Assembly (NCBI RefSeq): GCF_001436645.1
Contig: NZ_AYZI01000007.1
Location: 1-64,000, forward strand
DNA from: Fructilactobacillus florum DSM 22689 = JCM 16035
GTDB taxonomy: Bacteria; Bacillota; Bacilli; Lactobacillales; Lactobacillaceae
Reading direction: 5' to 3'
Length of the DNA stretch: 64,000 nucleotides
Under the pieces are notes generated by a model, which worked only from the letters and a program-made list of their open reading frames with translations, searched no databases and was not told the DNA's origin. This document shows, piece after piece, positions 1-64,000 of this stretch. The number at the start of each line of letters is the position of its first letter. The stretch's first letter is position 1. The position numbers were made by a program, and so were the translations under genes.

Positions 1-162
1 TATCAATCGCTTGACAACTTTATTAGTATACAATGAAATTTTTAAGGTGTCAACAACTAATTTCATTGTTCCGCCACTTGATAAGACAATCTATCGCAAG
101 CAGCAGAATTAATATTAGCAAGTCTAACATAGTTCGTCAAGCAATTTATTAAAACTTCTAAC

Positions 163-208
163 AAAAAAGGGACTTATAAAAATGCTTATCGCATTTCTAC
201 AAGTCCCT
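163..208 (-). terminator. Terminator of the lipoteichoic-acid operon
   Basis: On the minus strand a long imperfect stem (AGGGACTTGTAGAAATGC pairing with GCATTTTTATAAGTCCCT, loop GATAA) is followed by a run of six T. It lies just after the ltaS stop codon and would end the lafA-to-ltaS transcript. No gene is seen between it and position 1; that stretch only holds a 10-bp inverted repeat (31-40 with 59-68). Confidence 0.85.
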
Positions 209-224
209 CTCAATAACTAAATCA

Positions 225-2288
225 TTACTTTAGCTCTGGTGCATTCGTTTTAAAGTCCGGAACAGTTGATTTACCACCGTTTTGATCTACTAAACTAGTT
301 TGATGTTTTCGATCACTTTGTTGTAATTGCTTAAGTGCATGCTTTTTCGTGTAATCGTAGTCTTTTTTATTAACGTTCTGATACCCTTTTAGCTTATGAA
401 AACGTAATAAATCCCCATAAACAACTTTATCAGAGTTTGAGAGACTGTCGTTTACAAACCGCTGCTGTTCATCAAGTAATTTCTTTTGGCGATTATCTAA
501 ATCTAGCTCTTTACCCGTGCTGGAATCATAGATGGTGTTACCAGACTTAACAAACTGACTAGAAACAAAGTCCCCATTTCGAAACGGCACAATTTGTCGA
601 TTCTCACTACTCAAAAGATCATGACCAAATTGAATTGTATTATCGTTTTTAATCCCCAGTAGGTGCAACAATGTCGGTAGTACATCAATTTCACCACCAT
701 AAGTATGGTCAATATGACCATCCAGATTGCTACCATTGATCATGAATGGGACTTTTTGAAATTGAGCCAAATCATATTTATTAACACTCTTTTTCCCTAA
801 TAACTTCGCAATTGCTGGGCGATGGTTATTAGAGATCCCGTAATGATCTCCATATAAAACCACAACACTGTTTTTAGCCAGACCTGATTTTTCCAAATAT
901 TGTTGAAATTCTCCAAATGCCTGATCTAAATAGTGCGCTGTCTGCACATAGGGATCCACCGTACTGTCGCCAGTTTGCGTTGCGGGAAAATCCGTGTTGG
1001 CTTTATCAAGTTCATACGGATAGTGATTGGTAAGAGTAATCATCTTGGCATAGAATGGCTGGGGCAGTTGTTGTAGGTATGGAATGGTTTGGTCAAAAAA
1101 GATCTTGTCCTTCATCCCATAGCCAACGTTGTAGTTTGGTTTGTTTTTATAATAAGAATCGCTAAAGAAGTAATCATAGCCCCATGATTTATAGGTGTTA
1201 TTACGATTCCAGAATGTTGGAACATCCCCATGGAAAGCAGCTGAGGTATAGCCACCGGCTTGGTGCAGAAGCGAAGGAGCTGCCTGAAAGGTATTCGAAC
1301 TCCCGTAGCTAACCATTGCCGAGCCCTGAGGTAACCCATACAAAGAATTTTCTAACATCATCTCAGCATCAGATGTTTTTCCCTGTGCAACTTGATGATA
1401 AAAATTATCAAACGCAATGGTATGCTGATTATGATAAAACTTATTAATATTAGGAGTAACTTCTTTCCCATCAACTTTATAATCAATTAGAAACTGCTGA
1501 AAACTTTCTAAATGAATAATAAAAACGTTTTTACCCTTTTCTTTACCAAAGTAGCTAACATTGGGGGACACCTGGTTCTTTTTAATAAAGCTCTGGACGC
1601 TTTTTAGATCGGCGGCCTTAGCTTTACTCCGAGTCGAACTCTCTTTCTGTGTTTGATACACATTAAAAGCTGCATACTCATTTAATCCCAGATATTTAAC
1701 AATGTAGTTATTATCAAAGGTCCGCGTTAGCAATCCGGAACGGTTTGCATTAGCAGCACTATATTCAGCAAACATCAGTAAAAATGAAAGGATGGTAATG
1801 CTAAAGGCATAACGAAATTTAAACGGACGCTTATCAATCTTAATGACCTTGAATAACAACAATAAAATCAAAATCACAATGTCAAGATAAACAATAAAAT
1901 CGCCCGGTCGTAGAATTTCTAAGAAACTTTTCCCTAAATTGTTTTGAACATTTCCAGTTCCTTTAATAATCCCCAGTGAGAGAAAATCTGAAAATTCGCG
2001 ATAGTATAAAATATTCGCAAAAATCCAAGTTGACTGCAAAAAATCAATAATCAGCATCAACCAATAGGCTAGTTTACCTCGAAAGTAAAGGGCAATTCCA
2101 AATAACAAAAGGGCGGACGGAATAGGATTAACCAGCAGTAAAAACTGCTGCATTCCCCCACTAACCCCCAGTGTAAAATCAGTTCGATACGTCAAATATG
2201 TTTTTAACCAAAAAAGAACGACAACCAGGAGATAAAAACCTATTGTCGTATTCAATCCAGCTCGAATTCGCTTAAAAAAACCCGCCAT
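225..2288 (-). CDS. ltaS: Lipoteichoic acid synthase (LtaS family)
   Basis: Membrane enzyme that polymerises glycerol phosphate from phosphatidylglycerol onto a glycolipid anchor outside the membrane and releases diacylglycerol. The protein has about five membrane segments in its first 180 residues, then an extracellular sulfatase-type domain. The family's catalytic threonine is visible in GKTSDAE (about residue 305), and metal-site residues in HLESFQ (Glu about 261), HGDVPTFW and YGDHYG. Length (687 aa) is normal. The open frame reaches 2312, but GGAGG lies eight bases before the ATG at 2288, so I prefer that start; the 2312 start would overlap the upstream stop. It is the last gene of a four-gene minus-strand run with the anchor glycosyltransferases, which supports a role in lipoteichoic acid synthesis rather than as a generic phosphoglycerol transferase. 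Confidence 0.93.
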   Translation of the reverse strand: MAGFFKRIRAGLNTTIGFYLLVVVLFWLKTYLTYRTDFTLGVSGGMQQFLLLVNPIPSALLLFGIALYFRGKLAYWLMLIIDFLQSTWIFANILYYREFSDFLSLGIIKGTGNVQNNLGKSFLEILRPGDFIVYLDIVILILLLLFKVIKIDKRPFKFRYAFSITILSFLLMFAEYSAANANRSGLLTRTFDNNYIVKYLGLNEYAAFNVYQTQKESSTRSKAKAADLKSVQSFIKKNQVSPNVSYFGKEKGKNVFIIHLESFQQFLIDYKVDGKEVTPNINKFYHNQHTIAFDNFYHQVAQGKTSDAEMMLENSLYGLPQGSAMVSYGSSNTFQAAPSLLHQAGGYTSAAFHGDVPTFWNRNNTYKSWGYDYFFSDSYYKNKPNYNVGYGMKDKIFFDQTIPYLQQLPQPFYAKMITLTNHYPYELDKANTDFPATQTGDSTVDPYVQTAHYLDQAFGEFQQYLEKSGLAKNSVVVLYGDHYGISNNHRPAIAKLLGKKSVNKYDLAQFQKVPFMINGSNLDGHIDHTYGGEIDVLPTLLHLLGIKNDNTIQFGHDLLSSENRQIVPFRNGDFVSSQFVKSGNTIYDSSTGKELDLDNRQKKLLDEQQRFVNDSLSNSDKVVYGDLLRFHKLKGYQNVNKKDYDYTKKHALKQLQQSDRKHQTSLVDQNGGKSTVPDFKTNAPELK

Positions 2289-2308
2289 TCCTGCTTCCTC
2301 CAAAATCA

Positions 2309-3337
2309 TCATGGTTCTTTTTGTTGTTGTAATCGTCGACTAGGACGCATCACTAACGCTACCGTTCCAAGGATCAAACCCAGATAGTAAGTTAAAATTC
2401 GCCATAAAATCATTGCTACCGCCAGCTTACTACTACTGGTAATATAACTGCGAAATAGCATTTCAAAACTATACTCAGCACCGCCTGCGCCCCCAGGAAT
2501 TGGAAACATGGAAATTACTAAAAAGATCAGCACGTCCAAACTAGTTACCATCACAACGTTGGCCTGTGAGTATCCTAACGACCGCATAATAAAATATGGA
2601 ATCAAGTAATAAAAGAACAATTGAAAAAACGTTACCACAAAAACTTTTAACATCAATTTCCACTGGTGCCCGATTCTAACACTTTCATAGTAAAATGTAT
2701 CAATTTTTTGATTGATAGTGATCTGCCACTGTGAGAATTTTTCTGCGGTCACAAACCAGCGTAACGGTTTGATACAAACATTGACTAATTTTTTAGTAAA
2801 TGAATGCCAGTACATCACCATCAGCAAACCAACAATCACTACCAAGTGAATTAAAAAGCCAAATACCACAAAAATCGCTAGAGTGTGAACCTTACCAACC
2901 AAATAATTAAAGCCAATGACTAGACTAACGATGAAATTCAAAACAATCATAGCCTGATACACCACAAACTTCATCAAGAGCGCTGACGTGGCCCGCCCTC
3001 CGTCGACTCCCGACTGCAATAACACTACTACCTGAGCTGGTTGTCCACCAGAAGAAAACGGAGTAATCCCGTTAAATAGTTGCTCTACCAGTGGAACCCG
3101 CAGTGCATCCCGAAAGGAAAAGCCTGGTGTGCTACTCGCAACCAGCATATGCGTCACTACTGCTTCTAAACCAAAATACAATAGAATGCAGCCGACCGCC
3201 ACTAAAAGCCACCAGAGATTAATCGAGGCCAAATCATTAATTAGAACATCGAATTTAATGTCACGCACGGCATACCATGAAATTAACAAACCGAGCCCCA
3301 ACATAATTATTAATGAAAAAAAGTTTCTTCTCGTCAT
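2309..3337 (-). CDS. UPF0104/YbhN membrane protein, MprF flippase-domain type
   Basis: A 342-residue polytopic membrane protein of the lysylphosphatidylglycerol-synthase transmembrane family (PF03706). The family signature is visible near the C-terminus as a proline- and glycine-rich stretch, FPIPGGAGGAEYSF. In MprF this domain translocates lipids, and the soluble aminoacyltransferase domain is a separate C-terminal part; that part is absent here. The ATG at 3337 has AAAGGA upstream and overlaps the stop of the preceding glycosyltransferase gene (ATGA), so the two are translationally coupled. Lying between the glycolipid glycosyltransferases and ltaS, it may move the glycolipid anchor across the membrane. 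That function is inference; the family assignment is firm. Confidence 0.85.
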   Translation of the reverse strand: MTRRNFFSLIIMLGLGLLISWYAVRDIKFDVLINDLASINLWWLLVAVGCILLYFGLEAVVTHMLVASSTPGFSFRDALRVPLVEQLFNGITPFSSGGQPAQVVVLLQSGVDGGRATSALLMKFVVYQAMIVLNFIVSLVIGFNYLVGKVHTLAIFVVFGFLIHLVVIVGLLMVMYWHSFTKKLVNVCIKPLRWFVTAEKFSQWQITINQKIDTFYYESVRIGHQWKLMLKVFVVTFFQLFFYYLIPYFIMRSLGYSQANVVMVTSLDVLIFLVISMFPIPGGAGGAEYSFEMLFRSYITSSSKLAVAMILWRILTYYLGLILGTVALVMRPSRRLQQQKEP

Positions 3338-4377
3338 GTGTGGTCCTTTCTTGAGGTACTCAGCGCAGCTTGTTGACAATAAAAATCGTGCCAGATTTGG
3401 GATAAGTGGGCTTCAGAGTATTCATCAGAAACCACCCGCGCCCGCTGACAAGCAGCTTGGTACTGGGAATCATCACTGGCCAGCCGATGGAGCTGAGTTC
3501 CCATTGCCACTACATCTTTAGCCGCCAAATAGTTTCCGGCTAAAATCTCGCGATATAGCTCTAAATCACGTAAAACTACCGGCAATCCGCACGCATAGGC
3601 TTCTAAGACCGACATGGGAAACAATTCATTATAAGATGGCAATAAAAACACATCCGCTAATTGGTAATATTCACGGAGCTGTGCCCGATCTAAAATTCCC
3701 GGAAAGCTCAAGTTAGCGGGCGGATTTTCAACCAATTGACTTAGCTCGTGATAGCCAGCCGTCATCGGACCAAAAGAAAAGCCTCCGACCCAGATAAACT
3801 GGTAGTCGTGATTGTCTCTTGCCAACTTGGCAAAGTCCAAAACACCTTTTCTAGTTTGCACTTGCCCCGTACAGATCACGGTAAAAGCATGGCTAGCATA
3901 TCCATGTTTACGTCGCAAATCCGTTTTCTTATCCGGCGAGGCTGGATAAAATTCAGTTCGACTAACGAAGTTTGGAATATACTTGATTCGCTCTTTGGGA
4001 ATTCCATACCGCGCTAGTTTAGGAATAAAAGTCGGATTTACTACTACAATTTGATCCATCCGTCGGTAAAAAGCAATCACATAGCGATCAACTAGCTGCC
4101 GAAGCGGCGTCGGCAATTTCAAACTTCCCCGGAGGGTTTCTGGCAAAAAATGGACATATCCAATTTTTCGACCACGATTTTTCATAAATGTTGATAAGTA
4201 AAAAGTCGGGTTAATCGTGTGATAATGACTAATATCTGAAGCCTGATAGTGGTTAACTCGTACTTCGAATTCCGTTGGGAAGTTCGTTTTCAACAACTGC
4301 ATGAGCTCTAAATAAGCACTTCCAACTCCCTGTCCCTTTACTTTAGTGGCCGTTGAAAACATGTTGATTTTAAGCAT
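3334..4377 (-). CDS. GT4 glycosyltransferase, second step of anchor glycolipid (LafB/CpoA type)
   Basis: A 347-residue GT-B fold glycosyltransferase of family 4. The N-terminus (INMFSTATKVKGQGVGSAY) and the stretch GRKIGYVHFLPETLRGSLK resemble streptococcal CpoA/LafB, which adds a second sugar (galactose or glucose) to glucosyl-diacylglycerol. The C-terminal donor-binding half has LPSYNELFPMSVLEAYACG, the usual E-x7-E region of GT4 enzymes. GAGGAG precedes the ATG at 4377, two bases after the lafA-like stop. The sugar transferred cannot be read from sequence. It probably acts at the cytoplasmic face of the membrane. Confidence 0.85.
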   Translation of the reverse strand: MLKINMFSTATKVKGQGVGSAYLELMQLLKTNFPTEFEVRVNHYQASDISHYHTINPTFYLSTFMKNRGRKIGYVHFLPETLRGSLKLPTPLRQLVDRYVIAFYRRMDQIVVVNPTFIPKLARYGIPKERIKYIPNFVSRTEFYPASPDKKTDLRRKHGYASHAFTVICTGQVQTRKGVLDFAKLARDNHDYQFIWVGGFSFGPMTAGYHELSQLVENPPANLSFPGILDRAQLREYYQLADVFLLPSYNELFPMSVLEAYACGLPVVLRDLELYREILAGNYLAAKDVVAMGTQLHRLASDDSQYQAACQRARVVSDEYSEAHLSQIWHDFYCQQAALSTSRKDHT

Positions 4378-4379
4378 GG

Positions 4380-5546
4380 CTACTCCTCGTCTTCGTCATA
4401 CGCCTGGTAACGATTAATGACATCTTGATAGAAGGCCTCAATCTGATCAATAAAATACGTGGCAGAGATGTCGTGAAGTTTGTGTTGGCGTAACTCGGGC
4501 TTGTCTGGATAATGATCAGCGTGACAAAGATAGTCAACAACGGTCCTAACGAATTCGGCATCACTGGATACCGTCCTTCCGAGCGAAGCGTCGCTGATTA
4601 AATCATCCGCATAGGGGCTTTTGGCAACCACCACTTTGGTGTCAGCTGCCATTGCTTCAATGTAAGTTAACCCTTGCGATTCCGACTTCGAAGTTGACAC
4701 AAATACATTGGCCATCCGATAGTAATCATTAACTCGTTCATTGACTACCTCTCCCGTAAATCGAACATGGTCTTGTAACTGCAGTTGTCGCACCTGCTCA
4801 TGTAAATCAGCCTCAGCAGGTCCCTCACCCACAATTACTAAGACTGCTGTAGGAACTTGTCGCAAGATTGCCGGCATCAAGGCAATCAAGGCTCCTAAAT
4901 TTTTTTCATACGCAAGTCTGCTCAGGGACAATAACACTGGCGTATTTGGTAAAAGATGTAGTTCAGCGCGCACATCTTTCGTTGCCTGCTCATGGTATTG
5001 TCGTAAATTAATCCCCGTAGGAATAATTCGAATCGGACTCTTTACCCCGTAGTCAGTCAGCTTATCTAAGACCCGTTTGCTGGGGGCCACAATTCCATCC
5101 AAATGATGACAAAACGCCAACGTTCCCTCTTTAACGTGGATTGGTTTCAAAAGCCGACCATTAGCCACGTAATGAAGATAATCTTCATACATGGTGTGGT
5201 AGGTATGCACACAACTAATATTTAAATTTTTTGCCACAAATTTACCAATCATCCCCATCGAAAATTCCGTCTGTGTGTGTACTAAATCCAAGTCGAGTTT
5301 TCTAGCGATCTGGGTTGCCTGAAACAAACCACGAATTGCAATCCGTCTCTCTGTAAATGAAATAAACGGGATGCTAGAAAAGCGATAGACGCCATCACTT
5401 TCATCGTCAGTCGCATGGGGATCGGTCGTCGTAAAAATATAAACCTGATTCCCCCGTCGTTCGAGCTCATCGCGCAGGGTTTTAATCGAAGTTGCTACTC
5501 CACTGACTTGCGGAAAATATGTATCTGTAAATAACCCGATTTTCAA
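4380..5546 (-). CDS. 1,2-diacylglycerol 3-glucosyltransferase (LafA/BgsB type)
   Basis: GT4 enzyme of 388 residues expected to transfer glucose from UDP-glucose to diacylglycerol, the first step in making the lipoteichoic-acid anchor. The start region MKIGLFTDTYFPQVSGVATS is characteristic of this group, and the C-terminal half carries SKSESQGLTYIEAMAAD. Start is TTG at 5544-5546, with AAAGGA about ten bases upstream; the ATG inside the ribosome-binding region is out of frame and stops at once. It is the first gene of the operon and has its own promoter (5585-5613). The C-terminus is acidic (YDEDEE). Confidence 0.88.
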   Translation of the reverse strand: MKIGLFTDTYFPQVSGVATSIKTLRDELERRGNQVYIFTTTDPHATDDESDGVYRFSSIPFISFTERRIAIRGLFQATQIARKLDLDLVHTQTEFSMGMIGKFVAKNLNISCVHTYHTMYEDYLHYVANGRLLKPIHVKEGTLAFCHHLDGIVAPSKRVLDKLTDYGVKSPIRIIPTGINLRQYHEQATKDVRAELHLLPNTPVLLSLSRLAYEKNLGALIALMPAILRQVPTAVLVIVGEGPAEADLHEQVRQLQLQDHVRFTGEVVNERVNDYYRMANVFVSTSKSESQGLTYIEAMAADTKVVVAKSPYADDLISDASLGRTVSSDAEFVRTVVDYLCHADHYPDKPELRQHKLHDISATYFIDQIEAFYQDVINRYQAYDEDEE

Positions 5547-5584
5547 GTGAAGTTCATCCTTTCAAGAACCAGCATAATAAAACA

Positions 5585-5613
5585 ATTATATTGGTTTCCT
5601 ACTAGCTTTGCAA
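5585..5613 (-). promoter_or_regulatory. Promoter of the lafA-lafB-ltaS operon
   Basis: On the minus strand TTGCAA (5608-5613), a 17-base spacer and a perfect TATAAT (5585-5590) lie about 40 bases upstream of the lafA-like start and downstream of the ptsH terminator. Confidence 0.7.
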
Positions 5614-5620
5614 ATCATGA

Positions 5621-5651
5621 ACTAAATAAAAAGAGTTGCCGAAGCAACTCT
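5621..5651 (-). terminator. ptsH terminator
   Basis: Minus-strand hairpin AGAGTTGC-TTCG-GCAACTCT followed by TTTTTATTT, directly after the ptsH stop. A UUCG-closed stem with a T tract is a strong intrinsic terminator, so ptsH is not co-transcribed into the glycosyltransferase operon. Confidence 0.88.
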
Positions 5652-5667
5652 CACATCATCAGAAGTA

Positions 5668-5934
5668 CTATTCAATTAAGCCTTCTTCTTTCATGGTTTT
5701 AGCAATCGCATCTAGAGCTTCGTCCGCATTATCACCATCAGCAGCAATGGTAACAACTGCGCCTTGTCCAACTCCGAGAGACATCACACCCATAATTGAC
5801 TTTAAATTAACTGTTTTTTCTTCGTAATCTAGCGTAATGTTCGCATCAAACTTACTGGCAGTTTGAACTAAAAAAGTAGCAGGACGAGCATGGATACCGG
5901 TTTCAGCAGTAATTTTAAATTGACGTTTTTCCAT
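5668..5934 (-). CDS. ptsH: Phosphocarrier protein HPr
   Basis: An 88-residue HPr. His15 (TGIHARPAT), the site phosphorylated by enzyme I, and Ser46 ([12 protein letters not shown]), the site used by HPr kinase/phosphorylase for CcpA co-repression, are both in their standard places. AAAGGGGTG lies upstream of the ATG. In most Firmicutes ptsI follows ptsH in the same operon; here ptsH is followed at once by its own terminator and then lafA. Many obligately heterofermentative lactobacilli keep HPr mainly as a regulator, which fits, but a ptsI elsewhere cannot be excluded. The cre-like sites at gntP and gntK in this window would be targets of HPr-Ser-P/CcpA. Confidence 0.95.
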
Positions 5935-5970
5935 AATAAACGCACCCCTTTATTAACCTTTGATACTTTA

Positions 5971-5999
5971 AGATTACCAATAACTACCATAAAATACAA
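5971..5999 (-). promoter_or_regulatory. ptsH promoter
   Basis: TTGTAT (5994-5999), 17 bases, TAATCT (5971-5976) read on the minus strand, about 40 bases before the ptsH start and after the stop of the small upstream gene. Confidence 0.5.
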
Positions 6000-6030
6000 G
6001 CTTTTAAAACAAGGATCCCTTTAAAAATCG

Positions 6031-6225
6031 TTAATTATCAGTCGCATAATGATAAACGACAACCCCGTCTGTAGCAGCTTCGCCAACAATTCGCTTACGG
6101 GTTTCATAATCCATGAAGGCTTGTTGAAAGTAAAAAAACTGGTCTGGTGTGACCGTAAGTGAGTCCAATTCACCAGTTCGTAATTCATCTAAGCGTTTTG
6201 TAAAGTCGGCTTTGGTCAGCACCAT
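6031..6225 (-). CDS. Small conserved-looking hypothetical protein (64 aa)
   Basis: A 64-residue soluble protein with a helical, charged first half (KADFTKRLDELRTGEL) and a C-terminus rich in aromatic residues. No domain is recognised. It is supported as a gene by a near-perfect ribosome binding site, AAGGAGGGATGAGAC, just before the ATG at 6225, and by its place between ptsH and the divergent clpE. Function is unknown. Confidence 0.7.
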   Translation of the reverse strand: MVLTKADFTKRLDELRTGELDSLTVTPDQFFYFQQAFMDYETRKRIVGEAATDGVVVYHYATDN

Positions 6226-6298
6226 GTCTCATCCCTCCTTAACAACAGCTCCATCTTACCATAATTTTAATCGTCCTGCTGGTCGCAAAGCAAATTGC

Positions 6299-6327
6299 TT
6301 GTTGTTTCAAACAACCGGTAGTAAAAT
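6299..6327 (+). promoter_or_regulatory. clpE promoter
   Basis: TTGTTG (6299-6304), a 17-base spacer and TAAAAT (6322-6327) upstream of clpE. The CtsR-like operator starts eight bases downstream of the -10 element, in the expected transcription-start region. Confidence 0.65.
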
Positions 6328-6334
6328 AGTTGAA

Positions 6335-6351
6335 AGTCAAGAAAGGTCAGA
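6335..6351 (+). promoter_or_regulatory. CtsR heat-shock operator of clpE
   Basis: AGTCAAG-AAA-GGTCAGA matches the CtsR direct-repeat consensus (GGTCAAA-NAN-GGTCAAA) at 11 of 14 fixed positions. It sits between the -10 box and the AGGAGG of clpE, where repressor binding would block transcription. It implies that clpE is de-repressed by heat or protein-folding stress. The assignment rests on pattern and position only. Confidence 0.75.
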
Positions 6352-6380
6352 TGACTTGATTCAACTTAGGAGGTTTCATT

Positions 6381-8399
6381 ATGGAAGAACAAGGTGCATA
6401 CGGCTTTGGAAATCTCGATGATTTCCTACGATCAATTCAAGGAGCCCGCATGAACGAAGGAAGTGGTTCACAAGCGGCTGCTAAGGGCAATCACAATCAT
6501 AACAATAACGGAATTTTAAAAACTTATGGAACTGATTTAACGCGGTTGGCGCGCGCTGGTAAACTTGATCCCGTCATTGGACGTGATCAACAAACTGCTC
6601 GCGCAATTGAGGTTTTAAACCGCCGATCAAAAAATAATCCGGTCTTAATTGGGGAGGCGGGGGTCGGAAAAACGGCCATTGTCGAAGGATTAGCCCAAAA
6701 AATTGCCGACGGAACGGTTCCACAGAAATTACGCAATAAGCGGATCATCCAGATTGATATGGTTTCTTTAATTCAAGGAACTGGGATTCGTGGTCAATTT
6801 GAAAAAAAGATGCAACAGCTAATCAAAGAAGTTAAAGCTGATTCAAACTTGATTCTCTTCATTGATGAGTTGCATGAAATCATGGGGGCCGGGAATGCGG
6901 AAGGTGGTCTCGATGCTGGCAACGTGCTCAAGCCTTCTCTCGCACGAGGTGACTTCCAACTAATCGGTTCAACTACGCTCAAGGAATACCGTAATATTGA
7001 AAAGGATGCCGCCCTTGCTCGGCGCTTCCAACCAATCATGGTTAATGAACCATCAGCGGAACAAACGTTCAAAATCCTGCAGGGATTACAGAAAAAATAC
7101 GAAGATTTTCACATGGTACACTACACTGATGGCGCCTTAAAGGCAGCAGTTAGTCTCTCACAGCGGTACATCAATGATCGTTTTCTGCCTGATAAAGCAA
7201 TCGACTTAATGGATGAAACTGGTTCAAGAAAAAATCTCACTTTAAACATCGTTGACCCCCATGCCATTGAACAAGATATTGCCAAAACTGAGAAAGAGAA
7301 AGAAGCTGCTCTCAATAAAGAAGACTACGAAACAGCTGCGTACTTTCGTGATCGAGTCAAACAGCTCGAACGACAACGCCAGCACGGCACCCAGACCAGC
7401 AATCAAAATAACACCATTACTGAAAAAGATATGCAGCAGGTCATTGAAGAAATGACTGACATTCCAGTAGGTACGCTCGAAGAGCAGGAAAAGCAACAAT
7501 TAAAAGAACTCGCTCCCCAGCTTGAGCAACACGTCATTGGTCAACCGGAAGCGGTTCAGCAGGTTACCAAGGCCATCCAAAGGAATCGACTCGGCTTCAA
7601 CAAGAGTGGGCGACCAATTGGTTCGTTCCTCTTTGTTGGACCAACTGGAGTAGGCAAAACTGAGTTAGCCAAACAATTGGCTAATCAACTGTTCGGTTCA
7701 AAAGATGCCTTGATTCGCTTTGACATGTCAGAATATCGCGAACCCCAATCCGTTGCCAAACTAATTGGAGCTGCACCAGGTTATGTTGGCTATGATGAAG
7801 CTGGTCAGCTGACCGAAAAAGTTCGCAGGCATCCCTATAGTTTGATTCTATTAGATGAAGTGGAAAAAGCTCATCCGGATGTTTTGCATACGTTCCTGCA
7901 AGTGCTAGATGATGGTCGCCTAACTGATTCACAGGGACGGACGGTTTCATTTAAAGACACCGTTATTATTATGACCAGTAACGCTGGAACGACCGTTGGC
8001 GGTAACGTTGGTTTCGGGGCAGCTGCACACGGGCAAACGCACTCGGTTCTTAACAAACTCGGGGCTTATTTCAAACCAGAATTTCTTAACCGCTTTGATG
8101 GTATCGTCGAATTTAAATCACTTACCAAACCTGATTTACAACGAATCGTAGAGTTAATGATTACCGATGTTAATGATACGCTAGCTGACCATCATCTTTC
8201 TTTAGAGGTCGACCCTGCGGTCCGAAATAAATTAGTAAACCTCGGCTATGATCCCGCTATGGGAGCCCGTCCGCTCCGTCGGGTCATCCAGGAACAGCTG
8301 GAAGATCGAACCGCTAGTTATCTACTCGAGCATCCTGAAACTAAAGCTTTAAAAGCAAAATTAAATGCTGATCAGCAAATTACCGTTAGTGCTCGTTAA
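6381..8399 (+). CDS. clpE: ClpE-type AAA+ unfoldase
   Basis: Two-domain Clp/HSP100 ATPase of 672 residues. The first AAA module has Walker A GEAGVGKT (91-98) and the Walker B region LFIDELHE. A linker with a UvrB/C-like motif ([18 protein letters not shown], about residue 310) follows, then the second AAA module with [20 protein letters not shown] and the C-terminal domain. It unfolds substrates, usually for ClpP. The short Gly/Asn/His-rich N-terminus lacks the Cys4 zinc finger that defines classical ClpE. AGGAGG at 6368-6373 and the operator and promoter just upstream leave no room for a longer start, so the absence is real. ClpC is excluded by the missing N-repeat domain; ClpL remains an alternative name. 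Confidence 0.85.
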
Positions 8400-8416
8400 T
8401 TGACCATGATTAGCTT

Positions 8417-8448
8417 AAAGTCAGAATTGTTATGATTCTGACTTTTTT
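8417..8448 (+). terminator. clpE terminator
   Basis: AAGTCAGAAT (8418-8427) pairs with ATTCTGACTT (8434-8443), followed by a T tract, 18 bases after the clpE stop. Confidence 0.88.
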
Positions 8449-8493
8449 GGTATCATAAGACTAAGTCTTAGGTCCCGATTGGAGGTTATTATC

Positions 8494-9324
8494 TTGTTTA
8501 AGCGCATCCGCCAGCGCTGGCGCAAACGACGTCAAGCACGAAATGCTCGACTAACATCATTAATCAAGCGCCCTGTCCTGCCACAAAACAACTTGGCGGT
8601 CCCAGAAAAACCGATAACTACCGTGTCCAAGCCGGTAGGCACATTAGTACCGGAAACTGCTTTTATTGAACCGCCCACAAAAAAGGCACGCATTTTCATT
8701 AACTATCAAGATGAGCAACATCGTCCGCTCCAGCAACCAGATATTTTCGTCAGTGAACTTGGTCAGCGCTTGCAAATTACGATTCCAGAAATTCCAAACT
8801 ATTATTTCAATGCCATGACCGGGATTACCTCTCACGTAGTCCAAACTAGCCAAGTAGTCACCCTTCACTATCGCAAACAAACCGGAAAAGCCGTGTTGAT
8901 CTATTGTTTTGACTTTGATGATCATCACTTGTTGAAGATTCCGACTTTTGCCGTTGGACCAATTGATACCGAATATTATCTTACCGCCCCGGCTATTGCT
9001 GGCTATCGACTCTATCTATGGGCTGGAAAATTGCGCGGACGCTTTTCAAAACAATCGCAAACCATCGTTTGTTATTATCGGCGCACAAACTGGCAACTAG
9101 TTCAACCAGTTAATTATCTCGTTACAATTACAACCACTACCTCCATCTATCCAGAACCAGAGCAAAATCAACCCCACCCAATTCGACTACCTCGAGGATC
9201 AGTTTGGAAAGTCTTCAAAGAAGTTCAGACTACCGAGACAACCTGGTTATTCTTGGGTGGAGCTGAATGGATCAAAAAATCTGCAACCAGGCGGCTGACT
9301 AGTCAGCCAAGCCTTTCACAATAA
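8494..9324 (+). CDS. MucBP-like/SH3-like domain protein without a visible signal peptide
   Basis: A 276-residue protein. After a very basic N-terminus (RIRQRWRKRRQAR) and a Pro/Lys-rich linker come two beta-rich repeats of about 65 residues (roughly 68-133 and 136-205) that resemble MucBP domains, each ending in a V-T-L-H-Y or I-V-C-Y-Y strand. A C-terminal SH3-like module (about 206-270) follows. Such domains are normally cell-surface modules, but no hydrophobic segment is present. GGAGG at 8481-8485 is eight bases before the TTG at 8494; the longer open frame starts on a TTG that overlaps this site and is unlikely. The gene is monocistronic, with its own terminator. Function is unknown. Confidence 0.7.
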   Translation: MFKRIRQRWRKRRQARNARLTSLIKRPVLPQNNLAVPEKPITTVSKPVGTLVPETAFIEPPTKKARIFINYQDEQHRPLQQPDIFVSELGQRLQITIPEIPNYYFNAMTGITSHVVQTSQVVTLHYRKQTGKAVLIYCFDFDDHHLLKIPTFAVGPIDTEYYLTAPAIAGYRLYLWAGKLRGRFSKQSQTIVCYYRRTNWQLVQPVNYLVTITTTTSIYPEPEQNQPHPIRLPRGSVWKVFKEVQTTETTWLFLGGAEWIKKSATRRLTSQPSLSQ

Positions 9325-9349
9325 TCGTCCGCATTCGGGCGATTTTTTT
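9324..9349 (+). terminator. Terminator after the MucBP-like gene
   Basis: ATCGTCCG pairs with CGGGCGAT (loop CATT) and is followed by seven T. The stem begins at the last base of the preceding stop codon. Confidence 0.85.
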
Positions 9350-9351
9350 AT

Positions 9352-9392
9352 TTGCTTTTCTGCGTTACATATTATATATTTTTCATATGAAA
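9352..9392 (+). promoter_or_regulatory. cadD promoter with palindromic operator
   Basis: TTGCTT (9352-9357), 17 bases, TATATT (9375-9380), then the perfect 12-base palindrome TTTCATATGAAA at 9381-9392, covering the expected start of transcription. ArsR-family repressors bind AT-rich dyads in this position, so this is the probable binding site for the regulator encoded by the second gene. Confidence 0.5.
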
Positions 9393-9422
9393 TTATATTA
9401 ATATTTAAACAAGGAGCTCTTC

Positions 9423-9995
9423 ATGAATATTGGACTTTTAACTCTCACCTTTGTAGCCGTCAATCTCGATTTTTTCGTTATGTTACTATTTTTATTACAT
9501 CGCCAGTCGCTTGCAACGGTACTAATCGGTTACTGGCTTGGTCTTATGACCCTACTAATCATCAGTTTTGTAGTTGGAAAAGTGCTAAGTACCTGGTTGC
9601 CAGAGTATCTTTTAGGTCTGCTTGGTTTCTTACCGATTTATCTCGCCCTTAAACCTGATGAACCCGACCAACCATCCCTGGAAAAAGCCGCCCCAGTGTT
9701 GGCCGTTATGTTGACTTACTGGTCGGTTTGTGCCGGGTGTAATCTAGCCATTTTTGTCCCCGTTCTAATCGGAATGTCACTTCCCGGTTTTCTTGCAACG
9801 ATTGGATATTTTAGTATACTGCTGGTGATCATCGTGCTACTATTGAAATTAATCGAACAACAAAATATCATTCAAAGCGGATTACAGCGCTATGGCAACG
9901 TCCTGCTGCGAGTTTGCTATTTTACCATTGGATGTTACGTCCTTTTTGAAAGTGGTTTCGTAGCTCAGGCTTGGCACTGGATCATATCCATTTAA
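9423..9995 (+). CDS. CadD-family heavy-metal resistance transporter
   Basis: A 190-residue integral membrane protein of the cadmium-resistance transporter family (PF03596), with about five hydrophobic segments. Family features include an N-terminal helix with a charged residue (AVNLDFFVMLLFLL), YWLG, LGFLPIYLALK and a cysteine pair followed by FVPV (VCAGCNLAIFVPVL). It probably exports Cd or Zn ions. The downstream ArsR-type gene starts within five bases of its stop, so the two are co-transcribed and probably autoregulated. The exact metal is inferred only from the family and from the regulator. Confidence 0.8.
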   Translation: MNIGLLTLTFVAVNLDFFVMLLFLLHRQSLATVLIGYWLGLMTLLIISFVVGKVLSTWLPEYLLGLLGFLPIYLALKPDEPDQPSLEKAAPVLAVMLTYWSVCAGCNLAIFVPVLIGMSLPGFLATIGYFSILLVIIVLLLKLIEQQNIIQSGLQRYGNVLLRVCYFTIGCYVLFESGFVAQAWHWIISI

Positions 9996-9999
9996 GAAG

Positions 10000-10335
10000 G
10001 TGATTTTAATCGATTCTCAAGCAATCATAGAAACTAGTGCGATCTTTAAATTATTGGGTAATGAGACCCGTTTAAATATCCTACTGTTGTTGGAAAAACA
10101 ACCTCAAACCGTATCAGAATTAGTCAGTGCTTTACATCTAAAGCAGTCAAATGTTTCCCATCAGCTTGCCCAACTAAAACATCATCAGCTGATTGCTTCG
10201 ACGCGTAGGGGTAAAAATCTCTTGTACAGCTTGCGCGATCCCCACGTCATTACGATGATTGAGACGACATATGAACACAGTGCCCATGTCATTCGCCATG
10301 AAGGGCATCCGTATCCATTCCGTGATCAACCCTAA
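10000..10335 (+). CDS. ArsR/SmtB-family metal-sensing repressor
   Basis: Winged-helix repressor of 111 residues; the recognition region is SALHLKQSNVSHQLAQLK. There is no cysteine, so CadC- or ArsR-type thiolate sites are excluded. The C-terminal helix carries Asp80, His82, His93 and His96, exactly the D-x-H-x10-H-x2-H spacing of the alpha-5 zinc/cobalt site in CzrA- and SmtB-type sensors. It probably represses the cadD-type transporter until Zn or Co binds. The start is uncertain: the GTG at 10000 overlaps the AAGAAGG ribosome binding site, and no ATG or TTG lies downstream in a better place. Confidence 0.8.
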   Translation: MILIDSQAIIETSAIFKLLGNETRLNILLLLEKQPQTVSELVSALHLKQSNVSHQLAQLKHHQLIASTRRGKNLLYSLRDPHVITMIETTYEHSAHVIRHEGHPYPFRDQP

Positions 10336-10340
10336 CCTAA

Positions 10341-10375
10341 AAAAACTCCGAATCCTATGAGATTCGGAGTTTTTT
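10341..10375. terminator. Bidirectional terminator between arsR and pepD
   Basis: AAAAACTCCGAATC pairs with GATTCGGAGTTTTT around the loop CTATGA, with A and T tracts on both sides. It serves both the plus-strand cadD-arsR transcript and the minus-strand prfC-pepD transcript. Confidence 0.9.
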
Positions 10376-10376
10376 A

Positions 10377-11798
10377 TCACAAATTTTTATCCATGTTATA
10401 AGTTAATTTTGACAAAGTCAGTCCCTTTGACATTAATTGGTTCATAAAACTATGCACCCGTTGTTCCATGATGTCCACCAAGCGTTGGTTTTGTTGCTCC
10501 AGATAGGCAGAAACTTGCTTGGAAGGTAGCTGATCCGCATGTGCTCTTGTCTTTGCCACATGTTCAATAAACATTTGCATCATTGCAGTTTTAAAATCAC
10601 GATCCAACTGAATAAAATCAGCATAATGAGATTCTACTAGCATGGATAGCTTGCGATACATCCAATAAGCACTAATGTCATCCATCTCCAACGGCGTTTC
10701 GGCGTAACTAGGTGCCGTATTTTGAACATTTCCAAAAAATGGGACATAGGGACTAAAAGTTGGAATCCCAAAATTCAGCCACATTATTGCAGAACTCGTG
10801 CTTACTCCATCATTTTTCAGTTGTAATACGTGGGAGTTCTGTGTCCGGTTCATTGCAATTGGTCGATATTTAGTTTTGGTTGCTCCTTGACCGTGAGCAA
10901 GTGGGTCAAATTCCGTCTCATTATAATGGGAACTCAAAATAAACTGGACATCTTCAACTCGGATTTTGCGATCTGCGCGAAGGACAAAGGGCAGGTCTGC
11001 TGAAGTTGGGCTCTGAATTAAAGATGGCGTCAAGTAACGCTGCCCATACCAGACCCTCGGGGTATTATAATTACGATCTTTTTCATTGCTGGTCCCAAAG
11101 ATTTTTCTGAAATTAAATCCCGTACGGTTTGGATTCAAATGATGCTGCTCCACAAATTCCTGCAACCCAGCTGACCACATAAAATTTTGAGGATCGGAGA
11201 AATCAACCGTTTGAATAGCAACTTGATTTGCAACTACCACGTAAGTATCGTCTGGAATCCGTGCAGCCACCCAGTGATGCCCAGTGACAATTTCCATGTA
11301 CCAGATTTCATCATGATCACTAAACATTACTCCGTTACCTTCCGGAGAACCATACTGTTTAATCAGTTGACCAAGATACTCTACTCCTTCACGACTACTA
11401 TGAATGTACGGTAAAACCACTGACGGTAGCGAATCCTCCGCAAGACCAGCGGGAACCCATGGATCATAAGCCAACGTGGCCGGATTCCCATAAACACTTT
11501 CTGTCGCACTCATCGCAACGTCAACTTCATTAAATCCACTTTCGGCGTACACCCCTTCGTTGGCATCATCAGCATTTGGCGTTGCTGAATATCGCATACC
11601 TGTTCGTGGCAGCGTTAGCCGAAAGCCATTTTGATTAGAAATCCATTGTCTCGTTTCATCCTGATACGCTGGATGAACAACAAATCTCTGGGGAGTCAAC
11701 GGTAGGAAGGTATCATCATTTCGAGCAATCATTGTTGATCCGTCAATACTGGCATCCTTACCCACCATCACACTAGTACAAGCTGATAAAGGTTTCAT
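10377..11798 (-). CDS. pepD: C69-family dipeptidase
   Basis: A 473-residue N-terminal-nucleophile dipeptidase. Peptidase family C69 is recognised from LSACTSVMVGKDASIDGST, with a catalytic cysteine at position 7, which should become the N-terminus after autoprocessing, and from ARNDD. It hydrolyses a broad range of dipeptides in the cytoplasm, part of amino-acid supply in lactic acid bacteria. AGGAGG stands six bases before the ATG. It follows prfC by ten bases, so the two share a transcript, with no obvious functional link. Confidence 0.9.
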   Translation of the reverse strand: MKPLSACTSVMVGKDASIDGSTMIARNDDTFLPLTPQRFVVHPAYQDETRQWISNQNGFRLTLPRTGMRYSATPNADDANEGVYAESGFNEVDVAMSATESVYGNPATLAYDPWVPAGLAEDSLPSVVLPYIHSSREGVEYLGQLIKQYGSPEGNGVMFSDHDEIWYMEIVTGHHWVAARIPDDTYVVVANQVAIQTVDFSDPQNFMWSAGLQEFVEQHHLNPNRTGFNFRKIFGTSNEKDRNYNTPRVWYGQRYLTPSLIQSPTSADLPFVLRADRKIRVEDVQFILSSHYNETEFDPLAHGQGATKTKYRPIAMNRTQNSHVLQLKNDGVSTSSAIMWLNFGIPTFSPYVPFFGNVQNTAPSYAETPLEMDDISAYWMYRKLSMLVESHYADFIQLDRDFKTAMMQMFIEHVAKTRAHADQLPSKQVSAYLEQQNQRLVDIMEQRVHSFMNQLMSKGLTLSKLTYNMDKNL

Positions 11799-11808
11799 TG
11801 ATTTCCTC

Positions 11809-13386
11809 CTATAATTTAGAGGTCAGTTGGACATCGGGATACTTATCCTGAAACCAGCGTTCCGCAAATTTGTTTTCAAACAGAAATAAGGGTGCTCCGT
11901 TACGATCCTTTACTAAAATATTACGTGCTGAAGACATTTTTTCATCCAACTGTTCTGGATCAATCCACCGAGCAGTTTTGTGTCCTAATGGTTCTAGCAA
12001 AACATCGGAGTTATATTCGTTTTTCATTCTAAATTTAAAAACTTCGAATTGCAATTGACCAACCGCACCTAGAATGTACTGATTAGTCAGATACGTAGTA
12101 TACAGTTGAATCGCCCCTTCTTGAACTAGTTGTTGAATTCCCTTATGAAATGACTTTTGCTTCATAACATTTTTAGGAGAAACGCGCATGAACAATTCGG
12201 GGGTGAACTGTGGCAATTTGGGGTAGGCTAGCGCTGCTTTGCCAGTATGAATCGTATCACCAATCTGAAAATTACCAGTATCGTAAAGTCCAATGATGTC
12301 ACCAGCAACTGCTGATTCAACATTTTCTCGTGTATTCGCCATAAATTCTGTGACGTTCGATAGGCGCACTGATTTTTCGGTTCGACTCAAGGTTACATCC
12401 ATTCCCTTAACAAATTCCCCTGAGCAAATCCGAGCAAAGGCAATCCGATCTCGATGATGTGGATTCATGTTCGCTTGAATCTTAAAAATAAAAGCAGAAA
12501 ACTGCTCAGCAGTTGGTTCTATCTCCGTTGCAGTCGTCGTCTGGTGGGGGCCAGGAGCCGGCGCCATTTCCAAATAGGCATCCAAAAACGTTTGAACCCC
12601 AAAATTAACCAGGGCCGAGCCAAAGAAAACCGGGGTTTGTTGCCCCTGAGCAATCTTTTGTGCATCAAATTGATTCCCCGCCTCAGAAATTAAATCCATC
12701 TCTTCTTTTGCTTCTTGATAAATCTCATCCGAGGCTAATTCGTCATCATTTTCTAGCTGACCGTCGGGGGTCAACTTTTTAAAAACCCGACCGGCGGTTG
12801 CCGGTTGAAAAACTTCAACGCGGTGATTATAACGATCATACAAGCCACGAAAAATTCGACCGGAGCCGATTGGCCAATTCATCGGATAGGCTTCAATCCC
12901 TAAAACTTCTTCTAGTTGCGCAACTAATTCCATGGGAGCGCGACTATCTCGATCTAATTTATTCATAAACGTAAAAATCGGAATGCCCCGCATTTTACAA
13001 ATCTGAAATAGTTTCTTTGTCTGCGGTTCAATCCCCTTTGCAGCGTCAATCACCATGACTGCAGAATCAACTGCCATTAACGTTCGATAAGTATCTTCAG
13101 AAAAATCCTCGTGACCTGGGGTATCGAGAATGTTAATACGCTTATCATCGTAGTCAAACTGCATCACCGAACTAGTCACCGAAATTCCACGTTTTTGTTC
13201 GATTTCCATCCAATCAGACTTAGCAAAGTTGCCACTTTTTCGCGCTTTCACCGTCCCAGCTTCTCTCACGATGCCACCAAACAGCAACAATTGTTCGGTA
13301 ATCGTGGTTTTCCCGGCATCGGGGTGCGAAATAATTGCAAACGTTCGTCGTTTCGCAACTGCCGCTTGTAATCCATGCTTATTCAT
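11809..13386 (-). CDS. prfC: Peptide chain release factor 3
   Basis: Translational GTPase of 525 residues that removes RF1/RF2 from the ribosome after termination. The G motifs are intact: SHPDAGKTT (G1), DTPGHEDF (G3) and NKLD (G4), with the RF3-typical [18 protein letters not shown] switch region. The C-terminal beta domain includes [18 protein letters not shown] precedes the ATG at 13386. Length matches the family. Confidence 0.96.
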
Positions 13387-13414
13387 CTTTTCCTCCTAAT
13401 GCTGATGTACTGTT

Positions 13415-13440
13415 TAAAAAAATCCGGCTAAGCCCGGATT
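13415..13440 (-). terminator. Terminator after the AI-2E-family gene
   Basis: AATCCGG (13421-13427) pairs with CCGGATT (13434-13440). Read on the minus strand it is followed by a T tract, ending the recX-transporter transcript before prfC. Confidence 0.8.
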
Positions 13441-13449
13441 TTTAGTTTA

Positions 13450-14577
13450 TTAATTATCAAGGGGCTTTTGATCGTGCTGCACTAACCATAAATTATAGCC
13501 AAATTCCACGACAACCTTCACAATTGCATAGATTGGAATTGCCAAGATCATCCCCAACAATCCGGCAATGTTACCCGCTGCTAACAAGATGATAATGATG
13601 GTTAACGGATGAATTTTAAGCGTTTTCCCAATCACGTTCGGATAAACAAGATTCCCGTCGACTTGCTGCACAATAATTACTATCACAATCGTCCAAACCG
13701 CTTGCATCGGACTAACCGTAATCGCCACTAGTAGGGCCGGCACAATCCCCAAATATGGTCCAACATAAGGAACTAAGTTACAAAAACCTGCAAAAACTCC
13801 GAGCAACAAGGCATACTTCTGACCGATTAATAAGTAACCAATCGAGGTAAAGGTGCCGACAAAGAGGCATTCAATCACTTGCCCCCCAATATAGTGTGAT
13901 AACGTCTGGTTCATTTTTTTCAACAACATTTCGGAAGTTTTTCGATGCTCCTTGGACAGTGTTGGAAAAAGATGTTCAATACTTGGCAACAACTTGTCAC
14001 CATCTTTTAACATGTAAAAAAGAATGATGGGAGCCGTAATCAAGGTGATAACCACGCTCGCTGCCATCGAAATAATGCTCCCCGTACTCTTCGAGAGATT
14101 ATTCAAAAAGCCACGCAGATACCCAGTGTAAGATGACTGAACTTTTGAAACAATTGGATCCCAATCGATTCGGCTCAAAAAGCCATGTTTACTTAATTTA
14201 GCCAGTGATGCTTCTTGATGAGCAGCGAACTTAGGCATATTGGCAGCCATATTGGCTACTTGGGAAACTAGCCGTGGAATAAACGACATCAATATAAAAA
14301 TTACTAATAAAGTCAGCACAACAAAGATGATCGTGGTACCCCAGGTGCGATTAATGTGCTTAGTCTTAGAAATTTTAATCTTCATTAGCATGGTCAATAC
14401 CGGGTTCAACATATAATACAAAAAGCCGGCAATCAGTAACGGAACAAAGATAGTCGAAATAAAGATGCCAATCGGCGAAAATAAAAAGCTAATTTTAGTA
14501 CATAAATAAACAATCGCAATCACTAACAACAGCTCAACGGTCCAAAACATCAGCCGTGAGCTTCTTAAATCCTTCAT
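13450..14577 (-). CDS. AI-2E family (YtvI/PerM-like) membrane transporter
   Basis: A 375-residue membrane protein of PF01594 with about seven or eight hydrophobic segments. The typical central extracytoplasmic loop (about 90-165) is followed by LITAPIILFYMLKDGDKLLPSIEHL, and the family glycine-proline stretch FCNLVPYVGPYLGIVPAL is present. Members export small solutes or ions; autoinducer-2 transport is known for only one of them, so the substrate is open. GGAGG lies ten bases before the ATG, five bases after the recX stop, so the genes are probably co-transcribed. Confidence 0.85.
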   Translation of the reverse strand: MKDLRSSRLMFWTVELLLVIAIVYLCTKISFLFSPIGIFISTIFVPLLIAGFLYYMLNPVLTMLMKIKISKTKHINRTWGTTIIFVVLTLLVIFILMSFIPRLVSQVANMAANMPKFAAHQEASLAKLSKHGFLSRIDWDPIVSKVQSSYTGYLRGFLNNLSKSTGSIISMAASVVITLITAPIILFYMLKDGDKLLPSIEHLFPTLSKEHRKTSEMLLKKMNQTLSHYIGGQVIECLFVGTFTSIGYLLIGQKYALLLGVFAGFCNLVPYVGPYLGIVPALLVAITVSPMQAVWTIVIVIIVQQVDGNLVYPNVIGKTLKIHPLTIIIILLAAGNIAGLLGMILAIPIYAIVKVVVEFGYNLWLVQHDQKPLDN

Positions 14578-14582
14578 ATAAC

Positions 14583-15392
14583 CTAATCCTCCAACTGCTC
14601 TAGATAAGTCTCAATCTCATCAAAGGCGAATCCCCGACGGAGGAGTGCCTGTTTTATTTTTTGCTGCTGATCAAAGCCGACCAAATGTCGATAACGGTGC
14701 CGTAATTTGGTGGTTTCTTTGACTAACAGTTCCTGTTCTCGCTCAGCATTACTAGCTTTTGGTAGACTAGCTACGGCATCACTAGCCGTTGAATAGGAAA
14801 AGCCCCGCCGCACTAGTCCCATCTTGACTTTTTCAATGCTCTTATTATAGGGGTAGTTTTGATAGTGGTCAAATAGCTTGTGAGCTAGCCGTTTCGCAAT
14901 GGTTTGTTCAACTGTTGCTGGATAGATTGCTGTCAAAGCAGTTGTTCGCAGTTCAAAGGGAATCCCTTTGTGGTCTAAATACCGGTCAGCTGCCAGCGGT
15001 CCCTTTTCCTGCATGGCAACAACCTGCTGCAAGTAACTAACCGTATAGGTCTTGTCATTAAGCAAGTCCAACGAACGTAAGTCTGCTACCACTGTTTCAA
15101 TCGAATCTTCATCATCGGTTAAAGTCTGCAATTTCGTTTGTAATTCGGCCACAGTTCGGGGACGATAAGCAATAAAATCAAGCGCCTTGGCACGCAATTT
15201 AGCCACCTGATCAGCCGCTTGAATATCACTAATCTGATGAGCTGTTAACTCGGTTCCCTTCGCCAGTTGATATTTAATGAGGACGGCTTCGCTAACTGGA
15301 AATGCATACTGATCATCTAAATAAATGTTATAGCGTCCTGGTCGCTTTTGTGTAGTAATCTTACTAATTTTTTTGACTACATTTTGTCGCAC
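14583..15392 (-). CDS. recX: Regulatory protein RecX
   Basis: A 269-residue RecX that binds RecA filaments and limits recombinase activity. The three-helix repeats are visible (LRAKALDFIAYRPRTVAELQ, LVRRGFSYSTASDAV, ALLRRGFAFDEIETYL). Start is GTG at 15392 with AAAGGAG eight bases upstream. No recA is in the window. The transporter gene follows on the same transcript. Confidence 0.92.
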   Translation of the reverse strand: MRQNVVKKISKITTQKRPGRYNIYLDDQYAFPVSEAVLIKYQLAKGTELTAHQISDIQAADQVAKLRAKALDFIAYRPRTVAELQTKLQTLTDDEDSIETVVADLRSLDLLNDKTYTVSYLQQVVAMQEKGPLAADRYLDHKGIPFELRTTALTAIYPATVEQTIAKRLAHKLFDHYQNYPYNKSIEKVKMGLVRRGFSYSTASDAVASLPKASNAEREQELLVKETTKLRHRYRHLVGFDQQQKIKQALLRRGFAFDEIETYLEQLED

Positions 15393-15473
15393 GGTTTCAG
15401 CTCCTTTAGAATTAACAAGTTTTAAGCAATCTGCTATACTTGCAGGAGATAGCTAGCAAAGGATGGTTGATTA

Positions 15474-15929
15474 ATGCCGAAAGCACATGTAATTTTTGCC
15501 ACCATTACCGGTAATAACGAAGACATTGCCGATATTGTAACGGAAGCGCTTGAAGATCTTGGTCTCACGGTACTAGAAACAGAAATCTCACAAACCGATG
15601 TCGCCGAACTCCAAGCCGCAGATCTAATTGTAATTTGTCCCTACACCTATGACGAAGGTCACTTACCTGAAGAAGGTCTCGACTTTTATGATGATTTAGC
15701 TACTGCTGATTTAGGTTCCAAAGTTTTTGGGGTCGCCGGTTCTGGGGATGTTTTTTACCAAGAATTCTATAATACCGCCGTTGATAAATTTACGATGGCA
15801 CTAAAAAACACTGGTGCTACCCAAGGGGCAGCGAGCGTTAAAATTAACTTAGATCCCGACGAAGCTGATATCAAGACCCTAGATGACTTTGCCAACCAGC
15901 TGGTAGATACCCTCAAAAATCAGAACTAA
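15474..15929 (+). CDS. Flavodoxin
   Basis: A 151-residue FMN-binding electron carrier. The phosphate-binding loop is ATITGNNEDIA (a Thr/Asn-rich variant of the usual T-x-T-G-N), and the isoalloxazine loops include YTYDEGHLPEEGLDF and GSGDVFYQEFYNT. The protein is acidic, as expected. AAAGGATGG precedes the ATG. Its stop overlaps by four bases with that of the convergent yihY gene. A redox partner cannot be assigned from the neighbourhood. Confidence 0.9.
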   Translation: MPKAHVIFATITGNNEDIADIVTEALEDLGLTVLETEISQTDVAELQAADLIVICPYTYDEGHLPEEGLDFYDDLATADLGSKVFGVAGSGDVFYQEFYNTAVDKFTMALKNTGATQGAASVKINLDPDEADIKTLDDFANQLVDTLKNQN

Positions 15930-16831
15930 GACTTCTCAGACGGAAGTCTTTTTTTGATGATTTTAGGAATTCCGGTTTGCTTTTGCCCAAGGTGTCCCTC
16001 AAAGAACTCCTCAACACTGGCGTTGATAACTGCCCCAAATAGAAGCACCAACCCAGTAAAATAAAACCATAAAATCACCACCATGAAGGTTCCAATCGTC
16101 TTATTGGCCGTAATCCCACGAAAGAAATAACTAATCAGTAAGGAAAATCCTTGTGACAATAACGTCAAACCCAGCAAAGCTAAGATAGCTCCCGGAACTG
16201 CGTAACGTAACTTAATTTTAAGACTCGGAACGAAGTAATATAACATGACCAAAATGACAAAAGAAAGACCAATAATAAATGGGATTCGCGCATCCTCCAG
16301 CCAAGAAATCAGTGTCGGAGAAACATGAAAGATTTTTTTAGTTATAACTAGTAGATTTTGACCAAAACCCATCAAAATCATCAGGACAAATAAAAAGACC
16401 ACCAACAAAATCATCCAGACAAATGACATTAATCGATTCATGAAGGCACTTTGCTTCTCTACTCCATAAATACGATTAACTGCCCGTTGAAAAGCGGCCA
16501 TCGAACTACTCGATGACCAGATTACTAACACAATCCCAATCGAAAGACTCCCACCAGCATTCCCACTAAAAGCATTATTAAACACTGGGCGTAATACATC
16601 GTAGATTGAACTAGGGACGATCGGACGTAATACGGAAAAGACCCGTTGCGGATCTGTATTTGTAAATTTAATGGCACTCCCAATAATGATTAGGATGGGA
16701 AACAAGGACAATAGCACATAATATGCAAATACAATCGCTGAATCAGAAACGTTGCCCATGGCAAACCGTTTTACGCACAATTTTACAAACCGAATTAATT
16801 CGGTCCAATGAAACCGTTTTTGGATTGGCAT
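15926..16831 (-). CDS. YihY/virulence factor BrkB family membrane protein
   Basis: A 301-residue membrane protein (UPF0761) with six hydrophobic segments. Family features are FAYYVLLSLFPILI near the N-terminus, WSSSSSMAAFQRAVNRIYGVE in the middle and FMVVILWFYFTGLVLLFGAVINA near the C-terminus. Members are often labelled ribonuclease BN by old error; the true function is not settled. AAAGGAAG precedes the ATG at 16831. Confidence 0.85.
   Translation of the reverse strand: MPIQKRFHWTELIRFVKLCVKRFAMGNVSDSAIVFAYYVLLSLFPILIIIGSAIKFTNTDPQRVFSVLRPIVPSSIYDVLRPVFNNAFSGNAGGSLSIGIVLVIWSSSSSMAAFQRAVNRIYGVEKQSAFMNRLMSFVWMILLVVFLFVLMILMGFGQNLLVITKKIFHVSPTLISWLEDARIPFIIGLSFVILVMLYYFVPSLKIKLRYAVPGAILALLGLTLLSQGFSLLISYFFRGITANKTIGTFMVVILWFYFTGLVLLFGAVINASVEEFFEGHLGQKQTGIPKIIKKRLPSEKS
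15928..15957 (+). terminator. Flavodoxin terminator, inside the end of yihY
   Basis: AAGACTTC (15928-15935) pairs with GAAGTCTT (15943-15950), followed by a T tract. Because the convergent yihY reads through this DNA on the other strand, the hairpin also encodes the Lys/Arg-rich C-terminal residues of YihY. Confidence 0.85.
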
Positions 16832-16958
16832 CGTCTTTCTTCCTTTCCATTGTTGTTCTTATCATACCACTTGCCTTTTTTGGCTGACCGCTAAATTATG
16901 TTAAAATGAAACAATCACAGGTTCAGTTAAAAAACTGAATTCTTTTAGGAGGACTAAT

Positions 16959-17897
16959 TTGGAAACCATCACCTTGATCGTCCCCTGCTATAACGAGCAG
17001 GAATCAATAAACTTATTTTATCAAACTGTCGAAAAAGTTTTTGCCAAGTTGAATGCTACAACCACCAAATATGAAGCAGATTACTTATTCGTTAACGATG
17101 GCTCATCTGACAAAACTGAGCAAATCTTGCAAGAATTACACCAGCAACATTCAGCAACTGTTCATTATATTTCTTTCTCCAGAAATTTTGGCAAAGAAGC
17201 CGCTATTGCCGCTGGTTTTCGCAATGCTGGCGGTGATTATGTTGCTTTGATGGATGTTGACCTGCAGGATCCGCCAGAACTACTCAGTCAGATGTTAGAA
17301 ATTATTAATACCGGCGAATATGACTGTGTTGGTTGCGTGCAAACCAGTCGTAAACAAAACCCCATCCGAGCCTTTCTATCATCATCATTCTATAAGGTCA
17401 TCGATAAGTTATCGGACGTTAAAATCAAACAGAACGTACGTGATTACCGATTAATGACGCGGCGTTATGTCGATGCAGTCAACCAACTCACCGAATACAA
17501 TCGCTTTTCTAAAGGAATTTTTAGTTGGGTTGGCTTTCAAACTAAATATATTGAATATCCTGGTCAACCCCGAGCAGCAGGTGAAAGCCATTGGTCGCTT
17601 TGGCAGTTAATTAACTATTCAATCGAAGGTATCATCGATTTCTCAGATGCCCCCCTTCGAATTGCTACCATTATTGGTGGTATCTCCTGTGTTTTAGCAG
17701 TCATCGGGATTATTTTTGTTATCGTGCGGGCGATTTGCTTTGGAGGAGCCGTTGCCGGTTGGCCATCACTGGTCTCTATCATCTTGTTAATTGGCGGAAT
17801 TCAACTATTTTGTCTAGGGATTCTTGGTCAATATATTGGCAAAATCTATCTTGAAACTAAGCACCGGCCACAATATTTAATTAAGGAGCAGCAATAA
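16959..17897 (+). CDS. GT2 polyprenyl-phosphate glycosyltransferase (GtrB/CsbB type)
   Basis: A 312-residue membrane-anchored family 2 glycosyltransferase expected to move a sugar, usually glucose or N-acetylglucosamine, from a nucleotide donor to undecaprenyl phosphate. The catalytic domain has VPCYNEQESI, VNDGSSDKT, SFSRNFGKEAA and DVDLQDPPELL (the D-x-D-like motif); two C-terminal transmembrane segments follow (about 235-300). Start is TTG at 16959 with AGGAGG upstream. The next gene overlaps its stop and encodes the matching GtrA flippase, so the pair feeds an extracellular glycosylation step, possibly of teichoic acid. Confidence 0.88.
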   Translation: METITLIVPCYNEQESINLFYQTVEKVFAKLNATTTKYEADYLFVNDGSSDKTEQILQELHQQHSATVHYISFSRNFGKEAAIAAGFRNAGGDYVALMDVDLQDPPELLSQMLEIINTGEYDCVGCVQTSRKQNPIRAFLSSSFYKVIDKLSDVKIKQNVRDYRLMTRRYVDAVNQLTEYNRFSKGIFSWVGFQTKYIEYPGQPRAAGESHWSLWQLINYSIEGIIDFSDAPLRIATIIGGISCVLAVIGIIFVIVRAICFGGAVAGWPSLVSIILLIGGIQLFCLGILGQYIGKIYLETKHRPQYLIKEQQ

Positions 17898-18328
17898 TGA
17901 CTAAACTGCTCGCCCTCTACCACAAGCACCGTGATGTGCTTCCATATTTATTTTGGGGCGTCGCCGCTACGGTTTTTAATATCGTTGTTTTTTCACTCTT
18001 ACGACAATTTACCCCGCTTAATTATGCTATTAACTATACGATCGATTGGGTCTTGACGGTGTTGTTCGCCTTTTATACCAATAAGTACTTTGTCTTCCAC
18101 GCCGAGCACCACTCCCACCGCGAATTTTGGCACCAACTCATCACCTTTTTTGGTGGACGATTCGTAACTTTCTTGATTGGGATTGCGATTTTAGCGACCG
18201 GAATCCAGCTACTCGGCTTCCAATCTGGATTTGGCCAGGACATGGTAAACATTTTTCAAAACATTGTGGTAATCATCGTGAACTATTTCTGGTCTGTGAT
18301 GATCTCATTTCGCAATCAATCTTCATAA
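17897..18328 (+). CDS. GtrA-family flippase-like membrane protein
   Basis: A 143-residue protein with four transmembrane segments of the GtrA family (PF04138). The family features FWGVAATVFNIVVF at the start and NKYFVF in the middle are present. It is thought to flip the polyprenyl-phosphate sugar made by the GT2 enzyme. Its ATG overlaps the upstream stop (TAATG), so the two are translationally coupled. No membrane-embedded transferase that would use the flipped sugar lies next to them. Confidence 0.85.
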   Translation: MTKLLALYHKHRDVLPYLFWGVAATVFNIVVFSLLRQFTPLNYAINYTIDWVLTVLFAFYTNKYFVFHAEHHSHREFWHQLITFFGGRFVTFLIGIAILATGIQLLGFQSGFGQDMVNIFQNIVVIIVNYFWSVMISFRNQSS

Positions 18329-18348
18329 ATTACTGGTGGAGGAATTCA

Positions 18349-18531
18349 ATGTCAGCATTCATCAATTTCCTATTTAATTTACTGCGGATTATCTTATTGG
18401 CAATCGGCGTCTTCTTCATGGTTGTATTTAGTTTCCTAGCGTGGCTTTGGTATAAAATTTTCCATGAACAGCGTACCCAACCATTCGGTGGAAAGAACAC
18501 CACCTCAGAAGGTCGCCGTCGCGTCAATTAA
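18349..18531 (+). CDS. Small single-span membrane protein (60 aa)
   Basis: A 60-residue protein with one transmembrane segment of about 27 residues (LLRIILLAIGVFFMVVFSFL) and a short basic cytoplasmic tail ending GRRRVN. GGTGGAGGAATTCA directly before the ATG is a strong ribosome binding site. It is the third gene of the GT2-GtrA run, 20 bases after gtrA, and ends just before a terminator. Upstream codons in the same frame are open, but that part overlaps gtrA and has no ribosome binding site. Function is unknown; it may be an accessory part of the glycosylation system. Confidence 0.7.
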   Translation: MSAFINFLFNLLRIILLAIGVFFMVVFSFLAWLWYKIFHEQRTQPFGGKNTTSEGRRRVN

Positions 18532-18547
18532 CCCCGTTTATTAAGTC

Positions 18548-18599
18548 AAAAGGGAGCCGCTAGCTTGGTTATAAAACCAGGTCAGTGGCTCCCTTTTTA
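18548..18599 (+). terminator. Terminator of the GT2-GtrA operon
   Basis: AAAAGGGAGCC pairs with GGCTCCCTTTT; the loop holds a second small stem (TGGTT/AACCA). A T run follows. Confidence 0.88.
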
Positions 18600-18635
18600 A
18601 GTCTTCATCATAACGATCAACACTTAATTATAAGT

Positions 18636-18677
18636 AAAAAGACAATTTCCACCGCATAGGTAAAAACTGTCTTTTTT
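18636..18677 (-). terminator. gntP terminator
   Basis: On the minus strand AAGACAGTTTTTACC pairs with GGTGGAAATTGTCTT using three G-T pairs, followed by TTTTT. It lies just after the gntP stop. Confidence 0.8.
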
Positions 18678-18687
18678 AACGTTTAAA

Positions 18688-20046
18688 TTAGCCGACAAAC
18701 ATGTTTAAAATCAAAACAACAATCAATCCAGTTACCGAAATAACTGTTTCCAAAGTGGTCCAGATTCCTAAGGTTTGTTTGAGATCTAAATCAAAGTATT
18801 CTTTAAACATCCAGAAACCAGCATCATTAACATGTGAAGCAGCAAGCGAGCCAGCTCCAATTGCCAATGCCATCATCACCGGACTCACATTGAGAGTATG
18901 CATCAGTGGTGTAACTATTCCAGCAGCGGTAATCCCAGCAACCGTAGCAGACCCCAATGAAACTCGGAGTACAACAGCAACTAGCCAACCTAGAATAATT
19001 GGTGATAATGATGAATGCATCATCAGCTGTTTAACAGCATCACCAACCCCACCGTCTAGAAGGACTTGTTTAAAGGCCCCACCACCACCAATTACCAATA
19101 ACAACATGGCAATTGATTTCACGGAAGTTACAATACTGCTGGAAATATCTGTCATCGTTTTTCCACGATGAAAACCCATCGACCAGATGGCAAACAACAG
19201 CGCCACTACCATAGCAATCATGGGATTACCTAGCATAGTAATGATTGCATCAAATCCTTGCGGTTTAGCAACTGCTTTCCCACCGTGAGCAACCAACTGA
19301 TAAATCGTGTTGATAGCCATGAAAATGGCAGGCAATAACGAAGTTAGTGCTGATAAGCCAAAACTTGGAGTTTCGTCAAGATTGTACTCTTTTATTTCAC
19401 CAAAGGCAGGCAAACTTTTTTTCACTACAAATGAATCTGGAAAGAAGCGCCGAATAACTCTAGTCCACAACGGACCAGCAATAATCACACATGGAATAGC
19501 TACAATGATCCCAAAGAGCAAAACTTCACCAATATTTGCATTTAAGGCCGTTGCCACCGCCGTTGGAGCTGGTTGTGGTGGTAGAAATCCCTGTGTAGCC
19601 GAGAGGGCAGCTGCCATTGGAATCCCTAGGTAGAGAAACGGAACATCTGCTTCTAAAGCAACTGCAAACACGATCGGTGTCAACAATACCATTCCGACCT
19701 CAAAGAATAGAGACATCCCAATAATAAAGGATGCAACCACGATTGCCAGCTGCAAACGTTGCTTTCCAAACTTTTGGATCAGTGTCTCAGCAATCCGATA
19801 CGAACCTCCTGCATCAGAAACTAAGCGTCCAATCATGGCTCCAAAACCAAAGACCACCGCTAGTTCCCCAAGGGTGTTCCCAATCCCAGTCTTGATCGCT
19901 TCAGCAATCGAAGCTGGATTCATGCCCAGACCGAGGGCTACTAAAATTGCGACCACGATTAGGGACACGAATGTATTTAATTTCAATTTAATTATTAAGA
20001 AAAGCAATAAAGCAATTCCTAAAATCAAAACAACAAATGGCATCAT
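18688..20046 (-). CDS. gntP: Gluconate:H+ symporter GntP
   Basis: A 452-residue secondary transporter of the GntP family, with 12 or more hydrophobic segments. Family stretches include FGFGAMIGRLVSDAGGSYRI, FFEVGMVLLTPI, FLPPQPAPTAVA and SHVNDAGFWMFKEYF. It imports gluconate, which the kinase encoded at 24608-26164 would phosphorylate for the 6-phosphogluconate/phosphoketolase route. AAGGAG precedes the first of two adjacent ATG codons (20046). It is monocistronic, with a promoter that overlaps a cre-like site. Confidence 0.92.
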   Translation of the reverse strand: MMPFVVLILGIALLLFLIIKLKLNTFVSLIVVAILVALGLGMNPASIAEAIKTGIGNTLGELAVVFGFGAMIGRLVSDAGGSYRIAETLIQKFGKQRLQLAIVVASFIIGMSLFFEVGMVLLTPIVFAVALEADVPFLYLGIPMAAALSATQGFLPPQPAPTAVATALNANIGEVLLFGIIVAIPCVIIAGPLWTRVIRRFFPDSFVVKKSLPAFGEIKEYNLDETPSFGLSALTSLLPAIFMAINTIYQLVAHGGKAVAKPQGFDAIITMLGNPMIAMVVALLFAIWSMGFHRGKTMTDISSSIVTSVKSIAMLLLVIGGGGAFKQVLLDGGVGDAVKQLMMHSSLSPIILGWLVAVVLRVSLGSATVAGITAAGIVTPLMHTLNVSPVMMALAIGAGSLAASHVNDAGFWMFKEYFDLDLKQTLGIWTTLETVISVTGLIVVLILNMFVG

Positions 20047-20088
20047 TCGTCTTTCTCCTTTTTTAATTTCTCGAAACTTTACTAATCA

Positions 20089-20117
20089 AGTATAGATGTA
20101 TTCGCTTACATTGTCTA
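20089..20117 (-). promoter_or_regulatory. gntP promoter with overlapping cre site
   Basis: Minus strand: TAGACA (20112-20117), 17-base spacer, TATACT (20089-20094). The spacer holds TGTAAGCGAATACA (20097-20110), which fits the CcpA consensus TGWAANCGNTNWCA at 13 of 14 positions. A cre site between the -35 and -10 elements normally gives carbon catabolite repression. Confidence 0.7.
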
Positions 20118-20182
20118 CTATAAAATTTTGAATTTCTGCATATGTTAGAATAAGAGCATGCAATCAAAGGAGGATTTCCACT

Positions 20183-20944
20183 ATGAGCAATAACAAATAT
20201 TGTATTAACTGTGGCAAGTTAATTCCGGCTAATTCGGAATTTTGTCCCTATTGTTCAACGAAACAACCAGCATTAGCTCCAACGAGGGTCAGCGAGCATG
20301 CTGCTAGCAAACGCTATTGTCCCGCCTGTGGTCATAGTATTCCACAGTACGTCAAATTCTGTCCCCACTGTGGTGCCGAACAACCAACTAACAGCCAAAC
20401 TGCTGGCAACACTAATCCCAGTGCCGCTGCCAAAATGGGGGCTCAACCAAAAGCTAAGCGCCCGCGACCCCAGCGGCGCTCACATTTCTGGCGAAACTTT
20501 ATCATTATCGTAGTAATCCTATTACTGGGGATGATTGCGTACTTTTCCTACCAAAACTTAGTGGCTCAGCGCTATAATTCTGGACCAAAGGCAGCTCAGG
20601 GGGTCGAGAAAGTGATCATCAAACTTGAGCAACCTAAGAATCAAAACGGTAACTCTAATTCTACAGACAATAATGGGCAATCAGGAACCAATGTCAAATG
20701 GAATCCTAGCAGTCAAAATATTGACGTGACGGTACCAAATAGTTCTCCGATCACCAAAAGTGTTGATGCTAACTCACCGGCCGTTTGGAACGGAGTGGTC
20801 AGTGGGCTTCAAGGTGTGTCTAAAGTCATCAGTACTGGTTCTTCGAATGATGACTACTCGAACATCAAAGTTGTCCGCACCAGTGACAATCGCCTACTGC
20901 TCCAAGTCGACAAAGGGCAAGTCCTTTACAACATTCGTAAATAA
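20183..20944 (+). CDS. Membrane protein with two N-terminal zinc ribbons
   Basis: A 253-residue protein with two Cys4 zinc ribbons in its cytoplasmic N-terminus (CINCG...CPYC, about 7-26; CPACG...CPHCG, about 46-64). A proline- and lysine-rich linker, one transmembrane segment (about 106-127, IIIVVILLLGMIAYF) and an extracytoplasmic, Asn/Ser-rich region of about 125 residues follow. This layout is common in lactobacilli, with no assigned function; it suggests a sensor or scaffold across the membrane. AAAGGAGG precedes the ATG. It is monocistronic. A second protein with an N-terminal zinc ribbon is the PrsW-like protease at 30581-31822. Confidence 0.75.
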   Translation: MSNNKYCINCGKLIPANSEFCPYCSTKQPALAPTRVSEHAASKRYCPACGHSIPQYVKFCPHCGAEQPTNSQTAGNTNPSAAAKMGAQPKAKRPRPQRRSHFWRNFIIIVVILLLGMIAYFSYQNLVAQRYNSGPKAAQGVEKVIIKLEQPKNQNGNSNSTDNNGQSGTNVKWNPSSQNIDVTVPNSSPITKSVDANSPAVWNGVVSGLQGVSKVISTGSSNDDYSNIKVVRTSDNRLLLQVDKGQVLYNIRK

Positions 20945-20955
20945 TCTCCTAACTA

Positions 20956-20997
20956 AAAACCAATCCGCGAGGTACCACCTCTGGATTGGTTTTTTTA
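20956..20997 (+). terminator. Terminator after the zinc-ribbon gene
   Basis: AAAACCAATCC pairs with GGATTGGTTTT, with an inner GAGGT/ACCTC stem, then a T tract. Confidence 0.9.
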
Positions 20998-21035
20998 GTT
21001 CAATAAATGATTGCTATCGGTGTTAATGCTCGTCA

Positions 21036-21203
21036 TCATTTGAATTTATTAATCAAAAAAATCATCAGTAAGACCCCGACCAAAAAAACAATCAGTAAGC
21101 ATAGGTAAAGGATAATTAACGTTAAAATGAGCGGTAAAATAAATAATTTACTAATAACGAATCCCAAAATAAACACCAAAATTGCCGACAAGATAATCGA
21201 CAT
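21036..21203 (-). CDS. Small two-span membrane protein (55 aa)
   Basis: A 55-residue, almost entirely hydrophobic protein, apparently two membrane helices, with a basic C-terminus (INKFK). AGGAGG lies eight bases before the ATG at 21203, which is the main support. Downstream of it lies only the convergent terminator of the zinc-ribbon gene. No family is recognised. Confidence 0.65.
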   Translation of the reverse strand: MSIILSAILVFILGFVISKLFILPLILTLIILYLCLLIVFLVGVLLMIFLINKFK

Positions 21204-21303
21204 AAAATGTTACCTCCTACGATTTTTTCTAATTGATATTAGCTAGCTATTCATTAATCAGCACGACCGTGCCTGCCACATGTTACAGCTGCTAAGCTAA
21301 ATA

Positions 21304-21376
21304 TGACCCCACTCAGACTCGAACTGAGATCGACCGCTTAGGAGGCGGTTGCCCTATCCAGTTGTGCTATGGGGCC
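21304..21376 (-). tRNA. tRNA-Arg (anticodon CCU)
   Basis: A 73-base cloverleaf read on the minus strand. Acceptor GGCCCCA pairs with TGGGGTC (one G-T), the D-arm is GCAC/GGGC with one mismatch, the anticodon stem ACCGC/GCGGT encloses CTCCTAA (anticodon CCU, for AGG codons), and the T-arm CTCAG/CTGAG encloses TTCGAGT. The discriminator is A and the CCA end is not encoded. It lies 52 bases downstream of the helicase gene, in the same orientation. Confidence 0.95.
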
Positions 21377-21428
21377 AGCAAACTGTTTCCTATTTTCTCA
21401 TGAAAACAGTAGCCCGTAAAGTTCAGAA

Positions 21429-22655
21429 TCACCTGCGAGGACGACCCTTGTTTTTACGGTCTCGTTGTCGGTGCTTTTTATGCGTTGGCTTGTGCTTGAC
21501 CGAAACTTCCTGATTAAGCTGATTGACTGGTGGCTTAACTGGTTGCGGTCGCTCTGTCACCAGTTGTTTTTCATAATACGTCATGGTCACTGGCTCATAT
21601 CCGACTGGTCGAATCAACTTTTTTAAATCCCGCAAATCATGGTCATCTCCAAAATTCAAAACTAATCCAGGTTCTCCCATCCGACCAGTCCGTCCAACTC
21701 GATGAACATAAGTGGTCGCTGACCGAGGAAGATCATAATTAATCACTGCTGGGAGTTTGGAGATGTCTAAGCCCCGCGCTGCTACATCGGTGGTTAATAA
21801 GAAACGTACCTGTCCCTTGCGAAAACCCGTCAAAGCACGCTCGCGTTGTAATTTGTTTTCGGCACCACTAAGTTTCGCCACCGGGACCTGACTCTGGTGG
21901 TTAAAATAATTATAAGCTCGATTGAGCGTCTCACTCTGATTAAAGAAAATCAACGCTTTAAAGTTGGAAATTCCAGCTAGGCGTTGCAAAACACCATTGC
22001 GGTTAGCTCGTGCAACGCGAAACAACCCATGGCGAACGGGACCTCGGGTTTGGTCTTGAGCTCTTACATCGATGACGGTCGCGGGCTTCCCCATCACCGG
22101 TTCAAGTTCGTGCAGAATGGGGCTATCAGTTGCTGAAAAGTAGGCCACCTGAACCTTCCGTGGTAAGGCAGCTAAGATCTGCTGAACCTTAGCCAAACTA
22201 TCATCTTGTAACAAATCATCAGCCTCATCAATCACTAAGGTATCCATTGCCGTTGCTTTGAGTTTTCGCTCCGTCAGCAAACTTAACACCCGCCCTGGCG
22301 TACCAATTATCACCTCAGGGCGACGCTTTAACTGTTCCTGCTGGCGTTTGACATTAGCTCCGCCGATTAGTGGCAAAATCTTGGCTTGAAACGGCCGCGC
22401 CCAAGTACGGGCAACCTCAGTTACCTGGATGGCTAATTCCTGTGACGGCTCCAAAATAATTGCTTGAGTGCCCGCTCCTGCTAAGACATTAGCTAAAATT
22501 GGCATTAAAAAGGCTAGGGTCTTCCCCGATCCTGTCGGAGATAAGCCAACCACATCACCTTCTCCGTTAATCATTGGTTCATACATCGCCGTTTGGATCG
22601 CAGTGGGCTGTTGATATCCTGCTGCTGCAAACTGCTGTTCGAATTGTTCTAACAA
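21429..22655 (-). CDS. DEAD-box RNA helicase
   Basis: ATP-dependent RNA helicase of 408 residues. Motifs: Q-motif region YQQPTAIQ, Walker A SPTGSGKT, TPGR, DEADD (motif II), FSAT (motif III), TTDVAARGLD and HRVGRTGRMG (motif VI), then a short, very basic tail (KHKPTHKKHRQRDRKNKGRPRR-like, written here only as a motif class). The open frame begins with ATG at 22670, but GGAGGA lies inside its first codons, seven bases before a TTG at 22655. That TTG is the more likely start. It probably acts in ribosome assembly or mRNA turnover, like CshB-type helicases; the exact ortholog is not clear. Confidence 0.88.
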   Translation of the reverse strand: MLEQFEQQFAAAGYQQPTAIQTAMYEPMINGEGDVVGLSPTGSGKTLAFLMPILANVLAGAGTQAIILEPSQELAIQVTEVARTWARPFQAKILPLIGGANVKRQQEQLKRRPEVIIGTPGRVLSLLTERKLKATAMDTLVIDEADDLLQDDSLAKVQQILAALPRKVQVAYFSATDSPILHELEPVMGKPATVIDVRAQDQTRGPVRHGLFRVARANRNGVLQRLAGISNFKALIFFNQSETLNRAYNYFNHQSQVPVAKLSGAENKLQRERALTGFRKGQVRFLLTTDVAARGLDISKLPAVINYDLPRSATTYVHRVGRTGRMGEPGLVLNFGDDHDLRDLKKLIRPVGYEPVTMTYYEKQLVTERPQPVKPPVNQLNQEVSVKHKPTHKKHRQRDRKNKGRPRR

Positions 22656-22672
22656 AAATCGTTCCTCCATAA

Positions 22673-23665
22673 TTATTGGGGATAACTAATCCCCGCACTT
22701 GCTGCTAACCGGTCTAATACCTGATTGACCTGTTTCATCAGTTGGCGCTCCCGATTTCCACGTTCCTTAGCGATTCGCGTGTTCGGCTGCTCCAATAAGG
22801 CAGCAAAATCAGTCATTTCTGGAATCATCGGGTTATCACGATAAGCGGGACTCAACTGTTGCTGTTCCTTACCAGTAAAGTAGTCCGCTTGGGTAAATTC
22901 ACCAGCATTATCAATGGTAATTAGTTGTCGGCCACCATAAATTTCAGAAGCCTGATTAGAAAAACTAATTTTACTAAAATTTAAGATAACCGTAAACCCA
23001 TCATATTCTAAACGAGCAGTTCCCTTACCATCGACCCCGGTTTTGATCCAAGTCGGATAATAAAATTGCTGCTGAGGAACTCCAAACAATGCGACTGCAT
23101 CATAGATCGGATAAACGCCTAGATCAGTTAGTACCCCACCGCCAAACTTACGATTGAAGACATTTGGTAGCTCGCCAGCAAGCACCTGACCATAACGCGA
23201 TGAATATTGACTAAAATTGAATTCCGCTCCCTCAACGTGATCCCACGTCGCCAACTGTTGCTCGACGGCTTTAAAAGCTGGCATATGAACGTTCCGGGCG
23301 GCTTCTAACACCTGCAGATCTGGTTGCCGTGCCTGTTCATCAAGAATCATCTGTAACTGGTACGGTGATAACACCGCCGGTTTTTCAACAATCACATTTT
23401 TGTGATGCCGCAACGCTTGCAAAATCTGCTGAAAGTGGAGACTATTAGGTGAAGCAATATAAACCGTATCGACCTGCTCATCGTTGAAAAAATCAGTTAA
23501 ATTGGTATACGAACGCTGTCCAGCATGATCATGCGCAAATTGTGCTGCTGTGGCACTGTGACGTGAATATACAGCCTGCAGACGATATGCTCCGATCGTT
23601 GTTGCTGCCTCCAACATTCGCTCCGTAATCCAGTTAGTCCCAATCGTTCCTAAATTAATCATCAC
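22673..23665 (-). CDS. Gfo/Idh/MocA family oxidoreductase
   Basis: NAD(P)-dependent dehydrogenase-like protein of 330 residues. The N-terminal Rossmann fold has LGTIGTNWI, and the family lysine-proline motif is present as VIVEKPAVLS (about 91-100). The C-terminal alpha/beta domain includes GGGVLTDLGVYPIYDAVALFG. The substrate, probably a sugar or a cyclic polyol, cannot be assigned. GGGAGGGG precedes the ATG. It lies three bases from the helicase start and 12 bases from the GH25-like gene on the same strand, so the three are probably co-transcribed. Confidence 0.85.
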   Translation of the reverse strand: MMINLGTIGTNWITERMLEAATTIGAYRLQAVYSRHSATAAQFAHDHAGQRSYTNLTDFFNDEQVDTVYIASPNSLHFQQILQALRHHKNVIVEKPAVLSPYQLQMILDEQARQPDLQVLEAARNVHMPAFKAVEQQLATWDHVEGAEFNFSQYSSRYGQVLAGELPNVFNRKFGGGVLTDLGVYPIYDAVALFGVPQQQFYYPTWIKTGVDGKGTARLEYDGFTVILNFSKISFSNQASEIYGGRQLITIDNAGEFTQADYFTGKEQQQLSPAYRDNPMIPEMTDFAALLEQPNTRIAKERGNRERQLMKQVNQVLDRLAASAGISYPQ

Positions 23666-23677
23666 TGAACCCCTCCC

Positions 23678-24451
23678 TTATTCAACCTGAGGTAATTTTT
23701 GTGCATAGTGCTTCCATTGTAACTTATTTCCCAAAAAAGCGGTCATCCGATAGCCACTGGCAGCACCGTCAGGATAGTATTGTTGGTTATCAGGAAGCGT
23801 GACGAAGCGGGCTGGATGACTTGATTTGCCAAGTTCTCCACAAAATTCAGTGTGCGCAATTCCCCGCAGCGCACGATAATTTTCCGCCTCAGTTTGAATT
23901 ATAACCGGTCGCTGGTATCGGTGAAATAAATCTTGCGTAAATTGCTCCACTCGACGCCGTAGTTCTTGGCGATTAACGTTAGCTGCAGTGTAATTATCAT
24001 AGTAAGCAATGTTAATCATCAGTGGTAATGAACCCCGCTTTTTTCCAATCGTTTTAATTAAATTTTGTTCCTGATCCCGAATATTTGCCGTAAATGAGTA
24101 TTGATGATAAACACCGATCTGCATTCCCGAACCAAGGCTGCGCTCATAATTATTGCTAAAATCATCATCCGTCAATGTGCCCCCCTGAGTTGCCCGCAAA
24201 TACACATATTTAACACCATGGCGTGCAGCCTGATTAAAGTCAACGTACGCTGACGTCTGATCAAGTTCCAAACCACGAACCGGATATTTTTGTAGAAGTG
24301 CCTGTCTGACTTCTCGTTGGTGCACCATGCGCCAACCGACTAGTCCGACCAAGATGATCCCGATCGCTAGTAGCAGCCCAAGAACCGTCCAATATTTTTG
24401 GCGCTGACGCTGCCACTGACGATTTCTCATGATTCTTGTTTCCGTTACCAT
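23678..24451 (-). CDS. GH25-fold membrane-anchored protein lacking catalytic acids
   Basis: A 257-residue protein with an N-terminal transmembrane anchor (about 22-40) and an extracellular glycoside hydrolase family 25 domain. The fold is clear (YPVRGLELDQTSAYVDF, VKYVYLRATQGG, GVYHQYSF, PVIIQTEAENY). In active GH25 muramidases the strand after the linker reads P-x-x-L-D-I-E-Y-Y, with Asp and Glu as catalytic acids; here it reads PLMINIAYY (Asn147, Ala149), and the first family Asp (G-x-D-x-S) is Glu. It is therefore probably not a lysozyme. GAGG lies six bases before the ATG at 24451; a longer start at 24463 is possible. It may bind peptidoglycan. Confidence 0.75.
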   Translation of the reverse strand: MVTETRIMRNRQWQRQRQKYWTVLGLLLAIGIILVGLVGWRMVHQREVRQALLQKYPVRGLELDQTSAYVDFNQAARHGVKYVYLRATQGGTLTDDDFSNNYERSLGSGMQIGVYHQYSFTANIRDQEQNLIKTIGKKRGSLPLMINIAYYDNYTAANVNRQELRRRVEQFTQDLFHRYQRPVIIQTEAENYRALRGIAHTEFCGELGKSSHPARFVTLPDNQQYYPDGAASGYRMTAFLGNKLQWKHYAQKLPQVE

Positions 24452-24511
24452 TTTATGCCTCATCTAATCTTTAAAATTTCCTTTATCTTAGCACGATTAT
24501 TTTGCTCCTGC

Positions 24512-24553
24512 TTGAAGTCCCACGCGCTTTTCAATATAATGAAAGCGTTACAA
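24512..24553 (+). promoter_or_regulatory. gntK promoter with cre site
   Basis: TTGAAG (24512-24517), a 17-base spacer and a perfect TATAAT (24535-24540). TGAAAGCGTTACAA (24540-24553) starts at the last base of the -10 box and fits the lactococcal CcpA consensus WGWAARCGYTWWMA at 13 of 14 positions. It covers the transcription start, so CcpA binding would repress. Confidence 0.75.
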
Positions 24554-24607
24554 CAACTTGCTCGTTGAGTTGTCCAGCATAAAATTAGCTAATTAAGGGG
24601 AAATATT

Positions 24608-26164
24608 ATGGACTACGTAATTGGCGTTGACATTGGTACCACGAGTGTTAAGACCGTTTTATACGATGATGAAGGCGCGGTTAAGGGCTATTCTAATGAT
24701 TTGTATGACCTATACCAGGACACGGCTGACATGGCTGAAGAGGATCCAGAAGAAATTTTTAGTGCCATGATTCAGGGATTACAAAAAGTCTTAGAAAAAG
24801 CTGACTTGCAGCAAGGTACGCTTAAGGGGATTTCTTATTCGTGTGCCATGCACAGTTTGATTTGTTTAGATGAAGATCACAAACCACTGACGCGCGCCAT
24901 TACTTGGGCAGATAATCGAGCCGTAAACTATGCTGATGAGCTCAAGAAAAATGGCATTGGAATGGAGTTATACAAAAAAACTGGGGTTCCAACCCACCCA
25001 ATGACTCCGCTCACCAAAATCATGTGGATTAAAAATGAACATCCCGAGATTTTCAAAAAGACCCGCTGGTTCGTTGGTATCAAGGAATACATTAACTATA
25101 AGTTATTTGGAGTTCTCAAAGAAGACTACTCGATCGCAAATGCTACTGCACTCTTTAACATCTTTACCATGGACTGGGACGATCAGGCACTAGAAGTTGC
25201 TGGCATCAATCGGGAGCAATTGCCAGAACTAGTTGACACTGATTATCAACTAACGGGTATGAACGATCACTATGCCAACATGATTGGGATTGATAAACAA
25301 ACTCCCTTTATCATCGGAGCTTCTGATGGTCCACTGGCTAACCTCGGGGTCAACGCAATCAAACCTGGAGTAATTGCCGTTACCATCGGAACCTCGGGGG
25401 CCGTACGAGTGGTTACTGATAAGCCCAAAATTGATCCTAAGGGACGTGTTTTTTGTTACTACTTGTCTAAAAACATGTGGGTTGTAGGCGGACCAGTCAA
25501 CAACGGTGGCATTGTCTTTCGTTGGGTTCGTGACCAACTCTGTGCACCAGAGAAAGTTACTGCTGAACAAATGCATGTCGATGCCTACGATTTATTGACC
25601 AAGATGGCAGCCGAGATTCCTGCTGGTTCGAACGGTCTCATTTTCCTTCCCTTCTTAGGTGGGGAACGAGCTCCCATTTGGGATGCTGATGCCCGTGGAA
25701 CTTTCTTTGGTTTAACAAGACAACACACACGGGCTCATATGATTAGAGCTGCCTTAGAAGGAATTGTTTACAATTTATATACAGTGGCACTAGCTCTTGA
25801 AGAGGTCGTTGGCGAACCAACTAGTATTCAGGCGACGGGTGGATTTGCTCGTTCGGAATTATGGCGTCAGATGTTAGCTGACATCTTTGAGCATGATGTT
25901 AATATTCCAGAAAGCTTTGAAGGAACGGCGCTTGGAGCAGCCACCTTGGGGATGTACAGTTTGGGAATGATTGATAGCTTGTATGACGTCCACAAATTTG
26001 TTGGCGTTACGAATAAACATCATCCTAATCAGGAAAATTACGAAGCTTATCGCCAATTAGTTCCAATTTACATTCGATTAAGTCGTTATCTACAGCCAGA
26101 ATATAAAAACATTGCTACTTATCAGCGAGAACAAGAAGCAGATGAACTCAATCAAAATAAATAA
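24608..26164 (+). CDS. gntK: Gluconate kinase (FGGY family)
   Basis: A 518-residue FGGY-type sugar kinase, expected to phosphorylate gluconate to 6-phosphogluconate. The N-terminal ATPase fold has GVDIGTTSVKTVLYD; the second domain has GVIAVTIGTSGAVR and ATGGFARSELWRQML, and a C-terminal EGTALGAATLGMYSLG. Related xylulokinases and glycerol kinases share these motifs; the long MDYVIGVDIGTTS start, ITWADNRA and the nearby gntP favour gluconate. AAGGGG precedes the ATG. It is monocistronic, with its own promoter and terminator, and 4.5 kb from gntP. Confidence 0.85.
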   Translation: MDYVIGVDIGTTSVKTVLYDDEGAVKGYSNDLYDLYQDTADMAEEDPEEIFSAMIQGLQKVLEKADLQQGTLKGISYSCAMHSLICLDEDHKPLTRAITWADNRAVNYADELKKNGIGMELYKKTGVPTHPMTPLTKIMWIKNEHPEIFKKTRWFVGIKEYINYKLFGVLKEDYSIANATALFNIFTMDWDDQALEVAGINREQLPELVDTDYQLTGMNDHYANMIGIDKQTPFIIGASDGPLANLGVNAIKPGVIAVTIGTSGAVRVVTDKPKIDPKGRVFCYYLSKNMWVVGGPVNNGGIVFRWVRDQLCAPEKVTAEQMHVDAYDLLTKMAAEIPAGSNGLIFLPFLGGERAPIWDADARGTFFGLTRQHTRAHMIRAALEGIVYNLYTVALALEEVVGEPTSIQATGGFARSELWRQMLADIFEHDVNIPESFEGTALGAATLGMYSLGMIDSLYDVHKFVGVTNKHHPNQENYEAYRQLVPIYIRLSRYLQPEYKNIATYQREQEADELNQNK

Positions 26165-26168
26165 CAAC

Positions 26169-26197
26169 AAAAAAAGACCTTGAGAGGTCTTTTTTTT
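26169..26197 (+). terminator. gntK terminator
   Basis: AAAAAGACCT pairs with AGGTCTTTTT across a four-base loop, followed by more T. Confidence 0.88.
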
Positions 26198-26358
26198 ATA
26201 CTTTGATAAGTGAATAAAAAAAATTTATTTACTAATTTATTTAAGTAACTGAAATAACCAGAATTCAGTTGCTTTTATTATTGCATAATTACTAGACACA
26301 TGTATTGAAATTCGATTATAATTGTAATGTTTGTTGCACGAAAAACACATGCTTGGTT

Positions 26359-26387
26359 TTGACACAATGGCGTAGCCATGCTATTTT
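26359..26387 (+). promoter_or_regulatory. Adhesin promoter with dyad in the spacer
   Basis: TTGACA (26359-26364), a 17-base spacer and TATTTT (26382-26387). The spacer contains the inverted repeat ATGGC-GTA-GCCAT (26367-26379), a likely protein-binding site. The leader to the adhesin start is about 100 bases. The remaining gap after gntK (26198-26358) is AT-rich and holds an imperfect AACTGAA/TTCAGTT stem; no gene is seen. Confidence 0.55.
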
Positions 26388-26494
26388 AGCTTGGTTAGTT
26401 AAACTTGTAACCTTTCAAAAAATATTATTTTCAAGATATATTGAAAGTTTACATTCCTTTGGTAATAACAATATTAATTAGGAGAGTGCTTGAT

Positions 26495-28741
26495 ATGCTA
26501 AAAAAACCATTCACCCCCAAAATAATTTATCCTACGGGTAAATTATTACTGACCACCACCATGATTTCTATAGGAATTGGGCTGGTCAACAATACAACGG
26601 TTTCTGCCGATACAAAGAGCCCAAATTACGTAAAAACTGCTTCAGATCCACAGACAACTGATAAATCCGAAATTCAAACCTTATCAAGACATTTTGATTT
26701 TGATTCAATGTTCTCAGTGACAAGTCAGTTCAGTCGTTATTTGGGGAAAAACGATCCCATGAATCCTGATAGCTATCGAACGACTCAATTATTTGGAGGA
26801 TCTGCTGACGTTAGCTTGAAATATCAGGTAAATAAGGATGAGGGTACCGTGACAGTTACTGACTGCCAAATAAAATGGACTCCTAATATTGCATTATCAA
26901 ACCGTGCAAATCCAGCTACTAAAGAATCTTATTTTGGTTTGTATTTCCAAGTCCCCTACCCTAAAAAATATAGTGATATCGATTTCTCAGCTGGTCTGTC
27001 TGACCGAGAGAGTTACATCTCTAGGAACAAATTTTTCAATATGACAAAAAATCCCGATTTACAGGCGATTTCTGTTATGTATCGAGATGTTTCCCAAAAT
27101 TATAATAATTATCAGTATATGGAAAACCATGATTGGGTTCCATATACAGTCCCCATTACTGATGGGAAAGCTGATTTATTAAGACCTGCCATGCGCACAA
27201 ATAGCTTTTCAGATTCAGGTTCAAATTCGGGAGATGTTTATTATACCCAAGCAAATGATATGAAGGACATTATCATTACTTTAGCAAAACAAATCACCGT
27301 CGATCCGGCAAAGCAAGGAGACGAAAAGATTACTGGTAAAGGAGATGAGGGCGCCCAACTTACAGTAACCGATGGGGCTGGAAATGAAATTGGTACTGGA
27401 AGTATCAATAACGATGGAACTTACTCAGTTAGTACAAAGCGCCCTCTAAAAGGAGGCGAGGTTATCACTGTTCAAGCTAAGAATCCTGATGGTAGTACAG
27501 ATGCCGCTCATGTGACTGTTAGCGGTGAAGCACCCAAAGCAGCTGATGTGACCGTTAACTACGTCGATCCCGACGGTCATCCACTCACTAAGGCCGAAAC
27601 GCTCACCGGAAATTATGACGACTCTTACACAACTACCAAAAAAGACATCAAGGGCTATACCTTCAAAGAAGTTAAGGGACAAGAAAGTGGTAAGTTCTCT
27701 GACGCTCCGCAAACTGTCACCTACGTTTATACCCCTAATCAGGCCGCTGATGTGACCGTTAACTACGTTGATCCCAACGGTCATCCACTCACTAAGGCCG
27801 AAACGCTCACCGGAAATTATGACGACCCTTACACAACTACCAAAAAAGACATCAAGGGCTATACCTTCAAAGAAGTTAAGGGACAAGAAAGTGGTAAGTT
27901 CTCTGACGCTCCGCAAACTGTCACCTACGTTTATACCCCTAATCAGGCCGCTGATGTGACCGTTAACTACGTTGATCCCAACGGTCATCCACTCACTAAG
28001 GCCGAAACGCTCACCGGAAATTATGACGACCCTTACACAACTACCAAAAAAGACATCAAGGGCTATACCTTCAAAGAAGTTAAGGGACAAGAAAGTGGTA
28101 AGTTCTCTGACGCTCCGCAAACTGTCACCTACGTTTATACCCCTAATCAGGCCGCTGATGTGACCGTTAACTACGTTGATCCCAACGGTCATCAACTTGC
28201 TAAACCCGAAAAAATTACTGGTAATTATGACGACCCTTACACAACTACCAAAAAAGACATCAAAGGCTATACCTTAAAAGAAGTTAAGGGACAAGAAAAT
28301 GGTAAGTTCTCTGATGCTCCGCAAACTGTCACTTACGTTTATACCGCTAATGCTACCAACAATGTCCCTACCCCACAAAAGCGACCAGATGACTCCCAGC
28401 AACCTAACGGAGAAAAACCAAAACAACCTATTGATTCATCAGTCGGATCGGAGAAAAATCAAGAAAAAAAGGATCCTGAACCACAGAAATCCAAACCAGA
28501 GCCACAATCCAAAAATCAGCCAGCTGGATCAAGTTCGAATGGATCTTCAACTAATTCGGATAAAAATAATAATAAAAAGCAATCCGATGCTAATATTGCT
28601 AAAAAAATAATCACCGCTGGCAAACAGCAAATTGATCGTCTACTGCCAAAAACCGGTAGTCAACAAACGGCCGGATTAACCATGATTGGTACGCTGCTAA
28701 TCTTCATTGGTTCCATCATTTATTTTAGGAAACATAAGTAA
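26495..28741 (+). CDS. LPXTG-anchored MucBP-repeat surface adhesin
   Basis: A 748-residue cell-wall protein, probably a mucus- or surface-binding adhesin. Layout: signal peptide ending near VSAD (about residue 39); a unique beta-rich domain (about 60-265); a bacterial Ig-like module (about 270-345, with GAGNEIGTGSINNDGTYSV); four MucBP repeats of 68 residues (about 350-621); a Pro/Gln/Lys/Ser-rich wall-spanning region; and a sorting signal LPKTG (717-721) with hydrophobic stretch and basic tail RKHK. GGAGAG stands eight bases before the ATG at 26495; in-frame codons back to 26441 lack a ribosome binding site. It is monocistronic, between a promoter and a terminator. Confidence 0.9.
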   Translation: MLKKPFTPKIIYPTGKLLLTTTMISIGIGLVNNTTVSADTKSPNYVKTASDPQTTDKSEIQTLSRHFDFDSMFSVTSQFSRYLGKNDPMNPDSYRTTQLFGGSADVSLKYQVNKDEGTVTVTDCQIKWTPNIALSNRANPATKESYFGLYFQVPYPKKYSDIDFSAGLSDRESYISRNKFFNMTKNPDLQAISVMYRDVSQNYNNYQYMENHDWVPYTVPITDGKADLLRPAMRTNSFSDSGSNSGDVYYTQANDMKDIIITLAKQITVDPAKQGDEKITGKGDEGAQLTVTDGAGNEIGTGSINNDGTYSVSTKRPLKGGEVITVQAKNPDGSTDAAHVTVSGEAPKAADVTVNYVDPDGHPLTKAETLTGNYDDSYTTTKKDIKGYTFKEVKGQESGKFSDAPQTVTYVYTPNQAADVTVNYVDPNGHPLTKAETLTGNYDDPYTTTKKDIKGYTFKEVKGQESGKFSDAPQTVTYVYTPNQAADVTVNYVDPNGHPLTKAETLTGNYDDPYTTTKKDIKGYTFKEVKGQESGKFSDAPQTVTYVYTPNQAADVTVNYVDPNGHQLAKPEKITGNYDDPYTTTKKDIKGYTLKEVKGQENGKFSDAPQTVTYVYTANATNNVPTPQKRPDDSQQPNGEKPKQPIDSSVGSEKNQEKKDPEPQKSKPEPQSKNQPAGSSSNGSSTNSDKNNNKKQSDANIAKKIITAGKQQIDRLLPKTGSQQTAGLTMIGTLLIFIGSIIYFRKHK
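27542..28357 (+). repeat. Four tandem 204-bp MucBP-coding repeats
   Basis: Repeat starts lie at 27542, 27746, 27950 and 28154, exactly 204 bases apart, each beginning GCTGATGTGACCGTTAACTA. Copies two and three appear identical base for base, copy one differs at a few positions, and copy four is diverged in its middle and end. The identity implies recent duplication or gene conversion. Confidence 0.95.
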
Positions 28742-28783
28742 CGACTAGTTTCCAATTGAGGTACTTTTCGTAACGAATTTAAT

Positions 28784-28821
28784 AAAACGACTGAATTCTC
28801 CCTGAACTCAGTCGTTTTATT
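28784..28821 (+). terminator. Adhesin terminator
   Basis: AAAACGACTGA (28784-28794) pairs with TCAGTCGTTTT (28808-28818), followed by ATTATT. Confidence 0.85.
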
Positions 28822-28919
28822 ATTACTGGCAGATCTTCTAACCAACCTCCAACAAAATAGCTATCTTTTATATTCTTGAAAATGCTATAATAAATCATTA
28901 TAAATTCGGAGGTGTCTTC

Positions 28920-30236
28920 ATGGCTGATAAAACCATGCAACCACATATTGGACCATTCACCGCCCTGGCAACCGTCATGGGAACTGTCATCGGAGGCGGT
29001 GTCTTCTTTAAAACAGCAGCCGTCGTGGCGGCCACCAATTCAGCTGGCCTCACAATCCTAGCTTGGGTGCTCGGTGGTCTACTAACTATTTGCGGTGGTT
29101 TAACTGTTTCCGAACTGAGCGCCGCTTTTCCAGAAACCGGTGGCTCCATTAAATATTTAGAACACACCTACGGCAAAATAACGGGATTTTTGCTCGGCTG
29201 GTCGGAAATGTTAATTTATTTTCCTGCCAACATTGCCGCCCTCGCCATTATTTTTGCAACTCAGGTTATTAACCTTTTTCATTTAAACCCCGGATTGCTA
29301 GTCCCAATTGCCTTGCTCACAGCGGCTAGTATTACCATTATCAATCTTTTTGGAGCGCGGGCAGGTGGCATGGTACAATCCCTGACTTTTCTAGGAAAAC
29401 TCATCCCCCTTGCCATTATCATTATCGGGGGGCTCTGGATGCCCGGTCACGTGGAAACAAGCCTCTTCCCGCTAAACCCTGCTGGTCATACCAACTTCAT
29501 TACCGCCTTTTCTGGTGGATTAATTGCCACCATGTTTGCTTATGAAGGCTGGATTAACGTGGGAACCATTGCTGGTGAAATTAAAAATCCTCAAAAGAAT
29601 CTCCCTAGAGTCATTGGTCTAGGATTAGCTCTTATTATGGTAATTTATTTACTAGTAAACTGGGTTTTCTTGAAACAACTGCCACTAAATCAAATAGCAG
29701 GCAATGAAAACACTGCCTTTGAAGCTGCCCAACGGCTCTTTGGTGAATTTGGTGGCAAACTTGTTACCATTGGTATCTTGGTTTCAGTGTATGGAACCAT
29801 CAATGGCTATACCTTAACTGGTCCGCGAGTTACCTACGCCATGGCTAAAAATGATGATTTACCCGGTAGTCACTGGCTCAAAAAACTATCGAAAAAGTAT
29901 GCTGCCCCCTACTGGGCCACAATTTTAACTTTCAGCATTGCAACGATTATGGTTTTTTTAGGTTCGTTTGATGTTTTGACTGATATGCTTGTATTTGTCA
30001 TGTGGATTTTTAATTGTCTGCTCTTTTTTGCGGTGCTTCTGTTACGCAAACGAGAGCCAGGGTTGCCCCGTCCTTACCGTGTACCATGGTTCCCGCTCAT
30101 TCCAATTATCGCACTAGTTGGAGGACTCTTTATTCTTATTACCACCATCATCAATCAGCCCCTCTTGGCCTTGACGGGGATTGGAGTAACCTTTGCTGGA
30201 ATTCCATTCTTTTACATCCATAAATTGCGCCATTGA
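28920..30236 (+). CDS. APC-superfamily amino-acid permease
   Basis: A 438-residue transporter with 12 predicted membrane helices of the LAT/SteT group of the amino acid-polyamine-organocation superfamily. Helix 1 has the substrate-binding break VMGTVIGGGVFF, helix 3 the stretch AAFPETGGSIKYLEHTYG, and helix 6 FAYEGWINVGTIAGEIKNPQ. The substrate is probably neutral amino acids, exchanged or symported, but is not certain. GGAGG lies seven bases before the ATG. The gene is monocistronic. Confidence 0.87.
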   Translation: MADKTMQPHIGPFTALATVMGTVIGGGVFFKTAAVVAATNSAGLTILAWVLGGLLTICGGLTVSELSAAFPETGGSIKYLEHTYGKITGFLLGWSEMLIYFPANIAALAIIFATQVINLFHLNPGLLVPIALLTAASITIINLFGARAGGMVQSLTFLGKLIPLAIIIIGGLWMPGHVETSLFPLNPAGHTNFITAFSGGLIATMFAYEGWINVGTIAGEIKNPQKNLPRVIGLGLALIMVIYLLVNWVFLKQLPLNQIAGNENTAFEAAQRLFGEFGGKLVTIGILVSVYGTINGYTLTGPRVTYAMAKNDDLPGSHWLKKLSKKYAAPYWATILTFSIATIMVFLGSFDVLTDMLVFVMWIFNCLLFFAVLLLRKREPGLPRPYRVPWFPLIPIIALVGGLFILITTIINQPLLALTGIGVTFAGIPFFYIHKLRH

Positions 30237-30524
30237 GCCGCTTAATCAACATGGTTTGCCACCATGGTGTCAAGCTAATATCATCACGGTTAACATTAAT
30301 AATTTACAAAAATCAAAGTGATTAATGATTCATTTAAAAAAACTTTATCAGATCTTTCGTAATCGATAACAAACATTAAAGATATAATCAGTTTATGGAA
30401 TGAATTAGTAGCTTTTAGTCCGTGGACCTTCCCCAAACATATCAATTACTTAACTTTCCATCTCTGTAATTATATGAAACTCTAACTGGTCCGCTAACTA
30501 AGGTTAGCGTTATCAAAACAAACT
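30237..30524. other. Gene-free interval
   Basis: No coding frame with a ribosome binding site was found. Two short stems are visible: ATGGT/ACCAT near 30251-30267, just after the permease stop, and CGCTAAC/GTTAGCG near 30492-30509. TATAAT occurs at about 30383 but has no matching -35 element. Confidence 0.5.
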
Positions 30525-30571
30525 AAAAACAGCTTTGCGACCGATAATTTATCGGCAACGAAGCTGTTTTT
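30525..30571. terminator. Bidirectional terminator after the PrsW-like gene
   Basis: AAAAACAGCTT (30525-30535) pairs with AAGCTGTTTTT (30561-30571), with a second inner stem CCGATAA/TTATCGG. A strong terminator on both strands, ending the minus-strand protease transcript. Confidence 0.9.
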
Positions 30572-30580
30572 TTGATTACT

Positions 30581-31822
30581 TTACGCTGAAGTTTGCATTT
30601 CACGCCGTTGCTCAATCTGGCGCTGTTTAACCTGCTGAAGTCCTGCGTTAATAAACACAAACACCAACACCCAGGTACAAACTGCAAGAATCACATACCG
30701 AACAAGCCCTAGTCCGTTCAATAGGTTCCAGTCCCACAACATATGCAAGATCACGACCATAAAAAAGAAACGCAGAAAGCGTCGATCAAAGAACGTTGAA
30801 AATTCCAATGAGCCGTAGCCCTTAGCAACGACTAATCCGGCAGTCGCAATTGCACACCACTCACCGTGCGTAGAAATCGAAGTTATCGAGCGAAAGAGCG
30901 CATAGGAGATGGGAGCAAACTGCCCGTGACTACCAAACATGTAGGTAATGTTTTCAAATGCTGCAAAACCACTTCCAACCGCTGCCCCAATCAGCATTCC
31001 GTTAAAAATGTTATTGGCATTGAGTTTTTTGACAAAGTACGCCGCTACAATCACCTTGCCCAACTCCTCAGCAAAACCAGTTAGCATTGCACCAACAAAG
31101 TCAATGCTACCACCATTTCCAATCAAAAGGTCAATAATGACGGCCGCTATGATCGACAAAATCCCACCAATGGAAAAAATCTGAACAACCTGATACATAC
31201 TAATATTTTTGTAAATATTCATCTCAAAAAAGAGCATCAGCGCCGCTACGGGCACCGAAATCGCCATAATGGCATCCATCGAATACACGGTTCCAAAATT
31301 AGCATTTAGAAGCGCCAGGAATTGTAGTAAAAAACCTGAGAAAACAATCAAAACCAAGACCCGAGAAAAAAGCCAGGGTTGAATCTTGTCGTCCACTACA
31401 TCTGCCAACGGTGGCGTGGTTTCTCTTGTTCCTACAATGAAGATTTCTTCGGCTTCTTCTTGCGTATGATTTCTAAACACCTCGCTAAGAAAGGTGCTCA
31501 ATTTCAAGTGCACCGAGCCGTCGCCTCCGGCCCAATTATTTAACTCGTGAGTCGCTTCATCAATCATCCCTGAATGATGTTGTGGAGTTAATGATGATAC
31601 TGAATCAACATTTTCTTGCGCTTCTGTTGTAACTTGTTGACTCGTGACAGTCGCTGGTTGTGATGTCGTGGTTGCGGTCGATTCATTTGTCATGGTTGTC
31701 TTGTTTGTGGTAGCTGATTCACTCTGTGTCTGCAGAGCACTGCCACAGTTTATACAAAACTGTGCCATTTGTTCATTTTTAGTTCCGCATTGTTGACAAT
31801 ACTGAAATTCATTTTTTTCCAT
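30581..31822 (-). CDS. PrsW-family intramembrane metalloprotease with zinc ribbon
   Basis: A 413-residue membrane protein. The N-terminus has a Cys4 zinc ribbon (CQQCG...CINCG, about 9-27), a Thr/Ser-rich linker to about residue 85, a soluble stretch, and eight or so membrane segments. PrsW motifs are present: GFAEELGKVIV (E-E-x-x-K), GFAAFENITYMF, THGEWCAIATAG and VILHMLWDW, which supply the metal ligands. PrsW of Bacillus subtilis starts regulated proteolysis of an anti-sigma factor; the substrate here is unknown. AAAAGGAGG precedes the ATG. It follows mmuM by 133 bases in the same direction. Confidence 0.85.
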   Translation of the reverse strand: MEKNEFQYCQQCGTKNEQMAQFCINCGSALQTQSESATTNKTTMTNESTATTTSQPATVTSQQVTTEAQENVDSVSSLTPQHHSGMIDEATHELNNWAGGDGSVHLKLSTFLSEVFRNHTQEEAEEIFIVGTRETTPPLADVVDDKIQPWLFSRVLVLIVFSGFLLQFLALLNANFGTVYSMDAIMAISVPVAALMLFFEMNIYKNISMYQVVQIFSIGGILSIIAAVIIDLLIGNGGSIDFVGAMLTGFAEELGKVIVAAYFVKKLNANNIFNGMLIGAAVGSGFAAFENITYMFGSHGQFAPISYALFRSITSISTHGEWCAIATAGLVVAKGYGSLEFSTFFDRRFLRFFFMVVILHMLWDWNLLNGLGLVRYVILAVCTWVLVFVFINAGLQQVKQRQIEQRREMQTSA

Positions 31823-31955
31823 GGCTGCCTCCTTTTAGTTTTAGCCAAATTCACTAATAATGACATTATACATTTTTTTAGTTAATTGTGGGCTGCTAAC
31901 TGGTAATGAATTAAAACGAAGCATGTAGCCTCCTCCAAAGATTTAACTGGATAAG

Positions 31956-32873
31956 CTAAACAGAAGGACGTATTAATCTGCTAATCTGGGCAATATCTGC
32001 CGGCGTTGTTCGACAACAACCACCGATAATATTGGCTCCAGCAGCTAACCAGTGAGGAACTTCTTTTGTAAAAGAATCAACATGGGGAACGGTCGTCCAA
32101 GTCTTCGTCAGCGGATCATACAAATCTCCCGGATTCGGATATACAATTATCGGCAACTTGGTTTGCGCACGAATTAATTTAACCAACGGCGTAATATTTT
32201 CCATTTTAGTACAATTGATTCCAATCCCACCGACACTTGGCTGCTGCCGTAACCAAGCGACCACCCGATTCAGGTCGGTTCCATCACTTAACTGACGCTG
32301 ATTTCGCACACTGAAACTAATCCAGTACGGAATCCGTTGATCAAGCGTTGCCAAGATGCCGACTACCGCTTGGATTTCTTGAAAATTAGGCATCGTATCA
32401 ACCGACAACAAATCTGCTCCGGCATCTATCAGAGTCAAGATTTTTTCCCGATGAAATTGTTCATACTCAGCTACTGTCTTAGTATAGTTTCCTGTATATT
32501 CAGAACCGTCAGCTAGATAAGCTCCATACGGTCCAATGCAACCAGCCACTAAACCGGTCGGACGATAGCGATCTCTAGCAGCTTGAGCCAAATGAACCCC
32601 GGTCGCAAGTAAGTCCAGGGCCTGCTGATGTCCAATCCCTCGCTTAGCAAAAGCGGCTACATTAGCTTGGTAAGTATCAGTAATCGCAAGGTCTGCTCCC
32701 GCTCGAAAATAACTGGCATGCACCTGATAAATTTTTTCTTGCTGATCAATTAAAGCATTCGCTGACCAGAGCTCGTCATTAGTCGCCACTCCCAATTTTT
32801 CAAGTTCGGTACCCATAGCACCATCAAGCACCAAGGGCTGGTCTAGACTTGTCGATAAAATCTGTCGCTTCAT
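31956..32873 (-). CDS. mmuM: Homocysteine S-methyltransferase
   Basis: A 305-residue zinc enzyme that makes methionine from homocysteine with S-methylmethionine as methyl donor. The zinc ligands are visible in IGINCTKME and in GGCCRTTP near the C-terminus; the N-terminus has [20 protein letters not shown] is eight bases before the ATG at 32873, which overlaps the permease stop (ATGA). It is the second gene of the T-box-controlled operon, which fits methionine supply. Confidence 0.92.
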
Positions 32874-34252
32874 TTTGTTGTCCTCCGTTTCTTTTGAAAA
32901 TGTTCCTTCATGGCATAACCGGTGTAGCAAACGATCACAAAAGGAACGGTACATTCTAAAGCAATCCGCTGCTGCGGATCAAACCAGATCAGCAAACAGG
33001 ATAGCAAGCACAGACCACAAGCTAACAGCGGAACTACTGGGTATCCAGGCGTTGGACACTGTAAATCAGTATCCCGATGTCCCGTTTGTCGCCATTGTTT
33101 GCGAAACTGAAACTCTGATAACGCAATCGCCATCCACACAAAGACTACCGCCAATCCTGAAATCGAAACCAGCACTAAGTAGACGGAACTTGCAGCATAG
33201 ATTGCCGACAAGAGGGCCAGGATGCCACCACCCATGCTGGCGACAAGCGCATAAATTGGAATCTGCTTTTTCGTCGTCCGCTGAAAAATGGGAGCAACCA
33301 TTCCCTCGTTAGCTAATGACCATAACATCCTAGTTGCGGCATAAAGCCCCGAGTTTGCTGCCGAAATAATCGCCGTCAGCACTACAAAATTCATCAAATC
33401 CCCTGCCAAGGGGATCCCCAATCCGGAGAAAATCGTTACAAATGGACTTTGCGTTACCCCCGCCTGTTGGTAGGGCAACAAAGCACTCATAACCACCATG
33501 CTACCCACAAAAAAGGTAATGAGTCGCCATAAGGTAGCATGAATTGCCTTGGGAATCGTCTTTGCCGGATCTTTGGTTTCACCAGCGGTTACTCCAATTA
33601 ATTCAGTGCCGGAAAAAGCAAAATTAACGGTGAGCATCGTGGTAAAGACTCCCGAAAAGCCATTGGGGAACCACCCAGATCGGTAAAAATTACGTAAGCC
33701 GATGAATTGGCGTGTCCCATGATAGGGAAGCAATCCCACCATTGCACCTACTCCTAACACAATAAAGCTCACGATGGCGACCACCTTGATGCCGGCAAAC
33801 CACCCCTCAGTTGTCGCAAACCATTTAACCGAAACTGCATTTAAACTAAAAATCAAAATAATTAGTAGAGCACTCCACATCCAAACGGGCGTTTGTGGAA
33901 ACCAATGGCGCATGATTAATCCAGCGGCGGTGAATTCCGATCCCAATGCAATCGTCCAGGTCAACCAGTATAAAATCGCCACGACAAACCCCGCACTTTT
34001 TCCTAAGTAGCGTTGCGCGTAAACATGAAACGAACCGGTTTCTGGAAAAGCTACTGCTAACTCTCCCAAACACAGCATTACTAGATAAACAATCAACGCC
34101 CCTACTAAATATGCCAGGACAGTTCCTAATGGTCCTGCCTCATGAATCGTGTACCCGGAACTCAGAAACAAGCCGGTTCCAATCACTCCGCCTAATGAAA
34201 TCATGAGAACCTGCCGGGCTGAGATGGCACGGGCTAAATGTGCTTTAGTCAT
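32870..34252 (-). CDS. mmuP: S-methylmethionine/amino-acid permease (MmuP type)
   Basis: A 460-residue, 12-helix permease of the amino-acid transporter group, with [20 protein letters not shown] in helix 1 and [20 protein letters not shown] in helix 3. Coupling with mmuM through an ATGA overlap, and a methionine-type T-box upstream, identify S-methylmethionine as the probable substrate. GGAG lies seven bases before the ATG at 34252; ten further in-frame codons upstream fall in the terminator T tract region and are not translated. Confidence 0.88.
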
Positions 34253-34266
34253 TCGCTTTCTCCTCG

Positions 34267-34535
34267 AAAAAATAAAAAACACCCGCCCTATAAAAAGGAC
34301 GAGTGTACTCGTGATACCACCTTAATTAATTCATTTCTCACAAAATGAACCTCCGCCAGTTACAACCATAACTGCGTCTTGATAACGGTGACGAATCCGG
34401 TGCTAGCTAACGATTCACTAACAAAGTTATTCAGAACTGTCCATCTTCTAAACGTTCCCCTACTTCCTTTTCACCAGCCAGGAGTTCTCTGAAAGGGTTG
34501 CGCCTATACTCAACAATTCTTCTTGGAAATAATTT
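34267..34535 (-). promoter_or_regulatory. T-box riboswitch, methionine specifier
   Basis: Read on the minus strand, the leader of mmuPM has a stem I region with GAAGAUGGACAG, placing AUG (34442-34444) in the specifier position. It has the conserved T-box AAGGUGGUAUCACGAGUA (34307-34324 area), whose UGGU pairs with the A-CCA end of uncharged tRNA, and a terminator GGACGAGTGT/ACACCCGCCC with T tract (34267-34306). Uncharged tRNA-Met would stabilise the antiterminator and turn on the operon. The specifier is read from motif context, not from a fold calculation. Confidence 0.85.
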
Positions 34536-34540
34536 TTTTA

Positions 34541-34569
34541 ATTTTATGCCGGACAATTAAGGTTGTCAA
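34541..34569 (-). promoter_or_regulatory. mmuPM promoter
   Basis: Minus strand: perfect TTGACA (34564-34569), 17 bases, TAAAAT (34541-34546). Transcription would start near 34535, at the beginning of the T-box leader. Confidence 0.75.
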
Positions 34570-34619
34570 GGTCTTTTTGGTTGAAATTACGAATTAATAA
34601 TTTTACTTACAAAAAACAA

Positions 34620-34648
34620 TTGACGCCAGCGCCACAATCCTGTTTAAT
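34620..34648 (+). promoter_or_regulatory. Promoter of the leader-peptide/PfoR-like unit
   Basis: TTGACG (34620-34625), 17 bases, TTTAAT (34643-34648). It points away from the mmuPM promoter 50 bases to the left. Confidence 0.6.
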
Positions 34649-34679
34649 ATCCATAATCTAATAGAAAGGATCGTTAACG

Positions 34680-34751
34680 ATGTCATCACTAATGCCTAGT
34701 CAAACACACCTATATTTAGCCTTTATTTGGTACAAACCTGTATCTAATTAA
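34680..34751 (+). CDS. Leader peptide (23 aa) of an attenuator
   Basis: A 23-codon frame with AGAAAGGA (34663-34670) nine bases before the ATG; the main gene downstream has the same ribosome binding sequence. The peptide has a polar start and the aromatic-rich C-terminal stretch LYLAFIWYKPVSN. The ATG lies in a perfect palindrome ATCGTTAACGAT (34670-34681). AGCCTT inside the frame can pair with AAGGCT that overlaps the stop codon (34750-34755), so translation would change the fold. Identity with a known leader was not recognised. Confidence 0.6.
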   Translation: MSSLMPSQTHLYLAFIWYKPVSN

Positions 34752-34769
34752 GGCTTTTAGTGCTTAAAT

Positions 34770-34884
34770 CCTGGTTAGATCGGTCTTTATCGCTAACCAG
34801 GTCTGTTCATTAGTTATTGTCGTTACTTTCCTAATAACTATTAGAGTCTGGTTAGCTCCCCCTGCTAACCAGGCTTTTTATTTT
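34770..34884 (+). promoter_or_regulatory. Four-segment attenuator/terminator
   Basis: Four mutually complementary segments follow the leader peptide: 1, CCTGGTTAG (34770-34778); 2, CTAACCAGG (34793-34801); 3, CTGGTTAGC (34848-34856); 4, GCTAACCAG (34864-34872), then a T tract (34875-34884). Pairing 1:2 plus 3:4 makes a terminator; pairing 2:3, enclosing the extra hairpin TAGTTATT/AATAACTA (34811-34840), would be the antiterminator. This is the classical attenuator arrangement. The signal is not known. Confidence 0.75.
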
Positions 34885-34899
34885 AGAAAGGACTTGCTC

Positions 34900-35943
34900 A
34901 TGAAAACACATCTCCGACAACATTTATTGAACATTTTGAATGGAATGGCGATTGGGATTATCGTCACCCTCATTCCGGGTGCAATCTTAAATTCCATCAT
35001 AAAGCCACTGCTACCCACTTTTCCGGCGCTTACAGTCGTTCTGGGGTTCACAGCCATGGCAGCCATGATTCTACCCGCAGCCAGTGCTACCTGTGTTGGC
35101 ATGCTGTCGCACTTTACCCCAATGCAATCGGCAGCGCTAGCATTAGCTGCTACCGTCGGCGCTGGAAATGCAAAATTCAGTAATGGAAATCTATTAATCA
35201 ATGGCAGCGGGAACGTATTAAACATTGGGATTACAATTGGGATTGCCTATTGCTTAATTTTACTAATTGGAACTCGACTCAAAGACTTAAGCATCCTGTT
35301 GCTACCGACGATTGTCCTGTTAGTCGGTGGTGGAATCGGTCGACTAACCCTTGGCCCGGTCGACTTCTTTACTAAAGAAATCGGGATTGGCATTGTCCAA
35401 CTAACTAGCTTACAACCGGTACTGATGGGTTGTCTGATCGCAATTTGTTTTGCCCTCATCATTGTTTCACCGATTAGTTCTGTAGGCATCGCCACCGCAA
35501 TCGGCATTAGTGGTATTGCTGCTGGAGCTGCTAACCTAGGTATCGTAGCAACTGCTTTTACCTTGGCAGTTGCTGGATCCCAAGTTAACTCAATGGGAAC
35601 GATCATTTCCCACATTATCGGAACTCCCAAGATTCAGATGGCAAATATCCTTGCCAAACCTAAACTAGTCGTACCAGCAGTGATTAACGCCGGTATCTTA
35701 GGTGGATTAGGAGCTATTTTTGACGTCAAAGGAACCCCTGTGAGTGCTGGATTTGGCTTGGCCGGTTTAGTGGGCCCGTTAGCTGACCTAGATGCCCATC
35801 CTCATATCTCTCTGACTCACACAATTGTCATCGTGTCCCTATTTCTAATTGTTCCTCTACTACTGGCATTTATTAGTCGCTATCTTTTTATTAATAAACT
35901 ACATTTCCATGAACCTGAAGATCTCAAACTTGATTATCATTAG
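34900..35943 (+). CDS. PfoR/PTS_EIIC_2-family membrane protein
   Basis: A 347-residue, very hydrophobic membrane protein with about ten segments, like the PF13303/COG3641 family (named after the Clostridium PfoR locus and distantly related to PTS IIC domains). Repeated Gly/Ala-rich helices such as GFTAMAAMILPAASATCVGM, GNLLINGSGNVLNIGI and ISPISSVGIATAIGISGIAA are typical. No IIA or IIB partner is nearby and its transport role is unproven. The ATG at 34900 has AGAAAGGA seven bases before it. It is expressed behind the leader-peptide attenuator and ends at its own terminator. Confidence 0.75.
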   Translation: MKTHLRQHLLNILNGMAIGIIVTLIPGAILNSIIKPLLPTFPALTVVLGFTAMAAMILPAASATCVGMLSHFTPMQSAALALAATVGAGNAKFSNGNLLINGSGNVLNIGITIGIAYCLILLIGTRLKDLSILLLPTIVLLVGGGIGRLTLGPVDFFTKEIGIGIVQLTSLQPVLMGCLIAICFALIIVSPISSVGIATAIGISGIAAGAANLGIVATAFTLAVAGSQVNSMGTIISHIIGTPKIQMANILAKPKLVVPAVINAGILGGLGAIFDVKGTPVSAGFGLAGLVGPLADLDAHPHISLTHTIVIVSLFLIVPLLLAFISRYLFINKLHFHEPEDLKLDYH

Positions 35944-35946
35944 CTA

Positions 35947-35986
35947 ATAAAAAAGGGACGATCATAAATGATCGCCCTTTTTTATT
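35947..35986. terminator. Terminator after the PfoR-like gene
   Basis: AAAAAAGGG-A-CGATCAT pairs with ATGATCG-CCCTTTTTT, one bulged base, followed by ATTA. Confidence 0.88.
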
Positions 35987-36177
35987 AGGATTAATTCAGC
36001 ATTGAGGATCGGCAGGAATAATTGATAGCCGATTATAATTTGTCTTATCCGAAGAACAATGTAGATACACGTAGTTTCATAAACTTTACTTTTAAATTGT
36101 AATTTCCTTCGGCATACAAAATTACCAATATCTGTTTGAATCATTTATGTGATAGTCATCTTGTAGCCAGCATCCAG

Positions 36178-36474
36178 TCACCTTTTATTATCAATGATAT
36201 TTTCAAATTCAGGAATCATTTTCGTTGGTAAAAACTCTGTGACCTCATAACGAGCGATTTGTTTTTGATAGAAAGGATCTTGATGATAGATATTTTCTAC
36301 CGTAGATAGATCAGCTGCTCGGCAAAGAATCACTCCTCCTGTTCTTGGCTCCTTCCGACCAGAGAAAATAAAATTACCTGCTTGGTAAAAATGTTCCAGA
36401 TAAGCATTATGCTCCTTTAAATGTTGTTCAACGTCGCTAACTGGCTTTAGATATGTTAAATTAAGAAAAAACAT
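36178..36474 (-). CDS. YciI-family protein
   Basis: A 98-residue protein of the YCII family, small ferredoxin-like alpha/beta proteins of unsettled enzymatic role. Features: MFFLNLTYLKPVSDVEQHL at the start, the His in KEHNAYLEHFY, GNFIFSGRKEPRTGGVILC and QDPFYQKQIARYEVTEF, the usual end. AAAGGAGAAATAA precedes the ATG. It is divergent from a tetR gene with a shared palindrome between them, so it is probably repressed by that regulator. The gap 35987-36177 downstream shows no gene. Confidence 0.85.
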   Translation of the reverse strand: MFFLNLTYLKPVSDVEQHLKEHNAYLEHFYQAGNFIFSGRKEPRTGGVILCRAADLSTVENIYHQDPFYQKQIARYEVTEFLPTKMIPEFENIIDNKR

Positions 36475-36502
36475 TTATTTCTCCTTTAGTGAATAATTTC
36501 AG

Positions 36503-36514
36503 TGAATATATTCA
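36503..36514. promoter_or_regulatory. Palindromic operator between yciI and tetR
   Basis: TGAATATATTCA is a perfect 12-base palindrome in the 85-base divergent gap; a second half site TGAATAATTTCA lies at 36489-36500. A probable TetR binding site for both genes. Confidence 0.45.
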
Positions 36515-36559
36515 TTATAGCAAGAAATTTCAAAAATACAAGTAAAGAGTGATAATTTT

Positions 36560-37135
36560 ATGAATCGAAGCATTCAAAAAGCAAATACTCGTAAAAAACT
36601 ACTGCAGACTGCCATTAAGCTCTTTAAGCTCAATGGTATCAAAGCTGTGAAAACTGGTGAGATTGCCCAAAATGCCGGTGTTTCTACCGGTACTTTTTAT
36701 GTCCATTTTAAATCAAAGGAAGAAATCATCAGTGCGATTTACTATGATTCATTTAATGATTTCATGCAAGAACGCTTAAAAACTTTAAACGTTAATGCGG
36801 AATCGCTTACACAGTTATTAATCAAAATCGGTAACTTTGAATTTAACTTTGTTGATCAAGTTGGTCGTGAAGTTACTACTAATGCGTTTAGTGCAAATCT
36901 AATGACCAACTATGAACATCCCGGTCATCATCTTGAAAGTCGTACGTTTCCGGCAAAAATTAAAACCATCATCGCCAAAAAAGATGCAAGAAATCCAGAA
37001 GAAACGTTAGTTGAATTTGAAACCCTACTTCGTGGCATCATGTTAACTTGGTGCTTTAATCAAGAACCAAGATCCATTACTGCTTTTGGAGACCAGTTTC
37101 TACACAAATACGTTCCGACTCTAACCAACCAATAA
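36560..37135 (+). CDS. TetR-family transcriptional regulator
   Basis: A 191-residue one-component repressor. The N-terminal DNA-binding domain is clear (KLLQTAIKLFKLNGIKAVKTGEIAQNAGVSTGTFYVHFKSKEEI); described by motif, helix 2-3 is TGEIAQNAGVSTGTFYVHF. The C-terminal ligand domain is not assignable. The ribosome binding site is weak (AAAGAGTG). Divergent from yciI, which suggests that it controls yciI and itself in response to an unknown ligand. Confidence 0.85.
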   Translation: MNRSIQKANTRKKLLQTAIKLFKLNGIKAVKTGEIAQNAGVSTGTFYVHFKSKEEIISAIYYDSFNDFMQERLKTLNVNAESLTQLLIKIGNFEFNFVDQVGREVTTNAFSANLMTNYEHPGHHLESRTFPAKIKTIIAKKDARNPEETLVEFETLLRGIMLTWCFNQEPRSITAFGDQFLHKYVPTLTNQ

Positions 37136-37167
37136 AAAAATCCTCTAGATTAAAGCTTTATGATATG

Positions 37168-37210
37168 AACCCCCTAATTTGGACAAAGATCTAAATTAGT
37201 GGGTTTTATT
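37168..37210 (+). terminator. Terminator-like hairpin, possibly an insertion-sequence end
   Basis: AACCCCCTAATTT (37168-37180) pairs with AAATTAGTGGGTT (37193-37205), one mismatch, followed by TTTATT. It can serve as the tetR terminator. The form GAACCCCCTAATTTGGACA followed by an ATGCCAAAA start also resembles the left end of IS3-family elements, but the frame stops after eight codons and no transposase is present. Confidence 0.5.
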
Positions 37211-37688
37211 ATGCCAAAAATAAAATTTTGCTGGTAGAATTATGTTGTTCAAAAAAGTTAATGTTTCCGAATCAGTCATTTTTCAATGAAATTCAAAACT
37301 AACGTATTAAAATGCAATAATTGTAGTTTGTCAGAATTAAGTAATAAATTTAAAATTAATTAACTAAAATCACTTTGATTTAACATGGTTTTCATACTTA
37401 CTTGGTTCAAACCCAAATATGCTAAAGTCATTACTTTATCTGCGTGGTTTAGTAATTGTATGAACAAAATAATATTAGATTGCATTTAAATTTAATCAGC
37501 TCTAGTCTTGTGCATGGTTTGAATAACAAGATAGTCGACTTTTATCATAATATTTATAGAACTGTTTTTCGGTGACGTGACAATTAGGGTGTTGAATCTA
37601 AAAAAACAATCAGTTTGTATCGAGTTATCAATTTTAAAAATGGTGTAGTTACGCTAGTCATCTTTGATTAATAAGACAATTAACTGAG
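37211..37688. other. Gene-free interval
   Basis: No supported gene. The DNA is AT-rich with many stops. A 41-codon frame on the minus strand (37360-37485) has no ribosome binding site. The interval may be remains of a lost element downstream of the broken nuclease gene. Confidence 0.5.
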
Positions 37689-38565
37689 TCATAGCGACCT
37701 ATTTTCCACCTTCTGCATTAATTTTTCTTTGTCACGGGGATCATTTAAACTATGAATCCGAGCGTGACAATTGGGACATACAGCAACACAGTTTTCAATT
37801 ACATCAAGACCACCATTAGCTAAATAATCAATGTGGTGTACATGTAAAAAGGGGTTTCCTTTTTTATCTAAAAAAGGAGCCGACTCATTACAAAGAGCAC
37901 AAATGCCGTTTGCCATTTGTTTTACATAGCTCGTTATAGCAGGATTTCGTGTATAAGATTCATATACCACTTTTCTTGAGCCATTATTTTTTATATGACC
38001 TTCTTTAGCTAATTGACTATTTACTCGACTAACTTCTTTAGCTGCTTTCGCTATGTCTGCTTGTGAAACTTTATTTAAAGAGTCTTTTTGTTTTTCTTCA
38101 TAATCTATAAGATGCCGTTTAGATACTAGCGCCCCTTGTCCTAATAGCTTAAGTGGAAATTTATAGACGCGGATAATTATTATTTGAATCCAATTCGGTC
38201 ACTTGATATGGTTTGTTAACTAGAGAAACTTGTCCTTGATATATGTTTTCACCTTTGTTAAAGGCCTCGAAAAGGTATACAGGTATATCACTTTTATTTG
38301 ATTCAGCCAACTTTTTATTGTTTCTAGTTAAAAACTGATTGCCTGATTTGCCTTGCCCAGTATAATGAATAGTAGTTCCTTGCCATGTATCTTGATAAGG
38401 CATTTCTTTAACCGAGCGAACTTGCGTAAACGAAAAGATAACTATCGAATTTGTCGTTTTTGAGTATCTAATTCCCCCAGAATTAGCAACTTTAAATGCC
38501 GACATTATTTCATTATTTGTATAAAAATTGCCGATTTTTAGGTCTGCGATTTCTTGCAGCGACAT
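37689..38565 (-). pseudogene. Frameshifted SRA-like/HNH (McrA-type) endonuclease
   Basis: Two adjacent frames make one protein of about 291 residues. The first (38565 to the stop at 38161) is an SRA-like modified-base-binding domain as in ScoMcrA-type enzymes (FYTNNEIMSAF, GTTIHYTGQGKSGNQFLTR, VYLFEAF). The second continues YKFPLKLLGQGALVS and ends in an HNH nuclease with a Cys4 zinc site (CALC...HVHHIDYLANGG...CPNCHARIH). The total length is 3n+1, so one extra base near 38165, in CCGCGTCTATAAATT, brings in a TAA. GGAG precedes the ATG at 38565. Intact relatives cut DNA carrying modified bases, as type IV restriction. A sequencing error is the alternative. Confidence 0.75.
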
Positions 38566-38612
38566 ATTCCGCGCTCCTTTTATTTTTATGGTCTAATTTA
38601 CACTTTATCTAA

Positions 38613-38658
38613 AAAACAGCCCCTAATATCTGAATTATAGATATTGGGGGCTGTTTTA
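38613..38658. terminator. Strong hairpin upstream of the SRA-HNH gene
   Basis: AAAACAGCCCC-T-AATATCT pairs with AGATATT-G-GGGGCTGTTTT, ending in T and A tracts on either strand. It separates the minus-strand peptidase transcript from the nuclease gene. Confidence 0.85.
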
Positions 38659-38820
38659 TCAAGATTACTGAGGGCCATTGTGCATTAGAGTCCCCCAATT
38701 ACAAAATGAAATTTCATAATTTGTGCTATATCCTTAATGTTTTAAAAATAGTTTTCCTATATTCATTTATAATCTGATCATTCAATTCAATTGCATTCGA
38801 ATCAATATATTTTTTCATAA

Positions 38821-40047
38821 CTACCCCAAATAACGCTGAAACAATTCTTTATAAATCTCAATATAGTCAAACCACATCGCCAAATCAGCTGATTCATTGC
38901 TCTGGTGCATCTTGATCGGATTTCCTGGACCAAATACGGCATAGGGGAAACCTTGCAAATGCTCTTGTAAGAGCTCCGAGCCATCTGTGCCTCCAGAGGC
39001 TCCCATCACCACGATTTCATCGGGATCAAAAGGATTAAAACCCTGCTTCTCCTGCATGTGCTGACCCAACTTCAACTCAGCTTCGTTATATTGACTATTT
39101 TTGAGATATGGGGTAGCAATTTGCAAAATATCTTCAATTAAGGGAGACGTTGCATCTCCTATCACTGGCGGAATGTTCATTAAAACTTCCAATTGAAGTT
39201 CGCCGGCATGTTCAGAATTAAATTTACTCAACAACTGTTTGAAATCAGCTAAAACAGCTTGGTTTGCATACGCTGGTACCACTCGAAGATTTAATTCGGC
39301 TTCTGCTTGCGCCGGAATGGAGTTAATCTGAATTCCACCTCGAAAAATATCGACGGTGCTAGTCGTCTGTCCTAATACGGCATCTGGGTGTGCTTTCGCC
39401 TGGGACTCTATCCGTTGCTTAGTCAGTTCCAAGAAATCCATCAGATTTTGAATTGCATTAATCCCAAAATTAGGTCGAGAACTATGAGCAGCCCGTCCTT
39501 GCGCCGTAATCCGTAAATCAACTTCGCCCTTGTTAGCATACACGACCCGATAGCCAGTTGGTTCAGCAATCAATAGCGCATCCGCTTGCTTCATTACTTG
39601 TTCACTTTGTAAATACCGCGAACCACTCATCTGTCCTTCTTCATCGGCTGTCAAAACCAGACGCAACGTTCCCGCCAGGGGCACCTGAGCATCATGGAGC
39701 TCAATCATCGCGATCAGCAAAGCCGCAACGCCACCCTTCATGTCAGTAACGCCACTGCCATACACTTGACCGTGTTTGCTAGTCAGTACAAAAGGATCAG
39801 TTTCCCATTCGTCTTGAGCAATCGCAACAGTATCCAAATGTCCACTAGCAACCAGTACCGGTGCTTGACCCGTGCCAAGCTCTGCTACTAAGTTAGCATG
39901 GTCATCAGCCATCGGAATAATCTGGCTGGCAATCCCATGGGTTTGCAGTAAGGTTTGGACATAAAGAGCAGCTGGCCGTTCATGTCCGTGACTGGTATCA
40001 AATGCAACTAATTTTTCATATATTTTTAATTTTTCCGCACGCTGCAT
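38821..40047 (-). CDS. M20 family metallopeptidase, ArgE/DapE-like
   Basis: A 408-residue di-zinc amidohydrolase. The metal ligands are in SGHLDTVA, GVTDMKGG and ADEEGQMSGS, and GGTDGSELL near the end; a dimerisation domain lies about 175-285. The group deacylates N-acyl amino acids or cuts small peptides. No arginine or lysine pathway genes are adjacent, so the substrate is open. GAGG is seven bases before the ATG at 40047; the longer start at 40053 overlaps the upstream stop and is too near the ribosome binding site. Coupled to the GNAT gene. Confidence 0.85.
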   Translation of the reverse strand: MQRAEKLKIYEKLVAFDTSHGHERPAALYVQTLLQTHGIASQIIPMADDHANLVAELGTGQAPVLVASGHLDTVAIAQDEWETDPFVLTSKHGQVYGSGVTDMKGGVAALLIAMIELHDAQVPLAGTLRLVLTADEEGQMSGSRYLQSEQVMKQADALLIAEPTGYRVVYANKGEVDLRITAQGRAAHSSRPNFGINAIQNLMDFLELTKQRIESQAKAHPDAVLGQTTSTVDIFRGGIQINSIPAQAEAELNLRVVPAYANQAVLADFKQLLSKFNSEHAGELQLEVLMNIPPVIGDATSPLIEDILQIATPYLKNSQYNEAELKLGQHMQEKQGFNPFDPDEIVVMGASGGTDGSELLQEHLQGFPYAVFGPGNPIKMHQSNESADLAMWFDYIEIYKELFQRYLG

Positions 40048-40049
40048 GA

Positions 40050-40583
40050 TCATTCCTCAATCTCTGATAGTGATTTAGTCAAGATTAAATCCGTCTGTGC
40101 TTCTGCTCCCAGTTGAAAGGTGTGCTTGCCAACCGGACGAAAACCAACACGTTCATAAAACTGCTGGGCACTGGTGTTTCCTTCCCAAACACCTAACCAT
40201 AAAATTTTAGCTCCCTGTTTTTTAGCAATTGTCTCAGCCGCAGCCAATGCAAATCGGCCAACTCCTTGTCGTTTATACTCAGGAAGCACGTAAAGTTTTT
40301 CCACTTCCACACTGTTTTCTGGCAAAGTCTCGGTTTGCTGCTCTCCAAAATTCAATTTTACATAGCCTGACACTGCATGATTCTGTTTTAGGAAATAAAA
40401 ATGACAATCGGGATTGACCACCTGAGACCGCAACTTTGGCAAACTGTATTCTGTGTCAAGGTATTTTTCAATTTCTCGATTATCCGTTGTATCCCAATAC
40501 GTATCGCGAAACGTATCCCTAATTAAGTCCTGCAACTTACCTAAGTCTGCAGTAGTGGTGACACGCTCTAACACAGGTTTCAT
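40050..40583 (-). CDS. GNAT-family N-acetyltransferase
   Basis: A 177-residue acetyltransferase. The acetyl-CoA-binding motif A is VEKLYVLPEYKRQGVGRFAL (R-x-x-G-x-G/A form), followed by LWLGVWEGNTSAQQFYERVGF, the usual motif B. It is like small-molecule or amine acetyltransferases of the SpeG/PaiA type. GGAAAGG lies eight bases before the ATG at 40583. It is translated just before the M20 deacylase, overlapping its leader; an acetylase and deacylase in one operon may act on related substrates. Confidence 0.85.
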   Translation of the reverse strand: MKPVLERVTTTADLGKLQDLIRDTFRDTYWDTTDNREIEKYLDTEYSLPKLRSQVVNPDCHFYFLKQNHAVSGYVKLNFGEQQTETLPENSVEVEKLYVLPEYKRQGVGRFALAAAETIAKKQGAKILWLGVWEGNTSAQQFYERVGFRPVGKHTFQLGAEAQTDLILTKSLSEIEE

Positions 40584-40749
40584 AAAAACTACCTTTCCGA
40601 CAATCGCTGGTCTTCTAATGGTTTCAAGCATTCTACCAATCAAGCTTCAACAGATTTAATTAATTACTATTCTTTAATTTTACCAGTTACTGCGTCACTT
40701 GTGCACCAAATTAATTAATCAGCGTAGCAATAATCTACTAATAAAGCCT

Positions 40750-41100
40750 CTACAAAAACTGATGATCATCTCGAATTCCCAGGTTCTTGACCAGATTCTG
40801 ATTCAGGTAGGATTGATCACCATACCAGCTAGGTTCAACCACGTCGATCGCTGTAAATCAAAGTTGTAAGCGATAAGTTGTTTCTTGAAGAATGCCCGCA
40901 CCTTGCTTTTGAAAGCATTTTCATATCGCTCCATAGATGGTTTTCAGAAAAAAACTAACTTATTACTACTTTGAGTTAGTCTAGTAATTGTTGTTTTTGA
41001 TGGATTAAGCACACCAAAATCTAAAGAGCCCGCAGTAATTACTTGGCTAGATCCTAATCCGCAAAGTCAACCCTCTCGGAACACTTAGATCCCCGGGGGT
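40750..41100 (-). pseudogene. Decayed gene remnant, unidentified
   Basis: Minus-strand frames read as joined protein pieces with ordinary composition but with broken continuity. One piece near 41045-40945 reads VITAGSLDFGVLNPSKTT and stops at TGA. It continues in frame as MERYENAFKSKVRAFFKK to about 40880, then must shift frame to read AIDVVEPSWYGDQSYLNQNL and ends at TAG 40750. No start with a ribosome binding site remains. The product is not recognised. The rest of the gap between the GNAT and merR genes has no gene. Confidence 0.4.
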
Positions 41101-41139
41101 TATATTTTGCTCAGCTAAATTAGCTTCTCGTTTTAAAAA

Positions 41140-41946
41140 TTATCGCTGAAGCTCATATTCCAACCAACCATACCGCGAGGCTCCCGTTGCAACCAATGGC
41201 GCTCCTGAATTCAATTGCCAAAGATGACAAGTCGTCTTTAAATCATGTTGCTGCGTGAACTGCGCTAACTTAGTCAGTCCACGGGTGATACCAGCCAGAT
41301 TATTTTCGACCATGATGGTCGCATACTGCCCAGCTGGTTTCGTAATTTGAGATATCGGTGGTTGCACCCGAGTTGTTTTTGTCTGTTTGATGACCCGAAA
41401 GGCTGCCGTCTTGTAACCCGTTGGATTGGTCACCGGCAAATCAGTTAAAAATCCGGATTGCCCGGTTTCCATAATTGCTAGTTCGTCTAGCTGATTATAA
41501 AAATCAGAAAATAGCTCAGCCACCTCAGCTTCAGAACACCCCGCCGACTGGTTAGAACACCAAAAACTGGTGTCGGTCTCCGTGGTTAGCTGTGGCTGAT
41601 AAAGTTGAAAATCATGTCCAGTTGGTTGTTGTTGGAGGTGTTCATCTAAAATGTGCTGGATTTTCTCCAGTGCTTTGATCTTAGCCGCTACCCTAGTTTG
41701 CACCTGCAGCAGTTGGTCAACCGGCATCACGCTGTCCTGATTTTGCAACTGCTGAATCTCTGCCAGCGACAGCCCTAGATTACGCAATCCGAGAATCAAC
41801 AATAGATCGTATAGCTGGCGATAATCGTAATAGCGGTATCCCGCATCACTTTTAGTTTGAGGGCGAAAAATCCCTTGCTGATCGTAAAAAATCAGCGTAC
41901 GCCGCGTCGTATGTGCCAGCTTGGCCATCTCACTAATTTTTAACAT
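41140..41946 (-). CDS. MerR-family regulator with GyrI-like effector domain
   Basis: A 268-residue regulator: the winged helix-turn-helix (KISEMAKLAHTTRRTLIFYD) and second wing (GYRYYDYRQL), then a dimerisation helix (about 75-110). The C-terminal effector domain (about 115-268) is built like the BmrR/GyrI drug-binding fold. It probably senses small hydrophobic compounds. GGAGG stands eight bases before the ATG at 41946. It is divergent from rarA; no efflux pump is next to it. Confidence 0.82.
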   Translation of the reverse strand: MLKISEMAKLAHTTRRTLIFYDQQGIFRPQTKSDAGYRYYDYRQLYDLLLILGLRNLGLSLAEIQQLQNQDSVMPVDQLLQVQTRVAAKIKALEKIQHILDEHLQQQPTGHDFQLYQPQLTTETDTSFWCSNQSAGCSEAEVAELFSDFYNQLDELAIMETGQSGFLTDLPVTNPTGYKTAAFRVIKQTKTTRVQPPISQITKPAGQYATIMVENNLAGITRGLTKLAQFTQQHDLKTTCHLWQLNSGAPLVATGASRYGWLEYELQR

Positions 41947-42032
41947 TCTGACCACCTCCAATTGACTGTCACGTTACGTTATAGTCTAGCATTAATGGTA
42001 GGATTTGAGTTAGAAAGTCAGGTGATTTATCT

Positions 42033-43352
42033 ATGAAACAAGCATCGTTGTTCACCAATCAACCGTCCAGGACACCACTTGCTAATCGGGTAAGGCCCCA
42101 AACCCTTAACCAATTTGTCGGACAGCAACACTTATTAGAGCCAGGGAAGATTCTCCGCGAAATCATCGAAAGCGATCAGGTTTCTTCCATGATTTTTTGG
42201 GGTCCTCCCGGCGTTGGTAAAACCACCCTGGCTGAAATCATTGCTCGCCAGACCCAAGCCAATTTTCTGAGCTTTAGTGCTGTTGACAGTAGCATTAGTA
42301 AAATCAAAAAAATCATGCAGCAAGCTGAGCGGGATCGGGAAGTCGGACAACGCACGATGGTATTTATTGATGAAATTCACCGATTTAACAAAGCCCAACA
42401 AGATGCTTTTTTACCCTATGTTGAACGTGGCAGCATTACCCTCGTGGGTGCCACCACGGAAAATCCTTCGTTTGAGGTCAACTCCGCCCTGTTGTCCCGT
42501 TGCCAGGTCTTCGTCCTCAAACCACTAACCCCAGCAGACATCGTAACCCTACTCCAACATGCCCTGCACAACCCAGCAGGCTTTGGAGAGCAAGTCATCA
42601 CGATTACAGATCAGGAACTACAAGCAATCGCTGATTTTGCCGATGGCGATGCGCGCACGGCGCTCAACACGCTTGAAATGGCTATTCTCAACGGAGAAAA
42701 AGTCGGCAATCACGTTACGGTAACCAACCAAACCCTAGAACAGTTGCTTTCCAACAAACAGGTTCTGTATGACAAAAATGGCGAAGAGCATTACAATCTG
42801 ATCTCCGCTTTGCATAAATCCATGCGCAACAGCGACGTCGATGCCGCCATCTACTGGTTATCACGGATGTTGGCAGGTGGGGAAGATCCGCTCTACATCG
42901 CTCGCCGGCTCGTTCGCTTTGCCAGTGAAGATGTCGGACTGGCCGACACTAATGCCCTCAACGTCACCATCAATGTATTTCAAGCTTGCCAATTCATCGG
43001 CATGCCGGAGTGCGACGTCCACCTAGTCGAAGCCGTAACCTACCTGGCGCTGGCGCCTAAATCAAATGCTTTGTATCAAGCCCGACTAGCCGCGGCTAAA
43101 GATGTCAAACAGACCGCTAACGATCCGGTTCCCATGCAGATTCGCAACGCTCCCACCAAACTAATGAAAGACCTCGGTTATGGGAGCAATTACCAATTAG
43201 CTCACAATACCAAGGATAAACTAACAACTATGACCACGATGCCTCCGTCCGTCGCCGGTCATGAATATTATCTCCCAACCACACAGGGGCATGAACAGCG
43301 CTTCAAAGTACGGCTTGCCCAAATCAAAAAGTGGCATCAACAACATCAATAA
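42033..43352 (+). CDS. rarA: Replication-associated recombination protein A (RarA/MgsA)
   Basis: A 439-residue AAA+ ATPase related to clamp-loader subunits that acts at stalled replication forks. Walker A FWGPPGVGKTTLAEI, Walker B VFIDEIHRFNKAQQD, sensor GATTENPSFEVN and arginine finger SRCQVF; the C-terminal tetramerisation domain includes YGSNYQLAHN and FKVRLAQIKKWH. AGGTGA precedes the ATG. The uvrA paralog starts 21 bases after its stop, so both are probably on one transcript, joining two DNA-repair functions. Confidence 0.95.
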   Translation: MKQASLFTNQPSRTPLANRVRPQTLNQFVGQQHLLEPGKILREIIESDQVSSMIFWGPPGVGKTTLAEIIARQTQANFLSFSAVDSSISKIKKIMQQAERDREVGQRTMVFIDEIHRFNKAQQDAFLPYVERGSITLVGATTENPSFEVNSALLSRCQVFVLKPLTPADIVTLLQHALHNPAGFGEQVITITDQELQAIADFADGDARTALNTLEMAILNGEKVGNHVTVTNQTLEQLLSNKQVLYDKNGEEHYNLISALHKSMRNSDVDAAIYWLSRMLAGGEDPLYIARRLVRFASEDVGLADTNALNVTINVFQACQFIGMPECDVHLVEAVTYLALAPKSNALYQARLAAAKDVKQTANDPVPMQIRNAPTKLMKDLGYGSNYQLAHNTKDKLTTMTTMPPSVAGHEYYLPTTQGHEQRFKVRLAQIKKWHQQHQ

Positions 43353-43373
43353 AATTTCACAAGGAGTTTTAAA

Positions 43374-45931
43374 ATGGAAAATAACCAACCAGCGGTCAAG
43401 CAAATCGAAGTCCGCGGTGCACGAGTCCATAATCTTAAAAACATTGATGTGAACATCCCGCTCAATCAATTCGTCGCAATTTCCGGTTTGTCTGGTTCTG
43501 GAAAGAGTTCACTCGCAATGGGAATCCTGTATGCCGAAGGTTCGCGTCGCTATTTAGAAGCCCTCTCGACCTATACAAGACGCCGGATCAGTCAGGATCA
43601 ACAGGCGCAAGTTCAAACAGTCCGTCATATTCCGTCTGCCATCGCGCTTAAGCAACGGCCCACGGTTCCTTCCGAGCGATCGACGGTCGGCTCAATGAGC
43701 GAGCTCTTTAACGTCATTCGATTAATTTTTTCCCGGTTAGGTTCCACCGTTTGTCCGAACGGGCACCGGTTACCACCCAGCCTCAAAATTGCACAAGCCA
43801 TGGATCTCCCAGCTGGGGAGCACAGCCAGATGGGCATGATTACCTGCCCTGTTTGTCACGTTGCCTTTATGGCAAAATCTGCTGAAGACTTCGCGTTTAA
43901 CGGTGGCGGTGCTTGTCCAAAGTGCCACGGCAGTGGGCAAATTCGTGAACTAGACGAACGTAAACTAATTGGTGATGAAAATCTTAGTCTCGATCAGGGG
44001 GCGGTTGCTGCCTGGCATCTGCCCGGTCGTAACTTTATGCCAAATGTTGCTGCGACTCTGGGCGTACGAACCGATATTCCCTACCGTGACCTGACAAAAC
44101 AAGAAAAGGACATCGTACTCCACGGTCCAAGAAAAAGTACCCCGTCGACTTTCGAACTTCCACTGGTCGGGTCTTTCACACTGATAATACCTTGTACGAA
44201 AACGCCTACGCAGCTGTCTATGATTCTTTGCAGACGGTCAAAAGTAGTCGGTCAATGGCCAAAATTAACCAGTTTTTCCATTTTTCAACTTGTCCTGTCT
44301 GCCACGGAACGAGATTAGATCCCGCATTATTAACCCAACTGGTGGGGAGCCGTAACATTGCGGAAGTTTCCAAACTAACCCTCGGAAAACTAGGTGACTG
44401 GCAACAACAAACCCTCGCTAGTTTGCCGGATGAAATGCAGCAGTTGGCTAAGACCTTATTTAAAAATCTCACTGAAACCCTGCAACCACTGCTTGAACTC
44501 GGCCTTGACTATCTTACCTTAGCCCGGGATGGTAATACCCTCTCGACCGGAGAATTACAACGGATTCAGTTAGCTAAAACCATCCGTACGGAGACTACCG
44601 GGGTGCTCTATGTGCTCGATGAACCCTCGATTGGGTTACACCCGGACAATCTCAAGGGATTGGTCAACGTGTTTCGAAAACTCATCGCGCAGGGAAATTC
44701 ACTGGTGGTAGTCGACCACGATGTTGATATGATTGCAGCCGCCGACTGGGTGATCGAGATTGGCCCTGGATCGGGGGCAGCTGGAGGTCAGATAATTGCG
44801 ACCGGCACACCCCGAGCACTCACAAACAACCCCAATTCTCTGATCGGGCCATTTCTAGCTGGTCGGGCCACGATTATGCATCCTAAGGTTCCCACTGCTA
44901 AAAATGGCTCTAGTCTGGATACCGAAATGAAAATTCAGGATTATTTTAATCTCAAGCAACTTAAAATCACGATCCCTGGCAATCAAATCACCGCCGTGAC
45001 TGGCTTTTCGGGAGCTGGCAAGACCAGTCTCATCCTCGATAGTTTGGTTCCAGCCATTCAAGCACACGCCTCCCGTGAACGACTTCCCCAGCAGGTTACT
45101 CAACTTAAAACAAAGTTTACCAACGTCGTCAGTGTGGATGCCAAACCAGTTGGTAAAAATACCCGTTCGACCTTGGCAACTTATACAACCATCATGGATC
45201 AGCTCCGCACCCTCTTCGCTGCCCAACCTGCTGCTAAACAGCAGCAGCTAGGTCGCGCTGCTTTCTCTTATAACAATAAGCAGGGCGCCTGTCCTAATTG
45301 CGGTGGGGTCGGAACCATTACGCTCGATGTTCAATACCTACCGGATGTCGTCGAAACCTGTCCCGTTTGTCATGGCACGCAGTACAAAGACGTTGTCCAA
45401 CAAATTCGCTGGCACGGTTATAGCATCGTCGATATCCTAAACATGTCCGTTAAAACGGCACTCCCAGTCTTTGCGGAACTGCCTAAGATTGAACAACAAC
45501 TCCAGTTGCTAACTGATATCGGGCTAGATTATCTGCACCTGGGTGAAAGTACTCCCAGCCTGTCTGGTGGTGAAGCGCAACGTCTCAAGTTGGTAAGTCA
45601 TCTAAAAAAACGCCAGACCAAAACGCTGTTTGTCTTTGACGAACCCTCGGTCGGGCTTCATCCCAAGGACGTCCAGACTCTCCTTGGGGTTTTGAATCAA
45701 TTAAAGAAACGTGGTGCGACGATCATTATCATTACTCATGACCTTGACTTGATGGCCAACGTCGATTACATGATTGACCTCGGACCACGAGGAGGCGACC
45801 AAGGCGGTCAGCTAATGGCCGCCGGAAACCCACGAGAATTGGTCAAAGAGCCCACGAGCATCACTTTGCAATATTTGCGCCAGCATTTTAAGAAATTTGG
45901 GTTGCTACATGAAAATGCTGATAAAGCTTAA
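43374..45931 (+). pseudogene. UvrA paralog (UvrA2-like), one-base frameshift
   Basis: A double-ABC excinuclease A-like protein of about 852 residues split over two frames. Part one has Walker [13 protein letters not shown] (36-47) and a zinc site CPVC...CPKCHG; part two has LSTGELQRIQ, VLDEPSIGLHP, the second Walker A GFSGAGKTSL, CPNCGG...CPVCHG, LSGGEAQRLK and FDEPSVGLHP. The frames join if one A is added to the five A at 44132-44136, restoring [15 protein letters not shown]. All catalytic motifs are otherwise intact. It is shorter than canonical UvrA (about 940), as in UvrA2-type proteins linked to drug tolerance. AAGGAG precedes the start. It may be a recent pseudogene, slippage-restored expression, or sequencing error. 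Confidence 0.85.
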
Positions 45932-45955
45932 AAAAAATTAAGTTTTGATGTTAAT

Positions 45956-45996
45956 TAAAAATGTTCCGTCCTCAAATTGAGAACGGAACATTTTTA
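45956..45996. terminator. Bidirectional terminator
   Basis: AAAAATGTTCCGT pairs with ACGGAACATTTTT, loop extended by CTCAA/TTGAG. It ends both the uvrA-paralog and the convergent DUF262 gene transcripts. Confidence 0.9.
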
Positions 45997-46017
45997 CTAA
46001 TAACAAGCGTAAAAAGC

Positions 46018-48018
46018 TTATCTGATTGTGTAAAAAATTTGATTACTCAAGTCTGCAATTTCAGCAACTTTAGTAACAAAAGCTTTAATATGGTTAGCCG
46101 AAAGATTTCGTTCCAGTTCGTCACCATTAACTAACTTTTTGGGTTTCCTAAGATTAGTGAAAAATTGGCGTTTTAGAGCTACATCATTCCTTGCTATCTG
46201 ATATTTAGATGGTTTATTGGTTACCAAATAATTCATAAAAGTAAACAAAAATTCTTGCCAAGAACTAATGCGATAATTCTTACCTTGAATCATAATATTT
46301 ACTGGCTTTTTCCCAGTCACATTGATAGCAGTATCAATCCGATAGGTACCGGACTGCACACCATTATTTTTCACCGCAAAGGTTGGAAACGGAAAAATCT
46401 CCAATAGTTCCTGTGTCAGTTGTGCTGTCCGTTTCGCAATAGAAGTTGCATTCCAAATATCGTAGTCACTGGGAATGTTTCTCGTAATCATAATATTAGA
46501 TTTTTGATATACTGCTCGCTTTTTATCGAATGGAGCATTACTCATTTCTTGATTGTATTTGGTCAAAGTAAGATTTCCTAACGTATTAACATATCTGTCA
46601 TGAAATGAATCAACATTCACAACTGCTAGCCGCCAATCATTGCTCAACGTTTGCGGCATAACATGTTCAATTTGAGCATCAGTAAAATCAATGGTTTCTT
46701 TTGATCGATGTTGCTCTAATAATTCCAAGGTTAATTTAGCTAAATCTGACTCTCGATAGATATCTGTTGTTTTCAATGTTTCCGTAAAATCACGATCAGA
46801 AACAAACCGGTTGCGAAGAAGCGTTAATTCCCGTTGGTAAAACCCCGTAGTAGCTGCTGGTAAAACACATAAATTACTAATAATACTATTTAATCCTGCT
46901 GTACTTAACTGGCAAATCTTCAGTCGGAACAAATAGTTAGTTAAAGTTTGAACAATTTTAATCCAATCTGCTTTTGAGAGTCGATTTTTCACCACTTGGT
47001 CTTGCAACATTAGTAGGTAGGGATATACAACCTTACTTTTCATTCGATTAATAATTTCCAAAGAATGGTTGATTTCCGGGTTATCCGTTTGAGACTGTTG
47101 AAAATGCACATAATAATAAGCAAATCGTAGTAAATCAGTTAAGGCTTGTTGAGGATTCCAATGTTGCGCTATGAAAAATTGCTGATACCCATGATAAACA
47201 TCAGATTTCTTGATTGGGTGGCTAGCATGCATGCTCATAATTAAATAACGCCAAATGAACTCAGTGAAATCAGCGCCCGCAAACAGCTGTTCTAATTTCA
47301 CCCAATAATTCTGATAAAGATTGCGTTGTTCATCTGGCCCCACCTGCATTAGTAAATAATTTCTAATTAAATCAGTCGCCGATAATGATAATCCAGTAGA
47401 ATTCAAACTTTCAAAAACTACCTCAGGGTTTTCTGAGTCTGGTCCTAATGTGAGCTCAATGTTAACAATGATTAATTGTCGCAAAGCATCTAACAATGTA
47501 CGCGCTGAAAAAGTTGATTGACTCACCCTGTGACAAAATAATCGATAATTTGCAACTAGCTTCGAGTTCGATTCAGATTGAATTTCGGCGGAGCGCTCCT
47601 GAACAATACTCATAAAAGCCATGCGATCTCGTTCGACCGACTTCAATTTTACACGTTCATTATCTGACAATCTCGAATTAAGCAAATATTGATCACATTG
47701 ATCTGACAACTGTTTATCCGAATTTCTAAGGGCACAAATCAATAGCATTAGGGTAGTTAAACGTTGCTGCCCATCAATCATCTGCTTGGTTTCTTTAACA
47801 TTTATTTCTCGGTACGAAACGTACACAATCGTCCCAAAAAAATGCTCTTTTTGGCTGTCAACAATCTGCTCTAAATCTGCAAACAATGTCTCGCATTGAT
47901 CCGTACTCCATTCGTAATGGCGCTGAAAAACTGGGATTTCAAGAATCACGTTGTCATTCTTTAAAAAATCAAGGACATTGATACTGCCAGCGTCAATAGG
48001 TTTACTTTTTGATTGCAA
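46018..48018 (-). CDS. DUF262-DUF1524 (GmrSD-like) type IV restriction protein
   Basis: A 666-residue single-chain protein. The N-terminal DUF262 domain has IPVFQRHYEWS (28-38) and IDGQQRLTTLM (81-91), the ParB-like nucleotide-binding motif of GmrS. The C-terminal DUF1524 nuclease has IEHVMPQTL (450-458) and NTLGNLTLTKYNQEMSN (about 479-495), the His-Asn-Asn HNH core. A further domain of about 115 residues follows and is unassigned. Relatives cut phage DNA with modified bases and are blocked or triggered by nucleotide binding. Start is TTG at 48018, with GGAG seven bases upstream. Monocistronic; it is the only apparently intact defence gene of the window. Confidence 0.88.
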   Translation of the reverse strand: MQSKSKPIDAGSINVLDFLKNDNVILEIPVFQRHYEWSTDQCETLFADLEQIVDSQKEHFFGTIVYVSYREINVKETKQMIDGQQRLTTLMLLICALRNSDKQLSDQCDQYLLNSRLSDNERVKLKSVERDRMAFMSIVQERSAEIQSESNSKLVANYRLFCHRVSQSTFSARTLLDALRQLIIVNIELTLGPDSENPEVVFESLNSTGLSLSATDLIRNYLLMQVGPDEQRNLYQNYWVKLEQLFAGADFTEFIWRYLIMSMHASHPIKKSDVYHGYQQFFIAQHWNPQQALTDLLRFAYYYVHFQQSQTDNPEINHSLEIINRMKSKVVYPYLLMLQDQVVKNRLSKADWIKIVQTLTNYLFRLKICQLSTAGLNSIISNLCVLPAATTGFYQRELTLLRNRFVSDRDFTETLKTTDIYRESDLAKLTLELLEQHRSKETIDFTDAQIEHVMPQTLSNDWRLAVVNVDSFHDRYVNTLGNLTLTKYNQEMSNAPFDKKRAVYQKSNIMITRNIPSDYDIWNATSIAKRTAQLTQELLEIFPFPTFAVKNNGVQSGTYRIDTAINVTGKKPVNIMIQGKNYRISSWQEFLFTFMNYLVTNKPSKYQIARNDVALKRQFFTNLRKPKKLVNGDELERNLSANHIKAFVTKVAEIADLSNQIFYTIR

Positions 48019-48223
48019 TCTCCTGCTCCATCTCTTGCTTTAAAATTAAGCTTAACTATGTAAATCAGAATAATACTAAAATTAATTAACTAGTTTAATT
48101 CTATCAAGATTATGAGATTAAGATAACCCCCAAAAAACAACTAATTAATAATTCAAGCTGTTGAAAACTAGGTTAATTCGATATAATTAATTTAATTATT
48201 AATCGGAAAGATTGAGGATTCTC

Positions 48224-48988
48224 ATGCAAACCCGTCTAAAACGAAACCAAGGAAAAAAACACCATAAAGTAACCTTCATTATGCTAATAATTAGTTTAAT
48301 CTTCTTAGTCATACTAGGACTGTATTTATACCGTCAAACTCAGCAAAAAGCTACTATAAATCACCCAAAAACAAGCCAAACACGAAAACCTGATAAGAAA
48401 ATAAAGACAAAACCAAAAAATAATCACGATGCTACTAACAAAAATATCCCGACTAACAGGAGTACCAGTAACCAAGCAATTCCCGAAGCAATGCAAGGTA
48501 CCTGGTATCCGGCCGATGATGAAAACATTTCTGGTTTAAACGGATATCTCCAAATCAATAATGAGACGTTAACCTGGACAATCGCTGCACCACAGCAAGA
48601 ACAAGGAACCTATGTTTTTAAAATCGATCGAGACGGAACTGGTTATAATCTAACTCCGCAAGGAAGTGCACCCTTTGAAAACTCAAGTTATCTCATTGAG
48701 CGGCAGGATGCTGATACGATTACTTTAGCCTTTCATGGTGGTACGGCTAGATTTTCAAAGAATCCCAATCCGGACACAGTGAATAACAATCAGGAATCAG
48801 AGCAATCTCAAGTTCCTGACGATTACTTAGTTTCGAAAAATAACCCAGGTCCATACGAGGTTGTTAGTGGAAAAGATGATAATACAGTAATTGTCAGAAA
48901 CACTGAAACTGGAGAAGAAATCGAAAAACCAGTAGTACATAATCCAGATTGGGATTATGTACACGATAGGCCAATTGAATATAATTAG
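48224..48988 (+). CDS. Membrane-anchored hypothetical protein with lysine-rich linker
   Basis: A 254-residue protein: a basic N-terminus, one transmembrane segment (about 17-38, VTFIMLIISLIFLVILGLYL), a Lys/Asn/Thr-rich linker to about residue 85, and a beta-rich extracytoplasmic domain (about 88-180) with WYPADDENISG and LTWTIAAPQQ. An acidic tail repeats V-x-D/N-Y and ends near WDYVHDRPIEYN. GAGG is six bases before the ATG at 48224. No family is recognised with certainty; the layout is like the lipocalin-like extracytoplasmic domains common in lactobacilli. Confidence 0.7.
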   Translation: MQTRLKRNQGKKHHKVTFIMLIISLIFLVILGLYLYRQTQQKATINHPKTSQTRKPDKKIKTKPKNNHDATNKNIPTNRSTSNQAIPEAMQGTWYPADDENISGLNGYLQINNETLTWTIAAPQQEQGTYVFKIDRDGTGYNLTPQGSAPFENSSYLIERQDADTITLAFHGGTARFSKNPNPDTVNNNQESEQSQVPDDYLVSKNNPGPYEVVSGKDDNTVIVRNTETGEEIEKPVVHNPDWDYVHDRPIEYN

Positions 48989-49076
48989 TATTGCACTCAC
49001 TTAACATAGTAAAAGTTCAAGATCACTCAACAACTGTCTTTTTTGATAGCATGCTTCTAATGGTACGTACTATTAT

Positions 49077-49234
49077 ATGCTTGATAAAAATTTGGAAAAC
49101 AATCCCCAAGCCGTTTTAAATGAAGATAAAAAACAAATTTACGCTTATTAAAAGCTACTGAGTATAAGCCTGTAACTAAATTTAAGGGAGCTAAAGCGGT
49201 TACTAACTTGCTCAATAATCCAGATGAGGAATAA
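49077..49234 (+). pseudogene. Decayed antitoxin gene of a PemK-type pair
   Basis: A frame from ATG 49077 reads MLDKNLENNPQAVLNEDKKQ and stops at 49149; in the next frame the sequence continues ATEYKPVTKFKGAKAVTNLL and ends NNPDEE at TAA 49232. Joined by one frameshift near 49148 it makes a small acidic protein of about 50 residues, the size and style of antitoxins upstream of lactobacillus PemK-type toxins. Its stop overlaps an ATG (TAATG), as in toxin-antitoxin operons. Confidence 0.55.
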
Positions 49235-49579
49235 TGACTTAATTAATCTATACGTTATTTTCATAGAAACTAGCGGCGGCAAGTCGCGACCAGTATTAAT
49301 TCGGAAAATAGCATCACAGACAATGTAAAAATTTAAAATAAATATCAAATCTCAAAAAACAATATTATCAGATAATTAGCGAATAGCTAGATTAAAAAGA
49401 CTTCGTTGGTTAATCTTGGAAATGTTTTCAGTTTCCCAGCCACTGGATTAAATTTTAAAGAAATTGGTAATTTAAGTAAGTCAGACCAGATTAACCCTCA
49501 TAATTTTGCCGTTACCTTAAAATCCAATAGAAAAAGTAAAAAAACAATCATCCTAATAACTATGATGATTGTTTTTTAA
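49234..49579 (+). pseudogene. Decayed PemK/MazF-type toxin gene
   Basis: After the ATG at 49234, overlapping the antitoxin stop, a stop follows after two codons, but later frames read IFIETSGGKSRPVLIRKI, matching the GKSRP loop of PemK/MazF endoribonucleases, and further on LVNLGNVFSFPATGLNFKEI with GNLSKSD, the usual C-terminal end of the family. At least two frameshifts and two stops separate these pieces. It is inactive. The end overlaps a terminator. Confidence 0.6.
49540..49577 (+). terminator. Terminator of the former toxin-antitoxin unit
   Basis: AAAAACAATCATC (49540-49552) pairs with GATGATTGTTTTT (49564-49576), with flanking A and T tracts. Confidence 0.8.
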
Positions 49580-49812
49580 GTTGGCAAATTTAATAATTAT
49601 TTCAAAATTTTTTAACATAAGTATTAGTATCGGAACCGTTAAATTTAATGATCGATTATTGATAAACTGCCTGTAATTTCATGTTTTGATTTCAAAAATA
49701 ATAGATAAATAAACTCAACATTTTACTAATTACTAACTAATTAAATGTAAATGATATCAATATAAAAACTAAAAATTATATAAAAAATTAATTTTATTTT
49801 TATAATTTAACT

Positions 49813-50676
49813 TTACAAATCTTCATTATTATAATAGTCAATAAAATCATTTGGATATTTTGCTATATCGTTTTCAATAAGTCTCTTTGCACCACCAGCA
49901 TCCTTCTTAGCTTTATCTATAATTTGCTTTTTTTTCGGCTTTTTGCCTGTTTTTTGTAATCTATCATTAATTATTCGTGGTGCAATAACGTTTCTAATAT
50001 AATCATCTGGATTTTTTTTAAACTTTTTTTCTTCAACCATACAATTAGGTACAAGTAGTGTGAATTTACCATTGGCGTAGAAATTTTTTTCTACATTTTC
50101 TTTCTTCCATTCACAATCCTTATCAGCCCAATAGTATAAAGTTTCCGTTCTTTTATGCAAAGAATTATCACGTCCCAATCTTTTTACAGTTTCTATAGTA
50201 AAATTGTATAATTCTTTTTCAATTAATCTAGTAGTTAAATCTGAAACACTATCATATGAAAAACCAGGAACGAACATCGTTAAAGCTGATAGCCTGCACG
50301 CATTTCCATTCAGTTTAGCAAGACCAGAATATTTCTCAGTATTAAGATTCAAACTATTTAACATTTCATGAAAAAGGTCTTTGTTCGGACCATGTCCAAC
50401 TGATTTATTTTTACTATATCCTAACCCAGTAGCATTTTCTTCAGGGACTGAATCTATTTTTGAAAGGTTTTCTGCCTTGTTTCCCATAACAAATTCAAAG
50501 AATGAATCAATTCTTTTCTCAGCATTTTCACTATCCTCGCCACTAAATTTTTTTTTATTTTTACATACAAGTATTGGATTTATAAATGCTTCACTATCAG
50601 TGTCTAAATATCTATCGTAATAGGTTGGGGATTCATTTTTTTTTAAAATGTCAGACATTTTTGCGTTTTTTTTCAA
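49813..50676 (-). CDS. Unidentified protein in the accessory region
   Basis: A 287-residue soluble protein, rich in Lys and Asn. I do not recognise a named family with certainty. Motifs that look conserved are GLGYSKNKSVGHGP (about 85-98), a region MFVPGFSYDSVSDLTTRLIE (about 135-155), a Trp-containing stretch YYWADKDCEW, and FTLLVPNCMVEE; similar arrangements occur in hypothetical proteins of bacterial defence islands. The C-terminus is lysine-rich. Start taken as TTG at 50676, eight bases after GGGGTG; ATG codons at 50685/50682 are too close to it. AT content is higher than in the core genes. Flanked by the decayed toxin and the broken methylase; a nuclease or abortive-infection role is speculation. 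Confidence 0.6.
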   Translation of the reverse strand: MKKNAKMSDILKKNESPTYYDRYLDTDSEAFINPILVCKNKKKFSGEDSENAEKRIDSFFEFVMGNKAENLSKIDSVPEENATGLGYSKNKSVGHGPNKDLFHEMLNSLNLNTEKYSGLAKLNGNACRLSALTMFVPGFSYDSVSDLTTRLIEKELYNFTIETVKRLGRDNSLHKRTETLYYWADKDCEWKKENVEKNFYANGKFTLLVPNCMVEEKKFKKNPDDYIRNVIAPRIINDRLQKTGKKPKKKQIIDKAKKDAGGAKRLIENDIAKYPNDFIDYYNNEDL

Positions 50677-50903
50677 AATCATCACCCCATATATATTAAT
50701 AAAAATATTATTATAGTAACCTGTTAAAAGAGAGCTATGCTTAGTTTACAGAAACGATTAAGGGTAGTAAAGTTTACCAAATAATAAATAATCTTTATAC
50801 TTCGTAGTCAATTTTACCACACTCTACCATAAAAATTTATAAAATTATTTCAATAATAAAATTTAATTTAATACTTTCTCGTACCTTTAAGTAAATTTGC
50901 TAA

Positions 50904-51456
50904 GTAGATAATTACTTGCAACTGTTTTTAAATTATTCTGATGTAGAGAGAGCTGCAAGGTTTATTTATTTATTTAAATAAGTCAGGATTTAATGGTCTA
51001 TGGAGAGTCAATTCCAACGGACAAAACAACGTTCCCTATGGTAAACACAAAAAATTAAACTTATTTCCATCATCTTTAAGAAATGATGCATACTATTTAG
51101 AAAATAACGATGTTAAAATTATTAATTATGATTTTAGAGATGCAGTTTCAACTGCTCAAAAAAATGATTTTGTATATTTTGATCCGCCTTATATACCTCT
51201 TACACCGACTTCTTCGTTCACAAATTATACTAAAAATGGGTTTGGTATGGTTCAACAAAAAGAGCTAAGAGATCTAGCAATTTCATTGACCCATAAAAAT
51301 GTAAAAGTTATGATTTCAAATTCTTCAAGTGAGATTACAAAAGAACTATATAAATCAAAAACATTTAAAATACGAACCGTTAGAGCTGGCAGAGCAATAA
51401 ATTCTAACGGTAAAAAAAGAGGTAAGGTCGATGAATTTATCATAACTAATTATTAA
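50904..51456 (+). pseudogene. Truncated Dam-type adenine methylase
   Basis: The C-terminal half of an N6-adenine methyltransferase of the DpnM/Dam group: RAARFIYLNKSGFNGL after correction, WRVNSNGQNNVPYGKHKK, the catalytic DPPY motif in FVYFDPPYIPLTPTSSF, and RAINSNGKKRGKVDEFIITN at the end. The N-terminal half with the S-adenosylmethionine motif is missing: an in-frame stop lies at 50901 and nothing like it is upstream. In addition, four TTTA units at 50961-50976 shift the frame; three would restore it. Such enzymes methylate GATC and pair with a restriction nuclease. Confidence 0.8.
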
Positions 51457-51470
51457 AATTATAGACCAAA

Positions 51471-52094
51471 CTACCAATAATCGTATTTATCAAAAAATAT
51501 TTTAATTCCATCTTTACGTAAATTATCAAAGTAATCCTCATATTTTTCCTGAGCATTTACTTGCTGCGTCTTTGCATCGTTTTTGTCCTTACCTTTACCA
51601 TAAATAAACCAACTACTGTTAAATAAAGCTGAAAATTGAACAGTTGGTTTTGGTTCAAATTGTAATTCGTTAAAAATCTTTTGATACAATTTTCTTTTAT
51701 TAACAAATCCAAACATTTTTTCATCGACAGAACCAGAGGTTTGCTGCCATTTCTTTTCAACTATAAAAATAGTGTTTGTATCAAAATTAAAGAAAGCCTC
51801 ATCTGGTTTCCATAATTTTTTGTTTACATTATTTAATTCAGTTGTTTCATGCAATGCATTGTAAAAAGCTGCTTGCTTTGTAATCAAACCAACATAATGA
51901 TTATCAGATTTTTTGTAGATTTCATATGAAACAGTTTTAGATTTAATAATTTCATCTTGTTATCTAAACGTATGCTCTTTTAAATAATATTCGTTATAAA
52001 GATCCGTGTGGACTTTTGTCATTAGATCAGTAGTCTTTTCAAATTTCAAACCACTATCATTAGTTCTATATCCACTACTTCCATGCTGTTTCAA
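51471..52094 (-). pseudogene. Nonsense-interrupted PD-(D/E)XK nuclease, probable restriction enzyme
   Basis: About 207 codons from a TTG at 52092-52094 (preceded by GGGGTGA) to the stop at 51471, with one in-frame TAA at 51961-51963. The pieces read GSSGYRTNDSGLKFEKTTD before the stop and ITKQAAFYNALHETT after it. The core WKPDEAFFNFDTNTIFIVEKK gives the D-x(n)-E-x-K catalytic pattern, followed by GSVDEKMFGFVNKRK, seen in several restriction endonucleases. It is tail to tail with the Dam-type methylase remnant, 14 bases apart, so it is probably the partner nuclease of that lost restriction-modification system. Confidence 0.7.
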
Positions 52095-52124
52095 AAAATC
52101 ACCCCAAAAACATATATTATTTTC

Positions 52125-53495
52125 CTAATCCCGTTCAAACACCGTTACACTCTCCACGTGGGGAGTCTGGGGGAACTGATCCACTGGTTGCACCGGCTGT
52201 TTAATGTTATACCCACCATCGTGCAACAAACGGGCATCCCGCACCAGCGTTGCCGGATTACACGAGACATATACTAACCGCTCCGGTTTCATCGCCAGCA
52301 CGCTGTTAATCAGGCTAGCATCTAACCCTCGACGTGGTGGATCCACTACGACTACGTTGGGATGTAACCCATCTGCCTCCCACTTGGCGAGCTGGTCTTC
52401 GGCTTTATTCGTCACAAAAGTTACGTTATCAATGCCATTCAATTTTGCATTAGCCTTGGCATCCGTAATCGCTGCCGCCACCACGTCAACTCCATACACG
52501 TGTTTGACCTTCGGAGCAAGCACCAGTGAAATCGAACCAATCCCGCAGTAGGCGTCGATCACCAAATCATCCGGTTGCAACGCAGCTTTATCAAGCACCT
52601 GCTGGTATAGCCGTTCGGTTTGAACTGGATTGACTTGATAAAAAGATAGTGGAGAAATCATAAACTTAGTTCCCAAGATCTCGTCGGTGATCGTTTCCTG
52701 TCCCGCTAACAAATAAGTTTTATCACCCAGCAATCGATTGCCATGACTATGATTAACATTTACCAACAAACTGGTCAGCTGCGGTAATTTCTTTAAGATA
52801 GCCTGAGTAATGGCCTCCGCATCAACCAGCTCCTCATTAATTACTAACACCACCATCAATTCGTGACTATGATGTCCATAACGCACCATAATATTACGAA
52901 TCACGCCCCGGTGGGTCTCTTCATTGTAGGCTGGTACCTGAAAATCACGCAAGACGTCTCGCACAACGAGCAATGCCTGGTCAATTGCTGGTTCTTGGAT
53001 GTAGAAATCCTCAATCGGAATTAGATCGTGGCTATGGCGGCGATAAAATCCGGTTTCCAGCTGACCGTTAATCGAACGCACTGGGATCTGAGCCTTGTTA
53101 CGATATTGAAACGGTTGCTCCATTCCAATCGTTGGCGCCACTGTCACGTTCAACTGCGCTTTTTGAAAAAGTAGGTCTAGCTGGTGCTGTTTAAACTCCA
53201 GTTGCTTTTCGTATTTAAGGTGTTGTAGGGGCGCGATCCCAGCTTGAGTATAGCGGGGATCCACCGACTCCACCCGATCAGCGCTGGGCGTTATAATCTT
53301 CAGTAATTTGGCAAAGGCAAAGTGTTGTTTAACTTTAACCACCTGAACCTGCACGGTTTCCGTTGGGAGTGCCTCCTCAATAAACAGCGGGAACTGGTCA
53401 ACTTTTGCCACCCCGAGTCCTTCATAGGTTAGATCGGTAATGTGTACTGTCAGCATTTCATTTTTCTGAACCGGGGCCATAAATTTTTGCTTCAT
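52125..53495 (-). CDS. rlmD: 23S rRNA (uracil-5-)-methyltransferase RlmD/RlmCD
   Basis: A 456-residue RumA-family enzyme that makes 5-methyluridine in 23S rRNA. An N-terminal TRAM domain (about 10-68) is followed by the methyltransferase domain with DAYCGIGSISLVL (S-adenosylmethionine loop), VVVDPPRRGLD and the catalytic cysteine in VYVSCNPATLVRD near the C-terminus. In Gram-positive bacteria one such enzyme often modifies two sites. AAGGAG is six bases before the ATG at 53495. It lies at the end of the pcrA-to-dgkB run, behind a strong hairpin. Confidence 0.93.
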   Translation of the reverse strand: MKQKFMAPVQKNEMLTVHITDLTYEGLGVAKVDQFPLFIEEALPTETVQVQVVKVKQHFAFAKLLKIITPSADRVESVDPRYTQAGIAPLQHLKYEKQLEFKQHQLDLLFQKAQLNVTVAPTIGMEQPFQYRNKAQIPVRSINGQLETGFYRRHSHDLIPIEDFYIQEPAIDQALLVVRDVLRDFQVPAYNEETHRGVIRNIMVRYGHHSHELMVVLVINEELVDAEAITQAILKKLPQLTSLLVNVNHSHGNRLLGDKTYLLAGQETITDEILGTKFMISPLSFYQVNPVQTERLYQQVLDKAALQPDDLVIDAYCGIGSISLVLAPKVKHVYGVDVVAAAITDAKANAKLNGIDNVTFVTNKAEDQLAKWEADGLHPNVVVVDPPRRGLDASLINSVLAMKPERLVYVSCNPATLVRDARLLHDGGYNIKQPVQPVDQFPQTPHVESVTVFERD

Positions 53496-53511
53496 TAAAT
53501 TCTCCTTAAAG

Positions 53512-53545
53512 AAACAGGTTTGTCGGACAACCGACAAACCTGTTT
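53512..53545 (-). terminator. Perfect hairpin between dgkB and rlmD
   Basis: AAACAGGTTTGTCGG pairs perfectly with CCGACAAACCTGTTT around a four-base loop, 15 bp without mismatch. On the minus strand it is followed by only a broken T tract (TTTCTTT) and then by the rlmD ribosome binding site. A partial terminator or mRNA-processing/stability element. Confidence 0.7.
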
Positions 53546-54485
53546 ATGCTTGGGTAGCTGGATCTGCGACAGCTTTTAAATTCGAAAAAATCTCAATATG
53601 TTCTTTCAAGTTTTGGAAATCCATCGGTGCGTCGCCACCGTACTCACCATCCAGGTTAATTGGCATTTTATCCTGGTTATCCTTCACCGAAAAGTGAGTT
53701 GTTTCCTGATAAATAATCCGTGAATCGTGGACATGCCGCCCTCCATTCATCACTTTCATAATCAGCTGCATGATTTCGACCATGTTCCCGGTCTTCACGA
53801 TGATCATCGTGAATTTACCATCACTCAAAGAGGCATTGGGAACTGCTTGTTCAAGCCCACCAACTGAATTCGTCATTGCCAAAAAAAACATCGACGCCTT
53901 GCCGGCATAGGAGCCCCCATCGTATTGAACCTTAATATCCATTGGTCGTGCCTGTGGCAGCATCTCAACTGCTTTCATCAGATAGGCCATGTACCCAAAG
54001 ACGGTCTTTAAATCAGAGGGAACATCATAGGTTAGTTCGGTTAACCGCCCACCCGCCGCAATATTAATAAAGTAGTGGGTCAGTTTCTGATTAGAAGCCT
54101 TCCCGACATCCATTGCGGTCGTCTGACCGTTAGCAATCACGCGAGCCGCCTCGACAAAATCATCACGAGGAATTCCTAAAGCTCTCGCAAAATCATTGGT
54201 GGTCCCAGCTGGAATGATTCCCAGACGAGGACGCTTTTCCAACGGTGCAATGCCGTTAATGACCGCATTGATAGTCCCATCACCACCCGCTGCAACCACA
54301 AGGTCAAACCCAGCTTGCGCCACTCGCCGTGCTTCGTTTTGTGCTGAATTTTCAGCAGGAGTTGTCGCATAGATGCTGGTTTCATAACCACCTTGTTCTA
54401 ACACGTTAAGAATATCAACCAGCTTATTTTTCAGAGTTTCGCGTCCTGATGTGGGATTAAAAATAATTCGTGCCCGTTTTTGCAA
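53544..54485 (-). CDS. dgkB: Diacylglycerol kinase DgkB
   Basis: A 313-residue lipid kinase that phosphorylates diacylglycerol to phosphatidic acid, recycling the diacylglycerol left over when LtaS uses phosphatidylglycerol. The catalytic domain shows RIIFNPTSG, AAGGDGTINAVING and IIPAGTTNDFARAL, then NLDGEYGGDAPM at the C-terminal end. The start is uncertain: AGGAGG lies two bases before a GTG (54494) and 11 bases before a TTG (54485); I prefer the TTG because the protein then begins MQKRARIIFN as in relatives. It follows gatB by 15 bases. Confidence 0.9.
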   Translation of the reverse strand: MQKRARIIFNPTSGRETLKNKLVDILNVLEQGGYETSIYATTPAENSAQNEARRVAQAGFDLVVAAGGDGTINAVINGIAPLEKRPRLGIIPAGTTNDFARALGIPRDDFVEAARVIANGQTTAMDVGKASNQKLTHYFINIAAGGRLTELTYDVPSDLKTVFGYMAYLMKAVEMLPQARPMDIKVQYDGGSYAGKASMFFLAMTNSVGGLEQAVPNASLSDGKFTMIIVKTGNMVEIMQLIMKVMNGGRHVHDSRIIYQETTHFSVKDNQDKMPINLDGEYGGDAPMDFQNLKEHIEIFSNLKAVADPATQA

Positions 54486-54500
54486 ATCAGTCACCGCCTC

Positions 54501-55922
54501 CTACTTGTTTAGCGCCTGCATCAACAGTTTATTCACAATCTGCGGATTAGCCTTGCCATGGGTTTGCTTCATAATTTGACCCACCAAAAAGCCGACGGCT
54601 CGGTCTTTTCCATTATGAAAGTCAACGATTGATTGCGGATTATCAGCTAACACTTGGTCAATGATCGGCTGTAATTGGTCGGGATCAGACAGCTGAACCA
54701 GCCCATGTTCTTTGACATAAACAGCGGGATCCTCACCGTTAGTAATCGCTTTAAAGACTTTTTTCGCCATCTTTGTTGAAATTGTTTGATCGCTAATCAT
54801 CTTAATCATGCTGGCCAGCGCCTCCGGTGTAATCTTGGTACGTTCCAACACCGTCTGTTGGTCATTCAGATATGCATTGACATCCCCTTGCAGGTAGTTA
54901 GAAGCCATCTTAGGATCGGCCTGCAGTTCCATCATTCGATCAAAGAAGTCAGACATTTCCTTGGTCTGCGTCAGAACCATTGCATCATAATCAGTTAGAC
55001 CAAAGTCTTTGACGTAACGTGCTCGTCGGCTTTCTGGCATCTCTGGCAATTGTTCTTGTAATTCAGAAATCCACTCGTCGCTAATTGATAAGCTAGGTAG
55101 ATCAGGTTCTGGGAAGTAACGGTAATCATCCTTCCCCTCTTTAACCCGCATCAAGTACGTTTTGCCCGTAAGCTCATCAAACCGACGCGTTTCTGCGCCA
55201 ATCGTGCCCCCGGAACGAATTACCTGAGCTTGCCGCTCTTCCTCGTAAGCCAGAGCTTTGCGGACATAGTTAAATGAGTTTAGGTTTTTTAACTCGATTT
55301 TCTGACCAAGTGTGCTACTCCCAATCGGATGAATTGAGATATTACAATCAACTCGCATTGAACCCTCTTCCATCCGCACGTCTGAAATCCCGGTAAACTG
55401 GATCCGTTCCCGCAATCCCTCTAGATAATCATAGGCTTCTTGCGGAGAATTCATCTCTGCTTTTGACACAATTTCGATTAACGGGGTTCCTTGCCGGTTC
55501 AGGTCCACGTAAGAATACCGTTTCCCGTGGGTGTTTTTCCCGGCATCCTCTTCGACATGCAATTCTGCAATCCCGATTTTTTTCGGACCCTGATCAGTTT
55601 GTACTTCAATCCAACCGTTCGTGGCGGCTGGTCGATCGTTTTCAGTAACCTGATAGCCCTTGGGGTTATCGGGGTAAAAGTAGTTTTTACGATCAAAGTG
55701 CGGATGTTTTTCAATTTCCGCATGTAAGGCCAGTGCGGCGGTAATCCCGTTCGCAATTACCTGACGATTAATGGTTGGCAGTGTTCCCGGATACCCCCAA
55801 TCAATGACATTTGTATTTTCATTTGGTTCAGCACCGTATTGCACCGGTGAGGGGCTGAAAATTTTGGATTTGGTTTTTAATTCCACGTGGACTTCTAGAC
55901 CAATCGTCGTTTCAAAATTCAT
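54501..55922 (-). CDS. gatB: Asp/Glu-tRNA amidotransferase subunit B
   Basis: A 473-residue subunit of GatCAB, which converts Glu-tRNA-Gln or Asp-tRNA-Asn to the amide forms. It holds the kinase-like site with [19 protein letters not shown] at the start, [25 protein letters not shown] and the C-terminal YqeY-like tail domain ([18 protein letters not shown]). The ATG overlaps the gatA stop by one base. Normal length. Confidence 0.97.
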
Positions 55923-57382
55923 TACTCTTGCCCTCCCAACTGTGGCGTTGCTTGTTGAAAATCAGTGTTTTGTTCAAAGGCATAAGCTGCTTGGTAGAGC
56001 GTAGCTTCGTCAAATGGTTTTCCAACCAGCTGCATCCCGATTGGTAAGCCTTCGCTAAAACCAGCGGGAATTGACATCGCTGGTAAGCCCGCCAAATTAA
56101 CCGGAATCGTAAAACTATCATTCAAGTACATCTGAGTGGGATCTTGAGATTCATGATTTAATGGGAAAGCTGTGGTTGGAGCCGTAGCTCCCATCAGTAC
56201 ATCATATTTTTCAAAGACCCGCTGAAAGTCATCGGTAATCATGGTACGAATCTGGGCTGCTTTTTTATAGTATTTGTCAAACGAACCTGATGAAAGCGAA
56301 AAAGTTCCCAACATAATCCGGCGCTTGACCTCATCGCCAAAACCTTCGGAACGAGTCTTAACATAAACATCGTCCAAATCTTGAGCATTTTCAGCCCGAA
56401 ATCCATACCGAATCCCGTCAAATCGCTCTAAGTTAGAGGAAGCTTCGGCAGATGCTAACACATAGTAAGCCATGATACCGTATTTTGCATTTGGCAAATC
56501 AACTTCATCAACCGTTGCTCCAAGTTTCTGATACGTTGCGATGGCGTTTTGGACCGCTTGCTTAACCTCGGGCTGCACACCGGATCGTAGGTATTCTTTA
56601 GAAACGGCAATCCGCATCCCTGAAACCCCTTGCTCCAGCTGAGCCGTATAGTCTGGTACCTCAGTTTGTGAGGAGGTTGCATCGTGTTCGTCAGCTCCCG
56701 CAATTACATTTAAGAGGTAAGCATTATCTTTAACACTTCTAGTCAACGGACCAACCTGGTCAAAACTAGAACCAAAGGCAATCAATCCCCAGCGAGAAAC
56801 CCGACCATACGTTGGTTTCAGACCGACTACTCCCGTAAAGGCTGCTGGTTGCCGAATCGAACCACCCGTGTCAGAACCAAGGCTCGCTAATACATCCCCA
56901 GCCGCAACCGTGGCAGCAGAGCCCCCTGAAGAACCACCAGGAGCCGTCGTCAACTTCCACGGATTATGCGTGGTTTGAAATGCTGATTTTTCAGTCGAAC
57001 TCCCCATTGCGAATTCATCTAAATTGGTTTTCCCGATGATAATCGCGCCCGCTTGTTTCAACTTCTCGACCACCGTTGCTTCATAGACCGAGGTAAAGTT
57101 AGTAAGCATTTTAGAAGCGGCCGTCGTTGGTAGTTCGGTGGTTACTAAGTTATCTTTAATGGCAATCGGAATCCCAGACCAAATTGAATCTGGATCGATT
57201 CCGGTCTGATCGAGCTCTTTAGCAGTCGCCAGTGCCTCTTCATTTAGCGCCAAATACGCCTGAACCTGCTGATCATCCTGCTTGATTTTATCCAGCGTCT
57301 GCCGGGTCAATGCTTCCGCCGTCAAGCGTCCACTGACTAATTCTTGATGCAGACTCTCTAAATCGTGCTCAAAGTAGTTCAT
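55922..57382 (-). CDS. gatA: Asp/Glu-tRNA amidotransferase subunit A
   Basis: A 486-residue amidase-signature subunit that frees ammonia from glutamine for GatB. The catalytic Lys-Ser-Ser triad is visible: IAIKDNLVT (Lys), [15 protein letters not shown] and [15 protein letters not shown] (Ser). The C-terminal part includes [13 protein letters not shown]-like sequence. Two bases separate it from gatC. Essential if, as is usual in Firmicutes, no glutaminyl-tRNA synthetase exists. Confidence 0.97.
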
Positions 57383-57384
57383 GA

Positions 57385-57690
57385 CTAATCCTCGCTTTCA
57401 TCAATAATTGTTGGTACGCGAATCAGACCATCCGCTGCTTCCGGAGCATTTTTTAATAATTTAGCGGATTGATCCCAATTGTCAGCTACATCAGCTCGCA
57501 TTGCGTTTAACCGGTCGGTCACGATGTAGGTTGGTTCGACGCCGTCAGTCGGCACTTTTTCTAAATCATCAAGCATGCCCAGCATGTCATTTAACTGTTC
57601 GGTAAACCGAGGAACTTCCTCTTCGGTTAATTTTAGTTTGGCCAGACTAGCGATATGCTGTGTCCGGGCTTCGTCAACTTTCATGGTCAT
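57385..57690 (-). CDS. gatC: Asp/Glu-tRNA amidotransferase subunit C
   Basis: A 101-residue small subunit that wraps GatA and GatB. The pattern VDEARTQHIASLAKLKLTEE and the C-terminal RVPTIIDES match the family. AAGGAGG is seven bases before the ATG at 57690. First of the gatCAB group, 26 bases after camS. Confidence 0.95.
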   Translation of the reverse strand: MTMKVDEARTQHIASLAKLKLTEEEVPRFTEQLNDMLGMLDDLEKVPTDGVEPTYIVTDRLNAMRADVADNWDQSAKLLKNAPEAADGLIRVPTIIDESED

Positions 57691-57716
57691 CTCAATTCCT
57701 CCTTGCGGGATGTTTG

Positions 57717-58835
57717 CTAGTAGTTAGTGAAGACGTGTGAACTAAACTTCTTTTGATCTTGCCCCCGATACAGGTAACTTTGAATTCCGTTCGTTGAGCC
57801 AACCGTGATCTCAATCGGACTATTTTGGGGTAGATATTTTTGAGCCGAAGTCTGCAGATACTGGGTAAAACTGTTGATTGCCGTGTAACTGTAGAATTGG
57901 GTCGTCACGTTCACGTGCATCCCAGTCAACGTTCCGTTGGTATACTGCGCCTGAGCCGTGACCCCACTTAGATTAGGGAAATAACTCTGAGCCTGTTGTT
58001 TAAACTGATCAAAGGCAGCTGCATCATTGTCATTTGGTGCTTTTTGCCCGTTCGCAATCGGAAAGACATAGTTTTTCTGATCGATCGTCTTCCAATTATC
58101 GACCTTGGTAGACTGGGGTGCGTTATTTGAGGAAGCAATAAAGTTTCCTCCCACCAAACTATCATCTGGGGCCGCTTTGTACAGAGCCACCACAATTGGA
58201 ATGTTTTTTAAATCTGCTTGCTTGCGGAGGCGCGCCAAAATCTGATTAGCAATTTCTTTCCCATTAGACTCGATTTCAGCATCGGTTAGGTTTTTAGAAT
58301 ACTGCGCTCCGTATTTTTCCTTTGTGTAATAGTAAACGGAATTCAAACCAACTCCAATGGTCATCCCCTTAAGCTCGGTTTTACCATCCACCGTTTGCAG
58401 AAAATCCTGTTCTTCAATCTGTTGGAGGTACTCGGGCACAACCTTGTCTTTGGGCTGGTTAGGATTTAGCCCATCGGGATTATCATCAGTTTTGCGTCCC
58501 ACCCAGTTTTGGACCGTGGTCGCAGACAATTGCTGCCCTTCTTGGAAAATATACTTATCTGGAGAAAAATTTTGTTTGGAAATCTCCAGCAATCCCCGCT
58601 GAAAACCCTGCAGGTTAAACTGGTTACTTGTCTGCTGACCATTAATGCCAGCAGCTTTGCTAACCTGGTAATGACCATCCTTAATCAAACTTTGATAGTC
58701 GTTGTTCGAATTACTGCCAGTTAACTGAGTCTTTTGTGAGCCACTGTTGGTACTGATTTTGTTGCGGTTGCCACATCCCACCAACAAAACGGTGCTCGCT
58801 GCGGCAATCGCCAAGATACTAATTCGTCGTTTCAA
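57717..58835 (-). CDS. camS: CamS family sex-pheromone-type lipoprotein
   Basis: A 372-residue lipoprotein. The signal peptide SILAIAAASTVLLVGC ends in a lipobox cysteine (about residue 21), and the mature chain begins GNRNKISTN. CamS lipoproteins are conserved; in staphylococci and enterococci cleaved signal peptides act as plasmid-transfer pheromones (cAM373 type). Whether the peptide from this signal has such activity is unknown. Start is TTG at 58833-58835 with GGAAGGTGAAGG just before. It lies between ligA and gatC as in many lactobacilli. Confidence 0.9.
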   Translation of the reverse strand: MKRRISILAIAAASTVLLVGCGNRNKISTNSGSQKTQLTGSNSNNDYQSLIKDGHYQVSKAAGINGQQTSNQFNLQGFQRGLLEISKQNFSPDKYIFQEGQQLSATTVQNWVGRKTDDNPDGLNPNQPKDKVVPEYLQQIEEQDFLQTVDGKTELKGMTIGVGLNSVYYYTKEKYGAQYSKNLTDAEIESNGKEIANQILARLRKQADLKNIPIVVALYKAAPDDSLVGGNFIASSNNAPQSTKVDNWKTIDQKNYVFPIANGQKAPNDNDAAAFDQFKQQAQSYFPNLSGVTAQAQYTNGTLTGMHVNVTTQFYSYTAINSFTQYLQTSAQKYLPQNSPIEITVGSTNGIQSYLYRGQDQKKFSSHVFTNY

Positions 58836-58847
58836 ACCTTCACCTTC

Positions 58848-63147
<4,300 letters not shown>

Positions 63148-63192
63148 GATTTATTCGTCCTCTCGCTTCGCATTAGTCAGTTTAATTATAGC

Positions 63193-63218
63193 AAAAAAAA
63201 GACGACCACATCGTCGTC
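63193..63218 (-). terminator. Terminator of the PurK-like gene
   Basis: On the minus strand GACGAC-GATGTG-GTCGTC followed by eight T, just after the stop at 63221 and upstream of pcrA. TATAAT at 63184-63189 (minus strand) within the next bases may be the pcrA -10 box. Confidence 0.8.
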
Positions 63219-63220
63219 GC

Positions 63221-64000
63221 TTAATTTTTTCCTGCGGTTTGCGGACCGAGCCCGCTGGCTTCTAATTCGGCCATGGCTTGTTGTAAATCAGCTGTCTGAA
63301 TCAGTAAACAGCCTGAATAGCTGTTGGACAAGGCTGCCTGGCGGTAAGAGAAAATAAACTGCCAGTCTGGATGCTGCTCCCGCAACTCCAAGACCAGGGG
63401 AACCTGACGGCGCGTGAACGTCTGCATAATCACATCACGATATTTTTTTACGGGTGAAATTGGCAACCCTGAAATGGCGCGAAGATGTTGGCGGTATTCA
63501 TTAATATTCATTGCTAAATCAAACAAATATCCGGTGTTGGATACGGTTGTCTCAACCCCACAAACATACAGCGTCCCGGTGGCGGTGTAGCCAAAATTAA
63601 TCTCATAGGTGCCAACATAGTCAACGTGTTGCCCGATTTCCTTTGTGATGCGCTGCATTTCTGCGACTAACTCGGCTTCAACGTCGTCCATAACAGTATA
63701 AATAGTACGCTGTCCCTGGGCAAAGGTCTTAATCACAACGGGCGGAAATTGTTGAATCTCCCCTTGCTGATCTTTCGTTGCGATTACTGCGAGAGACTGT
63801 TGAAACGGAACGACAGATTCCATTACAAAACTGCCAGCTTGAAAGTACTGCGAAGCCAACTGGATATCCGAACTTTGATGCAAGATAAAGAACGGATCCG
63901 TGCGGGTCATGCGGACGATGGGCTTCAAAACGGCCGGAAATCCCAAAGATGCCGTCGCTACTTGCATGTCATGTTCATCAACAACCGTCTCATAGGGAAC
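63221..64000 (-). CDS. PurK-like ATP-grasp protein, 5' end beyond window
   Basis: The frame is open to the last base of the window, so the N-terminus is missing; at least 259 residues are present. The architecture is that of N5-carboxyaminoimidazole ribonucleotide synthase (PurK): TASLGFPAVLKPI, FVMESVVPFQQSLAVIATKD, HVDYVGTYEINFG and HLRAISGLPI. But the ATP-binding loop GYDGKGQ of PurK is replaced by an unrelated stretch (VRMTRTDPFFILH), and the final E-x-APRPHNSGH by GVETTVSNTGYLF. It may be a non-purine paralog that is conserved next to pcrA. Confidence 0.75.
   Translation of the reverse strand, partial: VPYETVVDEHDMQVATASLGFPAVLKPIVRMTRTDPFFILHQSSDIQLASQYFQAGSFVMESVVPFQQSLAVIATKDQQGEIQQFPPVVIKTFAQGQRTIYTVMDDVEAELVAEMQRITKEIGQHVDYVGTYEINFGYTATGTLYVCGVETTVSNTGYLFDLAMNINEYRQHLRAISGLPISPVKKYRDVIMQTFTRRQVPLVLELREQHPDWQFIFSYRQAALSNSYSGCLLIQTADLQQAMAELEASGLGPQTAGKN

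What the first reader, a model, noticed from the sequence alone, without database searches (positions are those of the whole stretch)
34620..34900. Leader peptide plus four-segment attenuator in front of a PfoR-like membrane protein
A good promoter (34620-34648) is followed by a 23-codon frame with its own AGAAAGGA site, then four mutually complementary segments (CTGGTTAG, CTAACCAG, CTGGTTAG, CTAACCAG) and a T tract directly before the start site of the main gene. Pairings 1:2 + 3:4 (terminator) and 2:3 (antiterminator) exclude each other, as in classical amino-acid attenuators. The gene is not biosynthetic, so the sensed event may be a particular amino acid, ribosome inhibition or another signal. 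The leader contains Trp, Tyr, Phe and Pro in a short C-terminal stretch. A weak point: segment 1 begins 19 bases after the stop codon, so stalling must act through the extra AGCCTT/AAGGCT stem or at the stop codon.
Basis: partly seen in the sequence, partly recalled or inferred. Interest (0 to 1): 0.75.

Follow-up and report, generated by a model that had tools for sequence, protein, structure and literature searches.

The report
Aromatic amino acid attenuator before transporter
The stretch encodes a tiny peptide rich in aromatic amino acids, followed by RNA segments that can pair in two ways, and most likely switches on an orphan membrane transporter gene when the cell runs short of phenylalanine or tyrosine; the same kind of switch precedes the same gene or its operon in at least ten genera of lactic acid bacteria, which are thought to use mainly a different type of RNA switch.

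Summary
Downstream of a promoter lies a 23-codon leader (MSSLMPSQTHLYLAFIWYKPVSN*), then a six-segment RNA. All seven Fructilactobacillus orthologues have leader and attenuator; six carry FYFYF.W or YYNFTW. A blind scan of 2.23 Mb of fetched loci for aromatic-cluster leaders gave 51 hits, all in front of this PF13303 gene or the aminotransferase heading its operon, in at least ten genera. Folding with a ribosome placed codon by codon predicts the antiterminator step only around the aromatic codons. A homologous copy in seven Fructilactobacillus genomes precedes a BasC-like Ala-Ser-Cys exchanger and has serine codons in the same place. One PF13303 orthologue has a tyrosine T-box instead. The genus lacks two key aromatic biosynthesis families. 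Best reading: classical ribosome-mediated attenuation by aromatic (Phe/Tyr) tRNA charging, controlling uptake or salvage. The mechanism is known; element, regulon, host group and sensor-codon swap were not found in the literature searched. No expression data were available.

The parts
34620..34648 (+). sigma-70-type promoter TTGACG-17-TTTAAT
   Evidence: sequence; similar boxes aligned in all 7 genus orthologues
34662..34670 (+). Shine-Dalgarno of the leader peptide
34680..34751 (+). leader peptide MSSLMPSQTHLYLAFIWYKPVSN*
   Evidence: homologous leaders in 6 relatives
34713..34733 (+). sensor codons Y12-L-A-F15-I-W17-Y18
   Evidence: ribosome scan: segment C is captured by B 0.94-0.95 with the A-site on Y12 to W17, 0.78 at Y18, 0.16-0.29 from K19 to the stop
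34718..34734 (+). segment A (pairs with B; over the aromatic codons)
   Evidence: A:B pairs P 0.77-0.96 without a ribosome; 96% of cells paired and 2 pairs changed on both sides in the genus
34739..34755 (+). segment B (last codons and stop; pairs with A or C)
   Evidence: B:C P 0.81-0.87 with a stalled ribosome; 2 pairs changed on both sides
   Evidence: C:D P 0.98 without a ribosome; 100% of cells paired
34811..34840 (+). extra hairpin between D and E that brings them together
   Evidence: P 0.96; a hairpin of different sequence at the same place in most genus members
   Evidence: D:E P 0.99 with a stalled ribosome
   Evidence: E:F covariation, 3 pairs with double changes, 100% of cells paired
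34874..34882 (+). T tract of the terminator
34900..35943 (+). PF13303 (PTS_EIIC_2 / PfoR-like) membrane protein, the regulated gene
   Evidence: Pfam 1.4e-88; EIIC-like predicted fold
35956..35977 (.). bidirectional terminator after the gene; the transcription unit is probably monocistronic here

Best explanation
A ribosome-mediated transcription attenuator of the classical six-segment (his-operon) layout. If aromatic aminoacyl-tRNA is plentiful, the ribosome runs to the leader stop codon, covers A and B, C pairs with D, E pairs with F, and transcription ends at about 34880. If Phe/Tyr (or Trp) tRNA is poorly charged, the ribosome stalls on the aromatic codons and covers A only; B pairs with C, D pairs with E, the terminator cannot form, and the PF13303 transporter gene is transcribed. 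Without translation, A:B, C:D and E:F form and transcription ends. The gene product is most likely an importer of aromatic amino acids or of keto/hydroxy-acid precursors that a partner aminotransferase turns into them. Shown: sequence anatomy, conservation, covariation, predicted folding logic. Inferred: the tRNA signal, the order of folding during transcription, and the substrate.
For: Leader and attenuator in all 7 genus orthologues. A mechanical scan (ATG, SD of at least 5, 12-40 aa, at least 5 F/Y/W in 8 residues) over 2.23 Mb of fetched loci gave 51 hits: 47 directly upstream of PF13303 or of the aminotransferase that heads its operon, 4 in stretches that end just inside the PF13303 gene, none elsewhere. 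Phe is in all 42 distinct leader clusters, Tyr in 40, Trp in 31. Terminators follow every leader tested bar one imperfect stem. Capture of C by B: aromatic cluster 0.77, stop 0.30, no ribosome 0.57; cluster above stop in 12 of 13. Sequestering of E in 35 leaders: difference 0.161, against 0.027 +/- 0.029 for shuffled spacers, maximum 0.076 in 40. Double compensatory changes in A:B, B:C and E:F. A homologous copy with Ser codons (SSSNSTW) precedes a BasC-like exchanger. Tyr T-box before one PF13303 orthologue. No prephenate dehydratase or DAHP synthase (PF00793) in 10 genomes of the genus.
Against: No expression, Term-seq or mutant data. The window's leader has the weakest aromatic cluster of the set (4 of 8, missed by the 5-of-8 scan). 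At equilibrium the window's D:E helix is favoured with a ribosome at the stop codon too, so the off state relies on C:D forming first during transcription. C:D shows one-sided changes only. Some orthologues show no equilibrium switch in the E test. Covariation rests on 5-6 sequences and several shuffle controls are only suggestive.
Confidence: 0.87

Rival explanations
1. Arrest-peptide attenuation: the nascent leader stalls the ribosome in response to an antibiotic or small molecule (erm, msrD, tnaC type), and the protein is an export or resistance function.
For: Leader-peptide attenuators of this kind occur in Gram-positive bacteria (PMC10314930, listed); the leader contains W and P, loosely like TnaC (from memory).
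Against: The conserved feature is composition (any run of F, Y, W), not an arrest motif, across leaders of unrelated sequence; Pro is not part of the conserved cluster; the paralogue swaps to Ser codons before a BasC-like transporter; a Tyr T-box replaces the leader in one genome; operon partners are an aminotransferase and a 2-hydroxyacid dehydrogenase.
Confidence: 0.05
2. The repeats are DNA operators for a repressor, and the hairpins are two ordinary tandem terminators.
For: Two identical inverted repeats.
Against: Cross-pairing A:B, B:C and D:E with compensatory changes, a conserved leader frame, and codon-exact switching in many genera whose stem sequences are unrelated.
Confidence: 0.03
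3. Attenuation is real but the gene is an exporter of aromatic end products (such as phenyllactate) or a regulator, not an importer.
For: Partner genes in other genera resemble an aromatic/aspartate aminotransferase (1DJU among hits) and D-lactate / D-2-hydroxyisocaproate dehydrogenases (4XKJ, 1DXY), the kind of enzymes that form phenyllactate.
Against: The predicted logic turns the gene on in aromatic shortage, in an apparently auxotrophic genus; export would then be wasteful. Direct evidence on transport direction is lacking.
Confidence: 0.25

Closest known systems
his operon attenuator (Salmonella/E. coli, Rfam His_leader RF00514)
   Same: Six segments A-F; starved ribosome covers A giving B:C and D:E; ribosome at the stop gives C:D and E:F; no translation gives termination (layout from general knowledge).
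   Different: Sensor codons are aromatic, target is a transporter, host is Lactobacillaceae, no sequence relation; not matched in Rfam.
pheA / pheST / trp leader attenuators of Proteobacteria
   Same: Leader peptide rich in Phe, Tyr or Trp codons; intrinsic terminator (general knowledge).
   Different: Those control biosynthesis or a tRNA synthetase; here uptake or salvage in probable auxotrophs.
Candidate His-leader attenuators of Firmicutes (PMC9413887)
   Same: Classical attenuators in Firmicutes that otherwise use T-boxes or repressors.
   Different: Histidine biosynthesis operons, other families.
uORFC-13-1 motif, Acholeplasma aroF (PMC8632094)
   Same: Short ORF with Phe codon(s) before a terminator, aromatic pathway.
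   Different: Biosynthetic gene, different structure and lineage.
T-box leaders (RF00230), tyrosine type
   Same: Same regulatory output; used before a PF13303 orthologue in one genome (L151).
   Different: Binds tRNA directly; no leader peptide.

Membership tests
ribosome-mediated (leader peptide) transcription attenuator | short translated leader with clustered codons of the sensed amino acid | tested here: met
   in the window the cluster is weaker (4 of 8)
ribosome-mediated (leader peptide) transcription attenuator | intrinsic terminator before the structural gene | tested here: met
ribosome-mediated (leader peptide) transcription attenuator | mutually exclusive antiterminator whose formation depends on ribosome position at the sensor codons | tested here: met
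   by prediction; in the window shown for the B:C step, not for the equilibrium D:E step
ribosome-mediated (leader peptide) transcription attenuator | compensatory changes in the alternative helices | tested here: met
   A:B, B:C, E:F with double changes; C:D one-sided only
ribosome-mediated (leader peptide) transcription attenuator | response to amino-acid limitation in vivo | not testable with these tools
   needs experiment
his-type six-segment layout | A:B, C:D, E:F versus B:C, D:E | tested here: met
His_leader family (RF00514) | His codons and match to the family model | tested here: not met
   no Rfam match; no His run
T-box | T-box motif and specifier loop | tested here: not met
   no T-box match on the + strand at 34200-34950
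PTS EIIC | EIIC fold | tested here: inconclusive
   Foldseek best hits are PtsG, ChbC, MalT, TM 0.47-0.55, E 0.003-0.02
PTS EIIC | partner IIA/IIB domains | tested here: inconclusive
   none fused or adjacent in the window or in the L035 and L042 operons; rest of the genomes not searched

The most novel reading that the evidence does not exclude
A Lactobacillaceae-wide aromatic attenuator regulon (aminotransferase, D-2-hydroxyacid dehydrogenase, PF13303 transporter) that marks orphan PF13303 proteins of this clade as aromatic amino-acid or aromatic-precursor importers, and that was copied within Fructilactobacillus and re-tuned by swapping the sensor codons from aromatic to serine in front of a BasC-like Ala-Ser-Cys exchanger: natural reprogramming of an attenuator.
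Probability: 0.55. Interest if true: 0.75.

Novelty: new variant of a known kind. Interest (0 to 1): 0.62.

Why it matters
It indicates that classical leader-peptide attenuation is widespread in Lactobacillaceae, where T-boxes are the usual device, and the element is absent from Rfam. It predicts a substrate class for a large, probably misnamed transporter family (PTS EIIC / PfoR) and links it to an aminotransferase and a hydroxyacid dehydrogenase of the kind that underlie phenyllactate and flavour chemistry in food fermentations. The serine-codon paralogue is a natural test that the identity of the leader codons sets the signal.

Tried and rejected
Rfam at gathering and relaxed thresholds: no family fits the + strand element. 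Equilibrium E test alone: does not discriminate in the window itself; complemented by order-of-transcription tests. Operator/repeat-only reading rejected by covariation and leader conservation. Macrolide-type arrest leader rejected on composition. The window's own BasC-like permease (28920-30236) was checked for the paralogous leader: absent. Ser leaders were not found before BasC homologues in other genera. Sampled PF13303 loci outside Lactobacillaceae (Clostridium, Kurthia, Streptococcus, Psychrobacillus, Niallia, Exiguobacterium): no T-box and no stringent leader, though Jeotgalibaca has one at relaxed settings. Literature searches for this element found nothing, within an open-access library only. 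Sequence search of the PDB with PF13303 gave no relative.

Full report
Observation. The product of 34900-35943 is a PF13303 membrane protein, the only copy in this 1.35 Mb Lactobacillaceae genome at E <= 0.001. Named relatives place the genus as Fructilactobacillus.

Conservation in the genus. All seven genomes of the genus with this gene (of ten held) have a leader with its own SD, the same promoter layout and the same segment order. Leaders: window MSSLMPSQTHLYLAFIWYKPVSN, F. sanfranciscensis MNSQMINQTSFYFYFAWYDNVSK, F. lindneri MDNHMINQNSFYFYFAWYDSVSK, Lactobacillus sp. S2-2 MKNKMTQLNSYYNFTWFTNVSK, and three with FYFYFTWNPRRSK. In five of them the gene directly downstream of PF13303 is an aminotransferase with about 60% identity to the Pediococcus operon enzyme; the window has no such gene downstream.

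Six segments. Folding with a ribosome placed on the RNA resolves A 34718-34734, B 34739-34755, C 34770-34780, D 34792-34801, E 34843-34856, F 34864-34877. Without a ribosome: A:B and C:D. With the ribosome on W17: B:C (0.87) and D:E (0.99). In transcripts cut after C, pairing of C is 0.93-0.95 while the A-site is at L11-W17, 0.78 at Y18, then 0.16-0.29 to the stop. Across 13 species the means are 0.77 (aromatic cluster), 0.30 (stop) and 0.57 (no ribosome), with cluster above stop in 12. At full equilibrium the window's D:E helix wins with the ribosome at the stop too, so the off state depends on C:D forming first; this is a modelling limit I could not remove.

Covariation. A:B has 96% of cells paired and two pairs with double changes; B:C has two double changes (G-C/A-U and U-A/G-C); E:F has three double changes with all cells paired; C:D has all cells paired but one-sided changes only. 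Sliding the partners destroys the pairing in each case. Samples are 5-6 sequences, and the B:C and E:F stretches were cut out by hand before alignment, which favours the structure.

Other genera. A blind scan of all loci fetched to that point (2.23 Mb, both strands) for short ORFs with at least 5 F/Y/W in 8 residues and an SD gave 51 hits. Forty-seven lie before a PF13303 gene or before the aminotransferase that heads an operon with PF13303 (gene order); for four (L127, L131, L132, L150) the stretch fetched ends just inside the PF13303 gene. In a few rows the ORF caller picked an upstream start of the same gene (L010, L040, L051). Some hits are the same locus fetched twice. The loci were chosen because they hold PF13303, so the scan shows that the signal sits at one place in them, not that it is absent from the rest of the genomes. 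Named genera: Fructilactobacillus, Lactobacillus, Bombilactobacillus, Lentilactobacillus, Pediococcus, Lacticaseibacillus, Paucilactobacillus, Agrilactobacillus, Ligilactobacillus, Liquorilactobacillus; Jeotgalibaca at relaxed settings. Stem sequences differ between genera, yet terminators follow the leaders, and sequestering of E tracks the aromatic codons: over 35 leaders the mean difference (aromatic codon minus stop) is 0.161 against 0.027 +/- 0.029 for dinucleotide-shuffled spacers, maximum 0.076 in 40. Phe occurs in every cluster, Tyr in 40 of 42, Trp in 31, so Phe and Tyr are the common signal. A pattern for Y[FY]FW[FY][FY] occurs in 108 of 401 family genomes, many beside PF13303 loci (chance matches in coding sequence were not removed).

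Independent support. (1) In one genome (L151) a PF13303 orthologue is preceded by a T-box scoring 56.9 bits (below the family's gathering score), whose specifier by alignment is UAC, Tyr; the same reading gives AUG for the T-box of the S-methylmethionine genes on the window's minus strand, as expected. [quoted passage not shown]). Its leader carries SSSNST where the other has FYFYF[AT], most keep the following Trp, and the B:C folding step again peaks on or near those codons. (3) Prephenate dehydratase (PF00800) and DAHP synthase (PF00793) are absent from all ten genomes of the genus, while the controls ring, so control of uptake or salvage rather than of biosynthesis makes sense.

Gene function. 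The predicted structure (pLDDT 87) is nearest to PTS EIIC proteins, but no IIA/IIB partner was seen beside it. Operon partners in other genera resemble an aromatic/aspartate aminotransferase and D-lactate / D-2-hydroxyisocaproate dehydrogenases. With on-in-shortage logic the economical reading is import of aromatic amino acids, or of keto/hydroxy-acid precursors that the enzymes convert to them. This step is inference.

Verdict. The mechanism is of a known kind (classical, his-like attenuation). The element, its regulon, its spread in Lactobacillaceae and the sensor-codon swap were not found in Rfam or in the open-access literature searched. Candidate His attenuators in Firmicutes (PMC9413887) and the Acholeplasma aroF uORF (PMC8632094) are the nearest precedents outside Proteobacteria that I found.

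Noticed in passing
window 34292-34536, minus strand: Met-type T-box (RF00230, 85.5 bits, just under the gathering score; specifier AUG) in front of S-methylmethionine permease and homocysteine S-methyltransferase genes (mmuP/mmuM-like, 34282-31956).
   Followed up: partly
L207-L213 (seven Fructilactobacillus genomes): Paralogous attenuator with serine-codon leader before a BasC-like exchanger; in L207 (G009) the permease gene is split into two frames.
   Followed up: yes
window 28920-30236: The window's own BasC-like permease (64% identity) lacks the serine leader and has a plain upstream region.
   Followed up: yes
L070 6068-6284: Tyrosine-type T-box directly downstream of the PF13303 gene in Agrilactobacillus, before a putative NhaC-type transporter (name judged from the sequence by eye, not tested).
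   Followed up: partly
L131/L073 and L106: Ligilactobacillus leaders (YYYFYFF) lie about 180-220 bases before the gene, with a longer leader region that may hold extra structure.
   Followed up: no
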